Origin: Acidimicrobiaceae bacterium
GTDB lineage: Bacteria; Actinomycetota; Acidimicrobiia; Acidimicrobiales; Poriferisodalaceae
Direction of reading: 5' to 3'
NCBI GenBank assembly: GCA_002721305.1
Contig: PBKA01000008.1
Location: forward strand, 1-64,000
DNA length: 64,000 nt
Made by a program: the position numbers and the translations under genes
Shown: in pieces, positions 1-64,000 of the stretch
Layout of the letters: every line of letters starts with the position of its first letter
Numbering within the stretch: position 1 is the stretch's first letter
Notes under the pieces: generated by a model
Seen by the model: only the letters and a program-made list of their open reading frames with translations
Database searches by the model: none
What the model was told of the DNA's origin: nothing

Positions 1-127
1 CTGCCATTACTTTCGATGGCTGTCGTGCTGTACTCCATCGTGCGCCACGATACGGCCCAAACGCTCGGTGACCCAACTAGATGAGGTGATTCGCGCAGAA
101 TGTTGTTTAAGTCCTAGGTTCAGTACT

Positions 128-1015
128 GTGAGAATCATCTCCTTGAACGCTCGCCAATACCATTGGCTGACTCGATGCGCCCTCTGGTTACTCACGGCAA
201 TAGTGGTCTCGGGCGTCGCTGTAAGGCTTACCGGCAGTGGATTGGGTTGCAGCGACTGGCCAAATTGCGAACCAGGTCAGCTTGTACCCGAAGCTGACGT
301 CCATGCTTGGGTCGAATTTGGTAATCGGTTAGTGACCGGGCTGGTGTCAATCGTCGTGGTCTTAGCGGTTTTGGGTTCGCTACGACGCGTGCCCCCTGCG
401 GTTGCGCTCACTAGGTGGTCTTGGGGATTAGTTGCTGGGGTCGCAGCACAAATAGGCCTAGGAGCAATAACCGTTTTAACCCACCTATCTCCACCCATCG
501 TCATGGGTCATTTTCTGCTCTCAATGGTTCTCATTTGGAACTCGGTGGTACTTGAACATCTCGCCCGACCAACCCAATCGTCTGCAGGGACAACGCCGAT
601 CGGGCCTCTCGTTCGACTCCACGTTTACACGGTCGCCACCATCACCGCCTTGGTGATATTCACAGGGACTGTTGTGACCGCCACAGGTCCACACGGAGGA
701 GACGAAAATGTCGAACGCTTGAACTTTTCATTTCCCGATGTGGCCAGAATCCACGGGTGCGCGGTCGTTCTCCTTTTGTTTGTTTCAATACTGCTGAAAC
801 TGAAGCTCCGCGGCCTAGGAAGCAACTGCCTTCAACGGAGAACAAACATGTTCCTGATTGTCGCACTTGGGCAAGCAACGATCGGATATGTCCAGTACTT
901 CACCAAATTGCCAATTGTGTTGGTGGGTTGTCATGTGGCAGGCGCCACCCTCCTTTGGGTGATGGTGATTCGGCTGCTACTAGTGTCTGATATGCGTGCG
1001 CTCAAGGCGGATTGA
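128..1015 (+). CDS. ctaA: Heme A synthase (CtaA/COX15 family)
   Basis: Multi-spanning membrane protein of about 295 residues that would convert heme O to heme A for the aa3-type cytochrome oxidase. The family signature [15 protein letters not shown] sits at the end of the first membrane segment. Candidate heme-ligand histidines are seen in MGHFLLS, ARIHGC and VGCHVAG, each within or beside a hydrophobic helix. The frame is open from a GTG at 68, and GTG codons at 86 and 128 are also possible starts. The GTG at 128 gives the short cytoplasmic lead usual for the family, but no strong Shine-Dalgarno sequence decides it. The stop lies just before the clpS start, so the two are probably co-transcribed. 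Confidence 0.85.
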
Positions 1016-1016
1016 C

Positions 1017-1352
1017 GTGTCCCATATCTTTTCTGACGCCTCAAATGAGACTAGGGCGGAAGTCGAAAGTTCTCCGGTGATCACGGGTGAAGAGGTCCCG
1101 GATTCGTTGACCGATGAGGACGTCCCCTGGGTGGTTTTGGTCTGGAATGATCCGATAAATCTGATGAGCTATGTCGTGTTTGTTCTTCAGAAGCTTTTTG
1201 GTTACAACTCTGAGAAAGCAACACAGTTGATGCTTGATGTGCACGAAAAAGGGCGCGCCGTTGTTTCAAATGGCACTAGGGAAAAAGCTGAGTTAGACGT
1301 CTTCAGACTTCATGAATACGGATTGTGGGCGACGATGCAGAAGGATTCGTGA
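1017..1352 (+). CDS. clpS: ATP-dependent Clp protease adaptor ClpS
   Basis: Small adaptor of about 111 residues that delivers N-degron substrates to the ClpA/ClpC chaperone of the Clp protease. The core is recognisable from [17 protein letters not shown], with the conserved N-D-P of the substrate pocket, and from the helix [18 protein letters not shown] followed by GRAVV. The GTG at 1017 has AAGGCGG about 7 bases upstream; an in-frame GTG at 996 would overlap ctaA. It is followed within a few bases by a DUF2017 gene, a pairing typical of actinobacteria. The N-terminal 30 or so residues are acidic and variable, as in other ClpS proteins. Confidence 0.9.
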
Positions 1353-1356
1353 AGGG

Positions 1357-1836
1357 ATGTTTGATCGTCGCTTTCGCGCGAAACGAAACGGATCCATCGA
1401 GATAAACATCACCGACGAAGAACGTCAGTTGATTGCCGATCTCGTTGAACAATTGAGAGAGCTGGTTCTTTCAACTTCCCCGGAAGGCTCGGTGGACGCC
1501 TCCATTCGGCGGCTTTACCCGACCGCGTATGTTGACGATCCAGAGCACGAACACGAGTACCAGCGTTTGATGCGGGATCAACTACTGGAACGGCGACTCG
1601 GTCATCTAGATGTGGTTGAGGCGACGCTTCAAGACAGAGAATTGACTCCTGAAACTTTGACCGCGTGGATAACAAGCATCAATGACGTGCGCCTGGTCCT
1701 CGGCACTCATTTGGATGTCAGCGAGGATGAAGAACAAACATTCGCTCCCTCAAGCGACCCGGATCAACAACAGAGAGCGATCTACCAGTACCTGAGTCAT
1801 TTGCTCGGCGAGTTGGTTGAGGTAGCAAGCAACTAA
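1357..1836 (+). CDS. DUF2017 family protein
   Basis: Protein of about 159 residues matching the actinobacterial DUF2017 family by context and content. It starts MFDRRFRAKRNGSIEI, is rich in charged helical sequence (EERQLIADLVEQLREL), and ends with an acidic stretch and a helix. The ATG at 1357 is preceded by GAAGGGA, four bases after the clpS stop; an upstream in-frame ATG at 1312 would overlap clpS. The role is unknown, but constant adjacency to clpS in actinobacteria suggests a link with Clp-mediated proteolysis. That link is inference. Confidence 0.8.
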   Translation: MFDRRFRAKRNGSIEINITDEERQLIADLVEQLRELVLSTSPEGSVDASIRRLYPTAYVDDPEHEHEYQRLMRDQLLERRLGHLDVVEATLQDRELTPETLTAWITSINDVRLVLGTHLDVSEDEEQTFAPSSDPDQQQRAIYQYLSHLLGELVEVASN

Positions 1837-1895
1837 ACCATCGATTCGCGAGATCAGTGGTTTCCTGACGCGAGAGGCCTAGTCTGGGCCTGCTA

Positions 1896-1971
1896 GCCCC
1901 CATCGTCTAGCGGCCTAGGACACCGGCCTTTCACGCCGGCAGCACGGGTTCGAATCCCGTTGGGGGTGCCA
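1896..1971 (+). tRNA. tRNA-Glu (anticodon TTC)
   Basis: A complete cloverleaf can be drawn. Acceptor GCCCCCA pairs with TGGGGGT through one G-T pair, the anticodon loop is CTTTCAC with TTC, and the T-arm is CGGGTTCGAATCCCG. The discriminator G at 1968 is followed by an encoded CCA at 1969-1971. It lies between the DUF2017 gene and the convergent histidine kinase gene. Confidence 0.95.
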
Positions 1972-2008
1972 CGGTTTCTTTTTGACGCCAAAAGATGTCA
2001 CAAAGTAT

Positions 2009-3337
2009 CTAACTGATTTGCGGCAACGAAAGCTCTACTGCTGTTCCTGGGGTCCCTCCATCAATTATTCGTGCTTGACCATCAAAGCTTTCGGCCACGT
2101 GGCGAACTATGGAAAGACCCAAGCCGGACCCAGGTAAGGGCCTTGCTTTGTCTGTCCTGTAAAACCGTTCGAATACTCGTTCGCGTTCGTCGGCGGCTAT
2201 ACCCGGACCCTCGTCACGCACCACAACCGAACCTCGTGCGACTTCTACCTGAACCGGAGCGTTGGGGGGACTCCACTTGAGCGCGTTATCGAGCATGTTT
2301 GATACAGCTCTTTCAAGAAGCGCGGGCACCGCCATCACCGCACATGGCTCCGCGGTGTAGTTGATGGCAGAGGACGTTCTTCGTCGGTGCCGTTGGACAA
2401 CTGCATCCACTAGCTCATCAAGTTCCACCCGGAGAGGTTCACCCATCTGGTGTCGATCCGTTGCAAGGTCGACAAGCTCCGTCACTAACCCAGTTAATTC
2501 GTCCAATTCGAACAACACATCATCAAGAATTTCCTGACGTTCGTCGTCTGTCACCGTGGCACTCCGATGGATATGTTCCAGATTGGTCCGGAGACTCGTG
2601 ATGGGGGTGCGAAGTTCGTGACTTGCGTCAGTAACCAAGCGGTGCTGCTGCTCTCGCGAGGCGCTCAACGCGCCGAGCATTTGATTGAAGCTGGCTGCTA
2701 ATTGTCCAAATTCGTCGTCACTTTGAACATTGATTGGCTGATTAACGTCTTGAGTAACCGCAACGTTGGTTGCTGCTTCGGTAAGCCGTTTGACGGGCCG
2801 AACGACGCGTCCCGCGACAATAAAGCCGGCAACACCGGCTCCAGCGACCCCAATGACAAAAATTTGAAGACTAATGCGCCACAGGCCGGCTAATTGCTCG
2901 TCCACTTCGTCCATCGGGCGGGCAACCATCATTGCCCGGCCCGGCAATTTCAGAGGGAGGGTAAGCACTCTCATTCGGTGTCCAACAACTTCGGTGGTGC
3001 TTATCTTGGCTGGTAGCCGTCCGCGAGCAATGGCCAGGTGGTCCGCGCTGATCGGCAACGGCTCGACGTTGCTTGCCCAGATTCGCCCTCTCGTGTCGAA
3101 AACCTGGAGCAAAACGTCGTCGGGCAAATATTGGCCGAAAAGTCGCCGATCGAATTCCTGAGGGCGTCCAAGTTTGTCTCCCAGCTGCACGGCCGAAGCC
3201 GCCCGAGTCCGCAACTTGCCATCCAGACTGTCAAGAGCTTTACCTCTCGCCATATAAAGGAATACCCCCGCTACTGCAGCCACGACGACGGCGACGACAG
3301 CGGCGATTAAAACGGCTATGCGAGTACGAAAACTCAT
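2009..3337 (-). CDS. Two-component sensor histidine kinase
   Basis: Membrane sensor kinase of 442 residues, partner of the response regulator upstream. An N-terminal membrane segment (residues about 8-30) is followed by a periplasmic region to about 155 and a second segment (IFVIGVAGAGVAGFIVAG). Then come a HAMP linker, a HisKA domain with the phospho-accepting His in DASHELRTPITSLR, and an HATPase domain with N box NMLDNALKWSP, G1 box DEGPGIAADERERVFERF and G2 box GSGLGLSIVRH. The architecture resembles MprB/TcrY kinases. Its ATG overlaps the stop of the regulator gene by 4 bases, indicating translational coupling. The signal sensed cannot be told from sequence. Confidence 0.9.
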   Translation of the reverse strand: MSFRTRIAVLIAAVVAVVVAAVAGVFLYMARGKALDSLDGKLRTRAASAVQLGDKLGRPQEFDRRLFGQYLPDDVLLQVFDTRGRIWASNVEPLPISADHLAIARGRLPAKISTTEVVGHRMRVLTLPLKLPGRAMMVARPMDEVDEQLAGLWRISLQIFVIGVAGAGVAGFIVAGRVVRPVKRLTEAATNVAVTQDVNQPINVQSDDEFGQLAASFNQMLGALSASREQQHRLVTDASHELRTPITSLRTNLEHIHRSATVTDDERQEILDDVLFELDELTGLVTELVDLATDRHQMGEPLRVELDELVDAVVQRHRRRTSSAINYTAEPCAVMAVPALLERAVSNMLDNALKWSPPNAPVQVEVARGSVVVRDEGPGIAADERERVFERFYRTDKARPLPGSGLGLSIVRHVAESFDGQARIIDGGTPGTAVELSLPQIS

Positions 3338-4044
3338 GAGGACCTGAGGACATAGCCAACGCCGCGCACGGTTCGGATTAATCGGTCGCTGTTGTCTATT
3401 TCTGTCTTGCGGCGCAGGTACCCCACGTAGACCTCCAAACTGTTGGATGCCAGCGTTGAGTCATAACCCCACACCGCCTCATAAATTTGATCCCGGGTTA
3501 GCACTTGGTTCGGATGCTCCAAAAACAGTTCCAGCAGCTCATATTCAGTTCGGGTCAAATCCAAAAGTTTGTCGTTCCGATATGCCTGGCGAGCCTGCCT
3601 GTCAAGGCATAGGTCCCCGTAGCGGAGGAGAGGGTCTTCAATCGAGGTTTCCGACCGCTTATTCCTCCTCAATAAAGCCCGTATCCGCGCCAGCAGCTCG
3701 TCAAGAGCAAACGGTTTCGCTAAGTAGTCGTCCGCACCCGAATCCAGACCGATTACGCGATGCTCGGTTTCCTGGCGAGCCGTAAGCAGCAAGATAGGCA
3801 AGTCCGATCCCATGGAACGCAATCGCTGACATACTTCGAGTCCGCCAAGATGCGGCATTGTCAGGTCGAGGATCATGATGTCGACTTGGTCAGCGATCTT
3901 GAGTGCCTGCAACCCGTCCGCTGCGGTCAAAACTCCATAATTTTCTGAGTGCAGCGCACGTACCAACGCTTGTCGAATTCTCTTGTCGTCATCGGCAACG
4001 CCGACAACAGCGCTGGTGTCCGCGGGTTGTTGGGGTATAGCCAT
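3334..4044 (-). CDS. OmpR-family response regulator
   Basis: Response regulator of 236 residues. The receiver domain shows the acidic pair DDDK near the N-terminus, phospho-acceptor Asp in DIMILDLTMPHLGG, Thr in LLLTARQE and Lys in DDYLAKPFALDEL. It is followed by a winged-helix output domain (LTRTEYELLELFLEHPNQVLTRDQI and RTVRGVGYVLR). The closest named relatives by pattern are MprA and TcrX of mycobacteria. It precedes the kinase gene on the minus strand and is divergent from the lipoprotein gene at 4182, which makes that gene a plausible target (inference). Confidence 0.9.
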   Translation of the reverse strand: MAIPQQPADTSAVVGVADDDKRIRQALVRALHSENYGVLTAADGLQALKIADQVDIMILDLTMPHLGGLEVCQRLRSMGSDLPILLLTARQETEHRVIGLDSGADDYLAKPFALDELLARIRALLRRNKRSETSIEDPLLRYGDLCLDRQARQAYRNDKLLDLTRTEYELLELFLEHPNQVLTRDQIYEAVWGYDSTLASNSLEVYVGYLRRKTEIDNSDRLIRTVRGVGYVLRSS

Positions 4045-4181
4045 CAGATATTGGTCTACTTCCTCAAGATGAAGGTTGGATGAGAATTCACGGTCACCGA
4101 CACTCCAGCCCTCCCGAATAGGATCTGATCCACAATGAGCATGTCATCTTCCGAACCTGAGCTTCTGGATGAGCAGGTCCG

Positions 4182-5750
4182 ATGATGGGTTGGCGATGGA
4201 ACATACCAGTGCTCCTATTGCTGCTTACAGTTGCCTGTTCGGTTGAAGATCCAACTACTACCCCGCCTACTCTCGCACAACACACAGCACCTACTTCGTC
4301 AGTACCCGAGACATCTATTACAACTTCGGCCGCGCCTCCGCCGGCGACCACCACCACGACAACCTTCGAGGTTGAAGTCCCCCGGGCGACTACGACAACC
4401 AAACCCTACGAGGGTTGGTGGGATCCCAAATCGGTGCAACTTCCTTGGGGGGATGCCGTGGAGGGGGTGTTGACTTTTCGAGGGTCACCAACTCGATCAT
4501 GGTACGGACGCGGCCCAGTCCCGTTGATGCCGGAGGTTTTATGGAGATTCCCGGAACAAGGGAACTTATGTTCTTTATCTACGACGCGCGGGCGTACAAC
4601 AAACTGGTGTGGAATCGGATGGACCGGCCAACCCGCGGTGTGGGAGTTGGAAAACAAAACATGGTTGGCCATTGGTGCGTATGACCGCGGCATCCATATC
4701 TTGGATGCATCTACCGGGAAACCCGCCTTGGAACCCTTTATCACCGGGGACATCGTGAAAGGGTCTCTCACGGTGGACCCAGACGGTTTCCCTCTCATTT
4801 ACAGCGGTTCTCGAGATGGTCAGTTGAGAATATTGGCCTTCGACCGTCCTGACCGTCTCACGGAGCTTTGGAGCATCGCCGGGGACGAAGTCAGCCCCAT
4901 GATGTGGAATGACGATTGGGACGGCGCGCCCTTGATTCTTAAAGATCATCTCATTACCGGAGGTGAAAACAGTTGGCTACACATAATTCGTCTAAACCGC
5001 TCTTTGGACCGGCTTGGCCGAGTCACGGTGGCCCCCGAAATAGTTTTCCAAGCTCCCGGCTGGGATCCAGAGTTACTTGAGGCGTTAGGGGACAACAACG
5101 TTTCAATAGAGAGCTCGGTGGCTATTTCCGGCGACACGGTGTGGTTCGCTAACTCCGGCGGTCTAGTCCAAGGCTGGGATCTTTCCCCGTTGTTGATGGG
5201 TGATACCCCTGTCCGAACTTTTCGTTGGTGGATGGGCGATGACGTCGATGCCACGATCGTCATTGACGAAGAAGGATTTCTCTATGTCGCCGCTGAGTAC
5301 GAGCGCGCTACCCCCAGATCAAAGGAAGTCGGACAGCTGGTGAAGCTGGACCCGTTAGAACCCTCTGCGCCGGTGGTTTGGTCGCTCCACGAGAACCAAA
5401 CTCTGCCCGGGGGATTTTGGAGCACCCCTGCTTTACATAGAGGAGTCCTCTATGTAACGACAAACTCCGGCAAACTCATGTCAGTAGATCGCTATAGCGG
5501 CGACATATTGTGGTCCAAGCGTCTCGAAGGGCCACTTTGGAGTTCCCCGGTAGTCGTCGGCGACATTCTCATAGTCGGGGACTGCGGTGGATATGTACGC
5601 GCCTACGGTGTCCAACAACCCGAAGTTGAACCCATTGAGATTTGGCGCATCGAAATTGGTGGGTGTCTCGAGGCAACACCAACGGTGTGGGACGGCAAGA
5701 TCTATATAGGTTCTAGGGAGGGTGGCTTGTTCGCCCTGGGCGAACGATAA
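4182..5750 (+). CDS. Secreted PQQ-like beta-propeller lipoprotein
   Basis: Exported protein of 522 residues. The N-terminus has a lipoprotein signal, a hydrophobic run ending in the lipobox TVACS, followed by a Thr/Pro/Ser-rich linker to about residue 70 that would span the wall. The rest contains repeated Trp- and Gly-rich blades such as WELENKTWLAIGAYDRGIHI, DGFPLIYSGSRDG, GVLYVTTNSGKLMSVDRYSG and GDILIVGDCGGYVRAY, typical of PQQ-like or quinoprotein beta-propellers. No catalytic residues can be assigned. A binding or assembly role at the cell surface is likely but unproven. It is transcribed divergently from the two-component genes. Confidence 0.75.
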   Translation: MMGWRWNIPVLLLLLTVACSVEDPTTTPPTLAQHTAPTSSVPETSITTSAAPPPATTTTTTFEVEVPRATTTTKPYEGWWDPKSVQLPWGDAVEGVLTFRGSPTRSWYGRGPVPLMPEVLWRFPEQGNLCSLSTTRGRTTNWCGIGWTGQPAVWELENKTWLAIGAYDRGIHILDASTGKPALEPFITGDIVKGSLTVDPDGFPLIYSGSRDGQLRILAFDRPDRLTELWSIAGDEVSPMMWNDDWDGAPLILKDHLITGGENSWLHIIRLNRSLDRLGRVTVAPEIVFQAPGWDPELLEALGDNNVSIESSVAISGDTVWFANSGGLVQGWDLSPLLMGDTPVRTFRWWMGDDVDATIVIDEEGFLYVAAEYERATPRSKEVGQLVKLDPLEPSAPVVWSLHENQTLPGGFWSTPALHRGVLYVTTNSGKLMSVDRYSGDILWSKRLEGPLWSSPVVVGDILIVGDCGGYVRAYGVQQPEVEPIEIWRIEIGGCLEATPTVWDGKIYIGSREGGLFALGER

Positions 5751-5773
5751 GCATTGTGTTCTAGGGTTCCGTC

Positions 5774-6844
5774 ATGGATATAGGCGTCTGCGTTGCTTCA
5801 CATGTCGGGGATATCGATTACGTCGTCCGGGCCGAAGAGCTCGGCTATTCACACGCGTGGCTAGCCGATAGCCAGATGCTTTGGTCCGATTGTTACGCGG
5901 CTCTCGCTTTGGTCGCTGATCGGACCTCCACCATCAACATTGGGACCGGTGTGTCAGTCTCCGGCACAAGACCGGCTCCTGTGACGGCGGCCTCAATAGC
6001 AACCATTAATGCTCTGGCACCTGGTCGCACCTTCCTCGGCTTGGGAACAGGAAACACAGCAATGCGGATCATGGGCCATAAGCCCCAAAAAATTGCTGAG
6101 TTTGATCGATACCTTGAGGCCATTAAACCCCTGCTAAAGGGCGAGGAGGCCTCGCATTCTTTCGGAGGTCATGTCAGCCCTATACGTCACATCATGCCCG
6201 ACAAGGGGTTTGTGAATTTTGATAGTCCCATACCGTTGTACGTATCAGGATTTGGTCCGAAGTCATTAGCCCTAGCCGGGAAGCATGCAGACGGAGCTGT
6301 CATGTCAATACCACCCGATGCTCAAGTAATGGATCGGATGTGGGAAATGATTGAAAGGGGCGCCACCGAAGCAGGGAGAAAACTCGATAGAGACGACTAT
6401 TTGACTTGTTCCCTCACCACAATCGTGGTCCTTGAAGACGGGGAAACCATCGAAAGTCCTCGGGTTAAAGCGGAGGCAGGAGCCATGGCCATGGCATCGG
6501 TTCACTATTCCTACGATCAGTACCGCCAGCTAGGTCGCTCCCCTGGCAGCCGACTTGATGGCATTTGGGACGAGTACACCTCGATGCTCGCCGACTATGA
6601 CCCAGAACGAATTCACCAACGAATCCACGCAGGACATAACTGCTGGGTAATCCCCGAAGAAGAGCGGTTCGTCACCCCCGAACTCATCGACGCTACCTGC
6701 ATAGTCGGAACAGCAGACGAAGTAATTGACCGACTCCAGCAACTCGAAGAACGCGGTCTCGACCAACTGATGATTCTTCCTAATTTCGATCCGCGATATG
6801 AAGTTCTTGAACGAGTTGGCCGAGAGATCATCCCCCACGTATAG
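5774..6844 (+). CDS. LLM-class F420-dependent oxidoreductase
   Basis: Luciferase-like monooxygenase-fold protein of 356 residues. The N-terminus ([20 protein letters not shown], then [14 protein letters not shown]) matches the first strand and helix of F420-using LLM proteins. The segment [20 protein letters not shown], followed by [13 protein letters not shown], forms the cofactor side. The C-terminus has [21 protein letters not shown], common in methylenetetrahydromethanopterin-reductase-like enzymes. Cofactor F420 is inferred from family and host lineage. The substrate is unknown. It follows the lipoprotein gene by 23 bases, so shared transcription is possible. Confidence 0.8.
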
Positions 6845-6954
6845 CTAGATGGGCGAAGTACGAGACATGGTGTTTAACCCACCTCGCTGTTAGCCTTAAA
6901 CGTCGATATTCCAAACGGCGGCCACCGCCACACCAATCCAATCTGAGAGTTCCT

Positions 6955-7191
6955 ATGAGCAACGTCTGTCAAGTAACCGGCCGCAGACCCACAACCGGTT
7001 TTACCGTTTCTCACTCTCACCGCCGCAACAAACGTTGGTTCAAGCCCAACATTCAAAAAAAGAAGTTCTATGTGCCGAATGAAAAGCGTCACGTAACTTT
7101 GATGGTGAGCGCCAAGGGAATAAAGATCATCAACAAACGCGGAATTGAATCAGTGCTAGCTGACCTTCGCCGTCGTGGAGAGAAAGTCTGA
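6955..7191 (+). CDS. rpmB: Ribosomal protein L28
   Basis: 78-residue large-subunit protein beginning [20 protein letters not shown] and containing the family pattern [17 protein letters not shown]. Only one Cys is present, so this is the form without the zinc ribbon. Its TGA overlaps the ATG of rpmG by one base, giving a tightly coupled rpmB-rpmG pair, an arrangement common in bacteria. The 110 bases upstream carry no other gene. Confidence 0.95.
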
Positions 7192-7355
7192 TGGCAAAAA
7201 GCGACAAACGACCTGTGATCAAACTGAAATCGACTGCTGGAACGGGTTACACATACTCGACACGTAAGAACAAAACGAACACTCGTGAGCGGATCGAACT
7301 TAAGAAATACGACCCAGTGATCCGCCAGCACGTTATTTTCAAAGAAGAACGCTGA
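7191..7355 (+). CDS. rpmG: Ribosomal protein L33
   Basis: Short gene of 54 codons plus stop, directly downstream of rpmB. The product reads [20 protein letters not shown] and ends [10 protein letters not shown], the L33 pattern with YTYSTRKNK in the middle. It has no cysteines, so it is the non-zinc form; L28 next to it also lacks the zinc ribbon. The start ATG shares its A with the last base of the rpmB stop codon. Confidence 0.93.
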
Positions 7356-7384
7356 TTCGTTCCACCTGAAATCTTCATCTTGAG

Positions 7385-8605
7385 ATGACAACTGTGAACA
7401 AAGGTCACCTGTCATCGCAGCAAGCACGCTCCTTGGCAGTATCCGCTCAGGGACTCGACCGCAAGAGCTCGTTTTCATCAACACGACTCGATATCAGGCA
7501 CTTGAGGTGGGCGTTCAAAAGGTTCGGAGTGCTGCAAATTGACGCAGTAAACGCAATCGCGCGCTCTCACTTGTTGGTTCTCAGAGCCCGCCTCGGGGGC
7601 TCCCATGACGGTCTGTCTACGTTGCTGGAGAGAGCAGCTTACGAACAGCGGGAATTAACTGAATATTGGTGCCATGAAGCCAGTTTTCTACCAGTCCAGG
7701 ATCTGCCCTTATTTGGGTGGCGTATGCGACGAGCTGAAAACGGAGAGTTGTGGAAAGGGATACGGCAATTTGTTTCCGAGAACCCAAAGTTCGTCAAGCA
7801 GGTTGAGGATTATGTCCGAAAAAATGGGCCTGTAACTGCAGGTGAACTTCAAAAAAAGCCCAAAGATAGCCCTTGGTGGGGATGGTCAGATTCGAAGATT
7901 GCTCTTGAGTGGTTGTTTTGGATCGGCAAAGTCTCGACCAGCAAACGCCAGAATTTCACTCGCCTTTACGATCTTTCTGAAAGGGTTCTGCCCCCACACG
8001 CTCTCGAAACTTTCCACACTGAAGAGGAATCACATGCCGAGTTAATAAAGAGGGCAGCCGTTCATCTTGGCGTGGCAGCCATCGAGGACCTAGTTGACTA
8101 CTTCCGACTTCCGAAACTTCAGGGTAAACAACGTGTCACGGAATTAGTTGAAAACAATGAACTACTGCGGGTCGCTGTGGAGGGGTGGGATCGACCTGGA
8201 TATATCCTCCCTGACGCCAAGTTCACCACTGCTAACTCTAAATCTGTTCTTCTCAGCCCTTTTGACCCCCTTGTTTGGTTTCGACCGCGTGCACAAAGAC
8301 TCTTTCAATTCCGATACCGCTTAGAGATTTACGTTCCTGCGAACAAACGCGTGCATGGCTACTACGTTTTGCCATTCCTCCACAACAATGAACTGTGCGC
8401 CAGAGTCGACGCTAAGGCCGACAACAAGTCGGGAGTACTCCATGTCCCGGCGGTTCACGCTGAAACCCAAGACATCGACGATGAGACCATCGAGAGTCTT
8501 GCCACTGAACTCCGGTTATTGGCCACGTGGCGAAATCTCACAGAGGTCAAAGTGGGTCAGCGGGGCAATTTGGCACGCAGGTTGAAAAGGGTGATGAGCC
8601 GATGA
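7385..8605 (+). CDS. YcaQ/AlkZ-like winged-helix DNA glycosylase family protein
   Basis: Protein of 406 residues of the HTH_42 (YcaQ) family. The diagnostic segment FGVLQIDAVNAIARSHLLVLRARLG, with the Q-x-D motif that is catalytic in characterised YcaQ/AlkZ glycosylases, lies at residues about 48-72. Conserved Trp/Tyr-rich stretches (LTEYWCHEASFLP, LLSPFDPLVWFRPRA) agree with the family. Characterised members remove bulky or crosslinked bases from DNA. Whether this copy does so is inferred from the retained motif. Its TGA overlaps the next ATG (ATGA), so it is coupled to the DUF983 gene. Confidence 0.8.
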   Translation: MTTVNKGHLSSQQARSLAVSAQGLDRKSSFSSTRLDIRHLRWAFKRFGVLQIDAVNAIARSHLLVLRARLGGSHDGLSTLLERAAYEQRELTEYWCHEASFLPVQDLPLFGWRMRRAENGELWKGIRQFVSENPKFVKQVEDYVRKNGPVTAGELQKKPKDSPWWGWSDSKIALEWLFWIGKVSTSKRQNFTRLYDLSERVLPPHALETFHTEEESHAELIKRAAVHLGVAAIEDLVDYFRLPKLQGKQRVTELVENNELLRVAVEGWDRPGYILPDAKFTTANSKSVLLSPFDPLVWFRPRAQRLFQFRYRLEIYVPANKRVHGYYVLPFLHNNELCARVDAKADNKSGVLHVPAVHAETQDIDDETIESLATELRLLATWRNLTEVKVGQRGNLARRLKRVMSR

Positions 8606-8994
8606 AGATCCTGTGGCGAGGCATGACCCTGGCTTGCGGTGTTTGCGGTTCGCGAGGGTTATTCAAAAAGTGGGGCATGTTTTCGATGCGCCAAAACTGC
8701 CCGCGATGCGGTCTCCGCTTCGAACGTATGGAGGGGCATTCACTTGGCGCCGTCGCAGTCAACACCGTGGTGAGCTCCGCTTTAATCCTCACCCTGGTAT
8801 CACTCAGTTTGGTCGTCTTCGGGACGAACATACCTACGTCACGCCTACTTTTGATTGCCACACCTGTTGGTGTGCTGTTTCCCATCTTGTTCGATCCCCT
8901 ATCGCGTACCCTTTGGAATGCCGTTGAGTTATTGATGCGCCCTGTCTCGGATAGCGAGTTGGATCCGCGATTCCAAATTGACTCGGAGCGGTGA
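8602..8994 (+). CDS. DUF983 family zinc-ribbon membrane protein
   Basis: 130-residue protein starting at the ATG that overlaps the YcaQ-like gene by 4 bases. Two CxxC pairs (CGVCGSRG and CPRCGLRF) with the intervening FKKWGMFSMRQN form a likely zinc ribbon. They are followed by two hydrophobic segments (residues about 55-75 and 80-100), the DUF983 layout. The function is unknown. Confidence 0.8.
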   Translation: MKILWRGMTLACGVCGSRGLFKKWGMFSMRQNCPRCGLRFERMEGHSLGAVAVNTVVSSALILTLVSLSLVVFGTNIPTSRLLLIATPVGVLFPILFDPLSRTLWNAVELLMRPVSDSELDPRFQIDSER

Positions 8995-9079
8995 ATACGC
9001 CCTCTGAAGTTGCAATACGAGACCGGTCACGACAGAATTCAACTTCTTGCCTGTCGGTTATTTGGCGGCAAGCACGGTT

Positions 9080-9154
9080 GGTCCCGTGGTGAAGTCTGGA
9101 GTTCACGCTGGCCTGTCAAGCCAGAGGTCGCGGGTTCAAATCCCGTCGGGACCG
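9080..9154 (+). tRNA. tRNA-Asp (anticodon GTC)
   Basis: Acceptor GGTCCCG pairs perfectly with CGGGACC, the anticodon loop CTGTCAA carries GTC, and the T-arm is CGGGTTCAAATCCCG. The discriminator is G. CCA is not encoded. It is separated from tRNA-Phe by a single base, so the two come from one transcript. Confidence 0.93.
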
Positions 9155-9155
9155 C

Positions 9156-9228
9156 GGTCGGGTAGCTCAGTTGGCAGAGCGCGCGCCTGAAAAGCGTGAG
9201 GTCACCGGATCGACGCCGGTCCCGACCA
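9156..9228 (+). tRNA. tRNA-Phe (anticodon GAA)
   Basis: Acceptor GGTCGGG pairs with CCCGACC, the anticodon stem is CGCGC/GCGTG with loop CTGAAAA (GAA), and the D-arm is GCTCAGTTGGCAGAGC. The T-loop reads ATCGACG instead of the usual TTCGANN, so position 54 is A. The discriminator is A and a full CCA is not encoded (ACATT follows). It is directly downstream of tRNA-Asp. Confidence 0.92.
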
Positions 9229-9236
9229 CATTAGAG

Positions 9237-9267
9237 AGTCAGGGGCCGCGAGCCCCTGACTTTCTTT
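9237..9267 (+). terminator. Rho-independent terminator of the tRNA-Asp/Phe unit
   Basis: A perfect 10-bp stem AGTCAGGGGC / GCCCCTGACT with loop CGCGA is followed by TTCTTT. It begins 8 bases after the end of tRNA-Phe. The stem could also act in the opposite direction as a barrier between the tRNAs and the convergent pur operon, whose last gene ends at 9358. Confidence 0.85.
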
Positions 9268-9357
9268 GATTTGGGTACCCTTAACAGATCATCTCTTAAC
9301 AGCTAGCCGCTCGAGACGAACCACTGATCAAGCCCTGAATGTCATGTTTCGTCCCGG

Positions 9358-10758
9358 CTAGCCCCGACCAACGCCATCTGCTCTCGCCGCAGCGGCCACT
9401 GCGGCAGAAACTGCTGGAACAACCGACCGGTCAAACGCTGTGGGGATAACTAATTCGGGAGAGAGATCATCGCTGGACACCGCTGCCGCAATCGCCGAGG
9501 CCGCCGCTATTTTCATGCCCTCAGTGATGTCACTGGCTCCAGCGTCAAATGCGCCTCGGAAGATCCCCGGGAACGCAAGAACATTGTTTATCTGGTTCGG
9601 ATAATCACTTCGCCCAGTGGCAACCACCGCCGCGATATCGGCGATCTCCTCGGGAAGAATTTCCGGATCTGGATTAGCCATCGCAAAAACAATTGCTCGG
9701 TCTGCCATTGCCGCAACATCACCTCGAGTAATCAACCCGGGACCGCTCAACCCCATAAACACGTCAGCGCCGACCATCGCATCACCTACTGAACCTGCAA
9801 TGTTGTCTGTGTTTGTGTTGTCCGCAATCCACTCTTTTGCGGTGTTCATGCCTTCGCGGCCGGGATACAACGTGCCCTGTCGGTCACACACGACAACATC
9901 GCCAATACCGCGACCCAAAAGAATCTTCGCGCAAGCTACTCCGGCAGCCCCCGCGCCCAAGATCACGCATCGTAGATCATTGAAATCTTTGCCCGTGATG
10001 CGGACGGCATTTTCTAGAGCTGCCAACGCGACCACCGCTGTGCCGTGTTGATCGTCATGGAATACAGGAATGTCAAGCGCTTCGCGCAACGCAGCTTCCA
10101 CCTCAAAGGCTCCCGGAGCAGCTATGTCTTCGAGATTTATGCCCCCAAACGTCGGTGCTAAGCGAATTACCGTTTCGACGATTTCTTCGGGAGTGTCAAC
10201 GTCGATACAAATCGGGAAAGCATCGACACCGGCAAATTCTTTGAACAACAGTGCCTTGCCCTCCATGACTGGCATCGCAGCAGCGGGTCCAATGTCCCCG
10301 AGTCCCAGAACAGCTGTTCCGTCACTGACAATAGCGACCGTGTTTTTTCTGATCGTTAATTCATGAGACGCTGATTCATCTTCATGAATCGCCATGCAAA
10401 CCCGCGCTACCCCTGGCGTGTACGCCATTGAAAGGTCATCGGCATCTCTGAGGGGAATACGACTTATCGTTTCGAGTTTCCCGCCTTCATGAATCTTGAA
10501 TGTGCGATCGACTGCGCTGATCACTTTGATTCCCTCTAATCCGTCAACGGCTTCACAGATTTCCTCCACATGGGCTTCACTCGCCGCGTCGACCACGACT
10601 TCTTCACGCAGGGAACCCCCGGTGACAGTGAACCCTTGCAAGCTGCGGATATTGCCTCCCACATCACCTATTGCTGTGCACAGTCGGCCGAGTGTGCCCG
10701 GCTCGTGGGCGAGTTCGACTTCTAATGTGGCCGAAAAGGCAGCCGTTGGACGCGACAT
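9358..10758 (-). CDS. NAD(P)-dependent malic enzyme with N-terminal ACT domain
   Basis: Oxidatively decarboxylates malate to pyruvate and CO2. The ATG at 10758 has AGGAG just upstream; the frame stays open to 10818. Residues about 8-80 form an ACT-like domain (EVELAHEPGTLGRLCTAIGDVGGNI), pointing to allosteric control. The catalytic part shows MAYTPGVARVC, a metal-binding CIDVDTPEE stretch, FHDDQHGTAVV, the Rossmann motif GAGAAGVACAKILL and MANPDPEI. Length is usual for the short bacterial form fused to ACT. It is the last gene of the minus-strand purine operon, about 80 bases after pyrE. The coenzyme (NAD or NADP) cannot be fixed by eye. Confidence 0.9.
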   Translation of the reverse strand: MSRPTAAFSATLEVELAHEPGTLGRLCTAIGDVGGNIRSLQGFTVTGGSLREEVVVDAASEAHVEEICEAVDGLEGIKVISAVDRTFKIHEGGKLETISRIPLRDADDLSMAYTPGVARVCMAIHEDESASHELTIRKNTVAIVSDGTAVLGLGDIGPAAAMPVMEGKALLFKEFAGVDAFPICIDVDTPEEIVETVIRLAPTFGGINLEDIAAPGAFEVEAALREALDIPVFHDDQHGTAVVALAALENAVRITGKDFNDLRCVILGAGAAGVACAKILLGRGIGDVVVCDRQGTLYPGREGMNTAKEWIADNTNTDNIAGSVGDAMVGADVFMGLSGPGLITRGDVAAMADRAIVFAMANPDPEILPEEIADIAAVVATGRSDYPNQINNVLAFPGIFRGAFDAGASDITEGMKIAAASAIAAAVSSDDLSPELVIPTAFDRSVVPAVSAAVAAAARADGVGRG

Positions 10759-10838
10759 CGGGTCTCCTGGTACGAAACGAGAGCGTTCTATTGTGGCGGG
10801 ACGCCCCGCCGAGTCCAAACAGTCCTACTGCTTTTGTT

Positions 10839-11399
10839 TTACGGACCTTCGTAGTCAAAGCCCAATTCGATAGCTGTCAGGAGCGCGAAGAAGTCGATTC
10901 CTTCTCGTTTCGCGAGTGCCCCACAGGTCCCACCACGATCTACAACCGCGATGATTATCGCGGGTTCAGCACCAAATGCTCGGACGGCTGTCGCTGCTTC
11001 AATCGGTGAGACACCTCGAGTTACAACGTCTTCGGTGATAGCGACGCGGTCGCCTTTACGTAACGCGCCCGCAATGCGACCTTCGACCCCATGGTCTTTC
11101 GCCTCTTTTCGGACACTAAAGCTCCGAATTTGTTGACCGCGGTCAGCCGCTATTGCCGAAACGCCATAGGCCACCGGGTCTGCCCCCATGGTCAATCCAC
11201 CGATGGCATCTATACCCTCGACCTCATCCAGGATGATGTCTGCGATCAGTTTGATACCAACTGGGTCACAGGCGGTTTGTTTCCCGTCGATGAACCATGA
11301 ACTCCGCCGACCGGATTTCAAAACAAAGTCACCGGTCCGAACTGCGTGTGTAAGCAGGTGTTCCTTTAATTCTGTCCGTCGAGGGTCAAGTCCGCTCAC
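10839..11399 (-). CDS. pyrE: Orotate phosphoribosyltransferase
   Basis: Pyrimidine pathway enzyme of 186 residues that makes OMP from orotate and PRPP. The PRPP loop VAITEDVVTRGVSPIEA is clear at residues about 117-133, and TGDFVLKSGRRSSWFIDGK near the start is the family N-terminus. The ATG at 11399 overlaps the purM stop by 4 bases. A pyrimidine gene embedded in a purine operon would give coordinated control of both nucleotide branches; this is inference. Confidence 0.93.
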   Translation of the reverse strand: MSGLDPRRTELKEHLLTHAVRTGDFVLKSGRRSSWFIDGKQTACDPVGIKLIADIILDEVEGIDAIGGLTMGADPVAYGVSAIAADRGQQIRSFSVRKEAKDHGVEGRIAGALRKGDRVAITEDVVTRGVSPIEAATAVRAFGAEPAIIIAVVDRGGTCGALAKREGIDFFALLTAIELGFDYEGP

Positions 11400-12430
11400 T
11401 TGTCAGCCCACCGCACTTCTCCGTTTCCTTCTTCGACATGCCCTATGGTCCATGCTTCGTGACCATCTTGACTCGCTAGCTCGATCATTGCGTCCGCTTG
11501 TTCCCTCGGCAAGATGAGCACCATGCCGATACCTATGTTGAAGACATTGCGCATTTCACTCTCCGAAACTGGGCCTTCGCCAGCGATTTGATCAAAGATT
11601 CTTGGTCGGCGCCACTGGGTCACATCCAACTGGGTGGCAACGTTCTCGTTAATGACCCGCTTCAGGTTGCCTTCTAGCCCACCACCAGTGATGTGCGCTG
11701 CAGCATGAATTTCGAATTGTCGAAATGCGGCTAACACGGTCGGCGCATAGATAACGGAGGGACGCAGAAGTTCGTCGCCGAGGGACACATCAGCATCAGG
11801 CCACGCGGGGTCATCAAGGGGACGCCCGTCCATCAAAACGCGCCGCGCAAGGCTGTATCCATTGCATCGCAATCCGGGTGAAGCTAGGCCTACAAGAACG
11901 TCCCCCGCCTCGACTGCCGATTTGGTCGGGATGTTCGTTCGTTCGGCAACGCCCACGGCGAAGCCTGAAACATCAAACTCGTCACGGTTCATCGTGTCTG
12001 GGTGTTCGGCTATTTCGCCCCCCGTCAATGCACAACCGGCTTGGCGGCATCCTTCGGCGAACCCAATAATTAGTTGCTCAATTTGTTCGGGGTCAACTTC
12101 CCCGACGGTTAGCTGATCCAAAAAGAAGAGCGGTTCGGCTCCACAAGTAACGATGTCGTCGACGCACATTGCAACGACGTCGATTCCTATCGTGTCGTAC
12201 TTCTTCAATTTTTGGGCCACGAGCGTCTTTGTGCCCGCGCCGTCGTTTCCAGATACAAGTACTGGTTCTCGATATGTCTCTGGGATAGCAACAACCGAGC
12301 CGAATCCCCCGACGTCACTTATGACCTCCGAACGAAACGTTGAGCGGGCATGAGGGATCAGTCGTTGCACGGCTTCGTCAGCGCGCTCGATGTCCACGCC
12401 GGCGGCTGAGTAGGTGATTTCAGAGCTCAT
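11396..12430 (-). CDS. purM: Phosphoribosylformylglycinamidine cyclo-ligase
   Basis: 344-residue enzyme forming AIR from FGAM with ATP. It has the PurM motifs SGNDGAGTKTLVAQ, GIDVVAMCVDDIVTCGAEPLFFLD and AHITGGGLEGNLKRVI. The length is normal for the family. The start overlaps the end of purF by 4 bases and its own end overlaps pyrE by 4, consistent with coupled translation in one operon. Confidence 0.96.
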   Translation of the reverse strand: MSSEITYSAAGVDIERADEAVQRLIPHARSTFRSEVISDVGGFGSVVAIPETYREPVLVSGNDGAGTKTLVAQKLKKYDTIGIDVVAMCVDDIVTCGAEPLFFLDQLTVGEVDPEQIEQLIIGFAEGCRQAGCALTGGEIAEHPDTMNRDEFDVSGFAVGVAERTNIPTKSAVEAGDVLVGLASPGLRCNGYSLARRVLMDGRPLDDPAWPDADVSLGDELLRPSVIYAPTVLAAFRQFEIHAAAHITGGGLEGNLKRVINENVATQLDVTQWRRPRIFDQIAGEGPVSESEMRNVFNIGIGMVLILPREQADAMIELASQDGHEAWTIGHVEEGNGEVRWADK

Positions 12431-13917
12431 TGACCGAGTTTCATTTGTGACGCAGATATAAACGCGGATCCATGTTCGTCTTTTCGTTGCCCTAATACTT
12501 CTCTTCCAATTCCTTCAGGTATTGGCACTGGGTACTGTCCGTTGAGGCATGCTGTACAGAAGCCGGCCCCCGACGCGCCAGTTGCATCGATAAGGCGATC
12601 TAATTCCAGATAAGCAATGGAGTTAACACCCAGATATTCACGTATTTCCTCCATGGTTAGATTGGATGCCATTAGCTCTGCTTGGGTACCGGTGTCCATG
12701 CCGTAGAAACATGGCCAGCGATACGGGGGAGATGAAATTCGAAGGTGTACTTCGGCAGCACCACTAGCTCGAAGCATTTCAACTATTGCTCTTGTGGTTG
12801 TTCCTCGGACGATTGAATCATCGACTACCACGAGACGTTGGTTTTCGATGTTATGGCGTATCGGGTTGAGTTTCATCCTTACGCCCAGAGCCCTCATCTC
12901 TTGGGATGGGGCAATAAAGGTGCGTCCGATGTATCGGTTTTTGACCAGTCCGTCCCGATACGGGATCCCGCTCGCTCGCGCGAAACCCTGAGCGGCTGGT
13001 ATCCCCGACTCTGGGACAGGCATCACTAGATCAGCTGAAGCAGGAGCCTGATCGGCGAGTTGTTCTCCCATGCGTTGCCGCGCCGAGTGCACATTTCGGC
13101 CATAAAGGACCGTGTCCGGTCGGGAAAAATATACGAATTCAAAAATGCAAAGCTTCGGGTCAGGGTGTTCAAACGGTTGCTGTGACCGCCAGCCGTTGCT
13201 GTCAATAACGATCATCTCACCTGGGTCGACTTCGCGAACTAAGTGCGCGCCGACCGTGTCTAGTGCCGGGCTTTCCGATGCGACAACCCAACCATTATCT
13301 AATCGTCCTAGGCAAAGTGGCCAGAATCCTTCGGGGCCGCGAGCTCCAACCAAATGGTGACGGTCCATCGCCACGAAAGAAAATCCACCTCGGAGCCGCG
13401 GCAAGACGCGCTCTAACGCCCACGGAAGTTCATCCCCGTCCGGTGCGTCTTCGCTCGCCAGTTCGAGGGCAACCAATTCTGCGACGAGGTCACTGTCACT
13501 GGTCACCGTGCCCTCTAGCATCCCCGCCCCTTCGGCAAGTTCCGCCGTATTTACGAGATTGCCATTATGCGCCAACGCGAATTCTAGATTTCCCACGTCT
13601 CTGTAAAAAGGTTGCGATGCGCGCCACGAGCTAGACCCTGTCGTTGAGTAGCGGGTGTGTCCAATGGCAACGTTTCCTTCCAGTGCAGCAAGAATTCGAT
13701 CGTCAAACGCACTCGAAACCAGACCCATGTCTTTGACTACCGTCACGTTTTGGCCATCACTTACTGCTATGCCGGCAGATTCTTGGCCGCGATGTTGCAG
13801 CGCATAAAGCCCAAGGTAGGTCTGATGCGCGACTGGGCTGTCCGCGGCGAGAACGCCAAAAACGCCGCATGCTTCTCGAGGTTTGTTGACTTCTACTCCT
13901 GATCCCTCTGTGGTCAT
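12427..13917 (-). CDS. purF: Amidophosphoribosyltransferase, Fe-S type
   Basis: First committed enzyme of purine synthesis, 496 residues. The N-terminal nucleophile Cys lies in REACGVFGVLA at position 17, so a propeptide of about 16 residues must be removed, as in the Bacillus-type enzyme. Cysteines in KLCIFEFVYF, PCFYGMD and FCTACLNGQYPV occupy the positions expected for the [4Fe-4S] cluster ligands. The PRPP-binding site is LVVVDDSIVRGTTTRAIV. It overlaps purL upstream and purM downstream by 4 bases each. Confidence 0.95.
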   Translation of the reverse strand: MTTEGSGVEVNKPREACGVFGVLAADSPVAHQTYLGLYALQHRGQESAGIAVSDGQNVTVVKDMGLVSSAFDDRILAALEGNVAIGHTRYSTTGSSSWRASQPFYRDVGNLEFALAHNGNLVNTAELAEGAGMLEGTVTSDSDLVAELVALELASEDAPDGDELPWALERVLPRLRGGFSFVAMDRHHLVGARGPEGFWPLCLGRLDNGWVVASESPALDTVGAHLVREVDPGEMIVIDSNGWRSQQPFEHPDPKLCIFEFVYFSRPDTVLYGRNVHSARQRMGEQLADQAPASADLVMPVPESGIPAAQGFARASGIPYRDGLVKNRYIGRTFIAPSQEMRALGVRMKLNPIRHNIENQRLVVVDDSIVRGTTTRAIVEMLRASGAAEVHLRISSPPYRWPCFYGMDTGTQAELMASNLTMEEIREYLGVNSIAYLELDRLIDATGASGAGFCTACLNGQYPVPIPEGIGREVLGQRKDEHGSAFISASQMKLGQ

Positions 13918-16145
13918 GCGCTAATGGTTCCCCGACCTAGAGCTTCCGGAAGTTCGTTTCGACAGGCGTTTTCTAGGTCATTTAACGGAACCGTGATTTC
14001 GGCCCCGAAGGTCAAAGATGAACCTCCGGTTCGGCCAATTTCTCTCACTGGCACTTCATGTTCCGAGGCGTCTGTCATGAAAGCATCTAGGAGTTCGTCT
14101 TGGACGACGGCTAGAACGCGACCGCCTGACTCGTTGAACATCGAAATGTGGTCATTGTGATAATTGATTTGAGCTCCGACGCCACTGTCGATTGCCATTT
14201 CCGCGGCTGCGACAGCGAGACCTCCTTCGCCCACGTCGTGCACTGCCACTAGTCGTTGCCTCTGGACTGCGTCAGCAATGAACGCAGCGGTCCGGACGGC
14301 TTGTGCGAGATCAAAGGTGGGCAGTGTCCCGTCTTTGCAGCCGCCGATCTCCCAAGCCCATTGGGTTCCTGCCATGGAAACATCAGCTTCGGGAACTTGA
14401 CCTAGTACCAAGAGCGATGCGTCGGTCGGTAAGCCGATGACTGGTGGCGGCACGGACAAGGAAGGGTGCATCCCAATCACTCCGACGACTGGTGTCGGGG
14501 CTATGTCCACTGCGTTGGTTTCGTTATAGAGACTGACGTTGCCACCCACTACAGGTGCGTTGAAGGCTATGCATGCTTCGGTCATTCCATCTACTGCTTC
14601 GGACAGTTGCCACATGACTTCGGGATGTTCCGGGTTTCCGAAATTCAAGCAGTTGACAACAGCCAAGGGGTAAGCACCGACGCAAGCAATATTCATGACC
14701 GCTTCAGCAACAATCATCGCTGTCCCCTGACGGGGGTCTACGTGGCACCAACGATGATTGCCGTCAGTGGACAAAGCAATTCCTCTCCCCGTTTCTTCAC
14801 CAGTCCGCGGGTGTCGAAGACGGAGCAATGTCCCGTCGTTTCCTGGACCGACAACTGTGTTGAGGAACAGTTGGTGGTCATATTGGCTGTACACCCACGC
14901 TGGGTCACGTAACAAACTCAGCAAATCGTTGACGCAGTCGGCCGAACCTTGCGATGCGTCCTTTGATCGGCGCTCGGTCAGGTCGCGAGGGGGTGCAAGC
15001 GGTCGGTCGTACTCAGGGGCATCGTCGTGGAGCGTCGATGCAGGCAGGCTTGCCAAGACTTCACCATCGAAGCCGTTGAGGACCCTGAGTTGTCCGTTAT
15101 CAGTTACACGACCGATGACGCTCGCTTCTATTTCCCATCGAGAAGAAATTTCAATTACCCGGGTCAGGTCTTTGGGTTCAACGATCGCCAGCATTCGTTC
15201 TTGTGACTCCGAAGTCATTAACTCGACAGGTTCCATGTTTTCTTCTCGAGCGTGAATGGCTGTGACGTCTACATCCATACCGGCGCCACCGCGTGAAGCT
15301 GTTTCACTGGTTGCGCAGGTGATCCCTGCTCCTCCCAGGTCTTGGATTCCGGTGACTAAACCTTCATCTAGCAATTCAAGACATGCTTCTAACAGTCGTT
15401 TTTCTTCAAATGGATCACCAACTTGCACACTGGGTCGCTTATCGGCATCTTCTGAACTTTCACCAAAGCCTGCCGAAGCCAGGACACTTACCCCGCCAAT
15501 GCCGTCTCTTCCCGTCGAGGCGCCCAAAAGAACAGCGAGATTCCCGATGCCGCTGGCCTGTCCCAGAACAAGTCGTTCAGACGGCAACACGCCCATGGCT
15601 AGGACATTGACGAGTGGGTTACCCTTGTAGGTTTCGTCAAAGACGATCTCACCTCCGACCGTTGGGACACCAACACTGTTCCCATAGCCGGAAACGCCGC
15701 TGACAACACCTTCCGCTATCCATCGACTCCGAGGATCGTCAAGCGGCCCGAACCGGAGTGGATCCATGACCGCGATCGGGCGGGCACCCATGGTGAAGAT
15801 GTCTCGGAGAATCCCGCCTACCCCTGTCGCGGCGCCTTGATATGGCTCAATTGCTGACGGATGGTTATGGCTTTCGATACGGATGGCTACCGCTATGTCA
15901 TCTCCAACATCGATGACCCCGGCATTCTCTCCCGGACCAACCAACACCCACGGAGCTTCCGTGGGAAGCCGTTTCAGGTGGATCTTGGATGACTTGTACG
16001 AGCAATGCTCTGACCACATCACCGAGTACATTGCCAACTCAAGGTGGTTGGGGTGTCGGTCTAAAAGGCCGTGGATACGTTGATATTCGTCATCGCTGAG
16101 TCCGAGTGCCCGATGGACTGATGCGTCTTCAGGGGCGGGACTCAC
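13914..16145 (-). CDS. purL: Phosphoribosylformylglycinamidine synthase subunit PurL
   Basis: 743-residue small-type PurL that works in a complex with PurS and PurQ to make FGAM. Motifs include MWSEHCSYKSSK, RIESHNHPSAIEPYQGAATG, GNSVGVPTVGGEI and GGNVSLYNE. It starts with GTG (MSPAPEDASVH). A 68-base gap separates it from purQ, the largest break inside the purine operon downstream of purA. Weak spots in that gap (ATTTTGTGG, TCTCATGG) could hold regulatory signals, but none is clear. Confidence 0.95.
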   Translation of the reverse strand: MSPAPEDASVHRALGLSDDEYQRIHGLLDRHPNHLELAMYSVMWSEHCSYKSSKIHLKRLPTEAPWVLVGPGENAGVIDVGDDIAVAIRIESHNHPSAIEPYQGAATGVGGILRDIFTMGARPIAVMDPLRFGPLDDPRSRWIAEGVVSGVSGYGNSVGVPTVGGEIVFDETYKGNPLVNVLAMGVLPSERLVLGQASGIGNLAVLLGASTGRDGIGGVSVLASAGFGESSEDADKRPSVQVGDPFEEKRLLEACLELLDEGLVTGIQDLGGAGITCATSETASRGGAGMDVDVTAIHAREENMEPVELMTSESQERMLAIVEPKDLTRVIEISSRWEIEASVIGRVTDNGQLRVLNGFDGEVLASLPASTLHDDAPEYDRPLAPPRDLTERRSKDASQGSADCVNDLLSLLRDPAWVYSQYDHQLFLNTVVGPGNDGTLLRLRHPRTGEETGRGIALSTDGNHRWCHVDPRQGTAMIVAEAVMNIACVGAYPLAVVNCLNFGNPEHPEVMWQLSEAVDGMTEACIAFNAPVVGGNVSLYNETNAVDIAPTPVVGVIGMHPSLSVPPPVIGLPTDASLLVLGQVPEADVSMAGTQWAWEIGGCKDGTLPTFDLAQAVRTAAFIADAVQRQRLVAVHDVGEGGLAVAAAEMAIDSGVGAQINYHNDHISMFNESGGRVLAVVQDELLDAFMTDASEHEVPVREIGRTGGSSLTFGAEITVPLNDLENACRNELPEALGRGTISA

Positions 16146-16213
16146 GTTCTAAATCTAGTCGCACGTCTGCTTTTCTCATGGATGCCCCACGTCTGATTTT
16201 GTGGTGCAGCTCC

Positions 16214-16873
16214 TTACGCAATGAGCAACGATTGGATAAGAGTGGTTCCGTCCGTCGAGCCGAGAAGGGGCGAAGTTGCTCGCTCGGGGTGAGGCATCAT
16301 CCCAACTACATTGCCTTCTGCGTTGCAAATGCCAGCTATGTCAGCGATCGAACCGTTCGGGTTGTCGACGTAGCGGAAAACAACTCTGTTTTCTTCTTCC
16401 AACTGGTTCAACACTTCCGGAGAGCACACATAGTTACCTTCGAAATGATTTATGGGTATCCGTAACCGGTCCCCAGCTTTTGCGTGGCGACCAAGCACAT
16501 TGGACGTTGACACGAAGTCGATCCGTTGCATAGAGCAAAGGAATTTCATTCCTGCGTTCTTCTGCAGTGCGCCCGGGAGTAGTTCAGCTTCGGTTAAAAC
16601 CTGAAATCCGTTACAGATGCCCAGGACCGGACCTCCTTCTTTGGCGAAGGAGTTTATGGACTCCATGATCGGGGAAAACTTGGCGATGGCCCCGCATCGC
16701 AGATAGTCCCCGTGCGCGAATCCTCCAGGTATCACGACCGCGTCAACATTCTTGAGACTGGAATCACCGTGCCAAAGAACTTCGGCTTCTCCACCCAATG
16801 AATGAATCGCATCTACCGTGTCGAATTCGCAATTGGTTCCTGGAAATCGGACTACCCCAACTCGACAACTCAT
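16214..16873 (-). CDS. purQ: Phosphoribosylformylglycinamidine synthase subunit PurQ
   Basis: 219-residue glutaminase subunit that supplies ammonia to PurL. It is a class I amidotransferase with nucleophile Cys in VLGICNGFQVLTEA and the His/Glu of the triad in MMPHPERAT. The N-terminus RVGVVRFPGTNCEFDT is typical. It overlaps purS by 4 bases. Confidence 0.96.
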   Translation of the reverse strand: MSCRVGVVRFPGTNCEFDTVDAIHSLGGEAEVLWHGDSSLKNVDAVVIPGGFAHGDYLRCGAIAKFSPIMESINSFAKEGGPVLGICNGFQVLTEAELLPGALQKNAGMKFLCSMQRIDFVSTSNVLGRHAKAGDRLRIPINHFEGNYVCSPEVLNQLEEENRVVFRYVDNPNGSIADIAGICNAEGNVVGMMPHPERATSPLLGSTDGTTLIQSLLIA

Positions 16874-17121
16874 CCTTCCCGCACTTCCACCAGCGCGTCT
16901 TCTATGACGGGGTTGGAGAGGAAGCGGTTACACATGTCTTCGACCAAGGATTTGGCGTCCGCGGCCGAATCGGCGTCAACTTGGAGGTGTATCACCTTGC
17001 CTACTCTGACGTTTCCTGCCGTAACGAACCCCAGTGCAGGTAGCGCTCTTTCAATTGTTGAGCCTTCGGGGTTCGCTATCCCCTCTCGGGGCGATACTTC
17101 AACTTTGACTTCAAAGCGCAT
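16870..17121 (-). CDS. purS: Phosphoribosylformylglycinamidine synthase subunit PurS
   Basis: 83-residue small subunit linking PurL and PurQ. The frame is open to 17139, but the ATG at 17121 (MRFEVKVEVSPREGI) gives the normal N-terminus, and its last base overlaps the purC stop by one (TAATG). GFVTAGNVRVGKVIHLQVDAD and the C-terminal helix LVEDMCNRFLSNPVIEDA fit the family. Confidence 0.94.
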   Translation of the reverse strand: MRFEVKVEVSPREGIANPEGSTIERALPALGFVTAGNVRVGKVIHLQVDADSAADAKSLVEDMCNRFLSNPVIEDALVEVREG

Positions 17122-17999
17122 TAGAGCGCGCCGATCCACTGCCCAAAGGATTCACCAGTGATTCGTTCATAAGCCGTTATGTAGCGGTCGCGCGTGGCGT
17201 CCACGGTTTCGGGCGACAAGGGTGGTGGCGGTGGGGATTTGTCCCAGCCCGTGGCCTCGGTGGCGTCGCGGACCGGTTGTTTGTCAAGAGACACGGGTGT
17301 GGTTCCCGGATCCCAGTTTTCGGCTGGCCAAAATCTTGATGAGTCGGGAGTGAGTATTTCGTCGGCGATCACCATTTCGCCGTCAACGAGGCCGAGTTCA
17401 AATTTTGTGTCGGCAATGATCACACCGTTGCGCGCGGCGTGTTCCGAGGCCCGTGTATAGGCATCCACTGAGATTTGTCTGGCCTGCATCGCTAATTGTG
17501 GGCCAACCATATCGACGGCTTCTTCGTAGCTGATGTTGATGTCATGGCCTTCAGTGGCTTTGGTCGAGGGCGTGAAGACGGGTTCAGGGAGTTGTTGGGC
17601 TTCCAATAGGCCATCTGGTAGAGACGATCCGTGCATGGTCCCTGATTCTCGGTACTCCTTCCATGCCGAGCCGGTTATGTACCCGCGCACAATGCATTCC
17701 AGCGGCAACATGTCGGCTTTCCGGACAAGGAGTGCTCTGCCTTCCCACTCTGGGCGTCTGGCGGCTTCAGGAAATTCAGATGGGTCCGCAGACACTATGT
17801 GCGTTCCGGCGGTTGATCCTAGGTAATTTGACCACCAGACAGTCATCGCTGTTAAGACTCGGCCCTTGTCTGGTATTGGTTCGTCGAATACGACATCGAA
17901 GGCTGATATTCGATCCGTTGCCACCATCAGAAGATGTCGCTCGTCAACGACGTACATCTCCCGGACTTTTCCGCTGTGCAATAACTGGAGTTCGTTCAC
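17121..17999 (-). CDS. purC: SAICAR synthase
   Basis: Phosphoribosylaminoimidazole-succinocarboxamide synthase, 292 residues, the longer form seen in actinobacteria. Motifs are HSGKVREMYVVDE near the start, RISAFDVVFDEPIPDKGRVLT, ECIVRGYITGSAWKEY and ADTKFELGLVDG. It joins aspartate to CAIR. A 12-base gap separates it from purB and it touches purS. Confidence 0.96.
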   Translation of the reverse strand: MNELQLLHSGKVREMYVVDERHLLMVATDRISAFDVVFDEPIPDKGRVLTAMTVWWSNYLGSTAGTHIVSADPSEFPEAARRPEWEGRALLVRKADMLPLECIVRGYITGSAWKEYRESGTMHGSSLPDGLLEAQQLPEPVFTPSTKATEGHDINISYEEAVDMVGPQLAMQARQISVDAYTRASEHAARNGVIIADTKFELGLVDGEMVIADEILTPDSSRFWPAENWDPGTTPVSLDKQPVRDATEATGWDKSPPPPPLSPETVDATRDRYITAYERITGESFGQWIGAL

Positions 18000-18011
18000 G
18001 TCTCTTCTCTA

Positions 18012-19448
18012 CTAGAGAATTGGGGCAGGGTGATAGGACCCTGCACCCGGATGGGCAGAATTAATTTCGGCTGCGGCTTGCGCGAAAGCTTGGACTTGTG
18101 TGTCGGCTAGGCCGAAGAACGCTCCGTGATCTTCCAAAATTTCTAGAATCACATCACCTTCTAGGGGAAGACTCGGATCGTTGGCGAGTCGGTTAACCAA
18201 GTCGTTGACACCCGAACTGCCTTCGCGGATTTCCAGCGCGGCGGCAACCGCGTGGTGCTTGATAAGTTCATGAGCCTCTTCTCGACCTGCCCCTGCTTTA
18301 ACGGCAGCCATGAGGATTCGCGTGGTTGCGAGAAAGGGTAAATATTGCTCTAGTTCCCGCTCAATGACCGAGGTGTATGCACCGAACCCTTCTAAGACAG
18401 TTAGTCCGGTCTCAAGCGCGCCATCTAGAGCGAGAAATGCGTCCGGGAGAACGACTCGGCGGACTACCGAACAGCTGACGTCGCCCTCGTTCCACTGGTC
18501 ACCCGCTATTGAAGCCGCCATCGTAAGGTGGCCGCGCAAGATAGCCATGAAGCCACTGATCCGTTCAGCTGAGCGTGCATTCATTTTGTGAGGCATCGCT
18601 GATGAACCAACTTGGCCTTGGCTAAAGCCTTCTGTCGCAAGATCTAAACCGGCCATGAGTCGAACTTGCAAAGCAAGATTGCCCAAGGGACTCGCTGTTT
18701 GCACAAGAGCACTAATGACGTCCAGGTCGAGGGATCGGGGATAGATTTGCCCGATGGCGGTGAGCGTCTGTTCAAATCCGAGTCGGTCGGCCACCCGTCG
18801 CTCGAGTGCTTCCACCTTCCCTGAATCACCTTCATAAAGATCGAGCAGGTCTTGTTGAGTGCCAACGGGTCCTTTAAGGCCACGCAGTGGATACCGACTG
18901 AGCAGCCCATCGATACGTTCCAACGCTAGGAGGGTCTCTTGGCCCAAGTTGGCGAAGCGTTTCCCAAGCGTGGTCATCTGAGCCGGAACGTTGTGGGTTC
19001 GCCCTGTGATGGCTACCTCTTGATAACGCACAGCAAGTTCGGCGAACCGAACAATGACAGTCGCTAGGCGTTGCTGGATGATTTGTATCGATTGTTTGAT
19101 CTGCAGTTGTTCTACGTTTTCTGTCAGATCACGTGACGTCAGGCCCTTATGGATGTGTTCAGAACCTGCAAGCTCTGCAAATTCTTCGATGCGAGCTTTG
19201 ACGTCGTGCAACGTGACGCGCTCGCGCTGCTCAATTGATTCCAGGTCTACATCGTTCATGACGGATCGGTAGGCGTCGATGACACTGTCATCGACATCTA
19301 AACCCAAGTCTTTTTGTCCTTCGAGAACTGTGACCCAAAGTTCGCGTTCGAGGACGATCTTGTTTTCAGCGCTCCAAATTTGCGCCATGTCAGGGGACGC
19401 ATAGCGGGTCGCCAACACATTCAAAACTTGGGCTTTGTCCGATGTCAC
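18012..19448 (-). CDS. purB: Adenylosuccinate lyase
   Basis: 478-residue enzyme that acts twice in purine synthesis, releasing fumarate from SAICAR and from adenylosuccinate. The fumarase/aspartase superfamily signature SSAMPHKMNARSAERI is present at residues about 285-300, together with GRTHNVPAQMTTLGKR and KGLTSRDLTENVEQ. The N-terminal region (YASPDMAQIWSAENK) agrees with the PurB family rather than argininosuccinate lyase. It overlaps purE by 4 bases. Confidence 0.95.
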   Translation of the reverse strand: MTSDKAQVLNVLATRYASPDMAQIWSAENKIVLERELWVTVLEGQKDLGLDVDDSVIDAYRSVMNDVDLESIEQRERVTLHDVKARIEEFAELAGSEHIHKGLTSRDLTENVEQLQIKQSIQIIQQRLATVIVRFAELAVRYQEVAITGRTHNVPAQMTTLGKRFANLGQETLLALERIDGLLSRYPLRGLKGPVGTQQDLLDLYEGDSGKVEALERRVADRLGFEQTLTAIGQIYPRSLDLDVISALVQTASPLGNLALQVRLMAGLDLATEGFSQGQVGSSAMPHKMNARSAERISGFMAILRGHLTMAASIAGDQWNEGDVSCSVVRRVVLPDAFLALDGALETGLTVLEGFGAYTSVIERELEQYLPFLATTRILMAAVKAGAGREEAHELIKHHAVAAALEIREGSSGVNDLVNRLANDPSLPLEGDVILEILEDHGAFFGLADTQVQAFAQAAAEINSAHPGAGSYHPAPIL

Positions 19449-19891
19449 CTTGCACCTGCGTCTCTGAAAGTTTCTAGGCTCTTGGCAAGCTCAGAGTCTG
19501 TGATGGAGAGCATCTCCACGGCTAGAACGGCGGCGTTGGCCGAGCCATTAACCGCCACCGTGGCGACGGGAATGCCTCGCGGCATTTGGACGGTTGACAA
19601 CAGTGCATCAAGGCCGTCGCTTATGCCTCCGGAGAGAGGAACGCCGATAACCGGCAAAGTGGTGTGGGCTGAGACGACTCCGGCTAGGTGAGCGGCCATC
19701 CCTGCGCCGCAAATGATTGCGCCGAATCCGTTGGCACGTGCATTGCTGGCAAAATCCGCAACTTGTTCGGGGTTTCGATGAGCGGACATGACATGGACCT
19801 CGTGCTGAACGGCGAAGCGTTCGAGCATCTCTGATGCACCAGCCATCTTGTCGTCGTCTCGGGGCGAACCCATCAGAATGGCGACCTTCAT
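19445..19891 (-). CDS. purE: N5-carboxyaminoimidazole ribonucleotide mutase
   Basis: 148-residue PurE with the nucleotide-binding start ILMGSPRDDDKMAGASEML, the active-site segment HVMSAHRNPEQVADF, and IICGAGMAAHLAGVV. The sequence looks like the bacterial class that uses N5-CAIR made by PurK. No purK is present in the window. It overlaps purD and purB by 4 bases each. Confidence 0.95.
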   Translation of the reverse strand: MKVAILMGSPRDDDKMAGASEMLERFAVQHEVHVMSAHRNPEQVADFASNARANGFGAIICGAGMAAHLAGVVSAHTTLPVIGVPLSGGISDGLDALLSTVQMPRGIPVATVAVNGSANAAVLAVEMLSITDSELAKSLETFRDAGAR

Positions 19892-21141
19892 GTACCTTCC
19901 TCCTGGCCGATTTCTAACTCAATCGAATCACCAATATCGGTTCGATGCTGCATCCCCGGCCAAGAGATGGCTCGTACCGCTTGGTACGCGATATTTCTTG
20001 CTTCGTCCAATGTTTCCCCACGTCCGCATACGTTGAGTACTCGGCCCCCGTCTGTAACTAATTGGTCTTCGTTGTTTGATCCGACACCCGCACAAAACAC
20101 TGTGACGCCCTCGATTGTTCGCGCTTGTTCAATGCCGTCAATCACATCACCTGTTTTCGGAGAGGTGGGGTATCCCTCGCTCGCCAGAACGACAGTGACC
20201 ATTGTGTCCGGGGAAACCGTCGGCCGGCTCTTTAAGTCGCCCATTGCTACCTGCATAAAGATTTCGGCGACATTGCCTTCTAGGCGGGGGAGTATCACCT
20301 GGGTTTCAGGATCACCAAATCGAACGTTGTATTCCAAAAGTTTCGGGCCGTCCGCAGTGAGCATGAATCCTGCAAAGAGGACACCTCTGTAATCAATCTC
20401 ACGTTTCTTCAGTTCTTGGACAGTTGGGTGCACCGCTAGTTCCATCAACTGCTCAAGATCCCCCGAAGTCAGTTCAGGCATTGGGGAGTAACACCCCATC
20501 CCCCCGGTGTTGGGTCCGCGGTCCTGATCACGCAGCCTCTTGTGGTCCTGGGCCGAAGTGGGGATGAGCACCGCCTTCTGCCCATCACACAGCGCAAATA
20601 ACGAAAGTTCGGGACCTCTCAATCCTTCTTCGATGACGATGCTGCGGCCCGCTTCTCCGAATGAGTCACCAGAAAGTTTGTTTCGCGCATCCTCCACTGC
20701 TTCTGCGTACGTGTTTGTGACTAGGACGCCTTTGCCTGCCGCTAATCCATCGGTCTTTACTACGTAGGGTGGGGTGAGCGTTGACAAGAAAGTTGCCGCT
20801 GCGTCTGCTTCGTTGGCGTCGAAGGATGCATAGCGTGCGGTGGGTACTCCGGCAGCGTCAACAAGTTCCTTCATCCAGATTTTGGAACCCTCTAACAGTG
20901 CTCCATCAGACCCAGGGCCGAAAACGAGACATCCTTTTGAACGCAGCTCGTCAGCAAGTCCCTCAACTAGGGGAACTTCGGGACCGATTATGTAGAGATC
21001 TGCTTCTACTTCCGTTGCGGCCGCTCCAGTGCTGCCTTCGATGCCCGGGGAGCCAGGTGTCACAACCACTTCTGCGTGAGTTGAAAGCGTGTGAGCAAGG
21101 GCGTGTTCGCGGCCCCCGGAGCCAATCACACAAACCTTCAT
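19888..21141 (-). CDS. purD: Phosphoribosylamine--glycine ligase (GAR synthetase)
   Basis: About 417 residues from the ATG at 21141, which overlaps the purA stop by 4 bases; the frame itself is open to 21183. The N-terminus [17 protein letters not shown] is diagnostic. ATP-grasp features follow: [15 protein letters not shown], the segment [37 protein letters not shown]. The enzyme couples phosphoribosylamine to glycine. Confidence 0.96.
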
Positions 21142-22418
21142 GCGGCGAACCGCAAATACTGCTCGCGTCCTGGACCCACGCACACAAATCGGATCGGGAC
21201 ACCCATCTGGCGTTCGAGAAACGATATATATTCGACTGCCTCTCTCGGAAGGTCTTTACGATCCGTTGCCCCGGACAGGTCCTGTTTCCACCCTGGGAAT
21301 TCGGCATATACAGGAACTGCTTTGTCGTGCATACGTCTCAGGTGAGGAAGATATTCATAACGTTCACCCTCGACGTCGTACGCGACGCACACTTTGATGG
21401 TTTCGAGTTCGTCGAGAACATCTAACTTGGTGAGGGCAATTTCCGTGCAAGCGTTAAGTCGCACGGCTTGACGGGCCATGACGGCGTCAAACCAGCCGAC
21501 GCGGCGTCGACGTCCCGTGTTGGTCCCATATTCTTGACCGACGTCAACAAGGTGTTCTCCGACCGCGTCGTCTAATTCAGTTACGAACGGGCCCGCACCT
21601 ACGCGGGTCAAATAGGCCTTGGCAATTCCGATTACTTGGTCGATTGCGCCCGGGCCAATTCCCGCACCAACGAGGGCATAGCCCGCGACGGGGTTCGAAG
21701 AGGTTACGAACGGATAGGTTCCGTGGTCCAAGTCGAGGAACGTTGCCTGAGCTCCTTCGAAAAGAACTCGCTGCCCTGCATGCAAAGCCTCGTGTAGGTG
21801 CCCCACCGTGTCGCCTATGTACGGCGCGACTCTTGGGGCGATGTCTCGAATTAATTCTTCTGCTAACTGATCAGGGTCAACCCCTTTATGCCCATGGATG
21901 TCACGAAGAATCACATTCCTCTCCGCTAGGGCACTGCGCAAACGCGCCCTTAGGTGGGCGGGGTCAAGTAAGTCTTCGACGCGTATTCCCACCCGCGAAG
22001 CCTTATCGGCGTAGGCCGGGCCGATCCCTCGTTTTGTAGTATCGAGTTTGTTGTCACCCAACTGACTTTCGGCTAACTCATCAAGAATTTGGTGGTATGG
22101 GAGAACCAGATGTGCTTGTGGGCTCAACATGAGGCGCTGACAGTTGACGCCCTTAGCGGTCAAGATGTCAATCTCGGCCAACAAAACATATGGGTCTACC
22201 ACTACGCCGTTGCCAATAATCGGGATCACGTGGTCATACAAGATTCCGCTCGGAACGAGTTGTAATTTGAAGACCTCGTCGTCAACAACGAGTGTGTGCC
22301 CTGCGTTGTGGCCGCCCTGGTATCGCACAACATGGGCGCACTCTTTGGCCACTATGTCGACAACTCGTCCCTTGCCTTCATCACCCCATTGGGTCCCGAC
22401 CACAATTGATCCCGGCAC
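21138..22418 (-). CDS. purA: Adenylosuccinate synthetase
   Basis: 426-residue GTP-dependent enzyme joining IMP and aspartate. The P-loop-like start [19 protein letters not shown], then [38 protein letters not shown] and [15 protein letters not shown] are all present. It starts with GTG at 22418, with GGAG about 8 bases upstream. It is the first gene of the purine operon, 117 bases after hspR, and an inverted repeat sits immediately before it at 22430-22448. Confidence 0.96.
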
Positions 22419-22429
22419 GGACTACTCCA

Positions 22430-22448
22430 AACGTCATCTGTTGACGTT
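22430..22448. promoter_or_regulatory. Inverted repeat before purA (candidate operator)
   Basis: A perfect 7-bp inverted repeat, AACGTCA and TGACGTT separated by TCTGT, lies 11 to 30 bases before the purA GTG. Its place between hspR and the first purine gene suits a transcription-factor operator or an RNA hairpin near the ribosome-binding region. No known purine regulator site was recognised in it. Confidence 0.45.
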
Positions 22449-22535
22449 GTCAGATCCTAATTGCGAAAGCTGACTTTTCTGGGATGAATTAAAGGCCGGC
22501 CCTCTTTTCTTGGATGTATGGCCTCATGAATCGGG

Positions 22536-22934
22536 TCAACGGCGACGTCTCGGGTCGAGCCATGGGATAACCGATTGCTGGAGAGGTACTAAATCCCTCC
22601 GATACTGACGATGGGTTTCCATCAGGGTTGCGCTTGCCGCCGCTTGGAGTTCACGCATTTCTGCTTCAAGTTGCAACACCCGATGTTCAAGATCAAGCAC
22701 GCGTTTGACCCCAGCCAAATTCAAGCCTTCATTAGTTAGTTCTTGGATTCGCCGAAGCAATGCAATGTCTACATCGCTGTATCTGCGGCTACCGCCAGGG
22801 GTACGGGCTGGTTCTACCAAACCTTTACGTTCATAGATCCGGAGCGTTTGGGCGTGAACCCCGGCAAGTTCAGCCGCGACGGAAATCACGTACACCGCTC
22901 GAGCTGGATCAGGTGTCGATGAGATTGGGCCCAT
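22536..22934 (-). CDS. hspR: MerR-family heat-shock repressor HspR
   Basis: 132-residue repressor. The MerR-type helix-turn-helix reads VISVAAELAGVHAQTLRIYERKGLV followed by RTPGGSRRYSDVDIALLRRI, and a coiled-coil helix (VLDLEHRVLQLEAEMRELQ) follows. HspR binds HAIR sites and represses the dnaK operon, using DnaK as co-repressor in studied actinobacteria. It is the last gene of dnaK-grpE-dnaJ-hspR, two bases after dnaJ, with an arginine-rich C-terminus. Confidence 0.93.
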   Translation of the reverse strand: MGPISSTPDPARAVYVISVAAELAGVHAQTLRIYERKGLVEPARTPGGSRRYSDVDIALLRRIQELTNEGLNLAGVKRVLDLEHRVLQLEAEMRELQAAASATLMETHRQYRRDLVPLQQSVIPWLDPRRRR

Positions 22935-22936
22935 GC

Positions 22937-23848
22937 TTAACTCTCCTCCTTGACATCGTCGCGAGGGGACCAGTCGGTTACCTCTCGCAACGCTTCAATT
23001 GCTGCTCTTTCTTTTGGGGCTAGCTCTTTCGGTACAACAATTTCGACCGTTACGAGCAAATCGCCTTTCGCTTTTGCGGTTTGGACGCCTCGTCCCTTCA
23101 CTCGAAAAGTCGTTCCGGATTTTGTACCTTCTGGAATCTTTAACGTCACCGTAGAGTGATCGTAAGTGGGAATCTTAATTTCAGAACCGAGCGCAGCTTC
23201 AGGAAATGTGACGGGGATAAGTAACGTCAAATGTTGACCCTTTCGACCAAACATTGGGTCGGGAGCCACTTCGACAACCACATAGAGATCGCCGTTGGGG
23301 CCGCCGTTGCGCCCCGCTCCACCTTTCCCAGCTAGACGGATCCGCTGGCCGGTATCGACCCCAGCTGGAATTCTCACCTTTGCTTGGCGACGGTCCCCGT
23401 TTGTAGAACCACTAAGCATCACGTTTGTTGTGATGCCGTCAATGGCGTCTCGAAAGCCGAGGTGTATGCGGGTTTCTTGGTCTACTCCGCGAATCGGAAC
23501 TGGTCCGCGCTGCCCGCGACCAAACAGATTTCCAAACATTCCACTTAGATCGTCAAAATCTTCAAAGTGAACGTTGAATCCGTCTGAACCGGAGGCGAAA
23601 CCACCCATAGCTGAAGGTCCTAAGCGGCGCGCTTCGTCATATTCTTCGCGCTTCGTCTCATCTCCTAGAACGTCATAAGCAGCAGAAACTTCCTTGAAAC
23701 GATCCTCATTGCCGCCTTTAGCATCGGGATGATGGGAGCGCGCGAGTTTTCGATAAGCCTTTGTTATCTCTTTAGCTGAAGCGTTTGATGAGACCCCGAG
23801 GACTGCGTAGTAGTCCTTCTCAAACCATTCACGCTGGACCGTCATCAT
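22937..23848 (-). CDS. DnaJ-family co-chaperone without zinc domain
   Basis: 303-residue Hsp40. The J domain occupies residues about 10-75 with the HPD motif in ARSHHPDAKGG. It is followed by a Gly/Phe-rich linker (GGFASGSDGFNVHFEDFDDLSGMFGNLFGRG) and two beta domains (IRLAGKGGAGRNGGPNGDLYV, FRVKGRG). The CxxCxGxG zinc repeats of DnaJ are absent; there is no cysteine in the protein. It is therefore of the CbpA or class B type although it occupies the dnaJ slot of the heat-shock operon. It lies 27 bases after grpE. Confidence 0.92.
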   Translation of the reverse strand: MMTVQREWFEKDYYAVLGVSSNASAKEITKAYRKLARSHHPDAKGGNEDRFKEVSAAYDVLGDETKREEYDEARRLGPSAMGGFASGSDGFNVHFEDFDDLSGMFGNLFGRGQRGPVPIRGVDQETRIHLGFRDAIDGITTNVMLSGSTNGDRRQAKVRIPAGVDTGQRIRLAGKGGAGRNGGPNGDLYVVVEVAPDPMFGRKGQHLTLLIPVTFPEAALGSEIKIPTYDHSTVTLKIPEGTKSGTTFRVKGRGVQTAKAKGDLLVTVEIVVPKELAPKERAAIEALREVTDWSPRDDVKEES

Positions 23849-23875
23849 TCACCTCCCTACTACGACTAGCTCCAA

Positions 23876-24433
23876 TTACTGGCTGCTCACCTTTACCATT
23901 GCGGGACGAAGAATCGACTCGCCCCACCGATAACCGGCCCGGAGCTCTTCGACGACTACTTGCTCGTCTCCTCCCCCGCTTTCGAAGGACATTGCCTCGT
24001 GCAGGGTCGGGTCAAACGGGACTCCTAACACTTCGATACGCGCCAAACCGTTATTGGCGAGAACCGTTTCGAGCGCATTCCGGATGGGCGTTATTTCATC
24101 GAGCCCTTGGGCTGTGGCAGCATCACACGCGTCGAGGACAGGCAGAAGGGCTTCCACTATCCGGGAAATTCCGTGTGAAATTCGTTGCTCAGCTTCTTTT
24201 GAGCTACGGCGACGAAAGTTTTCGAACTCCGCCTGAAGCCTTTGCAGCGAATCGCGAAAGTCGTCCCGTTCAGCAGCAACAGTTTCCAAGGATTCGACTA
24301 GGTCCTCCACTGAGAGTGGGACATCCTCTGATGCCTCTGAAGACTCTTGCCCTGGGTTCATGGGGAAGGACTCGTCTTCTACTTCAAGTTCGAGGGCTTC
24401 CTGCTCGGGTTGATCGGTCCCTTCGTCTTTCAC
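23876..24433 (-). CDS. grpE: Nucleotide exchange factor GrpE
   Basis: 185-residue DnaK exchange factor. The first 45 or so residues are very acidic and probably disordered. A long coiled coil follows ([31 protein letters not shown]), and then the beta domain with [14 protein letters not shown] and [13 protein letters not shown]. Its start overlaps the end of dnaK by 4 bases. Confidence 0.95.
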
Positions 24434-26256
24434 TGGTCTTCGTCGATGATTTCAGCGTCAACCACGTCCTCGCCCTCGCCTGATTGATCCGGGGAAGCAT
24501 CGCCGCTCTGTTGAGCAGCGGACTCATACAGCTTTTGGCTGAACGACTGGCTGACTGCCGTCAATTCTTCCGAAGCCTTACGAATTGCTTCCACGTCTTC
24601 GTTTTCGTCTTCGAGTGTCTCTTTGAGCTTCGCCAAAGTGCCTTCGACCTCGGCTTTGTCTTCGTCGGAAACATTTTCGGCTTGGTCCGACAGGAGTTTC
24701 TCTATTTGGTAGACCAACGCGTCGGCGTTGTTCCGAACTTCAGCTGCTTCGCGACGTTGACGATCTTCCTCTGCGTGGGACTCGGCGTCCTTCACCATTT
24801 TGTCGATATCGTCATCGCTCAAATTGGATTGGCCGCTGATGGTGATCGACTGTTCTTTGTCTGTTGCCCGGTCTTTTGCGGACACGTTCACAATTCCGTT
24901 GGCGTCGATGTCAAACGTGACTTCAATCTGCGGCACCCCCCGCGGCGCGGGCGGAAGATCGACCAGTTGAAATTTGCCCAAAGTTTTGTTCCCGGACGCC
25001 ATTTCTCGTTCTCCTTGCAGGACGTGTATTTCTACCGACGGCTGCATGTCATCGGCGGTGGTGAAAACTTCGGTGCGTTTTGTCGGGATAGTTGTGTTGC
25101 GTTCTATCAGTTTTGTCATAACACCTCCCTTGGTCTCGATACCGAGACTCAACGGGGTGACATCGAGAAGAAGGACATCTTTCACGTCGCCCTTCAAAAC
25201 ACCGGCTTGGATGGCGGCTCCTACTGCGACTACTTCGTCGGGGTTCACTCCTTTGTGAGGTTCCTTGCCGGCGATTTCCAGGACAAGTTCCTGCACCGCT
25301 GGCATGCGTGTTGATCCTCCCACCATGATCACATGGTCAATTTGGTTCGAACTCAAACTCGCGTCGTCTATTGCCTGTTTGAAAGGTGCCCTACATCTAT
25401 CGACCAAGTCAGCTGTGATCTCTTGGAACTTGGCTCTGCTTAACTCATAGTCAAGATGCAATGGGCCGCTGTCGGTAGCGGTGATGAACGGAAGATTGAT
25501 TTGTGTTGTTTGCTTAGAAGACAAATCTTTCTTGGCTTGCTCGCCGGCTTCCTTGAGGCGTTGGAGCGCCATAGGGTCAGCTTTAAGATCCACCCCGTGG
25601 TCGCCTTTGAAGGAATCGGCTAGCCAATCGATCACTCTTTCGTCCCAGTCATCGCCACCTAGTCGGGTGTCACCGGCGGTCGATTTGACTTCGAAAACCC
25701 CGTCTCCGATCTCTAGGACTGAAACGTCGAAGGTGCCACCGCCCAGGTCAAATACCAAGATGGTCTGGTCATCTGATTCTTTGTCCAAGCCATAGGCAAG
25801 TGCTGCGGCAGTCGGTTCATTGATTATTCGCAGTACCTCAAGGCCCGCAATTTGTCCTGCTTCTTTCGTGGCTGTTCGTTGTGCGTCATCGAAATAGGCG
25901 GGGACTGTAATAACAGCTTCAGTTACTTCGTCTCCAAGATATTGCTCTGCGTCTCTCTTGAGTTTCTGTAGGACTCTGGCGGCTATCTCTTGAGGCGTAT
26001 AGGACTTATCGTCAATTTCAACTGTCCAATTCGTCCCGATATGTCTTTTAACGGATGCGAGTGTTCGATCGGGGTTGGTGACAGCCTGTCTTTTGGCTAC
26101 TTCACCGGTTAACACTTCACCGTTTTTGGAAAATCCGACTATTGACGGAGTGGTTCGGTCTCCTTCAGCGTTTGCGATCACGGTGGGTTCGCCACCTTCC
26201 ATTGCTGAAACAACCGAGTTCGTGGTTCCTAGGTCTATACCGACTGCCTTGGGCAT
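24430..26256 (-). CDS. dnaK: Hsp70 chaperone DnaK
   Basis: 608-residue Hsp70. The ATPase domain has the phosphate motifs [19 protein letters not shown] and [17 protein letters not shown], the proline-switch region [11 protein letters not shown] and [11 protein letters not shown]. The substrate domain begins after [14 protein letters not shown], and the protein ends in the acidic [13 protein letters not shown]. It heads the dnaK-grpE-dnaJ-hspR operon. The divergent spacer to gpmA contains HAIR-like half sites. Confidence 0.97.
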
Positions 26257-26355
26257 TAAGAGTCTCCTGCTGTGGGGATTTGGTCAGGTTGTCACTCAAA
26301 CGCTTAGTTTTCAGTGTATTGCAACTGTTTAGACGTTCGAGGATCTACCATCATA

Positions 26356-26382
26356 AAAGTTGAGTGTTATATTTACAACTTT
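26356..26382. promoter_or_regulatory. Candidate HspR (HAIR-like) operator upstream of dnaK
   Basis: The spacer between dnaK (minus) and gpmA (plus) contains a perfect 7-bp inverted repeat, AAAGTTG and CAACTTT, separated by 13 bases. Within it, GTTGAGT-N7-TTACAAC resembles the HAIR consensus CTTGAGT-N7-ACTCAAG in spacing but only partly in bases. A further half site, ACTCAAA, lies at 26294-26300. The presence of hspR in the operon makes HspR the obvious candidate regulator, but the match is imperfect. Confidence 0.4.
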
Positions 26383-26437
26383 CTTATACAAATTATTTTG
26401 GGAGATCGCTTCGGGGTGTCCGACTAAGGTGCAAATT

Positions 26438-27154
26438 ATGGTCAATAAGGCCGCTCGGCTCATCCTGCTCCGGCACGGCGAAAGTCAATGGAACCTCGAG
26501 AACCGATTCACGGGCTGGTTTGATGTCAACCTGACTGATAAGGGCGTCCAAGAAGCTGTCGATGCCGGACAATTGTTGCTTTCATCAGGATTAGTTCCCG
26601 ATGTCGTCCACACCTCATTACAAACGCGAGCCATACTGACCGCAAATTTGGCGTTAACTGAGTGCGAACGACCTTGGATTCCCGTGCGACGAAGTTGGCG
26701 ACTCAATGAACGTCATTACGGTGCTCTCACGGGCCTCAACAAACAACAAACCAAAGACCTCCACGGAGAGGAAAAGGTTCAACAGTGGCGGCGGAGTTAC
26801 TCCACCCGTCCACCATCCATGCCTGAAGATCACCCCCACAACCCCAACACAGACGTGCGATACCGCTCAGTTCCTGAAGATCTTCTGCCCAACACCGAAT
26901 GTTTGGCAGATGTCGTCGACCGCCTGGTCCCTTATTGGGAGGGTCCAATCACTGAGGACCTCGACTCCTACAACACAGTTCTTGTGGCAGCCCACGGGAA
27001 CAGCCTTAGAGCATTGGTCAAACATCTCGACGGAATGTCCGATACTGAAGTACTAAATCTCGACATACCCACTGGGGCACCCATCGTGTACGAACTCGAC
27101 GCAAACCTTTCGCCATCTGAATCGGTTCCCGTCTCTGAGCGCTATTTGACCTGA
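26438..27154 (+). CDS. gpmA: 2,3-bisphosphoglycerate-dependent phosphoglycerate mutase
   Basis: 238-residue glycolytic enzyme interconverting 3- and 2-phosphoglycerate. The catalytic His motif LLRHGESQWNLENRFTGW is at the N-terminus, with ERHYGALTGLNKQQT and the second active-site His in VLVAAHGNSLRALVKHL. The ATG at 26438 has AAGGTG about 6 bases before it; the frame is open to 26360 but the extra residues are not family-like. It is transcribed away from dnaK. Confidence 0.95.
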   Translation: MVNKAARLILLRHGESQWNLENRFTGWFDVNLTDKGVQEAVDAGQLLLSSGLVPDVVHTSLQTRAILTANLALTECERPWIPVRRSWRLNERHYGALTGLNKQQTKDLHGEEKVQQWRRSYSTRPPSMPEDHPHNPNTDVRYRSVPEDLLPNTECLADVVDRLVPYWEGPITEDLDSYNTVLVAAHGNSLRALVKHLDGMSDTEVLNLDIPTGAPIVYELDANLSPSESVPVSERYLT

Positions 27155-27178
27155 AAGCAGCTCACGGGGAAGTACCAG

Positions 27179-27520
27179 TTAGAGGGCATCAACGCCGCGT
27201 TCGCCGGTTCGTATACGAATGACGCTTTCTACATCAGTAACCCAACCTTTGCCATCACCAATTTTTTCGGTTCGGGCCGCCTCAACGAGACAATCCACTA
27301 CCCGATCCGTGTCGGCCGAATCGACCAATATTTCAACCCTGACTTTCGGGATGAAATCAACGTGATATTCCGTACCTCGGTACGTCTCGGTGTGACCGCC
27401 TTGGCGGCCAAACCCCCGCACTTCGGACGCCGTTAAACCTTGAACATTGGTGTCCTGCAACGCCTCAACAACCGCTTCAAGCCGGTGGGGCTTAATTACC
27501 GCTGTCACCAAACGAACCAT
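27179..27520 (-). CDS. PII nitrogen regulatory protein
   Basis: 113-residue trimeric PII signal protein that senses 2-oxoglutarate and ATP/ADP. The T-loop with the modifiable Tyr is in RGTEYHVDFIPKVRVEILV, and the B and C loops are EKIGDGKGWVTDVESVIRIRTGE. GGAGG lies a few bases before its ATG. It stands alone here: no amtB, glnD or glutamine synthetase gene is adjacent, so its targets cannot be deduced. It is convergent with gpmA. Confidence 0.92.
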   Translation of the reverse strand: MVRLVTAVIKPHRLEAVVEALQDTNVQGLTASEVRGFGRQGGHTETYRGTEYHVDFIPKVRVEILVDSADTDRVVDCLVEAARTEKIGDGKGWVTDVESVIRIRTGERGVDAL

Positions 27521-27703
27521 GCGAGGCCTCCGTGATTAGTTTCTACGTACCAACCTTGTCACGTAAGAAAGAACACGGCCAGCGTCAGAGTTGCAAAGAC
27601 GGTCAGCAAATAGCGACTTAGCCATCAAGGGAAGTGCTCTCGGACCGTCAACAATAAACTTCGCACGACTCAGAGACCGCTTTCCTAGATCTCAATCCTG
27701 TTC

Positions 27704-29923
27704 ATGAGCCGAGTGTCCGGTAACTTGACCTACGTGAAAGCACGAGTAAAGCCACATCATCTAGCGCTCGCGATTGGAATTGCGTTCGCGTCGGTGACGG
27801 CCATTTCCGGAATCGCCGCTACGGTTTTCGGGTTCCACAACAACAACGCCGTTCATCGGGAAGTGTTCGGGAACATCCCGGACGCTTTGAAACTGGCTTT
27901 TTATGTGATCACGCCCCTCCTCATAGTGTTCGGGGCGTGGAATTTTGCGCAACGGGTTAAGAACTGGGAACGCGGCGCCCCCGATCGTCGAGAAACAACT
28001 GGGTCCAACGCGAAGAAGCGTGTACGTGACTATCGAGCTGGCGTAATGATGCAGACTCTGCTGCGAGACCCTGCAGCCGGGGTGATGCACGCCCTTCTCT
28101 ATTACGGATTCTTGGTGCTGTTAGCAGTAACCACCACTCTGGAAATCGACCACCAGTTACCCGAGCGGCTGAAGTTCTTGCATGGGGGCACTTACCAGGG
28201 GTTCAGTTTCGTCGCTGACCTAGCGGGGCTTGCCTTCACGGTCGGGATGGTTTGGTCCATCGTCCGGCGCTACGTGCAGAGGCCTTATCGAATCAAGATA
28301 AAGACTCGTCCAGAGCACGCCCTGATCCTCGGTGTGCTTCTCTGCCTTGGTTTGACTGGTTTCGCGGCTGAAGCTTTTCGGATCGCCGTGGAAGGGCGGC
28401 CGAGTTACGAACAGTGGTCATTTATTGGGTATCCACTATCAGCCCTTGTCGATCAGGTCGGGGCGGTCGCTGGTTGGCATCAAGCAATGTGGATTGCACA
28501 CGTGGTTTGCTTCATGGCCTTTCTTGTGATGCTGCCCGTGACGATGCTCCGTCACATGTTCACATCTCCACTCAACATGTACTTGAAAGATCGGGAGCGT
28601 CCAAAGGGCGCCATGCGAGCCTTACCTGACCTCATGGAAGCGGAAGATATCGAAACTATCGGAGCGTCCGTAATTGAAGATTTCACTTGGAAACAACTAC
28701 TGGATACCGACAGTTGCACCATGTGCGGTCGTTGCACAGCGGTGTGTCCAGCTCATGCCACGGGTAAGCCTCTCGATCCGAGGGAAATCGTTCTCAAAAC
28801 AGGAGAAGTCATGGCTGCCAGTGGTGACCACGGCGAAGTGTCTCCGCCGATAGGAATCGACAAAGAAATTACAGTCGATGCAAACAGTTTGTTTGAACGA
28901 ATTAGCAACGAAGAACTTTGGGCTTGTACCAGTTGTCGAGCCTGTGACGAGAACTGTCCGGTCAATATTGAAATCCTTGACAAGATCCTTGATATGCGGC
29001 GATACCTCACGCTGATGGAAAGCGACTTTCCGGGGGAGCTCGGTGGTGCCTTTAGGGGGATGGAAAACAACGCAAACCCTTGGAACATGAACAATGGGGA
29101 GAGAGCAGACTGGGCCGCTGATATCGACGTACAGGTCGTCGACGCATCAGACCCCTTCGACCACGAATACTTGTACTGGGTTGGCTGCGCGTGCTCATTT
29201 GACGACAAAAATCAAAAGGTGTCTGAAGCAACAGCAAAGCTGCTTCAAAGAGCAGGTGTCGATTTCGCCATACTCGGGCCATCTGAAATGTGCACGGGCG
29301 ATAGCGCTCGCCGTTCAGGAAATGAGTATTTGTTCCAAATGCTCGCGGCTGAAAACGTGAGCAACCTAAACGAAATGGGCGTCAGAAAGATTGTCACCCA
29401 ATGCCCTCACTGCTTTAACACACTCAAGAATGAATACCCTCAATATGGTGGGAATTGGGAAGTCCTCCACCACACCCAGTTCCTCGAAGAGCTAGTCGAA
29501 TCCGGGGCACTAGATCTCAGCGAGGCCAAGCTAGATGAACGAATCGTCTATCACGACTCCTGCTACTTGGGCAGACACAACGATGTGTATATGTCACCTA
29601 GAAATGTGATTGGGACCCTGAGTGGAGTAGAGATAGTCGAAGCTCCAAGAAATGGAACTAAAGGAATGTGCTGTGGTGCCGGTGGCGCTCGAATGTGGAT
29701 GGAGGAGACCATCGGTACAAAGGTCAACGACGAGCGTTCCGAAGAATTGATTAACACGGGAGCAAGTCGAATCGCCACCGCCTGTCCGTTCTGTTACGTA
29801 ATGATCGACGACGGGGTCAAAGGGCACGGCTTCGAGGAAGACCAAATCAAAGTCGCCGACATTTCGATTCACTTAGTAGAAGCGCTAGAAGCATCTCAGA
29901 GCGAATCAGCAGATACCACTTGA
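27704..29923 (+). CDS. Membrane (Fe-S) oxidoreductase, EtfD/FadF-like
   Basis: 739-residue fusion. Residues 1-300 carry about six membrane helices of the NarI/heterodisulfide reductase gamma type. Two [4Fe-4S] ferredoxin motifs follow, CTMCGRCTAVCP near residue 337 and CTSCRACDENCP near 407. The C-terminal half has two cysteine-rich CCG domains (VGCACSFD near 493, CCGAGGARMW near 656, ACPFCYVM). Relatives include mycobacterial EtfD and Bacillus FadF, thought to pass electrons from electron-transfer flavoprotein to the quinone pool during fatty-acid oxidation. No etfAB or acyl-CoA dehydrogenase gene is in the window. The function is assigned by architecture. Confidence 0.8.
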   Translation: MSRVSGNLTYVKARVKPHHLALAIGIAFASVTAISGIAATVFGFHNNNAVHREVFGNIPDALKLAFYVITPLLIVFGAWNFAQRVKNWERGAPDRRETTGSNAKKRVRDYRAGVMMQTLLRDPAAGVMHALLYYGFLVLLAVTTTLEIDHQLPERLKFLHGGTYQGFSFVADLAGLAFTVGMVWSIVRRYVQRPYRIKIKTRPEHALILGVLLCLGLTGFAAEAFRIAVEGRPSYEQWSFIGYPLSALVDQVGAVAGWHQAMWIAHVVCFMAFLVMLPVTMLRHMFTSPLNMYLKDRERPKGAMRALPDLMEAEDIETIGASVIEDFTWKQLLDTDSCTMCGRCTAVCPAHATGKPLDPREIVLKTGEVMAASGDHGEVSPPIGIDKEITVDANSLFERISNEELWACTSCRACDENCPVNIEILDKILDMRRYLTLMESDFPGELGGAFRGMENNANPWNMNNGERADWAADIDVQVVDASDPFDHEYLYWVGCACSFDDKNQKVSEATAKLLQRAGVDFAILGPSEMCTGDSARRSGNEYLFQMLAAENVSNLNEMGVRKIVTQCPHCFNTLKNEYPQYGGNWEVLHHTQFLEELVESGALDLSEAKLDERIVYHDSCYLGRHNDVYMSPRNVIGTLSGVEIVEAPRNGTKGMCCGAGGARMWMEETIGTKVNDERSEELINTGASRIATACPFCYVMIDDGVKGHGFEEDQIKVADISIHLVEALEASQSESADTT

Positions 29924-29927
29924 GCCT

Positions 29928-30491
29928 TTATTCGAAGTTCTCGTGAAACCGGCTAGCTGTCGGGCCACGTTGACCTCGGTACTTCGAGCCTAAAGACGAA
30001 GCCCCGTAGGGTACATCGGCAGGGGTGGTCATTTGGATGAAGCTGATCTGACCGATTTTCATTCCGGGGTAGAGCGTTATTGGAAGATTCGCCACATTCG
30101 AGAGTTCCAGCGTCAAATGGCCGTCCCAGCCGGCGTCAACAAATCCCGCTGTTGTGTGGATCAGCAATCCCAGCCGACCCAGAGAAGATTTTCCTTCTAT
30201 GCGTCCTACTAAATCGTCGGGAATTGCGACCCGTTCAAGTGTTGATCCGAGCGCAAATTCCCCTGGGTGTAAAACAAAAGCATCCCCGCTATCAACCTTC
30301 ACTTCCTCTGTGAGATCAGTTTGATCTTGTTTAACGTCGATGACTCTTTGGGTGTGATTCAAAAAGACCCTGAAGCGGTCATCAAGGTGAAGATCGACAG
30401 ATGAGGGTTGTATGTCTTGGGGATCCAGGGGATCAATAACAATTCTTCCCTCCGCCAGGAGTTCACGGATTGTTCGGTCCGAGAGAATCAT
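29928..30491 (-). CDS. dcd: dCTP deaminase, probably bifunctional dCTP deaminase/dUTPase
   Basis: 187-residue trimeric enzyme. [17 protein letters not shown] is the usual start, and the active-site region [37 protein letters not shown] is very like that of the mycobacterial enzyme, which converts dCTP directly to dUMP. Bifunctionality is inferred from this likeness. It supplies dUMP for thymidylate synthesis. Its stop is four bases from the convergent EtfD-like gene. Confidence 0.92.
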
Positions 30492-30605
30492 AAGAATCGA
30501 ATTCTAGCGTCGCCGCGGATAATGAATCGCCTCGAGCTTCGATGCGGAGAGGTTTGGAGAACTCGTTCATCGTTAGACTGCGCTCTCAACTAACTCAACC
30601 ACTTC

Positions 30606-30679
30606 GCGGGTGTAGTTCAATGGCAGAACGTCAGCTTCCCAAGCTGAGAACGCGGGTTCGATTCCCGTCACCCGCTCCA
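30606..30679 (+). tRNA. tRNA-Gly (anticodon CCC)
   Basis: Acceptor GCGGGTG pairs with CACCCGC, the anticodon loop is TTCCCAA giving CCC, the anticodon stem is TCAGC/GCTGA, and the T-arm is CGGGTTCGATTCCCG. The discriminator T is followed by an encoded CCA at 30677-30679. Confidence 0.93.
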
Positions 30680-30702
30680 ACAACCCAAACCATCAATGCT
30701 TG

Positions 30703-30909
30703 TCATCCGACGAGCGTTGCTAAAGCCCAAATGGTTGCTACCAAACCAATTGCGACCATCAATAGGCTGCGGCCAATCGGAGCCCGAGCCAGTTCGTTGT
30801 CTGCTCGTGGTTCGAGTCGCGGTTTGAACATGGCCAACCCGTTGCCCACGACAAGAGCTGCGCCGAGCGCAAGCAGCAGAATCGGAATTAAGTCGGGACC
30901 CAGGAACAT
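30703..30909 (-). CDS. Small two-helix membrane protein
   Basis: About 68 residues from the ATG at 30909 (MFLGPDLIPILLLALGAALV), 11 bases after the dnaB stop; the frame stays open to 30978, which would overlap dnaB. Two hydrophobic helices (residues about 5-25 and 48-66) are separated by a charged loop, FKPRLEPRADNELARAP. No family was recognised. It probably forms the tail of the dnaB transcript. Confidence 0.6.
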   Translation of the reverse strand: MFLGPDLIPILLLALGAALVVGNGLAMFKPRLEPRADNELARAPIGRSLLMVAIGLVATIWALATLVG

Positions 30910-30920
30910 CTTTCTTGCCG

Positions 30921-32342
30921 TTATGCCTGATCTTGGTAGCGACTCATGTTGGCGAACCTCGTGTAATTGCTGAGCCACGCGAGGCGGACGACGCCTGTGG
31001 GTCCATTGCGATGTTTCGCGACAATGATTTCCGCGGAACCTATGTCCGGCGATTCAGGGTTGTACACCTCATCCCGGTAGATGAATGCCACCACGTCAGC
31101 GTCTTGTTCTATCGATCCAGATTCTCGGAGGTCAGCCAACATGGGTCGCTTATCGGTTCGGGACTCCAAGGCACGACTCAGCTGTGAAAGAGCGACGATT
31201 GGGGTCTCAAGTTCTCGAGCAAGAATCTTGAGGCCACGGGACATTTCTGAAACTTCGACCTGTCGATTTTCCGCGTTCCCGCGTCCACTCATTAGTTGCA
31301 AATAATCGACAACAATCAAACCTAAATCACCGAGTCGGCTCTTAAGCCTTCTTGCCTTTGCTCGGATTTCCATCACTGTCAAGTTCGGATTGTCGTCAAT
31401 CCAAATTGGAGCTTCACCCAGCTTGCCAACAGCGCGAGTGATCTTGGGCCAATCGTCTTCGGAAAGATTTCCATTTCTCATTCTTTGGGAATCAACCCTG
31501 GCATCTGAACACAACAGCCTCTGTGTGAGTTCAAGATGACCCATCTCCAGTGAGAAAAACAGGACAGGTCGTTGAGCTTCAAGTGCTGCGCTAGCTGCCA
31601 TGCCTAAACCGAAAGCTGTTTTCCCCATTGAGGGTCGAGCTCCGACTACCACCAAGTTGCTGGGCTGTAACCCGGACAGCAAGTGATCAAAATCGACGTA
31701 GCCTGTCGGCAAACCAGTGATGTCATTGCCCTGTTCATAAAGTTCCTCTAAACGATCGAGGTTGGCATCAAGTAACTCTCGTATTGGCTTGGTGGTGTCG
31801 ACTACCCGCCGTTCGGCAATCTGAAACATCATCGCTTCGGCCTCGTCGACGGTTTTCACCACATCTTCTGGATGGCTGTATCCCAATTCAACAATGTCTC
31901 CGGCAACGCCGATCAGGCGTCGGAGCATCGCGTGTTCTTCAACGATGCGCGCATAGCGTCCAGCGTTGGATGACGCCGGCGTCGCCGTTTGTAACTCCAG
32001 CAACCTTTGTGGCCCTCCGACTTGGTCAAGCAGCCCTGATCGCGTCAGTTCTTCAGCGACAGTGACCGGGTCAGCTGGCTCTCCGGCTCCGTAGAGGGAC
32101 GCAATCGCATCAAAGATGTATCCGTGTGCCGGTACATAGAACTGGTCGCCGTTAAGCGTTTCAACAGCTGGACCGATCGCGTCGCGCGACAGCAACATCG
32201 CTCCGAGGAGCGATGCTTCAGCGTCCGCGTTGTGCGGTGGCACACGGGTATTGGAGTTTGGCGGCGGCGGGGTAAAAGACGGGTCGTTAGTCATTGGTGC
32301 CAGCTTTTCAGACTTCCCATGTGTAGTACTAGGGGCAGACAT
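30921..32342 (-). CDS. dnaB: Replicative DNA helicase DnaB
   Basis: 473-residue hexameric fork helicase. The N-terminal domain starts RVPPHNADAEASLLGAMLLS. The RecA-like domain has Walker A in VVGARPSMGKTAFGLGMA, Walker B in LGLIVVDYLQLMSG, and the Arg-finger region LADLRESGSIEQDADVV. An in-frame ATG at 32294 would give 457 residues and is a fair alternative start. No intein is present. The loader is likely the DUF721/DciA-like protein at 59519, since no dnaC-type gene is seen. It follows two metabolic genes that separate it from the usual partner rplI. Confidence 0.95.
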   Translation of the reverse strand: MSAPSTTHGKSEKLAPMTNDPSFTPPPPNSNTRVPPHNADAEASLLGAMLLSRDAIGPAVETLNGDQFYVPAHGYIFDAIASLYGAGEPADPVTVAEELTRSGLLDQVGGPQRLLELQTATPASSNAGRYARIVEEHAMLRRLIGVAGDIVELGYSHPEDVVKTVDEAEAMMFQIAERRVVDTTKPIRELLDANLDRLEELYEQGNDITGLPTGYVDFDHLLSGLQPSNLVVVGARPSMGKTAFGLGMAASAALEAQRPVLFFSLEMGHLELTQRLLCSDARVDSQRMRNGNLSEDDWPKITRAVGKLGEAPIWIDDNPNLTVMEIRAKARRLKSRLGDLGLIVVDYLQLMSGRGNAENRQVEVSEMSRGLKILARELETPIVALSQLSRALESRTDKRPMLADLRESGSIEQDADVVAFIYRDEVYNPESPDIGSAEIIVAKHRNGPTGVVRLAWLSNYTRFANMSRYQDQA

Positions 32343-32364
32343 TGGGGATTTAGAGGCCTTTTTC

Positions 32365-32391
32365 TGTGGAAAACCCCTCTAGTTATCCACA
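32365..32391. promoter_or_regulatory. Pair of inverted DnaA boxes upstream of dnaB
   Basis: TGTGGAAAA (complement TTTTCCACA) at 32365-32373 and a perfect DnaA box TTATCCACA at 32383-32391 face each other with 9 bases between them. Extended by one base each way, the arms CTGTGGAAAA and TTATCCACAG form an almost perfect inverted repeat. The pair lies about 25 to 50 bases before the longest dnaB start, where a promoter would be expected. Confidence 0.6.
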
Positions 32392-32492
32392 GAAGATGAC
32401 GGATGTGTGACAAACCACCTCTAGTGGTATCTACACCGTCGACACACAAAGAATCGCGCGGCAAGTGATTTTGGGTTAAATGCGGTGCGCCC

Positions 32493-33737
32493 CTAGGAAA
32501 TGTTCCCTGCGGTTGCCTTTGCGTCTTCATAACCCAAATAACGCTCAGGTATTGGAATCTTGAAAACCTCCGCTGCATTCAAACCAAGGATCTTCGCTCG
32601 GCTCAGGTCATCTAGTTCGCCCATGGTGCGCTCGATGGCTTCAGCGGAATGAGGCCAAGAGCCTTCATGATGGGGATAATCGTTGGCCCACATGAAATTG
32701 GACACCAACCCATGGCTGAGAGCCAAGTCAAGTCCGGCCGCGTCTTCTTGGAAGGTCGCGAATCCTTGGCGTTTGAAATATTCACTCGGCAACAGTTCAA
32801 GTTTTGGCCTCACCGCCCAGTGGTGCTTCAAATACGCCTCATCCATGGCTTGTATCGCCCAAGGAACCCAGCCAATTCCTGCCTCAACACTGCCGAACCG
32901 TAGATTCGGGAATTGTTCTGCAACGCCCGATGCGCAAAGGTTTGCTATCGGTTCGATGTTTTGGGCAAGTGAGTGAACGGCGTAATTGATGACCGCGCCA
33001 CCACGGCTGCGTGATGTTCGAGGGTCTCTGCCCGTGGAAATGTGAAACGTGGCAGGTAGATCCACTTCTGAAATAGCAGCCCACAATGGATCAAATTCAC
33101 GCAGGTTGTAGTTCAGGGCTTCGTGGTCGGGTGCCCCCCATATTGGTTTGCTCGGGAGTTGTAGCCCTTTGAACCCGAGTTCTGCGCAGCGTTGGATTTC
33201 AGCGATCGCCTCGTCGAGCGCCGCCGGTGCGATACATGCCATCGGTATCAATTGGTCGTTATGGGGTCCAAAAGTTTCCCACGCCCAGTCGTTGTAGGCC
33301 TGACACATAGCGTGACTGAAGTACGGATCACTCGTGGCCCACATCGTCAAACCCTTATTAGGGAAAATGATTTCGGCGTCGGTGCCGTCGGCCGCAAGAT
33401 CTGCGAGTCGCTCTTCTGGCGTGTACCCGGCCTTATTGCGAAGTAAATCTTGGCCCTCGAACTTTATGTTGTTGAGTTTCAGCGGATTCCGAAAGCCTTC
33501 GGTTTTTTGAAATTTTTCACCTCTCATGCCGATGATGACCCCAGGGAGCCGTTCCTGATATTTGTCATCCATCCGAGTAACCCACAGATCTTTTGGTTCT
33601 TGGGCATGTCCGTCCGTAGACACCATGAAATATTTATTTGTCGCTTCAGGGCGAGGTGAGCGCTCCCAACCCGCCGACCCGGGTGTCGAAAGTCGCCATT
33701 CATTGTTTGCGTCGGGTGCCGGAATCACAGTTGTCAT
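32493..33737 (-). CDS. Amidohydrolase-family metal-dependent hydrolase
   Basis: 414-residue TIM-barrel hydrolase of the amidohydrolase-2 (ACMSD-like) family. The first metal-binding strand reads MVSTDGHAQEPKDLW (D-x-H), a later strand has PATFHISTGRDP, and NFMWANDYPHHEGSWPHS near residue 365 supplies the final Asp and His. The length is typical. The substrate is unknown; relatives act on aromatic-ring cleavage products and similar carboxylates. It lies 60 bases downstream of the SMP-30 gene on the same strand, suggesting one catabolic pair. A GGTGGAG Shine-Dalgarno sequence precedes the ATG. Confidence 0.8.
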   Translation of the reverse strand: MTTVIPAPDANNEWRLSTPGSAGWERSPRPEATNKYFMVSTDGHAQEPKDLWVTRMDDKYQERLPGVIIGMRGEKFQKTEGFRNPLKLNNIKFEGQDLLRNKAGYTPEERLADLAADGTDAEIIFPNKGLTMWATSDPYFSHAMCQAYNDWAWETFGPHNDQLIPMACIAPAALDEAIAEIQRCAELGFKGLQLPSKPIWGAPDHEALNYNLREFDPLWAAISEVDLPATFHISTGRDPRTSRSRGGAVINYAVHSLAQNIEPIANLCASGVAEQFPNLRFGSVEAGIGWVPWAIQAMDEAYLKHHWAVRPKLELLPSEYFKRQGFATFQEDAAGLDLALSHGLVSNFMWANDYPHHEGSWPHSAEAIERTMGELDDLSRAKILGLNAAEVFKIPIPERYLGYEDAKATAGNIS

Positions 33738-33797
33738 AGTTTTTCTCCACCTACAGCATCGCGCAGAACGTTCACTCAGTTCAGCGCGCAGTATTTC

Positions 33798-34715
33798 TCA
33801 TCGAGCAGCTCGCGTGTTCAAATACATTGAATAAAGACTTGTCGTACCACATATGTACAGGCGATTTCGCTTTAGTCCACCGAATTCGACGTTTGCCACT
33901 ACTTCCGGAATCCGAATCTTGCCAATCAAAGTCCCTTCGGGCGAAAGACAGTGCACGCCATCTCCCGCTGAAGTCCATAGGTTCCCGTGAGCGTCGACAC
34001 GGAAACCGTCAAACACTCCGCTAGTGCAAGTTGCGAGAGTCCAATGCGAAGTCGACACAGAATCCCCATCACCCGATACCGGGTAGGCGCGGATGTCCGG
34101 TGGACATTTCGACCCAACATGGGAGCTCCCTGTGTCGGCGACGTAAAGGATTTTCTCGTCGGGCGAAAATGCCAAACCGTTCGGGCGGACCATGTCTTGG
34201 ATTACCGCGTCCAGGGTGCCGGCGGGATCCAATCGATACACGTAGCATTCTCCGATCTCGGACTCAGCCATGTCGCCTTCGTAGTCGCTATCAATCCCAT
34301 AAGTCGGGTCCGTAAACCAAATGCTTCCGTCGGACTTGACCACGAGATCATTGGGCGAATTCAGGCGCTTTTGTTCATATCGGTCTACAAGAATTTCTCG
34401 AATTCCGTCATGGCCAATGCGGCTGATAGCTCTGCCCCTATGTTCAGCTGTGACCAACCGGCCCTGGAGATCGAGGCAGTGCCCGTTGGCGTTGAATGCT
34501 GGCTGTTCGAAGATGTCAACGTTTCCGGTTCGCTCGTCATATCTGAGCGTACGATCATTCGGGATATCAGAAAAGATGAGCTGTTGGGCACTAGGCACAT
34601 ACACCGGCCCTTCCGCCCACCGAGCACCGGTCCACAGACGCTCAACATGAACATTGTGAATCACTAGCCCGTGGAACTCAGATTCAAGAACTTCAATAGC
34701 GTTATCTAGGGCCAT
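33798..34715 (-). CDS. SMP-30/gluconolactonase-like hydrolase
   Basis: 305-residue six-bladed propeller lactonase. Family motifs are WAEGPVYVPSAQQLIFSDIPNDR with the metal-binding Glu, NSPNDLVVKSDGSIWFTDPTYG, RPNGLAFSPDEKILYVADTG and DGFRVDAHGNLWTSAGDGV, whose Asn and Asp residues bind divalent metal. A lactone substrate is likely but not identifiable. AGGGAG lies close to the ATG. It sits between rplI and the amidohydrolase gene. Confidence 0.85.
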   Translation of the reverse strand: MALDNAIEVLESEFHGLVIHNVHVERLWTGARWAEGPVYVPSAQQLIFSDIPNDRTLRYDERTGNVDIFEQPAFNANGHCLDLQGRLVTAEHRGRAISRIGHDGIREILVDRYEQKRLNSPNDLVVKSDGSIWFTDPTYGIDSDYEGDMAESEIGECYVYRLDPAGTLDAVIQDMVRPNGLAFSPDEKILYVADTGSSHVGSKCPPDIRAYPVSGDGDSVSTSHWTLATCTSGVFDGFRVDAHGNLWTSAGDGVHCLSPEGTLIGKIRIPEVVANVEFGGLKRNRLYICGTTSLYSMYLNTRAAR

Positions 34716-34757
34716 GGCTCCCTTTGGGCACTGAAGATCGTAGGACCTTGTATGTCC

Positions 34758-35207
34758 TTATTCGACTGGAGCGACTTCCACGGTCAATTGCACTCGCACA
34801 TCGGGGTGAAGACGCATCTCGACTTGGTGAGTTCCGACGCGACGGATGGGTTCTTCGAGTGACATATTTCTGCGATCTAGTTCGATTCCCGTCTGAGAAT
34901 GAACTGCTTCCGCTATTTCAGTGGTGGTAACCGACCCGTAAAGCTGGTCGTCTTGACCAACACGGGCGTGGACTGACACAACTACTGCCCCCAGTCGCTG
35001 AGCCGCTTCCTCTGCCACTTCTCTTTGTTTGAGGTCTTGCAGATCGCGAGATCGTTGCATCGCTGCGGCTTGGCTGGTGGCACCTTCGGTCGCCCGCATG
35101 GCTAATCCCTTAGGCACCAAAAAGTTTTGGGCATATCCGTTTGCCACCTCTACTACGTCTCCGGTGTTACCTACGCCTTCAACGTTGGCGCGAAGGATGA
35201 CTTTCAT
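34758..35207 (-). CDS. rplI: Ribosomal protein L9
   Basis: 149-residue protein with the classic start [36 protein letters not shown], a connecting helix rich in Ala, Glu and Arg, and the C-terminal domain ending in [11 protein letters not shown]. The ATG overlaps the rpsR stop by 4 bases. Confidence 0.96.
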
Positions 35208-35641
35208 TCGGTCGCCTCCCCCTCTATGGCGTCGTCAGCTGCGTCGCCATCGCCATTGCCCTGAGGGTCTCGGTATTCGTCTGACCGCATTTCTAGTTGC
35301 GGGTCGTCGTCCATCTCCTCGTAGCGAGCATCGTCCCGATCAGAGCGGCCTCTGCGGCGGTCGCCTTTGCGTTGGGTCACAACCCTTTGTGCGTAGGGTA
35401 TGAGCGCCATTTCTCGGGCGACCTTGATCGCCTTGGCTACCTCACGCTGCTGTTGTCGGTCATTGCCCGATACTCGTTGGCTTCGAATTTTGGCTCGGTC
35501 AGATATGAACGCCCTTAACAGGTTGACGTCCTTGTAGTCGACATACTCGATCTTGTCTTTAACCAGCGGGCTGACCTTCTTTTTGCGCGGTTTTCGCAGG
35601 TCCTTTGGACTCATACGCGGCTGCTTTTTCTTACCGGCCAT
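35204..35641 (-). CDS. rpsR: Ribosomal protein S18 with long acidic C-terminal extension
   Basis: 145 residues, against roughly 75-90 for the family. Residues about 25-90 are a normal S18 core ([22 protein letters not shown], then a basic helix and [11 protein letters not shown]). It is followed by a short Arg-rich stretch ([11 protein letters not shown]) and then about 40 mostly acidic residues ([29 protein letters not shown]). The frame is continuous and the stop overlaps the rplI start by 4 bases, so the tail is not from read-through. No S18 zinc cysteines are present. Its ATG shares a base with the ssb stop. Confidence 0.93.
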
Positions 35642-36087
35642 TAGAAGGGCTCCTCGTCGGGGATTTCATACCCGGCTCCAAAATCAGAGCCTTCATTTGA
35701 TGGAGCGGGCTGTGGTGGTTGGGGTGAGCCCCCTCCCCCGCGTTCGTTTTTGCTTACTTGGGCGGTTGCCCACCTGATGCTAGGGCTCACTTCGTCGGCA
35801 AGTACTTTGACGGTTGAGCGCTTTTCTCCATTTTGAGTTTCCCAGGATTGATAATCAAGACGGCCGTAGACAACAACCCTCATGCCGCGTGTTACTGACT
35901 CAGCTACGTTTTCGGCCAGATCTCGCCAGCAGGTAATCTCAAAATAATGAGCTTTGTCTTCACCCTGTTGTGAACGTTGATTCCACGCAAGCCCAAAATC
36001 GCAAACCGCTGCGCCACTTTGGGTGAACCTTAGTTCTGGGTCTCGAGTTGCGTTTCCAACGAGTACGACATTGTTATCGAAAGCCAT
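35641..36087 (-). CDS. ssb: Single-stranded DNA-binding protein
   Basis: 148-residue SSB. The OB fold covers residues 1-110 ([42 protein letters not shown]). A Gly/Pro/Gln-rich linker and the acidic C-terminal tip DEEPF follow, which binds partner proteins. It sits between rpsF and rpsR as in most bacteria. Confidence 0.95.
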
Positions 36088-36102
36088 TTTGATCTCCCAA
36101 CT

Positions 36103-36444
36103 TCAGTCCGCACTGCTTGGCGAAGCAGGTTCAGCGAGCAGTCCGCGTCGAGCGGCTTCGTTCTCAGGTAATCGGATCAGTTTATGGCGAACAACGTTGT
36201 CTGCTATCCGCAGCACTCGTTCAACTGGATCCATCGCTCCACCCTCGGCAGTTAGTTCAATCACCGAATAATAGCCTTCGGTTTTGTGGTCGATTTCGTA
36301 GGCAAACCGGCGCCTACCCCAGAAGTCAAAGTCAGCGACGGTTCCGACTTCTTCGATGCGACTGCGTAGATCCTTGAGTTCGTCTTGAACCTGAACATCA
36401 TCAAGGTCTCCGTCATGGATAACCATGAGTTCATATGCGCGCAC
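36103..36444 (-). CDS. rpsF: Ribosomal protein S6
   Basis: About 113 residues from a GTG at 36444 (MRAYELMVIHDGDL), which has a perfect GGAGGAA 6 bases upstream; the frame is open to 36483 but that part is not S6-like. The fold motifs DFWGRRRFAYEIDHKTEGYYSVIEL and DPVERVLRIADNVVRHKLIR are clear. It begins the rpsF-ssb-rpsR-rplI operon. Confidence 0.95.
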   Translation of the reverse strand: MRAYELMVIHDGDLDDVQVQDELKDLRSRIEEVGTVADFDFWGRRRFAYEIDHKTEGYYSVIELTAEGGAMDPVERVLRIADNVVRHKLIRLPENEAARRGLLAEPASPSSAD

Positions 36445-36617
36445 GCTGTTTCCTCCTTCGGACCCGTGACCGGGGCCCCGCATGGGGCAGGGGTTCTTAA
36501 ATTTTCAGAAAACTGGGGCGCCACTAGGTGGTCGCCGCCGTGAGCACACCACGGTATTGCCTAAATGGCCCAAACCCACCCAAAGCACACCGAAAGAAGA
36601 CCGGCGATGATTTGCCC

Positions 36618-38168
36618 CTACATTTCTTTGTGGGCTTCACCGAAGATCTTTCGGGTCAACCACTGTGCTTCTCGCTCAAGAAACAAATTGTTTGCGTTGT
36701 TCTCTTTTTCCGAACTCGTGGAATCGAACTGGGCGGTAATCCATAACGAAACAGTGAATCGCGAGCTAGCTCCACCGAACCAGGCCATCCGTTGTTCGGA
36801 ATCAATTCCTAGCTTTCCTTTCACGGGTATTTCGCCGTCGGTTAAACCAGCGGTTTGGTTAGTGAAAAGAAAGTCGTCAAGTTGTTGTGTGAGCCGAAGA
36901 GCGGTTGTTGTGTCAACCAGCTCTGAGAAGTCGTGGCTAAATCGATCAACCGTCTCGCCGGACCGGTCACGGGTTTCAAGCAAAATTGCTGTCTCGTATC
37001 TTCGGCCGTTACGAGCAAACACAGAATGGTATTCGCCTAGTTGAACAACTGTGATCTCATCTGGCCAACTGAAAAGTTCTGATCGATGTTCCACTCCAAA
37101 GAGGTCGCTGGCGGTTCGGTCCTGCGCCAAGTCGCGATCAAATAGCCGATCCTCCGAGCCATAGGCTGCACGGATCTGGTTGCGATCATCAAACACGACA
37201 ACCGCGGCTTCTTGAATCGCCGTTTTCGACATCGCGTCTCGGACCACGCCGGCAACCCGGGTTTGAAGATCAAAGTCAATGGTTGAGATGGCTTCGATAT
37301 CGCCTCGCAGTACTGCATCTCGGCCATAGCTATCAAGCAAGTTTCGATAAATTTTCTGCAGCGGAACCCGCAACCCGATACCGCTAACCATTTGATTCTT
37401 AGGGCTCGCGGCCTCTATGGGGTTAAGTAGACCAGCCAGAGTTACTTGTTGTTGCGCTGCCAATTCGCCATCTGTGATCAGGCCCGCTTTGTTTAATGCC
37501 AACAGCACATCATCGCGATCGGCTTCGTCGGTACCAGGCGCGGCCCCGTTAGAAATGAGTGAAGCAAGATGAGCCGCTTGACTGATTGTTAGCTTGCTCG
37601 ACCTACGTCCGTACCAAGCCAAAGACGCGGCCTCGACGCCGTAGCTGTTCCTCCCGAGTGGAACCCGAGACAAATATTCCTCAAACGTCGCCTCTTTGGG
37701 TTGCGCACGCTCTAGGCGGATGACGCTGGAGACCTCGCGGAGCGCATCCATTCGGGTCCTCGGAACTCCATTTTGCAGTCTCACATACAACTGGGTGATG
37801 GAAGGCGTCACAGACGAAAAGCTGCCATCAAGGGCTGAGACGAGGAGCGGCCACGTCTCAGTTTTTTCGGGGTCGAGGTAGTCGCTGTCCAATGCAATCA
37901 AGATCGCGTCAACCAAGATTGGCGACATTTGTTCCAACGTCACCGGAAGCATGTTCGGCTCTAAGTGAAAACGGCCTAATTCGACGCCATGGCGGTCATA
38001 CACAATTGCATCGGCGTCGCGTTTCAACTCCAACGCCACCACCGTGGCCCCAGCCGTTCGGACCAAAATGGTGAATCCAAGAATTAGCCCAACCAAAACC
38101 AGATAGAAAACGGCAGGCCAAACAGGAGTTCCCGCCGCTTTCGTCTCTGCCATAACTGGGTCAGCCAT
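36618..38168 (-). CDS. Degenerate class A penicillin-binding-like protein
   Basis: 516 residues with one N-terminal membrane helix (about 17-40). Residues 70-210 follow the glycosyltransferase-51 fold: TPSITQLYVRLQNG stands where family members have STITQQ, and EEYLSRVPLGRNSYGVEAASLAWYG matches the helical lobe. The catalytic ED(R/K)xF motif is replaced by ALDSDYLDPEK. The C-terminal half starts like a transpeptidase (ISTIDFDLQTRVAGVV, AAVVVFDDRNQIRAAYGSED), and GKLGIDSEQRMAWFGGASSRF stands where KTGT and the following strand would be. No SxxK is seen. It occupies the place of ponA1 between DUF5318 and rpsF. It is probably a non-catalytic wall protein, though a divergent enzyme cannot be excluded. 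Confidence 0.7.
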   Translation of the reverse strand: MADPVMAETKAAGTPVWPAVFYLVLVGLILGFTILVRTAGATVVALELKRDADAIVYDRHGVELGRFHLEPNMLPVTLEQMSPILVDAILIALDSDYLDPEKTETWPLLVSALDGSFSSVTPSITQLYVRLQNGVPRTRMDALREVSSVIRLERAQPKEATFEEYLSRVPLGRNSYGVEAASLAWYGRRSSKLTISQAAHLASLISNGAAPGTDEADRDDVLLALNKAGLITDGELAAQQQVTLAGLLNPIEAASPKNQMVSGIGLRVPLQKIYRNLLDSYGRDAVLRGDIEAISTIDFDLQTRVAGVVRDAMSKTAIQEAAVVVFDDRNQIRAAYGSEDRLFDRDLAQDRTASDLFGVEHRSELFSWPDEITVVQLGEYHSVFARNGRRYETAILLETRDRSGETVDRFSHDFSELVDTTTALRLTQQLDDFLFTNQTAGLTDGEIPVKGKLGIDSEQRMAWFGGASSRFTVSLWITAQFDSTSSEKENNANNLFLEREAQWLTRKIFGEAHKEM

Positions 38169-38264
38169 ATCTCGTGACGAGCTCCCGCAGCACTATTGAA
38201 CGGTCAGCCCTGGTTAGCGAGAGTACCTATGAACAGCGCTTCAGCTGGGCTAGCTGCATGAGCA

Positions 38265-38654
38265 TCATCCGAGGGGATAGCGGCGGCGAAGATGATTCCA
38301 GCCGCATCCGGCGCAAACTTCTACCTCGTAGGAAGTGAACTTCCCTCGACGTCTACCGATTCTTTGCAGTTCTTCGTCTGAAATCACACATTTACCTCCC
38401 GGACCCAAGCGGGGTCCAAAGACGTACGCCACAATTCGCAACTCATCTGTCTGACATAAGGGGCAAGGTTCATTGATTGCTGGGGCGACGTTGCGTGCGA
38501 CCCGCAAGAGCTCCGGGTGAACGTCACAAGCTTCATCACGATCAACGACGCCACGTTCAATCTCATCCAATAATCGGCGTCGTTGGAGCCGGTAGTCGAT
38601 TTCGGCTGGACCTTCTGGTTCCTCAGCGCTTACTAACCCCGTGTGAAACTGCAC
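38265..38654 (-). CDS. DUF5318 family protein
   Basis: About 129 residues from the GTG at 38654 (VQFHTGLVSAEEPEGP), the first start after the pcnA stop; the frame is open to 38741. It has CPLCQTDELRIVAYVFGPRLGPGG and, 40 residues on, CAGCGWNHLRRRYPLG, a probable zinc site. It matches the actinobacterial DUF5318 family, which in mycobacteria also lies beside ponA1. The function is unknown. Confidence 0.75.
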   Translation of the reverse strand: MQFHTGLVSAEEPEGPAEIDYRLQRRRLLDEIERGVVDRDEACDVHPELLRVARNVAPAINEPCPLCQTDELRIVAYVFGPRLGPGGKCVISDEELQRIGRRRGKFTSYEVEVCAGCGWNHLRRRYPLG

Positions 38655-38673
38655 GGAAATAGCGTAGCCACCA

Positions 38674-39912
38674 CTACCGCTTGGTTTTCCACTCCAACAC
38701 CAGTTCCCTGGCCGTTTCTTCCGATAGAGGACCCTGTTCAAGTTGATACTCCAACAATCGCCGCAGCATGACTCCGACCGGCGGGCCCTCTTCTTCTATC
38801 AATTTCGCTATTTCAAATCCATCGAGCGGTACATCAACCGATTCCGTCCCTTCATCTAGTTCAAGTTGCCGAAGAGCTTCTAGAATTTCGTTTTCGGGGC
38901 TTTGCTGATAGGCGCCGAGTATCACCAGTGCGTCCTCCGTATTCGGGCGAGTCACGTGCAAAAGGCGTCGCAGCGTCGCCAGCTGTTTGTCCGCGACAGC
39001 CGATAACTCGTGTGCCGCTTCCACAATGGCCACAACCTTGGATAACAGCGAATTCGGCACTCTAACCTCTTTGAGGAGGTCTCGGCCCTGCTTTGGATCA
39101 TCGGCCATCGCCCACAACAATCCAGCCCATCGAAGAGATAAGTCGCTCTCGATGAGGTCAAGCACCTCAGGTTCAACCTCGTTGATCCTGTTTGCTGTAG
39201 GAAAAATTTGATTCAAGAGGCCAGTACGCTGAAGTAAAGCAAGCCCTTCGCTCGGATGATCAACCAGCAAGAGCTTTGTCAGTTCATCATTTATTCGTTC
39301 TCTGGAAACAATCGCGAGACGGTCGGCCATGTGCCGAATGCTGTCTTCAAGGTCTTGTTCGGGAACCAGTGAATAACCCGAAGAGAAACGTGCAGCCCTC
39401 AGCATTCTCAGCGGATCTTCTGAGAAGGCAATATCGGGTCCGAGGGGTGTTCGTAAAACCCTTCGAGCTAAATCGCTCCTTCCGCCATAAGGATCTACCA
39501 GTTCCCATGACGGCACTTCGATCGCCATTGCATTAACAGTGAAATCTCGCCGCCCAAGATCATCATGAATCGACCCTGAAAATGCCACTTGCGGTTTACG
39601 GGAATCGTCCATGTAGTGCTCAGAACGGTGCGTGGTCACTTCGACAACGACGTTTCCCTTGCGCGCTCCAATCGTGCCAAAGCGCTCTCCTTGTCGCCAC
39701 ACCGTGTCAGCCCAATCTTCCAAAATCGCTGCGGAGCGTTCTGGGTAGGCGTCGGTGGTTATGTCTATATCTTTACTGCGTTCACCCAAAAAGAGGTTTC
39801 GGACGACACCTCCCACAAGAAAAAAACAATACCCGGATGAAACAAACCGATTAGCAAGGGGTCCGACGCGCTGATCAAGGTCATCCCGATCGGATTGGGC
39901 GATACCGTCCAT
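38674..39912 (-). CDS. CCA tRNA nucleotidyltransferase
   Basis: 412-residue class II nucleotidyltransferase. The N-terminal catalytic motif FFLVGGVVRNLFLGERSKDIDITTDAYPE has the metal-binding D-x-D. RRDFTVNAMAIEVPSWELVDPYGG and EDPLRMLRAARFSSGYSLVPEQ are family hallmarks. The C-terminal half is helical and lacks a clear HD phosphatase motif. It repairs or adds 3'-CCA, which matters here because the tRNA-Asp and tRNA-Phe genes do not encode it. It is often named pcnA in actinobacteria. Confidence 0.92.
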   Translation of the reverse strand: MDGIAQSDRDDLDQRVGPLANRFVSSGYCFFLVGGVVRNLFLGERSKDIDITTDAYPERSAAILEDWADTVWRQGERFGTIGARKGNVVVEVTTHRSEHYMDDSRKPQVAFSGSIHDDLGRRDFTVNAMAIEVPSWELVDPYGGRSDLARRVLRTPLGPDIAFSEDPLRMLRAARFSSGYSLVPEQDLEDSIRHMADRLAIVSRERINDELTKLLLVDHPSEGLALLQRTGLLNQIFPTANRINEVEPEVLDLIESDLSLRWAGLLWAMADDPKQGRDLLKEVRVPNSLLSKVVAIVEAAHELSAVADKQLATLRRLLHVTRPNTEDALVILGAYQQSPENEILEALRQLELDEGTESVDVPLDGFEIAKLIEEEGPPVGVMLRRLLEYQLEQGPLSEETARELVLEWKTKR

Positions 39913-39993
39913 GAAAAGAAACCGTAGCTTCGCACATCGACAAACTCGGACAGATTTAAGGGCGATTCCTAAATTGCCTTCAGATATCTAGTC

Positions 39994-40005
39994 CCAACTA
40001 GTTGG
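39994..40005. promoter_or_regulatory. Perfect 12-bp palindrome in the carD / CCA-transferase divergent spacer
   Basis: CCAACTAGTTGG is a perfect 12-bp palindrome in the 172-base divergent spacer. It is flanked by AGATATCT at 39982-39989 and AGATCT just after it, so the whole stretch has loose dyad symmetry. It could be an operator for either gene. No known site is recognised. Confidence 0.35.
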
Positions 40006-40084
40006 AGATCTGCTTTCGTCCTGGCAACCTTAGAGACCCGGATTCCACATCGGGATCGGGTAGCAGAAGTTTGATGGAGTGGGA

Positions 40085-40567
40085 ATGAAGTTCGACCTCG
40101 GCGACCGGGTGATTTACCCGCATCACGGCGCGGCTCTAATCACCGCCAGAGAGAAGAGAAAAGCATTCGGCGAAGAGCGAGAATATTTGATTCTCGAAAC
40201 CGCACACGGTGACTTAACCCTCTCGGTTCCCGCTGACATGGCCGATTCAGTCGGCATGCGCCCACCGATTGATGAAGACGACGTTGAAGATCTCTTTGAA
40301 TTACTTGCGAAGAAGGACATTCGCGAACCTGCTAACTGGAGTCGCCGTTTCAAGAACCACCAAGAGAAATTGAAATCTGGCGATATTTACCAGGTAGCTG
40401 AGGTGGTTAGAAACCTTGCGCTGCGCGAATCCGCCAAGGGCCTGTCCGCCGGTGAAAAATCGATGCTCGATAAATCTCGACAAATTTTGATCTCTGAGCT
40501 CTCAATCAGCATGGATGTGACCGAAGATCAGGCCCTCGAAGAAGTCGAGACACGCCTAGCTGGGTAG
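40085..40567 (+). CDS. carD: CarD-family RNA polymerase-binding regulator
   Basis: 160-residue global regulator. The RNA-polymerase interaction domain begins KFDLGDRVIYPHHGAALI, and the DNA-interacting helical domain includes KDIREPANWSRRFKNHQEKL with the conserved Trp that inserts at the promoter bubble edge. GGAG lies 5 bases before the ATG at 40085. In mycobacteria CarD stabilises open complexes at rRNA and many housekeeping promoters. It starts a plus-strand run towards murJ. Confidence 0.93.
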   Translation: MKFDLGDRVIYPHHGAALITAREKRKAFGEEREYLILETAHGDLTLSVPADMADSVGMRPPIDEDDVEDLFELLAKKDIREPANWSRRFKNHQEKLKSGDIYQVAEVVRNLALRESAKGLSAGEKSMLDKSRQILISELSISMDVTEDQALEEVETRLAG

Positions 40568-40622
40568 AAGCGCGACCGCACCTACCTTGATCCTCCCTAT
40601 AACTTCAATAGGGGAGGGGTCC

Positions 40623-41327
40623 GTGCCATCAGACCATCCGCTAAACAGGAGCGCTTTCGGCGTACGCGTGCGAATCCGCGAAGACAACAGGTCTGTCGCG
40701 CATGTCACGCCTCTGACTCCTATCGCAAATCTCTCAAGGGACCCCTTTTTGGGGTATTTAGGGACTCTTCAGCAAAGTGGAGTGCAGCAGGTTTTTACCT
40801 CTGCCTTACGGGCAAAAGACCAAAGGTTTTTCTATGAACTCGGATTCACTCTTCACGAGGAGCTGTTGCTCCTTGGCCACAACTTTGCAACCCCGCTCAG
40901 CACTCCTTTGCAACCCACAAGAAGAGGTCGCCGCTCCGACCGGAGCGCAATTCTCCACATCGATGAAAGCGCGTTTCCCGAATTTTGGAGATTTGATCAA
41001 TCCGCCCTCTCGGAAGCAATTAAAGCGACGCCAAAGACTCGTATCCGTGTCAATGCTCAATATCCATTAGCTGGGTTTGCCATCACAGGTCGGTCGGGCC
41101 GGCTGGGCTTTCTGCAGCGCCTTGCCGTTCATCCTCAACATCAACGAAGTGGGCTTGGCCGTTCATTGGTAGCTGATGCCCTCTTGTGGTCCAAGAGACG
41201 TTTTGTGAGGGAACTGTTGGTTAACACTCAGATGGAGAATGTCGGCGCACGAGAACTTTATGAATCCATGGGATTCAGTAAAAAAAGTGCTGGACTTGCT
41301 GTATTGCAGTGGAGCGCCGACACATGA
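40623..41327 (+). CDS. GNAT-family N-acetyltransferase
   Basis: About 234 residues from the GTG at 40623, which follows GGGGAGGGG; the frame is open to 40587. The C-terminal half is a normal GNAT domain (FLQRLAVHPQHQRSGLGRSLVADALL with the acetyl-CoA loop, then NTQMENVGARELYESMGF). The N-terminal half carries a remnant GNAT-like end (SALRAKDQRFFYELGFTLHEELLLLGH), so it may be a tandem-GNAT protein with only the second domain active. The substrate is unknown. Its stop overlaps the DUF6049 start as ATGA. Confidence 0.78.
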   Translation: MPSDHPLNRSAFGVRVRIREDNRSVAHVTPLTPIANLSRDPFLGYLGTLQQSGVQQVFTSALRAKDQRFFYELGFTLHEELLLLGHNFATPLSTPLQPTRRGRRSDRSAILHIDESAFPEFWRFDQSALSEAIKATPKTRIRVNAQYPLAGFAITGRSGRLGFLQRLAVHPQHQRSGLGRSLVADALLWSKRRFVRELLVNTQMENVGARELYESMGFSKKSAGLAVLQWSADT

Positions 41328-43195
41328 CACCCCATCGAATGCTGATCGCTGTCCTGTTGGCCTTAGGGATCTCGATAATGTCGGCGAATCCCGGCGTGGC
41401 CAGTGAAGAAAGTGCCGGTGGATTACAGGTGATCGATCAATCCCCCATCACCCGTGTCGGCGAATTTTTTGACCTTGTTCTTCGACTTCCTGGCGTAGTC
41501 ACCGATGGCGACGAGATGACCCTCACGATTCATGAGCCCGTAGCAGATGAACCGCAGTTCGTTGCTTCGAGCAGAGGTGAGAACTTGGGAGGTGTGCTCG
41601 CTTCGCAAAGGTTTGATTTACCGGATCTTCAACCTGACGTTTGGGGCTTAGCAACAATTTCACTTTTGATCACGGATGCAGGCGTTGACGGTATCCGATT
41701 GGTCCAACCCGGTGTTTACCCCATAAGTATTGAGATGCGCACCGCAAATCAGGAACTCATCGGCAAGCTTGTAACGCATTTAATTCGAGTGGACGAAAGT
41801 ATTCCTGGCAAATTACCCATTGTGTTTGTCGCGGATCTTCGAAACTTGGGTGCTGCGTCGAACAACCCCTCAAGTTTCATTGACACGTGGCTTTCGGTTC
41901 TCGGTGGTCACCGTTCGATTCCGGTGAGCGTCACAGTTCATCCAGTTTCTATAAGCGAAACGTTGTCCTCATCGGTCGCTTCAAGTTTCGTGAATACAAA
42001 ACACGAACTCATTCGAAGCCCCTATACACCAATCAATGAAGCTGCTTTGGTGGACGCAGGCTTGTCCGAAGAGGTCGCGTTTCTCACCCAAATGGGAGTT
42101 GAAAGTCTTGCGACAATAGGGATGCTGGCGCCCCCGACTCTGTGGGTCGGACACGGGGAAGCCGATTCGTCGCAGGTCGATGTTCGTTGGGATCGAGGTA
42201 TTCGAGAACTAATCGTTGAGTCAGTTGCACTGTCTTCTGCTCCTGAAAAAAACCCCCGTGGTCCGGTGGAACTTCTCTCGGACAAGTCAATCTTTCGGGG
42301 TCTTGTTGTCGACGTTCTTTCGCAAAGGCAGGCTCACGACACTCCAGCTAGCGAAGCCCACCGAATTCTTTCGCATTTAGCGACTATTGCTTTGACTGAG
42401 CAATCGAACTCTTTAATCACGATCGACCTTGGTCGAGACAACCGGTCACCAGAATTCGCGGACGTCTTGCTGCGCGGTATCGACACGCTAGATTGGCTCG
42501 CTCCGTTGCCGGCGAGTGAGGCGGTCACAAGGTCGTTGCTTCAAGGCGACGGGCAACCTCGCCAACATCGGCTTCGAAGCCGGTTGAGTTCCGTGAACCA
42601 AGATTTCACTGATTACAGGGAAGCGACTCGCCATTTGAAGGCGATCCGGTCGATGGTCCGTGATGAAGACGCCCAAGAGTACGACGCCCTGTCGCAAGAA
42701 TTGTTGCTCAGTTTGTCCAGTGAAGTGTCGGCCTTGACACAGAAAGATCTTTGGCAGTCCACAGTTGACCTGATCCGTTTACAGACAAGTCTTGTAGATA
42801 TCCCTCCCGACGAGTCAATCCAATTGACTTCTCAGAAAGCTTCAGTGCCCTTCAGTTTCCAAAACAGGGCCGGTATTCCTTTGCGCGTTGAACTTCGAAT
42901 CATCAGCGAACGACTCACGGTTGAAGATTTTGATGACGGTGAAAGCACAACCTTGGTCCTCGAACCCGGCGTCACTACTCACCGATTCAGACTCAGAGCA
43001 CTTGGGTCAGGTTCTTTTCCAGTGTCGATCGAACTTCACTCTCCCGATGGAGAGCTGCTGGTTGGGAGAGCACAAGCTGCCCTTCGTGCTACAACCCCGA
43101 CCGGAGTCGGCCTTGCCCTCACAATAGGAGCTGCTGTGTTTCTGGCAAGTTGGTGGTTGCTTGACAGCAGAAGACGGAAGAATCGAAGGTTATGA
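41324..43195 (+). CDS. DUF6049-type secreted/membrane protein next to murJ
   Basis: 623-residue protein with an N-terminal signal peptide (MLIAVLLALGISIMSANPGVAS) and a C-terminal membrane helix (GVGLALTIGAAVFLASWWLL) followed by a basic tail. The bulk would lie outside the cell. A polysaccharide-deacetylase-like or glycoside-hydrolase-like region (PIVFVADLR, VSVTVHPVS, DVRWDRGIREL) and a C-terminal beta domain (TLVLEPGVTTHRFRLRALGSGSFPVSI) can be suggested only. Its place directly before murJ, with 4-base overlaps on both sides, matches mycobacterial Rv3909. A wall-related role is inferred. Confidence 0.72.
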   Translation: MTPHRMLIAVLLALGISIMSANPGVASEESAGGLQVIDQSPITRVGEFFDLVLRLPGVVTDGDEMTLTIHEPVADEPQFVASSRGENLGGVLASQRFDLPDLQPDVWGLATISLLITDAGVDGIRLVQPGVYPISIEMRTANQELIGKLVTHLIRVDESIPGKLPIVFVADLRNLGAASNNPSSFIDTWLSVLGGHRSIPVSVTVHPVSISETLSSSVASSFVNTKHELIRSPYTPINEAALVDAGLSEEVAFLTQMGVESLATIGMLAPPTLWVGHGEADSSQVDVRWDRGIRELIVESVALSSAPEKNPRGPVELLSDKSIFRGLVVDVLSQRQAHDTPASEAHRILSHLATIALTEQSNSLITIDLGRDNRSPEFADVLLRGIDTLDWLAPLPASEAVTRSLLQGDGQPRQHRLRSRLSSVNQDFTDYREATRHLKAIRSMVRDEDAQEYDALSQELLLSLSSEVSALTQKDLWQSTVDLIRLQTSLVDIPPDESIQLTSQKASVPFSFQNRAGIPLRVELRIISERLTVEDFDDGESTTLVLEPGVTTHRFRLRALGSGSFPVSIELHSPDGELLVGRAQAALRATTPTGVGLALTIGAAVFLASWWLLDSRRRKNRRL

Positions 43196-44859
43196 GGCAC
43201 TCAGGGCCAAGTGCTGCCGCAGGAGGAATCGCGTTATCAAGATTCTCAGGAATAGTCCGCTCCGTCCTCGTCACCAATGTCTTGGGAATCGGCCTGATCG
43301 GCGACGCATTCGCGGCAGCACAACGTATCCCGAACATTCTCCAAAACCTGTTTGGGGAGGGTGCCTTATCGGCGGCTTTCGTACCTGAGTACAGCCGCCT
43401 TGTTGATTCCGATCCCGAAAAGGCAGGAAAACTCGCCGGAGGGTTTCTTTCCTTTCTCTTGTGTTTAGTCACGTGTTTGACTGCTGTCGGATTTCTGGCG
43501 GCTGAACCAATCACTAGATCAATCGCGTGGGGTTTCACTGGGGAACGTTTCGATCTGACAGTTCAGCTTGTCCGAATCGTCCTTTTGGGAACAGCCATCT
43601 TGGTGATGAGTGCTTGGTGTCTAGCAATTCTCAATAGCCACGGTCGGTTCTTTCTTGGCTACTCAGCACCAGTTGTTTGGAACAGTGCCCAAATTTTGGT
43701 TCTCGTGGTCCTGGCTGTCACAGAACTCAGAAACAATTCGGCGGCTGAAACTTTGGCTTGGGCCCTTGTGGTGGGTTCTGTGCTGCAGGTCGCGGTACAA
43801 CTGCCGGCCGTATTGCGCGGCAACCGACATGTTCGCCTCAATTTAGCTTGGAAGGACTCTTCGACTGTCTTGGTGCTTAGAAGATTTGTGCCGGCAGTTG
43901 CAGGAAGGGGAGCTCTGCAATTTTCGTCGTTCATCGACTTAGCGCTGGCGTCACTATTGTCGGTGGGTGCAGCTTCGGCCTTGGCTGCAGCCCAAGCCAT
44001 TTACTTGCTTCCAGTAGCACTCATAGCCACCAGTGTTGCTGCTGCGGAGCTACCAGAATTGAGTCGTTCTCCCGATGTAGCCACCATGCACGAACGAGTC
44101 TCAAAGCGGCTGCTGCAGATGCTTTGGTTTATTGGTCCAGTCCTCGCGTTGTACTTCGCAGTGGGGTCCAATATTGCTGACACTCTGTTCAATCTCGGTG
44201 GCTTTCGCAACAGCGTTAGTGCTGATGACTTGACCGTAATCGGGTTCACTTTGAGCGCTTATGCTCTTGGGCTTCCCGCTTTACTTTCATCGCGTTTGCT
44301 GCAAAACGTCTGCTTCAGTGCCGGAGACACGACTACCCCAACCCGAATTGCGACAGGCCGAGTCTTGGTTTCTGCAGCTCTTGGCGTGACTCTGATGTTT
44401 CAACTCGAACAGGTGTTGGTGTTTAATCAAAGCTTGATTGGGTTTGGCGATTGGAATTTTGTTTGGGGGCCACTGCCTGAGGCGACTCGCAACGCCTCGA
44501 ACCTACCGGCAAGGCTGGGGCCGGTTGGCTTGGCTCTGGGTTCGGCAATCGGAGCTTGGATGGAGTTCTGGCTGCTGAGAAAGCATGTGCTTGGCAGTTG
44601 GGGCTCTAAACGGCTGAGCGGTTCGGATCTTTGGAGACATATCTTGCCGGCGTTATGCGCTTTATGCACAGCCTTGGTTCTTCGAGACCTTAGGATTGAG
44701 CAACCACTTCTACAAATGTCGTTCCTAGTGGTCGCAGTGCTGGCTATACATGTAGCTGTTTCCATTCTGTTGCGGACGCGGAGTTTCTCCCATTTAGTTT
44801 CCGACTTTCGAAACAGCCGACCGAATACAAATCCCGAAAAGGAAGAAGAATCATTATGA
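43192..44859 (+). CDS. murJ: Lipid II flippase MurJ
   Basis: 555-residue MVF-family transporter with about 14 membrane helices that flips the peptidoglycan precursor lipid II. Signature sequences are SRFSGIVRSVLVTNVLGIG, DAFAAAQRIPNILQNLFGEGALSAAFVPEYS and FSAGDTTTPTRIATGRVLV. Unlike mycobacterial MviN, the protein ends soon after the last helix in a short charged tail. The pseudokinase that is fused to MviN there is encoded as a separate gene 45716-47131. It overlaps DUF6049 and degV by 4 bases. Confidence 0.95.
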   Translation: MRHSGPSAAAGGIALSRFSGIVRSVLVTNVLGIGLIGDAFAAAQRIPNILQNLFGEGALSAAFVPEYSRLVDSDPEKAGKLAGGFLSFLLCLVTCLTAVGFLAAEPITRSIAWGFTGERFDLTVQLVRIVLLGTAILVMSAWCLAILNSHGRFFLGYSAPVVWNSAQILVLVVLAVTELRNNSAAETLAWALVVGSVLQVAVQLPAVLRGNRHVRLNLAWKDSSTVLVLRRFVPAVAGRGALQFSSFIDLALASLLSVGAASALAAAQAIYLLPVALIATSVAAAELPELSRSPDVATMHERVSKRLLQMLWFIGPVLALYFAVGSNIADTLFNLGGFRNSVSADDLTVIGFTLSAYALGLPALLSSRLLQNVCFSAGDTTTPTRIATGRVLVSAALGVTLMFQLEQVLVFNQSLIGFGDWNFVWGPLPEATRNASNLPARLGPVGLALGSAIGAWMEFWLLRKHVLGSWGSKRLSGSDLWRHILPALCALCTALVLRDLRIEQPLLQMSFLVVAVLAIHVAVSILLRTRSFSHLVSDFRNSRPNTNPEKEEESL

Positions 44860-45698
44860 CCTCGGTTCACATCGTCACCGATAGCTCATGCGATCTCCCA
44901 GATGCGGTGATCGCTGATCTGAATATCAAAGTCGTTCCGCTAAAGATTCGTTTTGGCGATACTGAGTTCATTGACCGATTCGAGCTCACTACTGATCAAT
45001 TTTGGGAGAAGTGTCAATCAATCGATGAGTTGCCCTCTACAGCTGCGCCTGCTCCTGGGGCCTTCGTGGAACAATTCCAGCAAGCAGCGGAACAAGGCGC
45101 AGCGGGCGTCGTCGCGATCGTTCTGAGTGGTGAACTTTCGGCGACCATTGAAGCCGCTCAACAAGCGGCTCTCATGGTCAAGGATGAAATCGAAGTCACG
45201 GTAGTAGATAGCCGGACAGTGACAATGGGCCTTGGCTCAATTGTGGTGGGCGCTGCAACCGCCGCTAAATCAGGCGCAAGTGCTGAAGAAGTCGCCGCCC
45301 ATGCCCTCGATTGCATCGAGCGGACACAGGTGCACGCGGCACTAGACACTTTGGAGAACTTGCGCAAAGGGGGCCGAATCGGCGCGGCTGGATCCCTTTT
45401 GGGGTCAATGCTCTCAATCAAGCCATTGATTGAGGTTCGCAACGGAGTAGTCGAACCTGCAGGCAAGCAACGAACTAGGGGTAAGGCCCTCAACACCCTC
45501 GTTGCGGTCGTCGAAGAGAACGCAGGTCAGATTGAGCAAATCTGTGTTCTCCACGCGGCCTGCGAAGACGTTGATGCGTTCGTAGAAAAGATCAAGGCCG
45601 CGGTCAACGTCGACGTTCTCGTAGGACAAGTTGGGCCAGTTGTTGGCGCACACGCTGGTATTGGGACAATAGGTGTCGCTTTCCAAACAGCCAACTAG
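44856..45698 (+). CDS. DegV-family fatty-acid-binding protein
   Basis: 280-residue DegV protein: VHIVTDSSCDLPDAVIADLNI, VVPLKIRFGDTEFID, SIDELPSTAAPAPGAFVEQF, a segment like VVDSRTVTMGLG, and LRKGGRIGAAGSLLGSMLSIKP. Family members bind fatty acids and in Firmicutes present them to acyl kinases. The role in this host is unknown. It lies between murJ and the pseudokinase gene and is coupled to murJ by a 4-base overlap. Confidence 0.88.
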   Translation: MTSVHIVTDSSCDLPDAVIADLNIKVVPLKIRFGDTEFIDRFELTTDQFWEKCQSIDELPSTAAPAPGAFVEQFQQAAEQGAAGVVAIVLSGELSATIEAAQQAALMVKDEIEVTVVDSRTVTMGLGSIVVGAATAAKSGASAEEVAAHALDCIERTQVHAALDTLENLRKGGRIGAAGSLLGSMLSIKPLIEVRNGVVEPAGKQRTRGKALNTLVAVVEENAGQIEQICVLHAACEDVDAFVEKIKAAVNVDVLVGQVGPVVGAHAGIGTIGVAFQTAN

Positions 45699-45715
45699 GC
45701 GCTCCGTTTAACCCA

Positions 45716-47131
45716 ATGGCCGAAGATCATCAGAGATACCGCATTGACGAACGTCTCCACCACGGCCTAGTTGAGTCCTGGTCAGGGTTAGATCGCACCT
45801 TGGACCGTCCTGTAACAATCCGGATATTGGATCCCTCGAGCGAAGTTGGAAAACGGGTACAGCTCCAAGCGCGATCCCTTGTACGGCTTGAACATCCCTC
45901 TCTTCTCCATGTACTGGACACCATCGAGCTAGACGATCGAGTCGGACTGGTGACAGAAACCCTGCCTGAAACAAGCCTTGAGGAACATCTTGCTTTGGAG
46001 GGGATCCTTTCACCTGAAGAAACTCTTGCTGTCGCCACCCAGCTCGGAGAAGCACTGTTATCCCTTCACTCTGCGGGCTTCGCAATCGGCGATCTCCAAG
46101 CAAAACACATAGGTCGACGCAAAGACGGCACTGTTGTCATCGTTGATGGCCCCCCAACCAGTGACGCAAACACAATCCCCGCACGACCTCAAGACGACAT
46201 AGTGTCCCTTGGTGAATTGATTCATGAGTTGCTTGTCGGCTTTCGACCGCAACTCGACCATCAAGGTCGCCACGAAATTCATCCGGCAATATCCTCATCG
46301 TTCAGGCAACTAATAAGAAGATCAGTTGACCGTGATAACCAATGGTCCGACGCTTCTGCATTGGTACTGGCACTGAGATCCCTCAACCAAGACTTGGACC
46401 GAGTTTCTTCCGTTGTTGAGCCGGGCCAAATCGATTACCTGAAAGCAGAGCGTTCGTGGCTTGCTCCTGCTGCTTTCGTCGGGATTCTGGCCGCGGTCGT
46501 CATCCTGGTAGGTCTACTGGTGACCCGAACTCAAGTCGGTTCCTCACTCGTCGAAAACGTACGCGAAGTGGTCCGATTGGAAGCAGAAGAACCCATAGTC
46601 ATCGACAACTTCGAGAACTCCACTTCAGTAACAACGACGGTGGTCGCTCGGCCTGAATCAATTTCGTCCAAGCTTCTAATTGTCTCGATTGTTCCCTTTG
46701 ATCCAGAGGGTGACGGTCGACGACTGGAACACCCTGAAAAAGTTGAGCTAATCAACAACGGCGACAGCAGCAGCGGTTGGTACACCGAGAGATACACGAC
46801 TGCTGATTTCGGCAAATTGAAAGACGGTGTCGGTCTCATCATTTCGCTGGGTCCCCCGCAACAAATCGACCGCCTCAGAATTAGTTCCCCGACCATCGAT
46901 TGGTCCTTTGAGATTTTTGCCTCTGAAAAAACGGGGGGTGGTATCCAGGAGTGGGGTGATCCCGTCGCCATTCGTGATGAAATCAGTGGAACCATCACCG
47001 TCGATTTGGAAGGTGTGCCAGGGGCGACCTTATTACTCTGGATAACCTCGCTGGGGCGGGAATTGCCAGCGGGTGGTCATCGCGTGACAGTGAGTGAAAT
47101 CTCTGTGACGGGGCGGCCAAAGTATGGATAA
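45716..47131 (+). CDS. Membrane-anchored pseudokinase (MviN C-terminal type)
   Basis: 471 residues in three parts. Residues 1-230 have the Ser/Thr kinase fold, but the beta-3 Lys position is Arg (VTIRIL, 33-38), the catalytic loop reads GDLQAKHI (Asp kept, HRD His and the Asn lost), and DFG reads VDGPP. One membrane helix (about 248-270) follows. Residues 330-471 form an extracellular beta domain (VELINNGDSSSGWYTERYTT, LRISSPTIDWSFEIF) resembling carbohydrate-binding discoidin folds. This equals the region of mycobacterial MviN C-terminal to MurJ, which in mycobacteria is phosphorylated by PknB and bound by FhaA. An active kinase is unlikely. Confidence 0.78.
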   Translation: MAEDHQRYRIDERLHHGLVESWSGLDRTLDRPVTIRILDPSSEVGKRVQLQARSLVRLEHPSLLHVLDTIELDDRVGLVTETLPETSLEEHLALEGILSPEETLAVATQLGEALLSLHSAGFAIGDLQAKHIGRRKDGTVVIVDGPPTSDANTIPARPQDDIVSLGELIHELLVGFRPQLDHQGRHEIHPAISSSFRQLIRRSVDRDNQWSDASALVLALRSLNQDLDRVSSVVEPGQIDYLKAERSWLAPAAFVGILAAVVILVGLLVTRTQVGSSLVENVREVVRLEAEEPIVIDNFENSTSVTTTVVARPESISSKLLIVSIVPFDPEGDGRRLEHPEKVELINNGDSSSGWYTERYTTADFGKLKDGVGLIISLGPPQQIDRLRISSPTIDWSFEIFASEKTGGGIQEWGDPVAIRDEISGTITVDLEGVPGATLLLWITSLGRELPAGGHRVTVSEISVTGRPKYG

Positions 47132-47180
47132 CTCTTTGCCCCAATCCAAATGCATCGAGGCTCCTAGATAAGATCCCTTT

Positions 47181-47486
47181 GTGACTTCTCCCTCAACTGA
47201 AAAGTCATCAGACACCGGTCTGGCGGCACAAGCAACGAAGTTCGTAGTGAGCACCGTTGAGTCAGTGCGTGGGAAGACCACCGGTCCCCTGCTCTTCATC
47301 GCTCGATTGCTCGTCTACAGCATTGTGTTCTTTGTCGCCGTGGTTGCCGGCGTCAGCTTATTGATGATCGCCATGGTGAGAATTGTCAATCAGCTACTCC
47401 CGGGGGATGTTTGGACGACCTATCTTCTGTTGGGCGTGTTTTTCGCTTTGGTTGGAATGTTTCTGTGGTCGAAACGCGCTAGTTGA
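47181..47486 (+). CDS. Small membrane protein (holin-X-like)
   Basis: 101 residues from a GTG. A polar N-terminal 30 residues is followed by two hydrophobic segments (LLFIARLLVYSIVFFVAVVAGVSLLMI and YLLLGVFFALVGMFLW). It resembles small actinobacterial membrane proteins annotated as holin superfamily III, but the role is unknown. It sits between the pseudokinase gene and trxB and probably belongs to their transcript. Confidence 0.65.
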   Translation: MTSPSTEKSSDTGLAAQATKFVVSTVESVRGKTTGPLLFIARLLVYSIVFFVAVVAGVSLLMIAMVRIVNQLLPGDVWTTYLLLGVFFALVGMFLWSKRAS

Positions 47487-47515
47487 GCAAAGGTCTGTAC
47501 CCCAATGGAGACAAT

Positions 47516-48463
47516 GTGAACGACATTCGCGACGTCATAATCATCGGAAGCGGCCCAGCCGGTCTGACGGCTGCGATCTACACCGCTCGAGCGAACATGT
47601 CCCCACTGGTCATTGAAGGAGAACCCTCTTCCACAAGTGACCAGCCAGGGGGCCAATTGATGTTGACGACGGAAGTTGAAAATTACCCCGGTTTTCCAGA
47701 AGGAATTATGGGCCCAGAGTTAATGATGAATTTCCGAGCACAGGCCTCGAGATTTGGTGCCGAGTTCATCACCAACAAGGTGACACGAGTTGACTTCGGC
47801 CAGCACCCGTTCACAATCGAAGTCGGTGACACGAGCTATAGCACCCGCTCAGTGATTGTTTCGACCGGAGCTCAAAGTTTGATGCTGGGTTTGCCCAACG
47901 AAGATCGGCTCATTGGACACGGGGTTTCGACTTGTGCCACATGTGACGGATTTTTTTTCAAAGACCAAGAAATCGCTGTTGTCGGCGGTGGCGACAGTGC
48001 TGTCGAGGAGGCAACCTTCCTGACACGCTTCGCCTCAAAGGTGTACTTAGTGCATCGAAGAGATGAACTTCGCGCTTCGAAAATTATGCGTGACAGGGCA
48101 TTTAACAACCCCAAGATTGAGATTCTTTGGAACAACGAAGTAGTTGAGGTGCACGGCGAGGAAAAGCTTTCCGGGGTCATCCTTGAGAACACGGTTACTA
48201 AAGAAAGGGCTTCCCTGCCTGTAACGGGTCTTTTCATCGCTATTGGACACCAGCCAAACACCTCGCTCTTCGCCGGGCAGTTGGACTTGAAGAGCAACGG
48301 TTATCTCGTTACGAAACCCAACAGCAGTGAGACCCAGGTTCCGGGGGTGTTCGCATGTGGCGACGTTCAGGATGATTACTATCGCCAAGCAATAACTGCG
48401 GCGGGCTCTGGATGCATGGCGGCAATAGACGCTGAAAGATGGCTGGAAGAAACCGGTGAGTGA
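47516..48463 (+). CDS. trxB: Thioredoxin reductase
   Basis: About 315 residues from the GTG at 47516, with GGAGA just upstream; a TTG at 47483 overlapping the previous stop is also possible. FAD-binding VIIIGSGPAGLTAAIYTARA, NADPH-binding AVVGGGDSAVEEATFL, the redox pair CATCDGFF, and the FAD-binding C-terminal FACGDVQDDYYRQAITAAGSG are complete. It reduces the TrxA encoded next. Confidence 0.95.
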   Translation: MNDIRDVIIIGSGPAGLTAAIYTARANMSPLVIEGEPSSTSDQPGGQLMLTTEVENYPGFPEGIMGPELMMNFRAQASRFGAEFITNKVTRVDFGQHPFTIEVGDTSYSTRSVIVSTGAQSLMLGLPNEDRLIGHGVSTCATCDGFFFKDQEIAVVGGGDSAVEEATFLTRFASKVYLVHRRDELRASKIMRDRAFNNPKIEILWNNEVVEVHGEEKLSGVILENTVTKERASLPVTGLFIAIGHQPNTSLFAGQLDLKSNGYLVTKPNSSETQVPGVFACGDVQDDYYRQAITAAGSGCMAAIDAERWLEETGE

Positions 48464-48553
48464 CCACTGATTGAGGTGCTGATAGGCCAGGTAAGCCGAT
48501 AATTAGAAACTGTTTGGGACTAGAGTGCCTTCACCCAAGACAAGGAGTTAAAG

Positions 48554-48877
48554 ATGGCTGAGGGAATTACTGACCTTGACGCAAGTTCATTTGACGAGGC
48601 GATCAGTTCTTCGGACAAACCGGTACTTGTTGACTTTTGGGCTGAGTGGTGCGGTCCTTGCAAAATGATTGCTCCAATTCTCGAAGAAATAGCGTCTGAA
48701 GAAGAGGCCATCCGGATCGCCAAAGTAAACGTAGACGACAGTCCCGATCTCGCTCGACGCTACGAAATCATGAGCATCCCGGCTCTCATTGTTTTCGAAA
48801 ATGGTGAGCCTGCCAAGAAACTCATTGGAGCGAAACCCAAAGGCGCACTGCTGGAGGAGATTGGCGAATTCCTGTAG
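48554..48877 (+). CDS. trxA: Thioredoxin
   Basis: 107-residue thioredoxin with active site WCGPC at residues 32-36 and the cis-Pro segment YEIMSIPALIVFENG. AAGGAG precedes the ATG. Its last codons contain GGAGGAG, which may serve as the ribosome-binding site for the next, overlapping gene. Confidence 0.95.
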   Translation: MAEGITDLDASSFDEAISSSDKPVLVDFWAEWCGPCKMIAPILEEIASEEEAIRIAKVNVDDSPDLARRYEIMSIPALIVFENGEPAKKLIGAKPKGALLEEIGEFL

Positions 48878-49848
48878 ACCCCTCTCTCGTTCGTCCTTTT
48901 GGCATCGGGGCTCAAGGGGACCATGTTCGAGATCTGCAAACCAGATTGATTTCTTTGGGCCACGCCATCGACTCTTTGGACGGTGTTTTTGGCGTTGCCA
49001 CTGACGCTGCCCTCAAAGAGTTCCAAGAACATCGATCTATCGACGTGGACGGCATTTGCGGTCCCCAAACTTGGAGTCAACTCGTCGAGGCTGGACATCG
49101 CCTCGGCTCAAGACTGTTGTATCTCCAATCGCCGCCTCTTCGGGGGGATGATGTGGCCGATCTTCAACGGCTGCTCACCGCTCTTGGTTTTCCTATGGGA
49201 CAAATCGATGGTATCCACGGTCAACAGACGGCCGATGCGCTGGCGGATTTTCAATTAAACGCTGGGTTGGTACCTGATGGGGTCTGTGGTCCTGTAACCG
49301 TCGACTTCTTACACAAAGTCGGTGAGAGGTTCGGTGAGGCATCAGACATCACACGACTGCAGGAGAAGCAAAGATTTCTGAATGCCAGTAGCGAACTGCA
49401 TGGTTACAAGATTCTTCTTGCCGAGAGCGGAGGTCTTGACGCGGTAATCGCATCCCTTCGTCGGTCGTTGTCCGAGGCGGGCGCTGAGGTGCTGACCAGC
49501 CACCACCCTGACTGGAGCAGTCACGCTCAACAAGCAAATACGTTTGGTGCAGATTTATGTATCGGGGTCGAAATTAGGGACGAGGGTTCATCTATTTGCC
49601 ACTTCTTGGGTGATCACTTCGAAAGCCCAACGGGACAACAGCTCGGCTCGTCTATGGCGGAAAGTCTCCGTTCTCTCTTTCCTGACATTTCCTCCCAGGG
49701 CATGAGACTTCCCTTGTTGCGTGAAACGCGGATGCCTGCCTTGTTGTTACGAATAGACGATGTGAACACTCTGGTTCGGAACCACCACGACATGTCGTTG
49801 ATAGTGACTGGCGCTGTCCGGTCCTTCATTGAGGTAGGTCTCGATTAG
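48868..49848 (+). CDS. cwlM: CwlM-like protein: two peptidoglycan-binding domains plus pseudo-amidase
   Basis: The frame contains no ATG, GTG or TTG between the stop at 48805 and a TTG at 48946, yet the first peptidoglycan-binding domain clearly begins earlier (FGIGAQGDHVRDLQTRLISLG, from 48898). An ATT at 48868, 8 bases after GGAGGAG, would give VDPSLVRPFG as N-terminus and 326 residues. A second binding domain (LRGDDVADLQRLLTALGF, VCGPVTVDFL) and an amidase_3-like domain follow. The zinc His of the GHGG motif is missing (LLAESGGLDA). Mycobacterial CwlM has the same layout, also lacks activity and controls MurA. Its place after trxB-trxA and before parB matches mycobacteria. Confidence 0.78.
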   Translation: MPVDPSLVRPFGIGAQGDHVRDLQTRLISLGHAIDSLDGVFGVATDAALKEFQEHRSIDVDGICGPQTWSQLVEAGHRLGSRLLYLQSPPLRGDDVADLQRLLTALGFPMGQIDGIHGQQTADALADFQLNAGLVPDGVCGPVTVDFLHKVGERFGEASDITRLQEKQRFLNASSELHGYKILLAESGGLDAVIASLRRSLSEAGAEVLTSHHPDWSSHAQQANTFGADLCIGVEIRDEGSSICHFLGDHFESPTGQQLGSSMAESLRSLFPDISSQGMRLPLLRETRMPALLLRIDDVNTLVRNHHDMSLIVTGAVRSFIEVGLD

Positions 49849-49866
49849 AGGTTTACGACATTCTTG

Positions 49867-50841
49867 TTATTGATGTCCCCCGTTGAGGTGTTCTTGGTGT
49901 GTGTAGATAAGGTCATATATTCGCTGTAGATCACTTAAAGTGGCAAAGTCGATCACTAGTTTTCCACGTTTTTTGCTCATTTGAACACTCACAGTGGTAT
50001 TTAGGTAATCGCCGAGTTGCCTCTGCACTTCCAACGCAGAGGCCTCCGGCAAAGAGGTCTTCGCTGTCGGTTGGGAGTCTCCTTTTGAGGGCTTGGAACC
50101 ACCGCGAGCTATTTCTTCAGCCTCCCGAACAGAAAGATTTTCCCGCATGATCTTGTGCAAAAGCTTCGATTGAAGTGTTTCTGAGTCACATGCCAGTAAC
50201 GCCCGGGCATGCCCAGCTGTGAGGTCTCCGCTGACCAGTGCTAGTTGAATGTTTGCCGGCAACTCGAGCAGTCTCAACGAGTTGGAAATGGTTGCCCTGC
50301 CTTTCCCAAGGCGCTCTCCAAGTTCCCCGTGTGTCACACCGAAGTCGTCTATGAGGTGCTGAAAGGCAGCTGCCTCCTCCACGGGGTTGAGGTCCTCTCG
50401 GTGCAAATTCTCGACCAAGGCCTCTATCAGGCTTAACTCTGCGTCTGAATTGCGGATCACCGCGGGAATTGTTTTCTTTCCCGCCCGTTGAGATGCTCTC
50501 CATCGCCGCTCCCCCGCGACCAATTCATAGGGCTTGTCACCAGATGAAGCCCTCACCACTACCGGCTGTAGTACTCCGAAGCGTTCGATTGAATCCGCGA
50601 GCACCTTTAACGCATCGTCATCAAATGCCTTTCTCGGTTGTAGTTGATTGACCCCAATTTCCTCCAGTGGGATCTCAATATAAACACCAAGCCGCCCAGC
50701 GTCTGTCGTCCCGGCGGATGCTTGAGCATCCGCTGCGGTGGCAACCTTCCTGTCGCCGGTCATGGCTGTATTTGTTGGACTCGGGCCAGGTATCAACGCT
50801 CCCAAACCTCGTCCCAGTCCCCCGTGTGGGCGCGCCATCAT
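49867..50841 (-). CDS. parB: Chromosome partition protein ParB
   Basis: 324-residue CTPase and DNA-binding clamp. The N-terminus GGLGRGLGALIP is typical. The CTP-binding region includes ELVAGERRWRASQRAGKKTIPAVIR and SLIEALVENLHREDLNPVEEAAA, the helix-turn-helix is VTHGELGERLGKGRATISNSLRLL, and a C-terminal dimer domain ends the protein. Its ATG overlaps the parA stop and follows AAGGAGT. It binds the parS sites at 51721 and 51756. Confidence 0.95.
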   Translation of the reverse strand: MMARPHGGLGRGLGALIPGPSPTNTAMTGDRKVATAADAQASAGTTDAGRLGVYIEIPLEEIGVNQLQPRKAFDDDALKVLADSIERFGVLQPVVVRASSGDKPYELVAGERRWRASQRAGKKTIPAVIRNSDAELSLIEALVENLHREDLNPVEEAAAFQHLIDDFGVTHGELGERLGKGRATISNSLRLLELPANIQLALVSGDLTAGHARALLACDSETLQSKLLHKIMRENLSVREAEEIARGGSKPSKGDSQPTAKTSLPEASALEVQRQLGDYLNTTVSVQMSKKRGKLVIDFATLSDLQRIYDLIYTHQEHLNGGHQ

Positions 50842-51632
50842 GGACTCCTTTCCGACTCGCTAAAATTTGTCATCTGTCGCCGAATGATTTCATTGGCAAC
50901 CGCCCTATAGGCGGCCGCCCCCCGACTTGAAGGGTCGTACAATTCGATCGGTTGCCCGTAACTGGGGGCCTCAGATAACCGAACCGATCGTGGCACCACT
51001 GTCGTTAACACAAGGTCGCCGAAATGGGCTCGGACTTCTTCCGCTACTTCTTGGGCTAAGCGCGTCCGAGCGTCGAACATAACCAAGACTATGGCGGTAA
51101 CTTCTAACTCGGGGTTAAGCCCTTCTCGCACCAATTGAACGTTTTTTAACAGCTGGGTCAGTCCTTCTAACGCGTAGTACTCGCATTGCAAGGGAACTAC
51201 TACTTCAGCCGCGGCCGCCAAGCTGTTAACGGTGAGCATTCCCAAGCTAGGTGGACAATCAATGAAGATATAGTCGTAGTCTTTTTCGACTAACGAGATT
51301 GCCGACCGGAGTCGTAGTTCTCTGCTGAACATTGGAACGAGTTCAATTTCAGCGCCAGCGAGATCCATTGTCGCGGGTAAAAGGTCCAAGCCCTCCACAA
51401 CGGTTCTGGTTCGTGCCGCTCTAATGGGGAGTTGTTGGACGACAACGTTGTAGCTCGAGCTCTCAACATCATGGGGACTAATCCCAAGCCCTGTCGTCGC
51501 ATTGCCCTGAGGGTCAAGGTCTATGAGGAGTGTCCGCTTCCCCGAGAGAGCAACATTGGCGGCGACACTTACAACCGTGGTGGTCTTCCCTACTCCGCCT
51601 TTTTGGTTGGCGACGGCAAGAATTCGTGGCAT
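50838..51632 (-). CDS. parA: Chromosome partition ATPase ParA
   Basis: 264-residue deviant Walker ATPase: AVANQKGGVGKTTTVVSVAANVA, LLIDLDPQGNATTGLGI, YIFIDCPPSLGMLTVNSLAAA, and a basic C-terminal region for nonspecific DNA binding. It forms an operon with parB and is separated from rsmG by a 140-base spacer that holds two parS sites. Confidence 0.96.
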   Translation of the reverse strand: MPRILAVANQKGGVGKTTTVVSVAANVALSGKRTLLIDLDPQGNATTGLGISPHDVESSSYNVVVQQLPIRAARTRTVVEGLDLLPATMDLAGAEIELVPMFSRELRLRSAISLVEKDYDYIFIDCPPSLGMLTVNSLAAAAEVVVPLQCEYYALEGLTQLLKNVQLVREGLNPELEVTAIVLVMFDARTRLAQEVAEEVRAHFGDLVLTTVVPRSVRLSEAPSYGQPIELYDPSSRGAAAYRAVANEIIRRQMTNFSESERSP

Positions 51633-51720
51633 TCCTGGCCTCTTTGAAATGTCGAATTAGCAATGTGTGGACAGGCCAATCTCAGTCTTTCGCGACGAGC
51701 AGGTCAAGGATTTACCCGAC

Positions 51721-51736
51721 GGTTTCACGTGAAACA
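51721..51736. promoter_or_regulatory. parS site 1
   Basis: GGTTTCACGTGAAACA matches the bacterial parS consensus TGTTTCACGTGAAACA at 15 of 16 positions. It lies in the parA-rsmG spacer, as expected for ParB loading near the origin. Confidence 0.93.
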
Positions 51737-51755
51737 TGATTAATTGCCCGTTTGT

Positions 51756-51771
51756 GGTTTCACGTGAAACA
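51756..51771. promoter_or_regulatory. parS site 2
   Basis: A second copy of GGTTTCACGTGAAACA, identical to the first and spaced 35 bases centre to centre, ends two bases before the rsmG stop codon. Both sites share the same deviation from consensus at position 1. Confidence 0.93.
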
Positions 51772-51772
51772 T

Positions 51773-52387
51773 TCAAAACAGAGGCTTCTTGCGAATTCGG
51801 GCCCATTTTCTGGGCACACCGGATTCGGGGAAGTTAGCCAATGACATAGTGACGAACCTCGGCGGCCCCTCAACAACCGTCAGCTTCTCAAACCCCAGCG
51901 CTCCCAGGGGTCCAGACGGCCAGCGTTCCTCTGACGGCTCGGGAGGTTCACTCACTACCAAGCGGCCGCCCCGGGACAACAACGCCACAGCACATTCAAC
52001 GGTCGCAGACGGGGGGCCGAAAGAACGACTGAAAACGCCGTCGTATCGTGCCCTATATAAAGGATTGTGAGCTACTTCAGACGCATCACCAGTCACTACT
52101 TCAACGTTTTCTGCTGCTCCTATTTCGCGCAGTGCATTTTCTAAAAACTTTGCGCGTGCTACTGATCGGTCTATAAGAGTCAGCTCTAAATCGGGTCGTT
52201 CCAGAGCTACCAGAAGCCCCGGCAAGCCTCCGCCCGAGCCCAAGTCACACCATTTCGAGTTTGGAGTCGGCCGCGCTGCTTGCAGATGTGCCTGGGCATG
52301 GTGGATGTATTTACCAATGTCACCCGTACCGATATACCCAAGGACTTGTGCTCGCCTGAGGGTTGCGGTCAGTGCCGCCTGCCTCAC
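51773..52387 (-). CDS. rsmG: 16S rRNA (guanine-N7) methyltransferase RsmG
   Basis: 204-residue methyltransferase with the SAM-binding motif WCDLGSGGGLPGLLVALERP and the following LTLIDRSVARAKFLENALREIG. FSRSFGPPSATVECAVALLSRGGRLVVSEPP is the family C-terminal part. It starts with GTG. It is also known as gidB and keeps its usual place between jag and parA. Confidence 0.94.
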   Translation of the reverse strand: MRQAALTATLRRAQVLGYIGTGDIGKYIHHAQAHLQAARPTPNSKWCDLGSGGGLPGLLVALERPDLELTLIDRSVARAKFLENALREIGAAENVEVVTGDASEVAHNPLYRARYDGVFSRSFGPPSATVECAVALLSRGGRLVVSEPPEPSEERWPSGPLGALGFEKLTVVEGPPRFVTMSLANFPESGVPRKWARIRKKPLF

Positions 52388-52395
52388 GACTTCTC

Positions 52396-52884
52396 TCAGT
52401 CGTCAGCTACAACAAGGACGACTCTGCGTCGCGGTTCGTCACCCACTGAAACTGTGCCGACGCCGCTGATTTCATTGACCGCATCATGCACTACTTTGCG
52501 ATCAGCGGCATTCATCGGTTCCAAACCCTTTTCGACGCCGGACTCGACAACGTTTTGTGCCAATTCTTGAACGTATGCGGTTAAGGCTTCCCGGCGCCGG
52601 CTCCGATAGCCGCCGACATCGACTCTGATGCGCGCACGGTTGAGCCCGGGCAGGCGCCGTTGGAGCATCGTTTTCGAGACCTCATGGATTGCGACGAGAT
52701 GATTCCCCTTGGGCCCAATGAGAAGTCCCAACTCCTTGTCGTCACCGGTGAGGTTCACTTCAAAACTGTCTTCATCGGCTGATACGTTTTCTGCTTGTGC
52801 GGTGACGCCAAATGATTGGGCGAGGCCTACCAGAAACTCACCCACCATTTGTTGTTGTTCTTCAACGTTGGCTTCAGTTGTCAT
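52396..52884 (-). CDS. KH-R3H RNA-binding protein (KhpB/Jag, C-terminal part)
   Basis: 162-residue protein with a KH domain (LTGDDKELGLLIGPKGNHLVAIHEV) and an R3H domain (DVGGYRSRRREALTAYVQELA, then MNAADRKVVHDAVNEI). The Jag_N domain that normally begins this protein is missing and is encoded by the preceding gene at 52919. A CAGGAGA Shine-Dalgarno sequence lies 5 bases before the ATG, and the frame is intact, so this is a genuine separate gene. It likely binds RNA together with KhpA. Confidence 0.9.
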   Translation of the reverse strand: MTTEANVEEQQQMVGEFLVGLAQSFGVTAQAENVSADEDSFEVNLTGDDKELGLLIGPKGNHLVAIHEVSKTMLQRRLPGLNRARIRVDVGGYRSRRREALTAYVQELAQNVVESGVEKGLEPMNAADRKVVHDAVNEISGVGTVSVGDEPRRRVVLVVADD

Positions 52885-52918
52885 TGCAGTCTCCTGCTCT
52901 TGTTCGCGGGATATCTCC

Positions 52919-53455
52919 CTAGTGGTCGATCTTCCTTGTCCGACGAGCTGTTGTCGGGTGTTCTCTTGAGGGGTTGTCGTTGTTGGTTGTCGAACGTATG
53001 TTCGATGACCGTTTGGCTGCCCCGTCTGCCTTCAAGGTGCGTTTGCGCGTCGTGGAAACCGCACCTTCTTTCCGATCGTTAGCGACACCACTGCGTTGTT
53101 CCTGGTGATTAGGTGGGTTCGGCGAACGCTTACGTTTGTGGTTTTCAGCGGGTTTCCGCTTAGGGGCACGCTGTTGTTTTTGGGCGTTGGATTTCCGTTC
53201 CGCTGCAGAACCCTTGTTCTTGGCTTTGTTCTGTTTGTTCGATCGTGGGGGGCGCCGCCGGTCTCGCTTGGCTGGGGCCGCTACCGGACGTACACGGCTT
53301 CTTATTTGGGCTCGTCGGGTGCCGAACCCGAGGAGCGCTCTCCTAGGTGCCTTGAGCACCTCGTACTCTACGTCATCGTATGTGACGGACAACTGGTCCA
53401 ATGCGGCCTCTAGTGCTTCTTCCTCGGTCGAACCTGTTGTAACGATCCAATCCAT
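52919..53455 (-). CDS. Jag_N-domain protein with long basic tail
   Basis: 178 residues. The first 55 or so are a Jag_N domain (GSTEEEALEAALDQLSVTYDDVEYEVLKAPRRALLGFG). The rest is low complexity and strongly basic, rich in Lys, Arg, Asn, Gln and Pro (PAKRDRRRPPRSNKQNKAKN and similar), and ends RRTRKIDH. It corresponds to the N-terminal part of Jag, encoded here as a separate gene. It follows yidC by 3 bases and is 34 bases ahead of the KH-R3H gene. The basic tail probably binds RNA or ribosomes (inference). Confidence 0.8.
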   Translation of the reverse strand: MDWIVTTGSTEEEALEAALDQLSVTYDDVEYEVLKAPRRALLGFGTRRAQIRSRVRPVAAPAKRDRRRPPRSNKQNKAKNKGSAAERKSNAQKQQRAPKRKPAENHKRKRSPNPPNHQEQRSGVANDRKEGAVSTTRKRTLKADGAAKRSSNIRSTTNNDNPSREHPTTARRTRKIDH

Positions 53456-53458
53456 TTT

Positions 53459-54493
53459 CTACTTCCGTTTCTTCCGGGTTCGTCCGTCACCGGAGGTTCG
53501 TTTGGATTGGATTGGTTGCTGGTCGTTGTCGTTCTCGGTCTTTTGTCCTTTTTTGGGTGGATTTTTTTTGGGTGGGTTTTTTTTGGGGCGCTCAGAGCCA
53601 CCTGACTTTCTTTGTTTGCTCCGAGCTTCGCGTGCTTGGCGTCGTTCTTCCTGGGCCGCGATGGCCTTCTGTGAGCGTTGATTGGGAACTTCTTTTGTTG
53701 GTGGTTCTTCCGCAATCGTGTCCGCTTCGATCGTCTCTGCTTCGCTCGCTGCGTTGATTGTCGCAATGGGCTTCATTGTCCTGTGGATGAAGGATTGTTG
53801 TCCGATGCGATAAAGACTCGACGCTACGAAATAGACCCCCAGAGCAGCCTGCACCAGGAATGCGAAAATAGGCAGCATGTACGGCATGATCTTCATCAGC
53901 ATTTCCATCTGAGGATTTTGGACAGCAGCGTCTCCTCGATGGGCTTTCATCTGTGCTTGTTGAAGGAACGACAACACAAAGGTGATACCCACTAACGCTA
54001 GGTAGGGGAGTCCGTCAACAAAATTGGCTTGGATTACATCTTTGGCTGATTCGGAGAGATCAATGCCGAATGAGACCATCTCACCGCCGTCAGCGACGAG
54101 GTCTTGGTACAACGACGATTCTTTTTTGAGATAAGACGGGTCAGGAATGCCGTCGCCCCCCATCTTCGTCATGCCATTGATGACCCGGTAAAGAACTATA
54201 AATACGGGTAACTGGACCAGAGTTGGGAGACAACCAGCAAGCGGATTGGCCCCGTGTTTTTGATACAAGGCCATCGTTTCTTCATTGATTTTCTGTCTGT
54301 CGCCCTTGTGTTTCGTCTGAATGCGTTTCAGCTCGGGTTGGAGCTGCTGGATACGCATCATTGACCGGGTTCCTTTAAGGGTCAAAGGTGTTAACACAAG
54401 CATGATGAGGAAGGTCAACAGGACGATGGCAATCGCGTAGCTTGCTGAAAAATCGTAAAACCAAGCGAGGACGCGGGCGATTAAGTCAAACAT
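53459..54493 (-). CDS. yidC: Membrane protein insertase YidC
   Basis: 344 residues. The insertase core has about five membrane helices and the family segments LTFLIMLVLTPLTLKGTRSMMRIQQLQPELKRIQ, YQKHGANPLAGCLPTLVQLPVFIVLYRVI and MPYMLPIFAFLVQAALGVYFVASSLYRIGQQ. From about residue 245 a long cytoplasmic tail follows, first acidic and then very basic with a KKNPPKKNPPKK repeat, likely to contact ribosomes. It starts one base into the yidD stop. Confidence 0.95.
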   Translation of the reverse strand: MFDLIARVLAWFYDFSASYAIAIVLLTFLIMLVLTPLTLKGTRSMMRIQQLQPELKRIQTKHKGDRQKINEETMALYQKHGANPLAGCLPTLVQLPVFIVLYRVINGMTKMGGDGIPDPSYLKKESSLYQDLVADGGEMVSFGIDLSESAKDVIQANFVDGLPYLALVGITFVLSFLQQAQMKAHRGDAAVQNPQMEMLMKIMPYMLPIFAFLVQAALGVYFVASSLYRIGQQSFIHRTMKPIATINAASEAETIEADTIAEEPPTKEVPNQRSQKAIAAQEERRQAREARSKQRKSGGSERPKKNPPKKNPPKKGQKTENDNDQQPIQSKRTSGDGRTRKKRK

Positions 54494-54732
54494 CAGGCTT
54501 TGATTTTCTGAGTTGGTGATGGCACTGGGTCATACCCCCAACCTCCCAATGGATGACACCGAGAAATACGTCGCAGAGACAGAGCCGCTCCACGCAATGC
54601 TCCATGCTGATCAATGGCTTCTATGGCGTACCCCGAGCAGGTGGGGAGGTAGCGACAGGTGGGGAGGCGGCGACTGGTGAGGGCCTGATAAAAGCGAATC
54701 AGTTTGGTGAAGCTCACAGAAAGAACGCTCAT
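54493..54732 (-). CDS. yidD: Membrane protein insertion efficiency factor YidD
   Basis: 79 residues with the family core [33 protein letters not shown] and [13 protein letters not shown]. It lies between rnpA and yidC with short overlaps on both sides, its standard position. Confidence 0.94.
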
Positions 54733-55055
54733 CCTGGCTGGTCCAATTTAGAAATAAGAGCCGTCATGTCTGCCTCGAGTTCCATGAAAGACGGGCGACG
54801 CGTCGAACTCGTAGCCCCAATCAGATACCGGCCCCTAGGCAAGTTGGCCGCGTGCCGGTGAAGGATCGCCTGGGTTTGCCGGCGGATGCGGTTACGTCGT
54901 ACCGCGTTTCCATACCGGCGGCCGATCGCGTACGCGACGCGGGGGAATTCAAGAGTGGCGTCGGGAGAAAACATCATCCAAAAGTGTTGCCCAGAAAACC
55001 GATTGGCCTGTTGCAGCTCGGCGAAATCGGTCCTTTGATTACAACTTTCAATCAA
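54729..55055 (-). CDS. rnpA: Ribonuclease P protein component
   Basis: 108-residue protein subunit of RNase P. The RNR-type signature [29 protein letters not shown] is complete. It starts at a TTG whose first bases overlap the rpmH stop (TTGA), and it overlaps yidD by 4 bases. The N-terminus is short, and the usual LRxxxDF is represented by QRTDFAELQ. Confidence 0.92.
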
Positions 55056-55186
55056 GCGCTCAGCCGATGTCGGCCTTTAGCTCGACGCGCTTGGATGATG
55101 GATCGTCCAGCCTTGTTGGACATTCGATGACGAAACCCGTGTCGACGGGCCCGTCGACGGGTGTTGGGTTGGAAGGTACGTTTCAT
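55052..55186 (-). CDS. rpmH: Ribosomal protein L34
   Basis: 44-residue protein, [20 protein letters not shown] at the start and [11 protein letters not shown] at the end, the L34 pattern. GGAGG lies 8 bases upstream of the ATG. Its stop overlaps the rnpA TTG start. It heads the rpmH-rnpA-yidD-yidC-jag-rsmG-parAB run leading away from dnaA. Confidence 0.95.
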
Positions 55187-55630
55187 TTTCTCGGCCTCCG
55201 ATTAGGGGCGGAAGGGTCCCACGAAATATCCAGAAGGGGAGGGAGCCAGGTCTGTGATCTGCAAAGCAACCACTGTTGCACCTGGAGTCCGCGATTGCCT
55301 CAAAGAAACTTCACAATTTAGGACGGTTGAATAAGAGTTTTTAAATCTCGCCAGGTGAGTCATATGACTGCACCAGAACGAACTCAGCCTAGAGGGGAAT
55401 GCAATGAAACAGAAACATCACTCTTGAAAGTCCCTATTTTTCGCCGTTTTCCGCGGTTCTCGCGCGCAACGTGCTAAATGCTGCGCAATAGTTACAGATT
55501 TGCCACTTATAGTAGTATTTTTTCTCTTCACCACCACGGAGTGCTAGGTTCCACAACTCGCGATTAAGTGGATCTTGGGGTTTTACACAACAGCCACAGG
55601 TTTTCCACACGGTGGGACTTGTGAGGCCTT
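55187..55630. promoter_or_regulatory. rpmH-dnaA intergenic region with two DnaA-box-like sites
   Basis: A 444-base stretch between the divergent rpmH and dnaA genes holds no coding sequence that could be recognised. Near dnaA it has TTTTACACA at 55581-55589 and TTTTCCACA at 55601-55609, both close to the DnaA consensus TTATCCACA and within 50 bases of the dnaA start. They suggest DnaA autoregulation. The middle is AT-rich in short runs. No clear promoter boxes are claimed. Confidence 0.55.
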
Positions 55631-57094
55631 GTGAGTGAAGAAACGTTGAATAACCAAGAAAATCCCAGCGCAGAGCAGTCTATCGGCCTGAATGCCGACT
55701 CTGTATGGACTACGTGTCGCGGCCTTCTCAGAAGCCAGGTGTCGGAGGCGGTTTGGCTCACCTCGTTCCGAGATCTTCATATGGTGGCAATGTCGACTGA
55801 ACGGGTTGTCTTGGTCGCTCCGAGCAGTGTGATTCGCGACCGTGTGCTTAATCGATATTTGCCCATGGTGGAAGCAGCTCTAGCGGACGCAGGATGCGAC
55901 ACCAAGGCGATCGAAATCGAAGTCCAACCCGAGCTCGAACAGCCACCATTGGTCGTCGAAGAGTCACATATCGAACCGACGTCACCAGCCGCTCCCGACC
56001 TCCAAGACCGCTTAGGGTTCCCGAACAACAGCACCCACACACAGAGCAACGCACACACCGACTCCTACACCGACACCATTCATCCTCTGTACACGTTCGA
56101 ATCGTTCGTCACGGGCACCAGTAACCGGTTCGCCCATGCAGCCGCTTTGGCTGTGGCGGAAACGCCAGGCCGAAGCTACAACCCTCTCTTCATTCACGGT
56201 GGGGCTGGACTCGGAAAAACACACCTTCTGCAAGCAATCGTCCACTACATCCGAAGCACCTATCCCAACTACACAGCCCGGTACGTCTCAACGGAAACTT
56301 TCCTCAACGAGTTCGTTGAAGCCATTCGGACGTCAACCACCAACACCTTCAAACGTAGGTATCGAGACATCGACGTCCTGTTGATTGATGACATCCAGTT
56401 CATGGAAGGGAAAGAGGGCCTGCAAGAAGAGTTCTTCCATACGTTCAATTCACTTCATGGTGCCGGCCGCCAGGTCATCCTGTCCTCTGACCGCCCTCCA
56501 AGAAATATTGCGACTCTAGAAGATCGGCTGAGGAGCAGGTTCGAGTGGGGACTGATCACCGACATCCAACCACCAGACCTCGAAACCAGATTGGCCATTC
56601 TTCGGAAAAAAACAGAAGTCGCGAGAAGTGAGGTGCCGGACGAAGCTCTTGAGTTCATAGCCGAATTGATCACCAACAACATTCGGGAACTCGAAGGGGC
56701 GTTAATCCGCGTGAGCGCTTACGCGTCGCTGACCGACGAACCCATCTCAGTTGACCTCGCGGAACGGGTCCTCGGTGACATTGTGCACAACAACGAGTCG
56801 AGGCCGATCACCCCGGGTGTAATTCTGGACGCCACCTCTTCGATGTTTGGGTACGAAGTTGATGAGTTGAAAGGCAAGCGGCGCCACCGAAGCCTGGTCC
56901 AAGCACGACAAATCAGCATGTATGTGGTTCGTGAATTAACCGACCTTAGCTATCCGGCGATTGCTCGCGAATTTGGAGGCCGGGACCACACAACGGTGAT
57001 GCATGCGGTCGAAAAAGTCGGGAACCAGATGGCAGAAAGGCGTCAAGTTTACGATCAAGTCAGCGCTCTGATTTCGGACATTAAGTCCAACTAG
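55631..57094 (+). CDS. dnaA: Chromosomal replication initiator DnaA
   Basis: 487-residue initiator, starting at GTG. Domain I is residues 1-90; the linker is rich in Thr, Ser, His and Asn. The AAA+ domain has Walker A LFIHGGAGLGKTHLLQAI, Walker B DVLLIDDIQFMEG and the sensor region RDRP-like SSDRPPRNIATLEDRLRSRFEWGL. Domain IV contains the DNA-binding signature AREFGGRDHTTVMHAVEKV. Confidence 0.97.
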   Translation: MSEETLNNQENPSAEQSIGLNADSVWTTCRGLLRSQVSEAVWLTSFRDLHMVAMSTERVVLVAPSSVIRDRVLNRYLPMVEAALADAGCDTKAIEIEVQPELEQPPLVVEESHIEPTSPAAPDLQDRLGFPNNSTHTQSNAHTDSYTDTIHPLYTFESFVTGTSNRFAHAAALAVAETPGRSYNPLFIHGGAGLGKTHLLQAIVHYIRSTYPNYTARYVSTETFLNEFVEAIRTSTTNTFKRRYRDIDVLLIDDIQFMEGKEGLQEEFFHTFNSLHGAGRQVILSSDRPPRNIATLEDRLRSRFEWGLITDIQPPDLETRLAILRKKTEVARSEVPDEALEFIAELITNNIRELEGALIRVSAYASLTDEPISVDLAERVLGDIVHNNESRPITPGVILDATSSMFGYEVDELKGKRRHRSLVQARQISMYVVRELTDLSYPAIAREFGGRDHTTVMHAVEKVGNQMAERRQVYDQVSALISDIKSN

Positions 57095-57323
57095 ACAGTG
57101 GTAAAGGTTCTGGATCAGGTTGTGGGGACGAAGTGGACAAACTCTGGTTATCCACACAAATCGGGGATCTCATTTCAACGCGTGGGTCTTCTGTGGGCAA
57201 CGGTGGACAGTAGTGTCGATAACGAAACCAATGCTGACTAGGGATTATGGGCACTTGTCCACAATCCACAGGACCTATTGCCATTATTGAATTTTAAGAA
57301 ACCATTAGAAGGAAGAAGACAAA
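57095..57323. other. Probable origin of replication (oriC) between dnaA and dnaN
   Basis: The 229-base spacer carries a cluster of DnaA boxes. A perfect TTATCCACA lies at 57148-57156 and TTGTCCACA at 57255-57263. Reverse-strand near matches are at 57132-57140 (AGTGGACAA), 57192-57200 (TGTGGGCAA), 57214-57222 (TGTCGATAA) and 57121-57129 (TGTGGGGAC). An AT-rich stretch, CCATTATTGAATTTTAAGAA, from 57281 is a candidate unwinding element. In actinobacteria oriC usually lies in this spacer. Confidence 0.85.
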
Positions 57324-58430
57324 GTGAAATTTCGATGTGAACGCGATGCGCTTGTCGAGCAACTGGGTACAGCAAGCCGAGCTGTGAGTAGTCGCGGCGG
57401 GGCTTTGCCAGTTTTAACTGGAATCCACCTCAAGGCCCAAAAAGACACACTGACAATGACCGGAAGTGACTTAGAAATCACAGTGCGCGCTTCTGTTTCT
57501 GTGGATGTGAAAAAAGCAGGAGAGGCCGTCTTGCCTTCTCGAATTGCCGTCGACATCATTCGGTCCCTTGACTCTGGTGCTGTCGAAGTTGAGGTATCAG
57601 GGGAGGAGGCCAAGATTTCCGGAGGCCGGTCACAATTTGCGGTCCGAACCCTTCCAGTCGACGACTTTCCGGTACTCACTGACCCGTCGGGCGATGAAGT
57701 GACAGTGACCACAGCCGAGCTCGCGGCGGGGCTAAAACAGGTGGTTCGCGCCGCAAGTGGTGACGACGCGCGACCAATTTTGACTGGGGTCTTAATGTCG
57801 GCTGAAGACGGAGGGCTTCGTCTTGTCGCCACAGACTCATATCGACTTGCGGTGAGAGATTTACCTGAGGCGACAGTGTTGAGTGAAGGACAAAAAGTGC
57901 TCGTTCCATCGAGAGCCCTGGACGAACTCAGTCGTGTGTTGGGCGACTCCGAGGAAGTCACAGTGCGGCTGGGAGAGCGCGAGGTCAGTTTTGATGTGTC
58001 CATTGACGACGGCTCGGTCCAGGTCACGACCAGGCTTATCGAAGGCGAGTTCCCCAATTACAGGCAATTGATTCCGAGCAGCTACCCAAATCAGTTGACC
58101 ATCGGGCGCGAACCCTTACTAGAGGCGGTCAGACGCGTGAAGTTGATGGCTCGAGACACAACACCACTAAGAATCACACAGAAGTCAGATTCCGTAGAGT
58201 TGATGGCCGTCACTCAAGATGTGGGGCAAGCACACGAAGAGGTTGATGCTCAATACAGTGGCGATGAGCTCACCGTTGCTTTCAACCCTGACTACCTGAT
58301 TCAAGGCTTAGAAGCAGCGCCTGGCGACGAGGTCATTCTTGAGACGTTAGATGCCTTGAAACCGGCGGTCCTTCGGTCAAGTGAAGGTGGAGATTTTTTG
58401 TATCTACTGATGCCCGTCCGAGTGTCTTAA
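57324..58430 (+). CDS. dnaN: DNA polymerase III beta sliding clamp
   Basis: 368-residue clamp from a GTG start behind AGAAGGAAG. Features include the N-terminal MKFRCERDALVEQLGTASRAVSSRG, the segment TGVLMSAEDGGLRLVATDSYRLAVRDL, and the C-terminal YLLMPVRVS that ends all clamps. It directly follows the origin region. Confidence 0.96.
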   Translation: MKFRCERDALVEQLGTASRAVSSRGGALPVLTGIHLKAQKDTLTMTGSDLEITVRASVSVDVKKAGEAVLPSRIAVDIIRSLDSGAVEVEVSGEEAKISGGRSQFAVRTLPVDDFPVLTDPSGDEVTVTTAELAAGLKQVVRAASGDDARPILTGVLMSAEDGGLRLVATDSYRLAVRDLPEATVLSEGQKVLVPSRALDELSRVLGDSEEVTVRLGEREVSFDVSIDDGSVQVTTRLIEGEFPNYRQLIPSSYPNQLTIGREPLLEAVRRVKLMARDTTPLRITQKSDSVELMAVTQDVGQAHEEVDAQYSGDELTVAFNPDYLIQGLEAAPGDEVILETLDALKPAVLRSSEGGDFLYLLMPVRVS

Positions 58431-58446
58431 CCCAGTTGTTGAGCCG

Positions 58447-59526
58447 TTGATCATCAAGCGCCTGTGGCTCACTGACTTTCGCAACCATCGTGAAACTGAG
58501 GTTGAGTTGGACCAAAACACCACCTTGGTGGTTGGGTTAAACGGTCATGGGAAAACCAACCTCATTGAAGGGCTATACCTCCTCAGTGGGGCGCGGTCTT
58601 TTCGCGGTGCCAAGGTCGATGCTCTCATCAGTTCGGGTAAATCATCCGCCTACATACGAGCGGAAGTTGAACAACAGGGGCGGTTGTCGTTGGTTGAAAT
58701 TGAACTCACAACACAAGGACGATCTAAGGCTCAAATCAACAAGCAAAAAGTTAAACGATTCCGAGATCTTGGGGACACGGTCCGCGTGGTGGTTTTCAGT
58801 CCGGACGACCTAGAGCTAATTAAAGGGGCGCCCACGATTCGGCGAGCGCTCCTTGATGACACAATCTCCATCGCGAACCCCGAGTTTCGCGCTGTGCGCA
58901 CAAACTTCGACCACATCTTGCGCCAAAGAAACAATCTCTTGAAACAAGCAAAGGGGCGGATGACATCGTCTCTCGAGACGAACTTAAACATCTGGAATGA
59001 ACAACTTGTCGAAGCAGCACAACTTATAGGTGACAGCCGAGAAGCCTTCATCGCTAGATTCGAGCCCTTGGTGTCCGACTATTACCAGCACGTTGCAGGC
59101 CGTGAAGATGTGATTTCCTTGCAGCTCGATGCTGACTGGCGAGCAGAGGGTCTCTCCGAGGCGTTACTAAGGGCACAGAATGATGAGCTGCGAAGAGGAA
59201 TGACACTGGTGGGCCCTCATCGTGACGACTTGACAATTGTTTTGAGAGCACTTCACTCTCGCTCCCATGCGTCGCAAGGTGAACAGCGGAGTTTGGCGTT
59301 GGCTTTGCGACTTGCCACATATTGTTACATCCAAGAGGTTTCCGGGGATCAACCCCTAATTCTTTTGGACGACGTGTTCTCTGAACTTGATGAGAGCCGC
59401 GCTCGACTGCTCGTCGAATGTCTCCCGGAAGCACAAATCATTCTGACGTCGGCCACAGGAACGGTGCCAGCTGGAGTTAATCCTTCTCAAACTCTCAACA
59501 TCGTTGAAGGTCAAATTCATGAGTAG
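58447..59526 (+). CDS. recF: DNA repair and recombination protein RecF
   Basis: 359-residue SMC-like ATPase starting at TTG 58447. Walker A is GLNGHGKTNLIEGLYLLSGARSFRG, the ABC signature is ASQGEQRSLALALRLA, and Walker B is PLILLDDVFSELDESR. It helps load RecA at gaps. Sixteen bases separate it from dnaN. Confidence 0.95.
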   Translation: MIIKRLWLTDFRNHRETEVELDQNTTLVVGLNGHGKTNLIEGLYLLSGARSFRGAKVDALISSGKSSAYIRAEVEQQGRLSLVEIELTTQGRSKAQINKQKVKRFRDLGDTVRVVVFSPDDLELIKGAPTIRRALLDDTISIANPEFRAVRTNFDHILRQRNNLLKQAKGRMTSSLETNLNIWNEQLVEAAQLIGDSREAFIARFEPLVSDYYQHVAGREDVISLQLDADWRAEGLSEALLRAQNDELRRGMTLVGPHRDDLTIVLRALHSRSHASQGEQRSLALALRLATYCYIQEVSGDQPLILLDDVFSELDESRARLLVECLPEAQIILTSATGTVPAGVNPSQTLNIVEGQIHE

Positions 59527-59836
59527 CGACGAGACAACAGGGCGTTGGCACGGTCCCCGTTCTATCCGTGAAGTTTTGAAACATCTCGTGAGCGATTTTG
59601 GTGATGGGGGGGCGATGTACCTGCTCCACCAGCATTGGGAGGAGGCAGTTGGTGTAGTGATCGCTGAACACTGCAAGCCCCGACGGATAGTTGGAGGGAA
59701 CATCCTCGTTGATGTTGACCATCCTGGATGGGCCACTGAAATACAGTATTTGGAGAGGGAGTTACTCGACAAATTGACCCAAATTGACAGGAAGCTGCGG
59801 TTTGACGGGCTCACAGTTCACGTCAAAGGGTCTTAA
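59519..59836 (+). CDS. DUF721/DciA-like protein
   Basis: 105 residues from the ATG at 59519, which overlaps the recF stop. It has the DUF721 core HWEEAVGVVIAEHCKPRRIVGGNILVDVDHPGWATEIQYLE. DciA proteins load the replicative helicase DnaB in bacteria lacking DnaC or DnaI, and this window has dnaB but no such loader. The position between recF and gyrB is the conserved actinobacterial one. Confidence 0.85.
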   Translation: MSSDETTGRWHGPRSIREVLKHLVSDFGDGGAMYLLHQHWEEAVGVVIAEHCKPRRIVGGNILVDVDHPGWATEIQYLERELLDKLTQIDRKLRFDGLTVHVKGS

Positions 59837-59848
59837 GACAGATAAATT

Positions 59849-59868
59849 CCTTCAGAAGCCTTCAGAAG
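59849..59868 (+). repeat. Tandem 10-bp duplication upstream of gyrB
   Basis: CCTTCAGAAG occurs twice head to tail in the 106-base spacer between the DciA-like gene and gyrB. It may be a chance slippage duplication or part of the gyrB control region. Confidence 0.7.
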
Positions 59869-59876
59869 CTGTATAA

Positions 59877-61868
<1,992 letters not shown>

Positions 61869-61873
61869 CAGAG

Positions 61874-64000
61874 ATGACTGATTTAACGCCACCTGATGAC
61901 GAGTTGCACCTTTCTGTGCAACCAATAGAGATACAACAGGAGATGGAACAGTCGTTCCTTGATTACGCGATGTCGGTTATTACCGCTCGTGCACTCCCTG
62001 ATGCTCGCGATGGTTTGAAGCCGGTTCACCGACGAATCCTCTGGTCGATGTTTTCCACTGGAATTCGTCCGGATCGGCCTCACAGAAAGTGCGCGACTGT
62101 CGTTGGTGACGTCATTGGCAACTATCACCCGCACGGTGACAACGCGATCTATGAGGCCATGGTCAGAATGGGTCAGCCGTTTAGCTTGGCGAACACTTTG
62201 ATAGATCCCCATGGCAATTTTGGGTCACCGAGCGACCCCCCCGCTGCGTACCGATACACAGAATGCCGGTTGACGGATTTGGCGATGCGAATGGTGGAAA
62301 GCATCGATGAGGAGACAGTTGACCTCATTCCAACTTTTGACGGTTCAGGCGAAGAACCAGTGGTAATGCCAGCCCGTTTCCCGAACTTGCTTGTTAACGG
62401 AAGCCAAGGGATAGCGGTGGGAATGGCAACAAATATTCCGACCCATAACTTGACCGAAATTATCGATGCGACACTCCATCTCATAGACAATCCCGACGCG
62501 ACAGTCGCTGATCTCATGGATTTTGTCCAAGGTCCCGATTTCCCTACAGGGGGTCTGATCATGGGACGAGCAGGGCTCACTAGCGCATTCACCACGGGGC
62601 GGGGTTCGATTCGAATCAGAGCTCGCGCGGAAATAGTTGAGGACGGGCGCAACACACAGATTGTCGTCACCGAGATCCCGTATCAGCAGTCAGTTGAGAA
62701 CATCGAACAGAAAATTGCTGACGCAGTTGACCGAAAGATCATTGACGGCATTCGAGAGCTCCGTAACGAGTCAGCCAAAGGCAAGACCAGATTTGTCATA
62801 GAGCTCAAACGCGACGCTCCAGCGAGCGTCGTTTTGAACAACCTGTACAAGCACACCCCCTTGCAGACGAGCTTCGCGGCAAACATGGTTGCTTTGATTG
62901 ATGGCGTACCGCGGACGATCAACTTGAGTGACGCCCTCAACGCCTACGTGGAGCATCAAATCGAAGTTGTCACTCGACGTTCCGAACACCGCCTTAACCA
63001 GGCCGGGGATCGAGCGCACATCGTGGAAGGGCTCTTGAGGGCACTTGACCTGATTGATGAAATCATTACGTTGATTCGCGCTAGCGAAGACAGGGTGTCT
63101 GCGCTTGCGGAACTTCAACTTGATCCGTTTACGTTCAGCGAACGACAAGCAAACCACATCCTCGATATGCAACTGGGACGCCTTACTCGGCTGGGGAGAA
63201 CCCGACTTGAGGAAGAACTGGTGGAATTACAGGATCGGATAAAGGAGCTTGAAGAAATTCTGAGCAATGACGACCAACTGCGCACTGTCATCAAGAACGA
63301 ACTCAGTGAGGTACGGGAGGAACACGACACCCCCCGGAGGTCACAGATTGTGTTCGATGAAGGCGACATGGAGGTCGAGGACCTTATTGATAACGAGCCC
63401 GTCGTCATAACGTTGAGCAAGGGTGGATACATCAAATCAGTGGCGGTCGACACTTTCCGGACTCAAGGGCGCGGAGGAAGAGGAGTGCAGGGAGCTCGTC
63501 TCAAAGACGATGACATCTTGGTTCGTGTGTTGACGACCACTGCCCACTCGTATCTCCTGTTCTTTACCAACCGGGGAAAGGTGTATCGACTAAAGGCGTA
63601 CCAGGTGCCGATGATGGATCGGACCGCCAGAGGAACTGCTGTGGTCAACCTTTTGCAACTCGAACCCGATGAGGTGGTCGAGGCGGTCATTGACACACAG
63701 GAATTCGTTGCCGATGAGTTTCTGTTGTTCGTGACCCGTAAAGGAGTGGTGAAGAAGACCACGTTTACTGAATACGATAAGAATCGGACCAATGGTCTCA
63801 TAGCAATCAACCTCCGCGAAGGAGACGAGCTTGTTCGGGTCATCCAAGTTCGTGAAACTGACGATGTTGTGTTGGTGAGTAGCCGAGGTCAAGCGATTCG
63901 CTTTGCGGGCAACCAAGTGCGTCCCATGGGGCGAAGCGCAGCAGGAGTGAGAGGAATGAAACTTCGCCCGGACGACGTGGTGGTAGCCGCGGCGGCGACT
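61874..64000 (+). CDS. gyrA: DNA gyrase subunit A (partial, runs off window)
   Basis: 709 codons are present without a stop; the C-terminus lies beyond the window. The start ATG is 5 bases after gyrB. The breakage-reunion domain shows DYAMSVITARALPDARDGLKPVHRRILW, the catalytic Tyr in AAYRYTECRL, and the quinolone-determining region NYHPHGDNAIYEAMVRMGQ. The C-terminal beta-pinwheel has begun, with a GyrA box-like QGRGGRGVQG. Residue 90, aligned with the variable Ser/Ala site, is Asn, and residue 94 is Glu. Confidence 0.96.
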   Translation, partial: MTDLTPPDDELHLSVQPIEIQQEMEQSFLDYAMSVITARALPDARDGLKPVHRRILWSMFSTGIRPDRPHRKCATVVGDVIGNYHPHGDNAIYEAMVRMGQPFSLANTLIDPHGNFGSPSDPPAAYRYTECRLTDLAMRMVESIDEETVDLIPTFDGSGEEPVVMPARFPNLLVNGSQGIAVGMATNIPTHNLTEIIDATLHLIDNPDATVADLMDFVQGPDFPTGGLIMGRAGLTSAFTTGRGSIRIRARAEIVEDGRNTQIVVTEIPYQQSVENIEQKIADAVDRKIIDGIRELRNESAKGKTRFVIELKRDAPASVVLNNLYKHTPLQTSFAANMVALIDGVPRTINLSDALNAYVEHQIEVVTRRSEHRLNQAGDRAHIVEGLLRALDLIDEIITLIRASEDRVSALAELQLDPFTFSERQANHILDMQLGRLTRLGRTRLEEELVELQDRIKELEEILSNDDQLRTVIKNELSEVREEHDTPRRSQIVFDEGDMEVEDLIDNEPVVITLSKGGYIKSVAVDTFRTQGRGGRGVQGARLKDDDILVRVLTTTAHSYLLFFTNRGKVYRLKAYQVPMMDRTARGTAVVNLLQLEPDEVVEAVIDTQEFVADEFLLFVTRKGVVKKTTFTEYDKNRTNGLIAINLREGDELVRVIQVRETDDVVLVSSRGQAIRFAGNQVRPMGRSAAGVRGMKLRPDDVVVAAAAT

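Follow-up and report, generated by a model that had tools for sequence, protein, structure and literature searches.

In mycobacteria-like genomes, a pseudokinase is fused to MurJ in the protein MviN, whereas the window analysed here (the whole stretch of 64,000 nucleotides, assigned to the class Acidimicrobiia from its named neighbours) carries murJ, degV and a membrane pseudokinase gene as three separate ORFs at positions 43192-47131 of the plus strand. This arrangement raises the question of whether the separate genes represent the state before fusion, and of what the pseudokinase descends from and acts upon. Open reading frames and protein families confirmed the layout described in the original prediction, namely three independent genes in which the start of degV overlaps the end of murJ by 4 bases (ATGA) and a gap of 17 bases separates the degV stop from the kinase-like gene; upstream, the 3' end of the DUF6049 gene overlaps the start of murJ, also by 4 bases (Table 1). 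The same three separate genes recur in some 20 other genomes of the family (those that were readable) and in named MAG records, which rules out an assembly or frameshift artefact as the cause of the split. The gene order in the window, DUF6049-murJ-degV-kinase-trxB-trxA-cwlM-parB, matches the order Rv3909-mviN-(sigM, rsmA)-trxB2-trxC-cwlM-parB of Mycobacterium tuberculosis. In some relatives, a sigma-factor-like frame followed by an anti-sigma-like frame, both judged by eye, lies between the kinase gene and trxB (L078, 8444-9166; L083, 7317-8933). The window has no such frames at this place, and their absence looks like the loss of a sigM-rsmA-like pair.

Table 1. Features of the locus, in coordinates of the window.
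Feature	Position	Strand	Basis
DUF6049 secreted/membrane protein (Rv3909-like)	41309..43195	+	PF19516 6e-10; usual upstream partner of murJ/kinase across the phylum
murJ, lipid II flippase, 555 aa	43192..44859	+	PF03023 5.7e-69; TIGR01695; MurJ tree and identities
degV / FakB-like fatty-acid-binding protein, 280 aa	44856..45698	+	PF02645 4.1e-80; TIGR00762
Kinase-like membrane protein gene, 471 aa	45716..47131	+	Pkinase PF00069 4.7e-8
Pseudokinase domain, ~aa 1-228	45716..46399	+	MviN pseudokinase PDB matches; degenerate motifs; kinase fold model
Single transmembrane helix, ~aa 249-271	46460..46528	+	Hydrophobic stretch APAAFVGILAAVVILVGLLVT read from sequence
Extracellular domain, aa 318-471, CBM32 / F5/8 type C-like beta-sandwich	46667..47128	+	Model pLDDT 91; Foldseek
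Small membrane protein	47181..47486	+	Conserved next gene in the class
trxB	47516..48463	+	Syntenic with M. tuberculosis Rv3913

The score of the kinase-like gene against the PF00069 Pkinase profile is only just above the cutoff. Its top PDB matches are the MviN pseudokinase structures 3OTV, 3OUK, 3UQC and 3OUN (Gee et al. 2012, as cited in PMC12599244 and PMC10166564), which came ahead of every active kinase with an E-value of 3.8e-9. A set of 1943 reading frames, drawn from 22 loci of other classes and without locus L140, was searched with profiles built from members of the class only; these matched exactly one gene per locus, recovering all five MurJ-kinase fusions in the set at 4.6e-45 or better. 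The ectodomain profile matched the fused proteins with E-values of 3e-20 to 6e-24, and an hhalign comparison of the ectodomain with that of a fused protein gave a probability of 98.6. Foldseek searches with the ectodomain model retrieved CBM32 and discoidin-like folds (best E-value 5.5e-6), and the Pfam F5_F8_type_C domain was found in 4 of 26 members. MviN has been reported to carry a 'carbohydrate-binding domain' (PMC12599244), with which a CBM32-like model agrees. The predicted model places a helix at residues 236-271 of the protein, with low confidence. When only structure is compared, the full-length model comes nearest to ordinary PknA/PknB kinases, and hence what ties the protein specifically to MviN is its sequence, ectodomain and position. 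Judged from these comparisons, the kinase-like gene is homologous to the C-terminal half of MviN, both in its kinase part and in its ectodomain; the possibility, raised with the original prediction, that the pseudokinase is unrelated to this region is contradicted by the class-only profiles and by the PDB matches. The same genome encodes a further protein, of 626 aa (L202, G000:C17:26878-27522), that is weakly kinase-like and sits on a long branch in the kinase tree; its frame has same-sized counterparts in genus members.

The label of pseudokinase is also correct as far as the motifs of the window protein tell. The VAIK lysine is replaced by Arg36 and the alphaC glutamate by glutamine, the HRDxxxxN position reads IGDLQAKH, the DFG position reads VDG, the activation loop is deleted and APE is absent. 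The HRD aspartate is kept in the window protein but is Glu or Gly in its relatives. The kinase part has a dN/dS of about 0.07-0.11 (three computable pairs, with dS near saturation in two), indicating that the gene is under purifying selection rather than decaying. The threonine phosphorylated by PknB in mycobacterial MviN (ADR-T in the fused sequences) is not conserved, the window protein having DLDRVSS, which counts against FhaA docking through that site in this protein.

A comparison of fused and split states across actinobacterial classes had been proposed with the original prediction. We carried it out on loci whose class membership was taken from a kinship listing, with families designated by numbers (f4, f87 and so on). 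The murJ and kinase genes were split in all 39 loci inside the class and in 18 of 21 outside it, the fused form accounting for 0/39 and 3/21, respectively. Fused proteins occurred only in family f87 (L107, L108, L110, L114, L147, L148 and L170) and in two Rhodococcus records (L272 and L273); among the genomes compared, the fusion is thus limited to Mycobacterium-, Rhodococcus- and Nocardia-type genomes. Family f82, which we take to consist of Streptomyces-like genomes, has the two genes split. The f87 motif strings, VALT and LSIDHPSR or LSIDHPDR, are those given in PMC12599244 for M. tuberculosis, M. leprae and Nocardia. A separate 'protein kinase family protein' gene has been described as often lying downstream of an unextended mviN in Actinobacteria (PMC10166564, S6 Fig legend), and the text of the same paper confines the MviN extension to arabinogalactan-bearing taxa. 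The split arrangement is, therefore, already published, and the window is no rare intermediate. Given that splitting is widespread and fusion restricted to one clade, separate genes are likely the ancestral arrangement, followed by a single fusion to MurJ near Mycobacteriales.

Was the ancestral separate protein already a pseudokinase? In an alignment of 60 locus proteins, the window's family lacks the catalytic residues, while VAxK, HRDxKPxN, DFG and APE/SPE are retained by most of the order's families and by several other classes; about 30 named records agree in showing intact motifs at the locus. These intact-motif kinases have the same ectodomain and position as the pseudokinase. In the kinase tree they mostly cluster together, beside PknB, in a locus-kinase clade of moderate support (0.83) that contains three other kinases. 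Losses were not counted on a kinase-domain tree including the pseudokinases, as this tree has no support values and, being subject to long-branch attraction, draws all the dead kinases together. On a species-proxy tree of TrxB, ParB and DUF6049, at least seven independent losses are needed, a count that assumes irreversible loss and depends on sampling: in the window's family (support 1.0), f4, f59, f74, the clade f77+f82+f87+f91+f94, one f88 genome and f100. Four of the seven rest on one genome each. The HRD aspartate is gone in f77, L158 and f100, with the lysine and the DFG aspartate kept. The same combination is seen in the locus kinases of L139, L140, L145 and L158, which are possible intermediates toward a pseudokinase. 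The locus kinases of L243, L255 and L257 keep VAxK, but a pattern search found neither HRDxKPxN nor DFG in them, which may reflect one more independent loss.

These alignments and trees make it probable that the ancestor was a PknB-related receptor Ser/Thr kinase capable of catalysis. We think it fairly probable that the MviN pseudokinase derives from a murJ-linked receptor kinase that was active and bore a CBM32-like sensor, that remains active in many Actinobacteria today, and that has become a pseudokinase at least seven times. The reverse history, with a pseudokinase as ancestor and the intact locus kinases produced by later replacement of the kinase domain with PknB-like domains, would account for the proximity of the intact forms to PknB and for the few non-locus kinases among them. 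It appears unlikely, given that deep branches of both the class and the phylum contain intact forms, which mostly group together and keep the same ectodomain and position. Far less credible still is an ancestral MurJ-kinase fusion split secondarily in most lineages. Fused forms do exist, but they are found in a single tip clade while all other sampled classes have the genes split, and we reject this order of events. Combining identity with history, we consider it probable that the kinase-like gene is a separate form of the MviN C-terminal half that has a kinase fold in the cytoplasm, a single membrane helix and a CBM32-like domain outside, and that was split before it was fused and active before it was dead.

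The MurJ of the window has a different history. It scores 247 bits with TIGR01695 (cut-off 235.55) and is the only MurJ found in the genome, a provisional count as the genome is 89% complete. In the MurJ tree, the window's family forms a clade with one f14 locus, one f27 genome and family f88 (support 1.0), and the actinobacterial locus MurJs form a separate group (support 0.90). The window MurJ is only 21-24% identical to ordinary locus MurJs, whereas those of the class that were compared are 48-54% identical to one another; with members of its clade from other families, it shares 37-42% identity. Loci carrying a MurJ of this clade are L085, L142, L158 and L050. These values do not support orthology with the MurJ half of MviN or with the actinobacterial locus MurJ. 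The simplest reading of the tree is that this essential flippase gene was replaced in place, and the window MurJ is probably a xenologue from another lineage; ancient paralogy with differential loss is a less simple alternative. A search for a donor among plasmids gave only matches of 29-33% among those listed. Since murJ has probably been exchanged in the window's family, the pairing with the kinase is not tied to one particular MurJ.

The third gene, degV, adjoins the kinase gene in 38 of 39 loci inside the class and in none of 21 outside. The window DegV belongs to the DegV fold family without reaching the FakB1 equivalog cut-off. No other DegV was found in the genome, where the partner FakA is encoded elsewhere (again provisional at 89% completeness). 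A sole DegV with FakA elsewhere fits an ordinary fatty-acid kinase function with putative lipid binding. DegV had been put forward as a lipid-binding input to MurJ; we do not accept it as evidence of such an input, which would rest on adjacency that is specific to the class.

These observations bear on what the separate receptor does. In the most likely mode of action, its ectodomain would sense a wall glycan or precursor outside the cell, the dead kinase domain would serve as a membrane docking platform in the PknB-FhaA circuit, and the pseudokinase would act in trans on wall synthesis and possibly on MurJ. Genes for FhaA, for FhaB as a second FHA protein and for PstP-, RodA-, PbpA- and PknB-like proteins lie in one cluster of the genome, all but FhaA being named by eye and from the M. 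tuberculosis order, and the Ser-Arg pair is kept in the FHA domain of FhaA, as read by eye. A regulator acting in trans is plausible. That the window shows the pair literally before fusion, with the regulator acting on the adjacent MurJ and DegV relaying a lipid signal, is nonetheless improbable. The genes are adjacent on one strand with their short overlap and gap, and the split is the common state, but the MurJ belongs to another clade, degV lies between murJ and kinase only in Acidimicrobiia, and relatives have an intact kinase. Of the proposed state before fusion, the order of events is likely sound, fusion being confined to one clade. The equation with this locus fails in two respects: its MurJ is probably a replacement and not an orthologue of the MurJ half of MviN, and with intact-motif kinases at the locus in many relatives, a pseudokinase is probably not the ancestral form.

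More weight, though still short of an even chance, goes to a kinase-like receptor with no special tie to MurJ, whose partners would be DUF6049, DegV or the general PknB wall network and which lies near murJ as part of a conserved envelope cluster near parAB. Where DUF6049 is in view, loci that keep the kinase but lack murJ number 8 of 33 inside the class, where kinase, degV and DUF6049 stay together (one of the eight also lacks degV), and 2 of 21 outside; MurJ, therefore, need not be the target of the kinase. The probable exchange of murJ in the window's family points in the same direction. Against this reading stand the fusion of the pseudokinase to MurJ in mycobacteria-like genomes and the finding of murJ within view at 19 of the 21 loci from other classes. 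The DUF6049-degV-kinase block without murJ is seen in L084, L088, L089, L090, L092, L094 and L162; for G026 and G030, the chromosome has its best murJ match at a distant position.

The regulation of MviN in mycobacteria has been treated as a speciality of the mycolata, and the same receptor is now found throughout the phylum as a gene of its own, in many cases with its active site intact. If the history of an active ancestor holds, live and dead versions of one receptor exist today at one conserved locus, a series provided by nature, from the live kinase through the dead scaffold to the fusion, that suggests live relatives and substrates open to testing. It also advises caution in regarding MurJ as a universal target, as the receptor can stay in place when the flippase is lost from the locus or exchanged.

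Compared with known systems, the window protein is closest to the C-terminal half of M. tuberculosis MviN (Rv3910), with which it shares a kinase fold with lost motifs, a membrane helix C-terminal to it and a CBM-like ectodomain, as well as the gene order from DUF6049 to parB. It differs in being a separate gene, with degV in between and a MurJ of another lineage, and in lacking the threonine that PknB phosphorylates in mycobacterial MviN. It also resembles the ActPs3 pseudokinase family (PMC12599244) in its degraded motifs, activation-loop deletion and C-terminal membrane helix; other ActPs3 members lack a carbohydrate-binding domain according to that review, whereas the split members found here carry a CBM-like domain and have intact-motif orthologues at the locus. 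The split kinase beside unextended mviN in PMC10166564 is probably the same gene as that of the window, the S6 Fig legend giving no analysis of ectodomain, motifs or losses. Finally, PknB-type PASTA Ser/Thr receptor kinases share the fold and the topology of kinase, one helix and extracellular sensor, but the window protein has a CBM32-like ectodomain in place of PASTA repeats and has lost the catalytic motifs.
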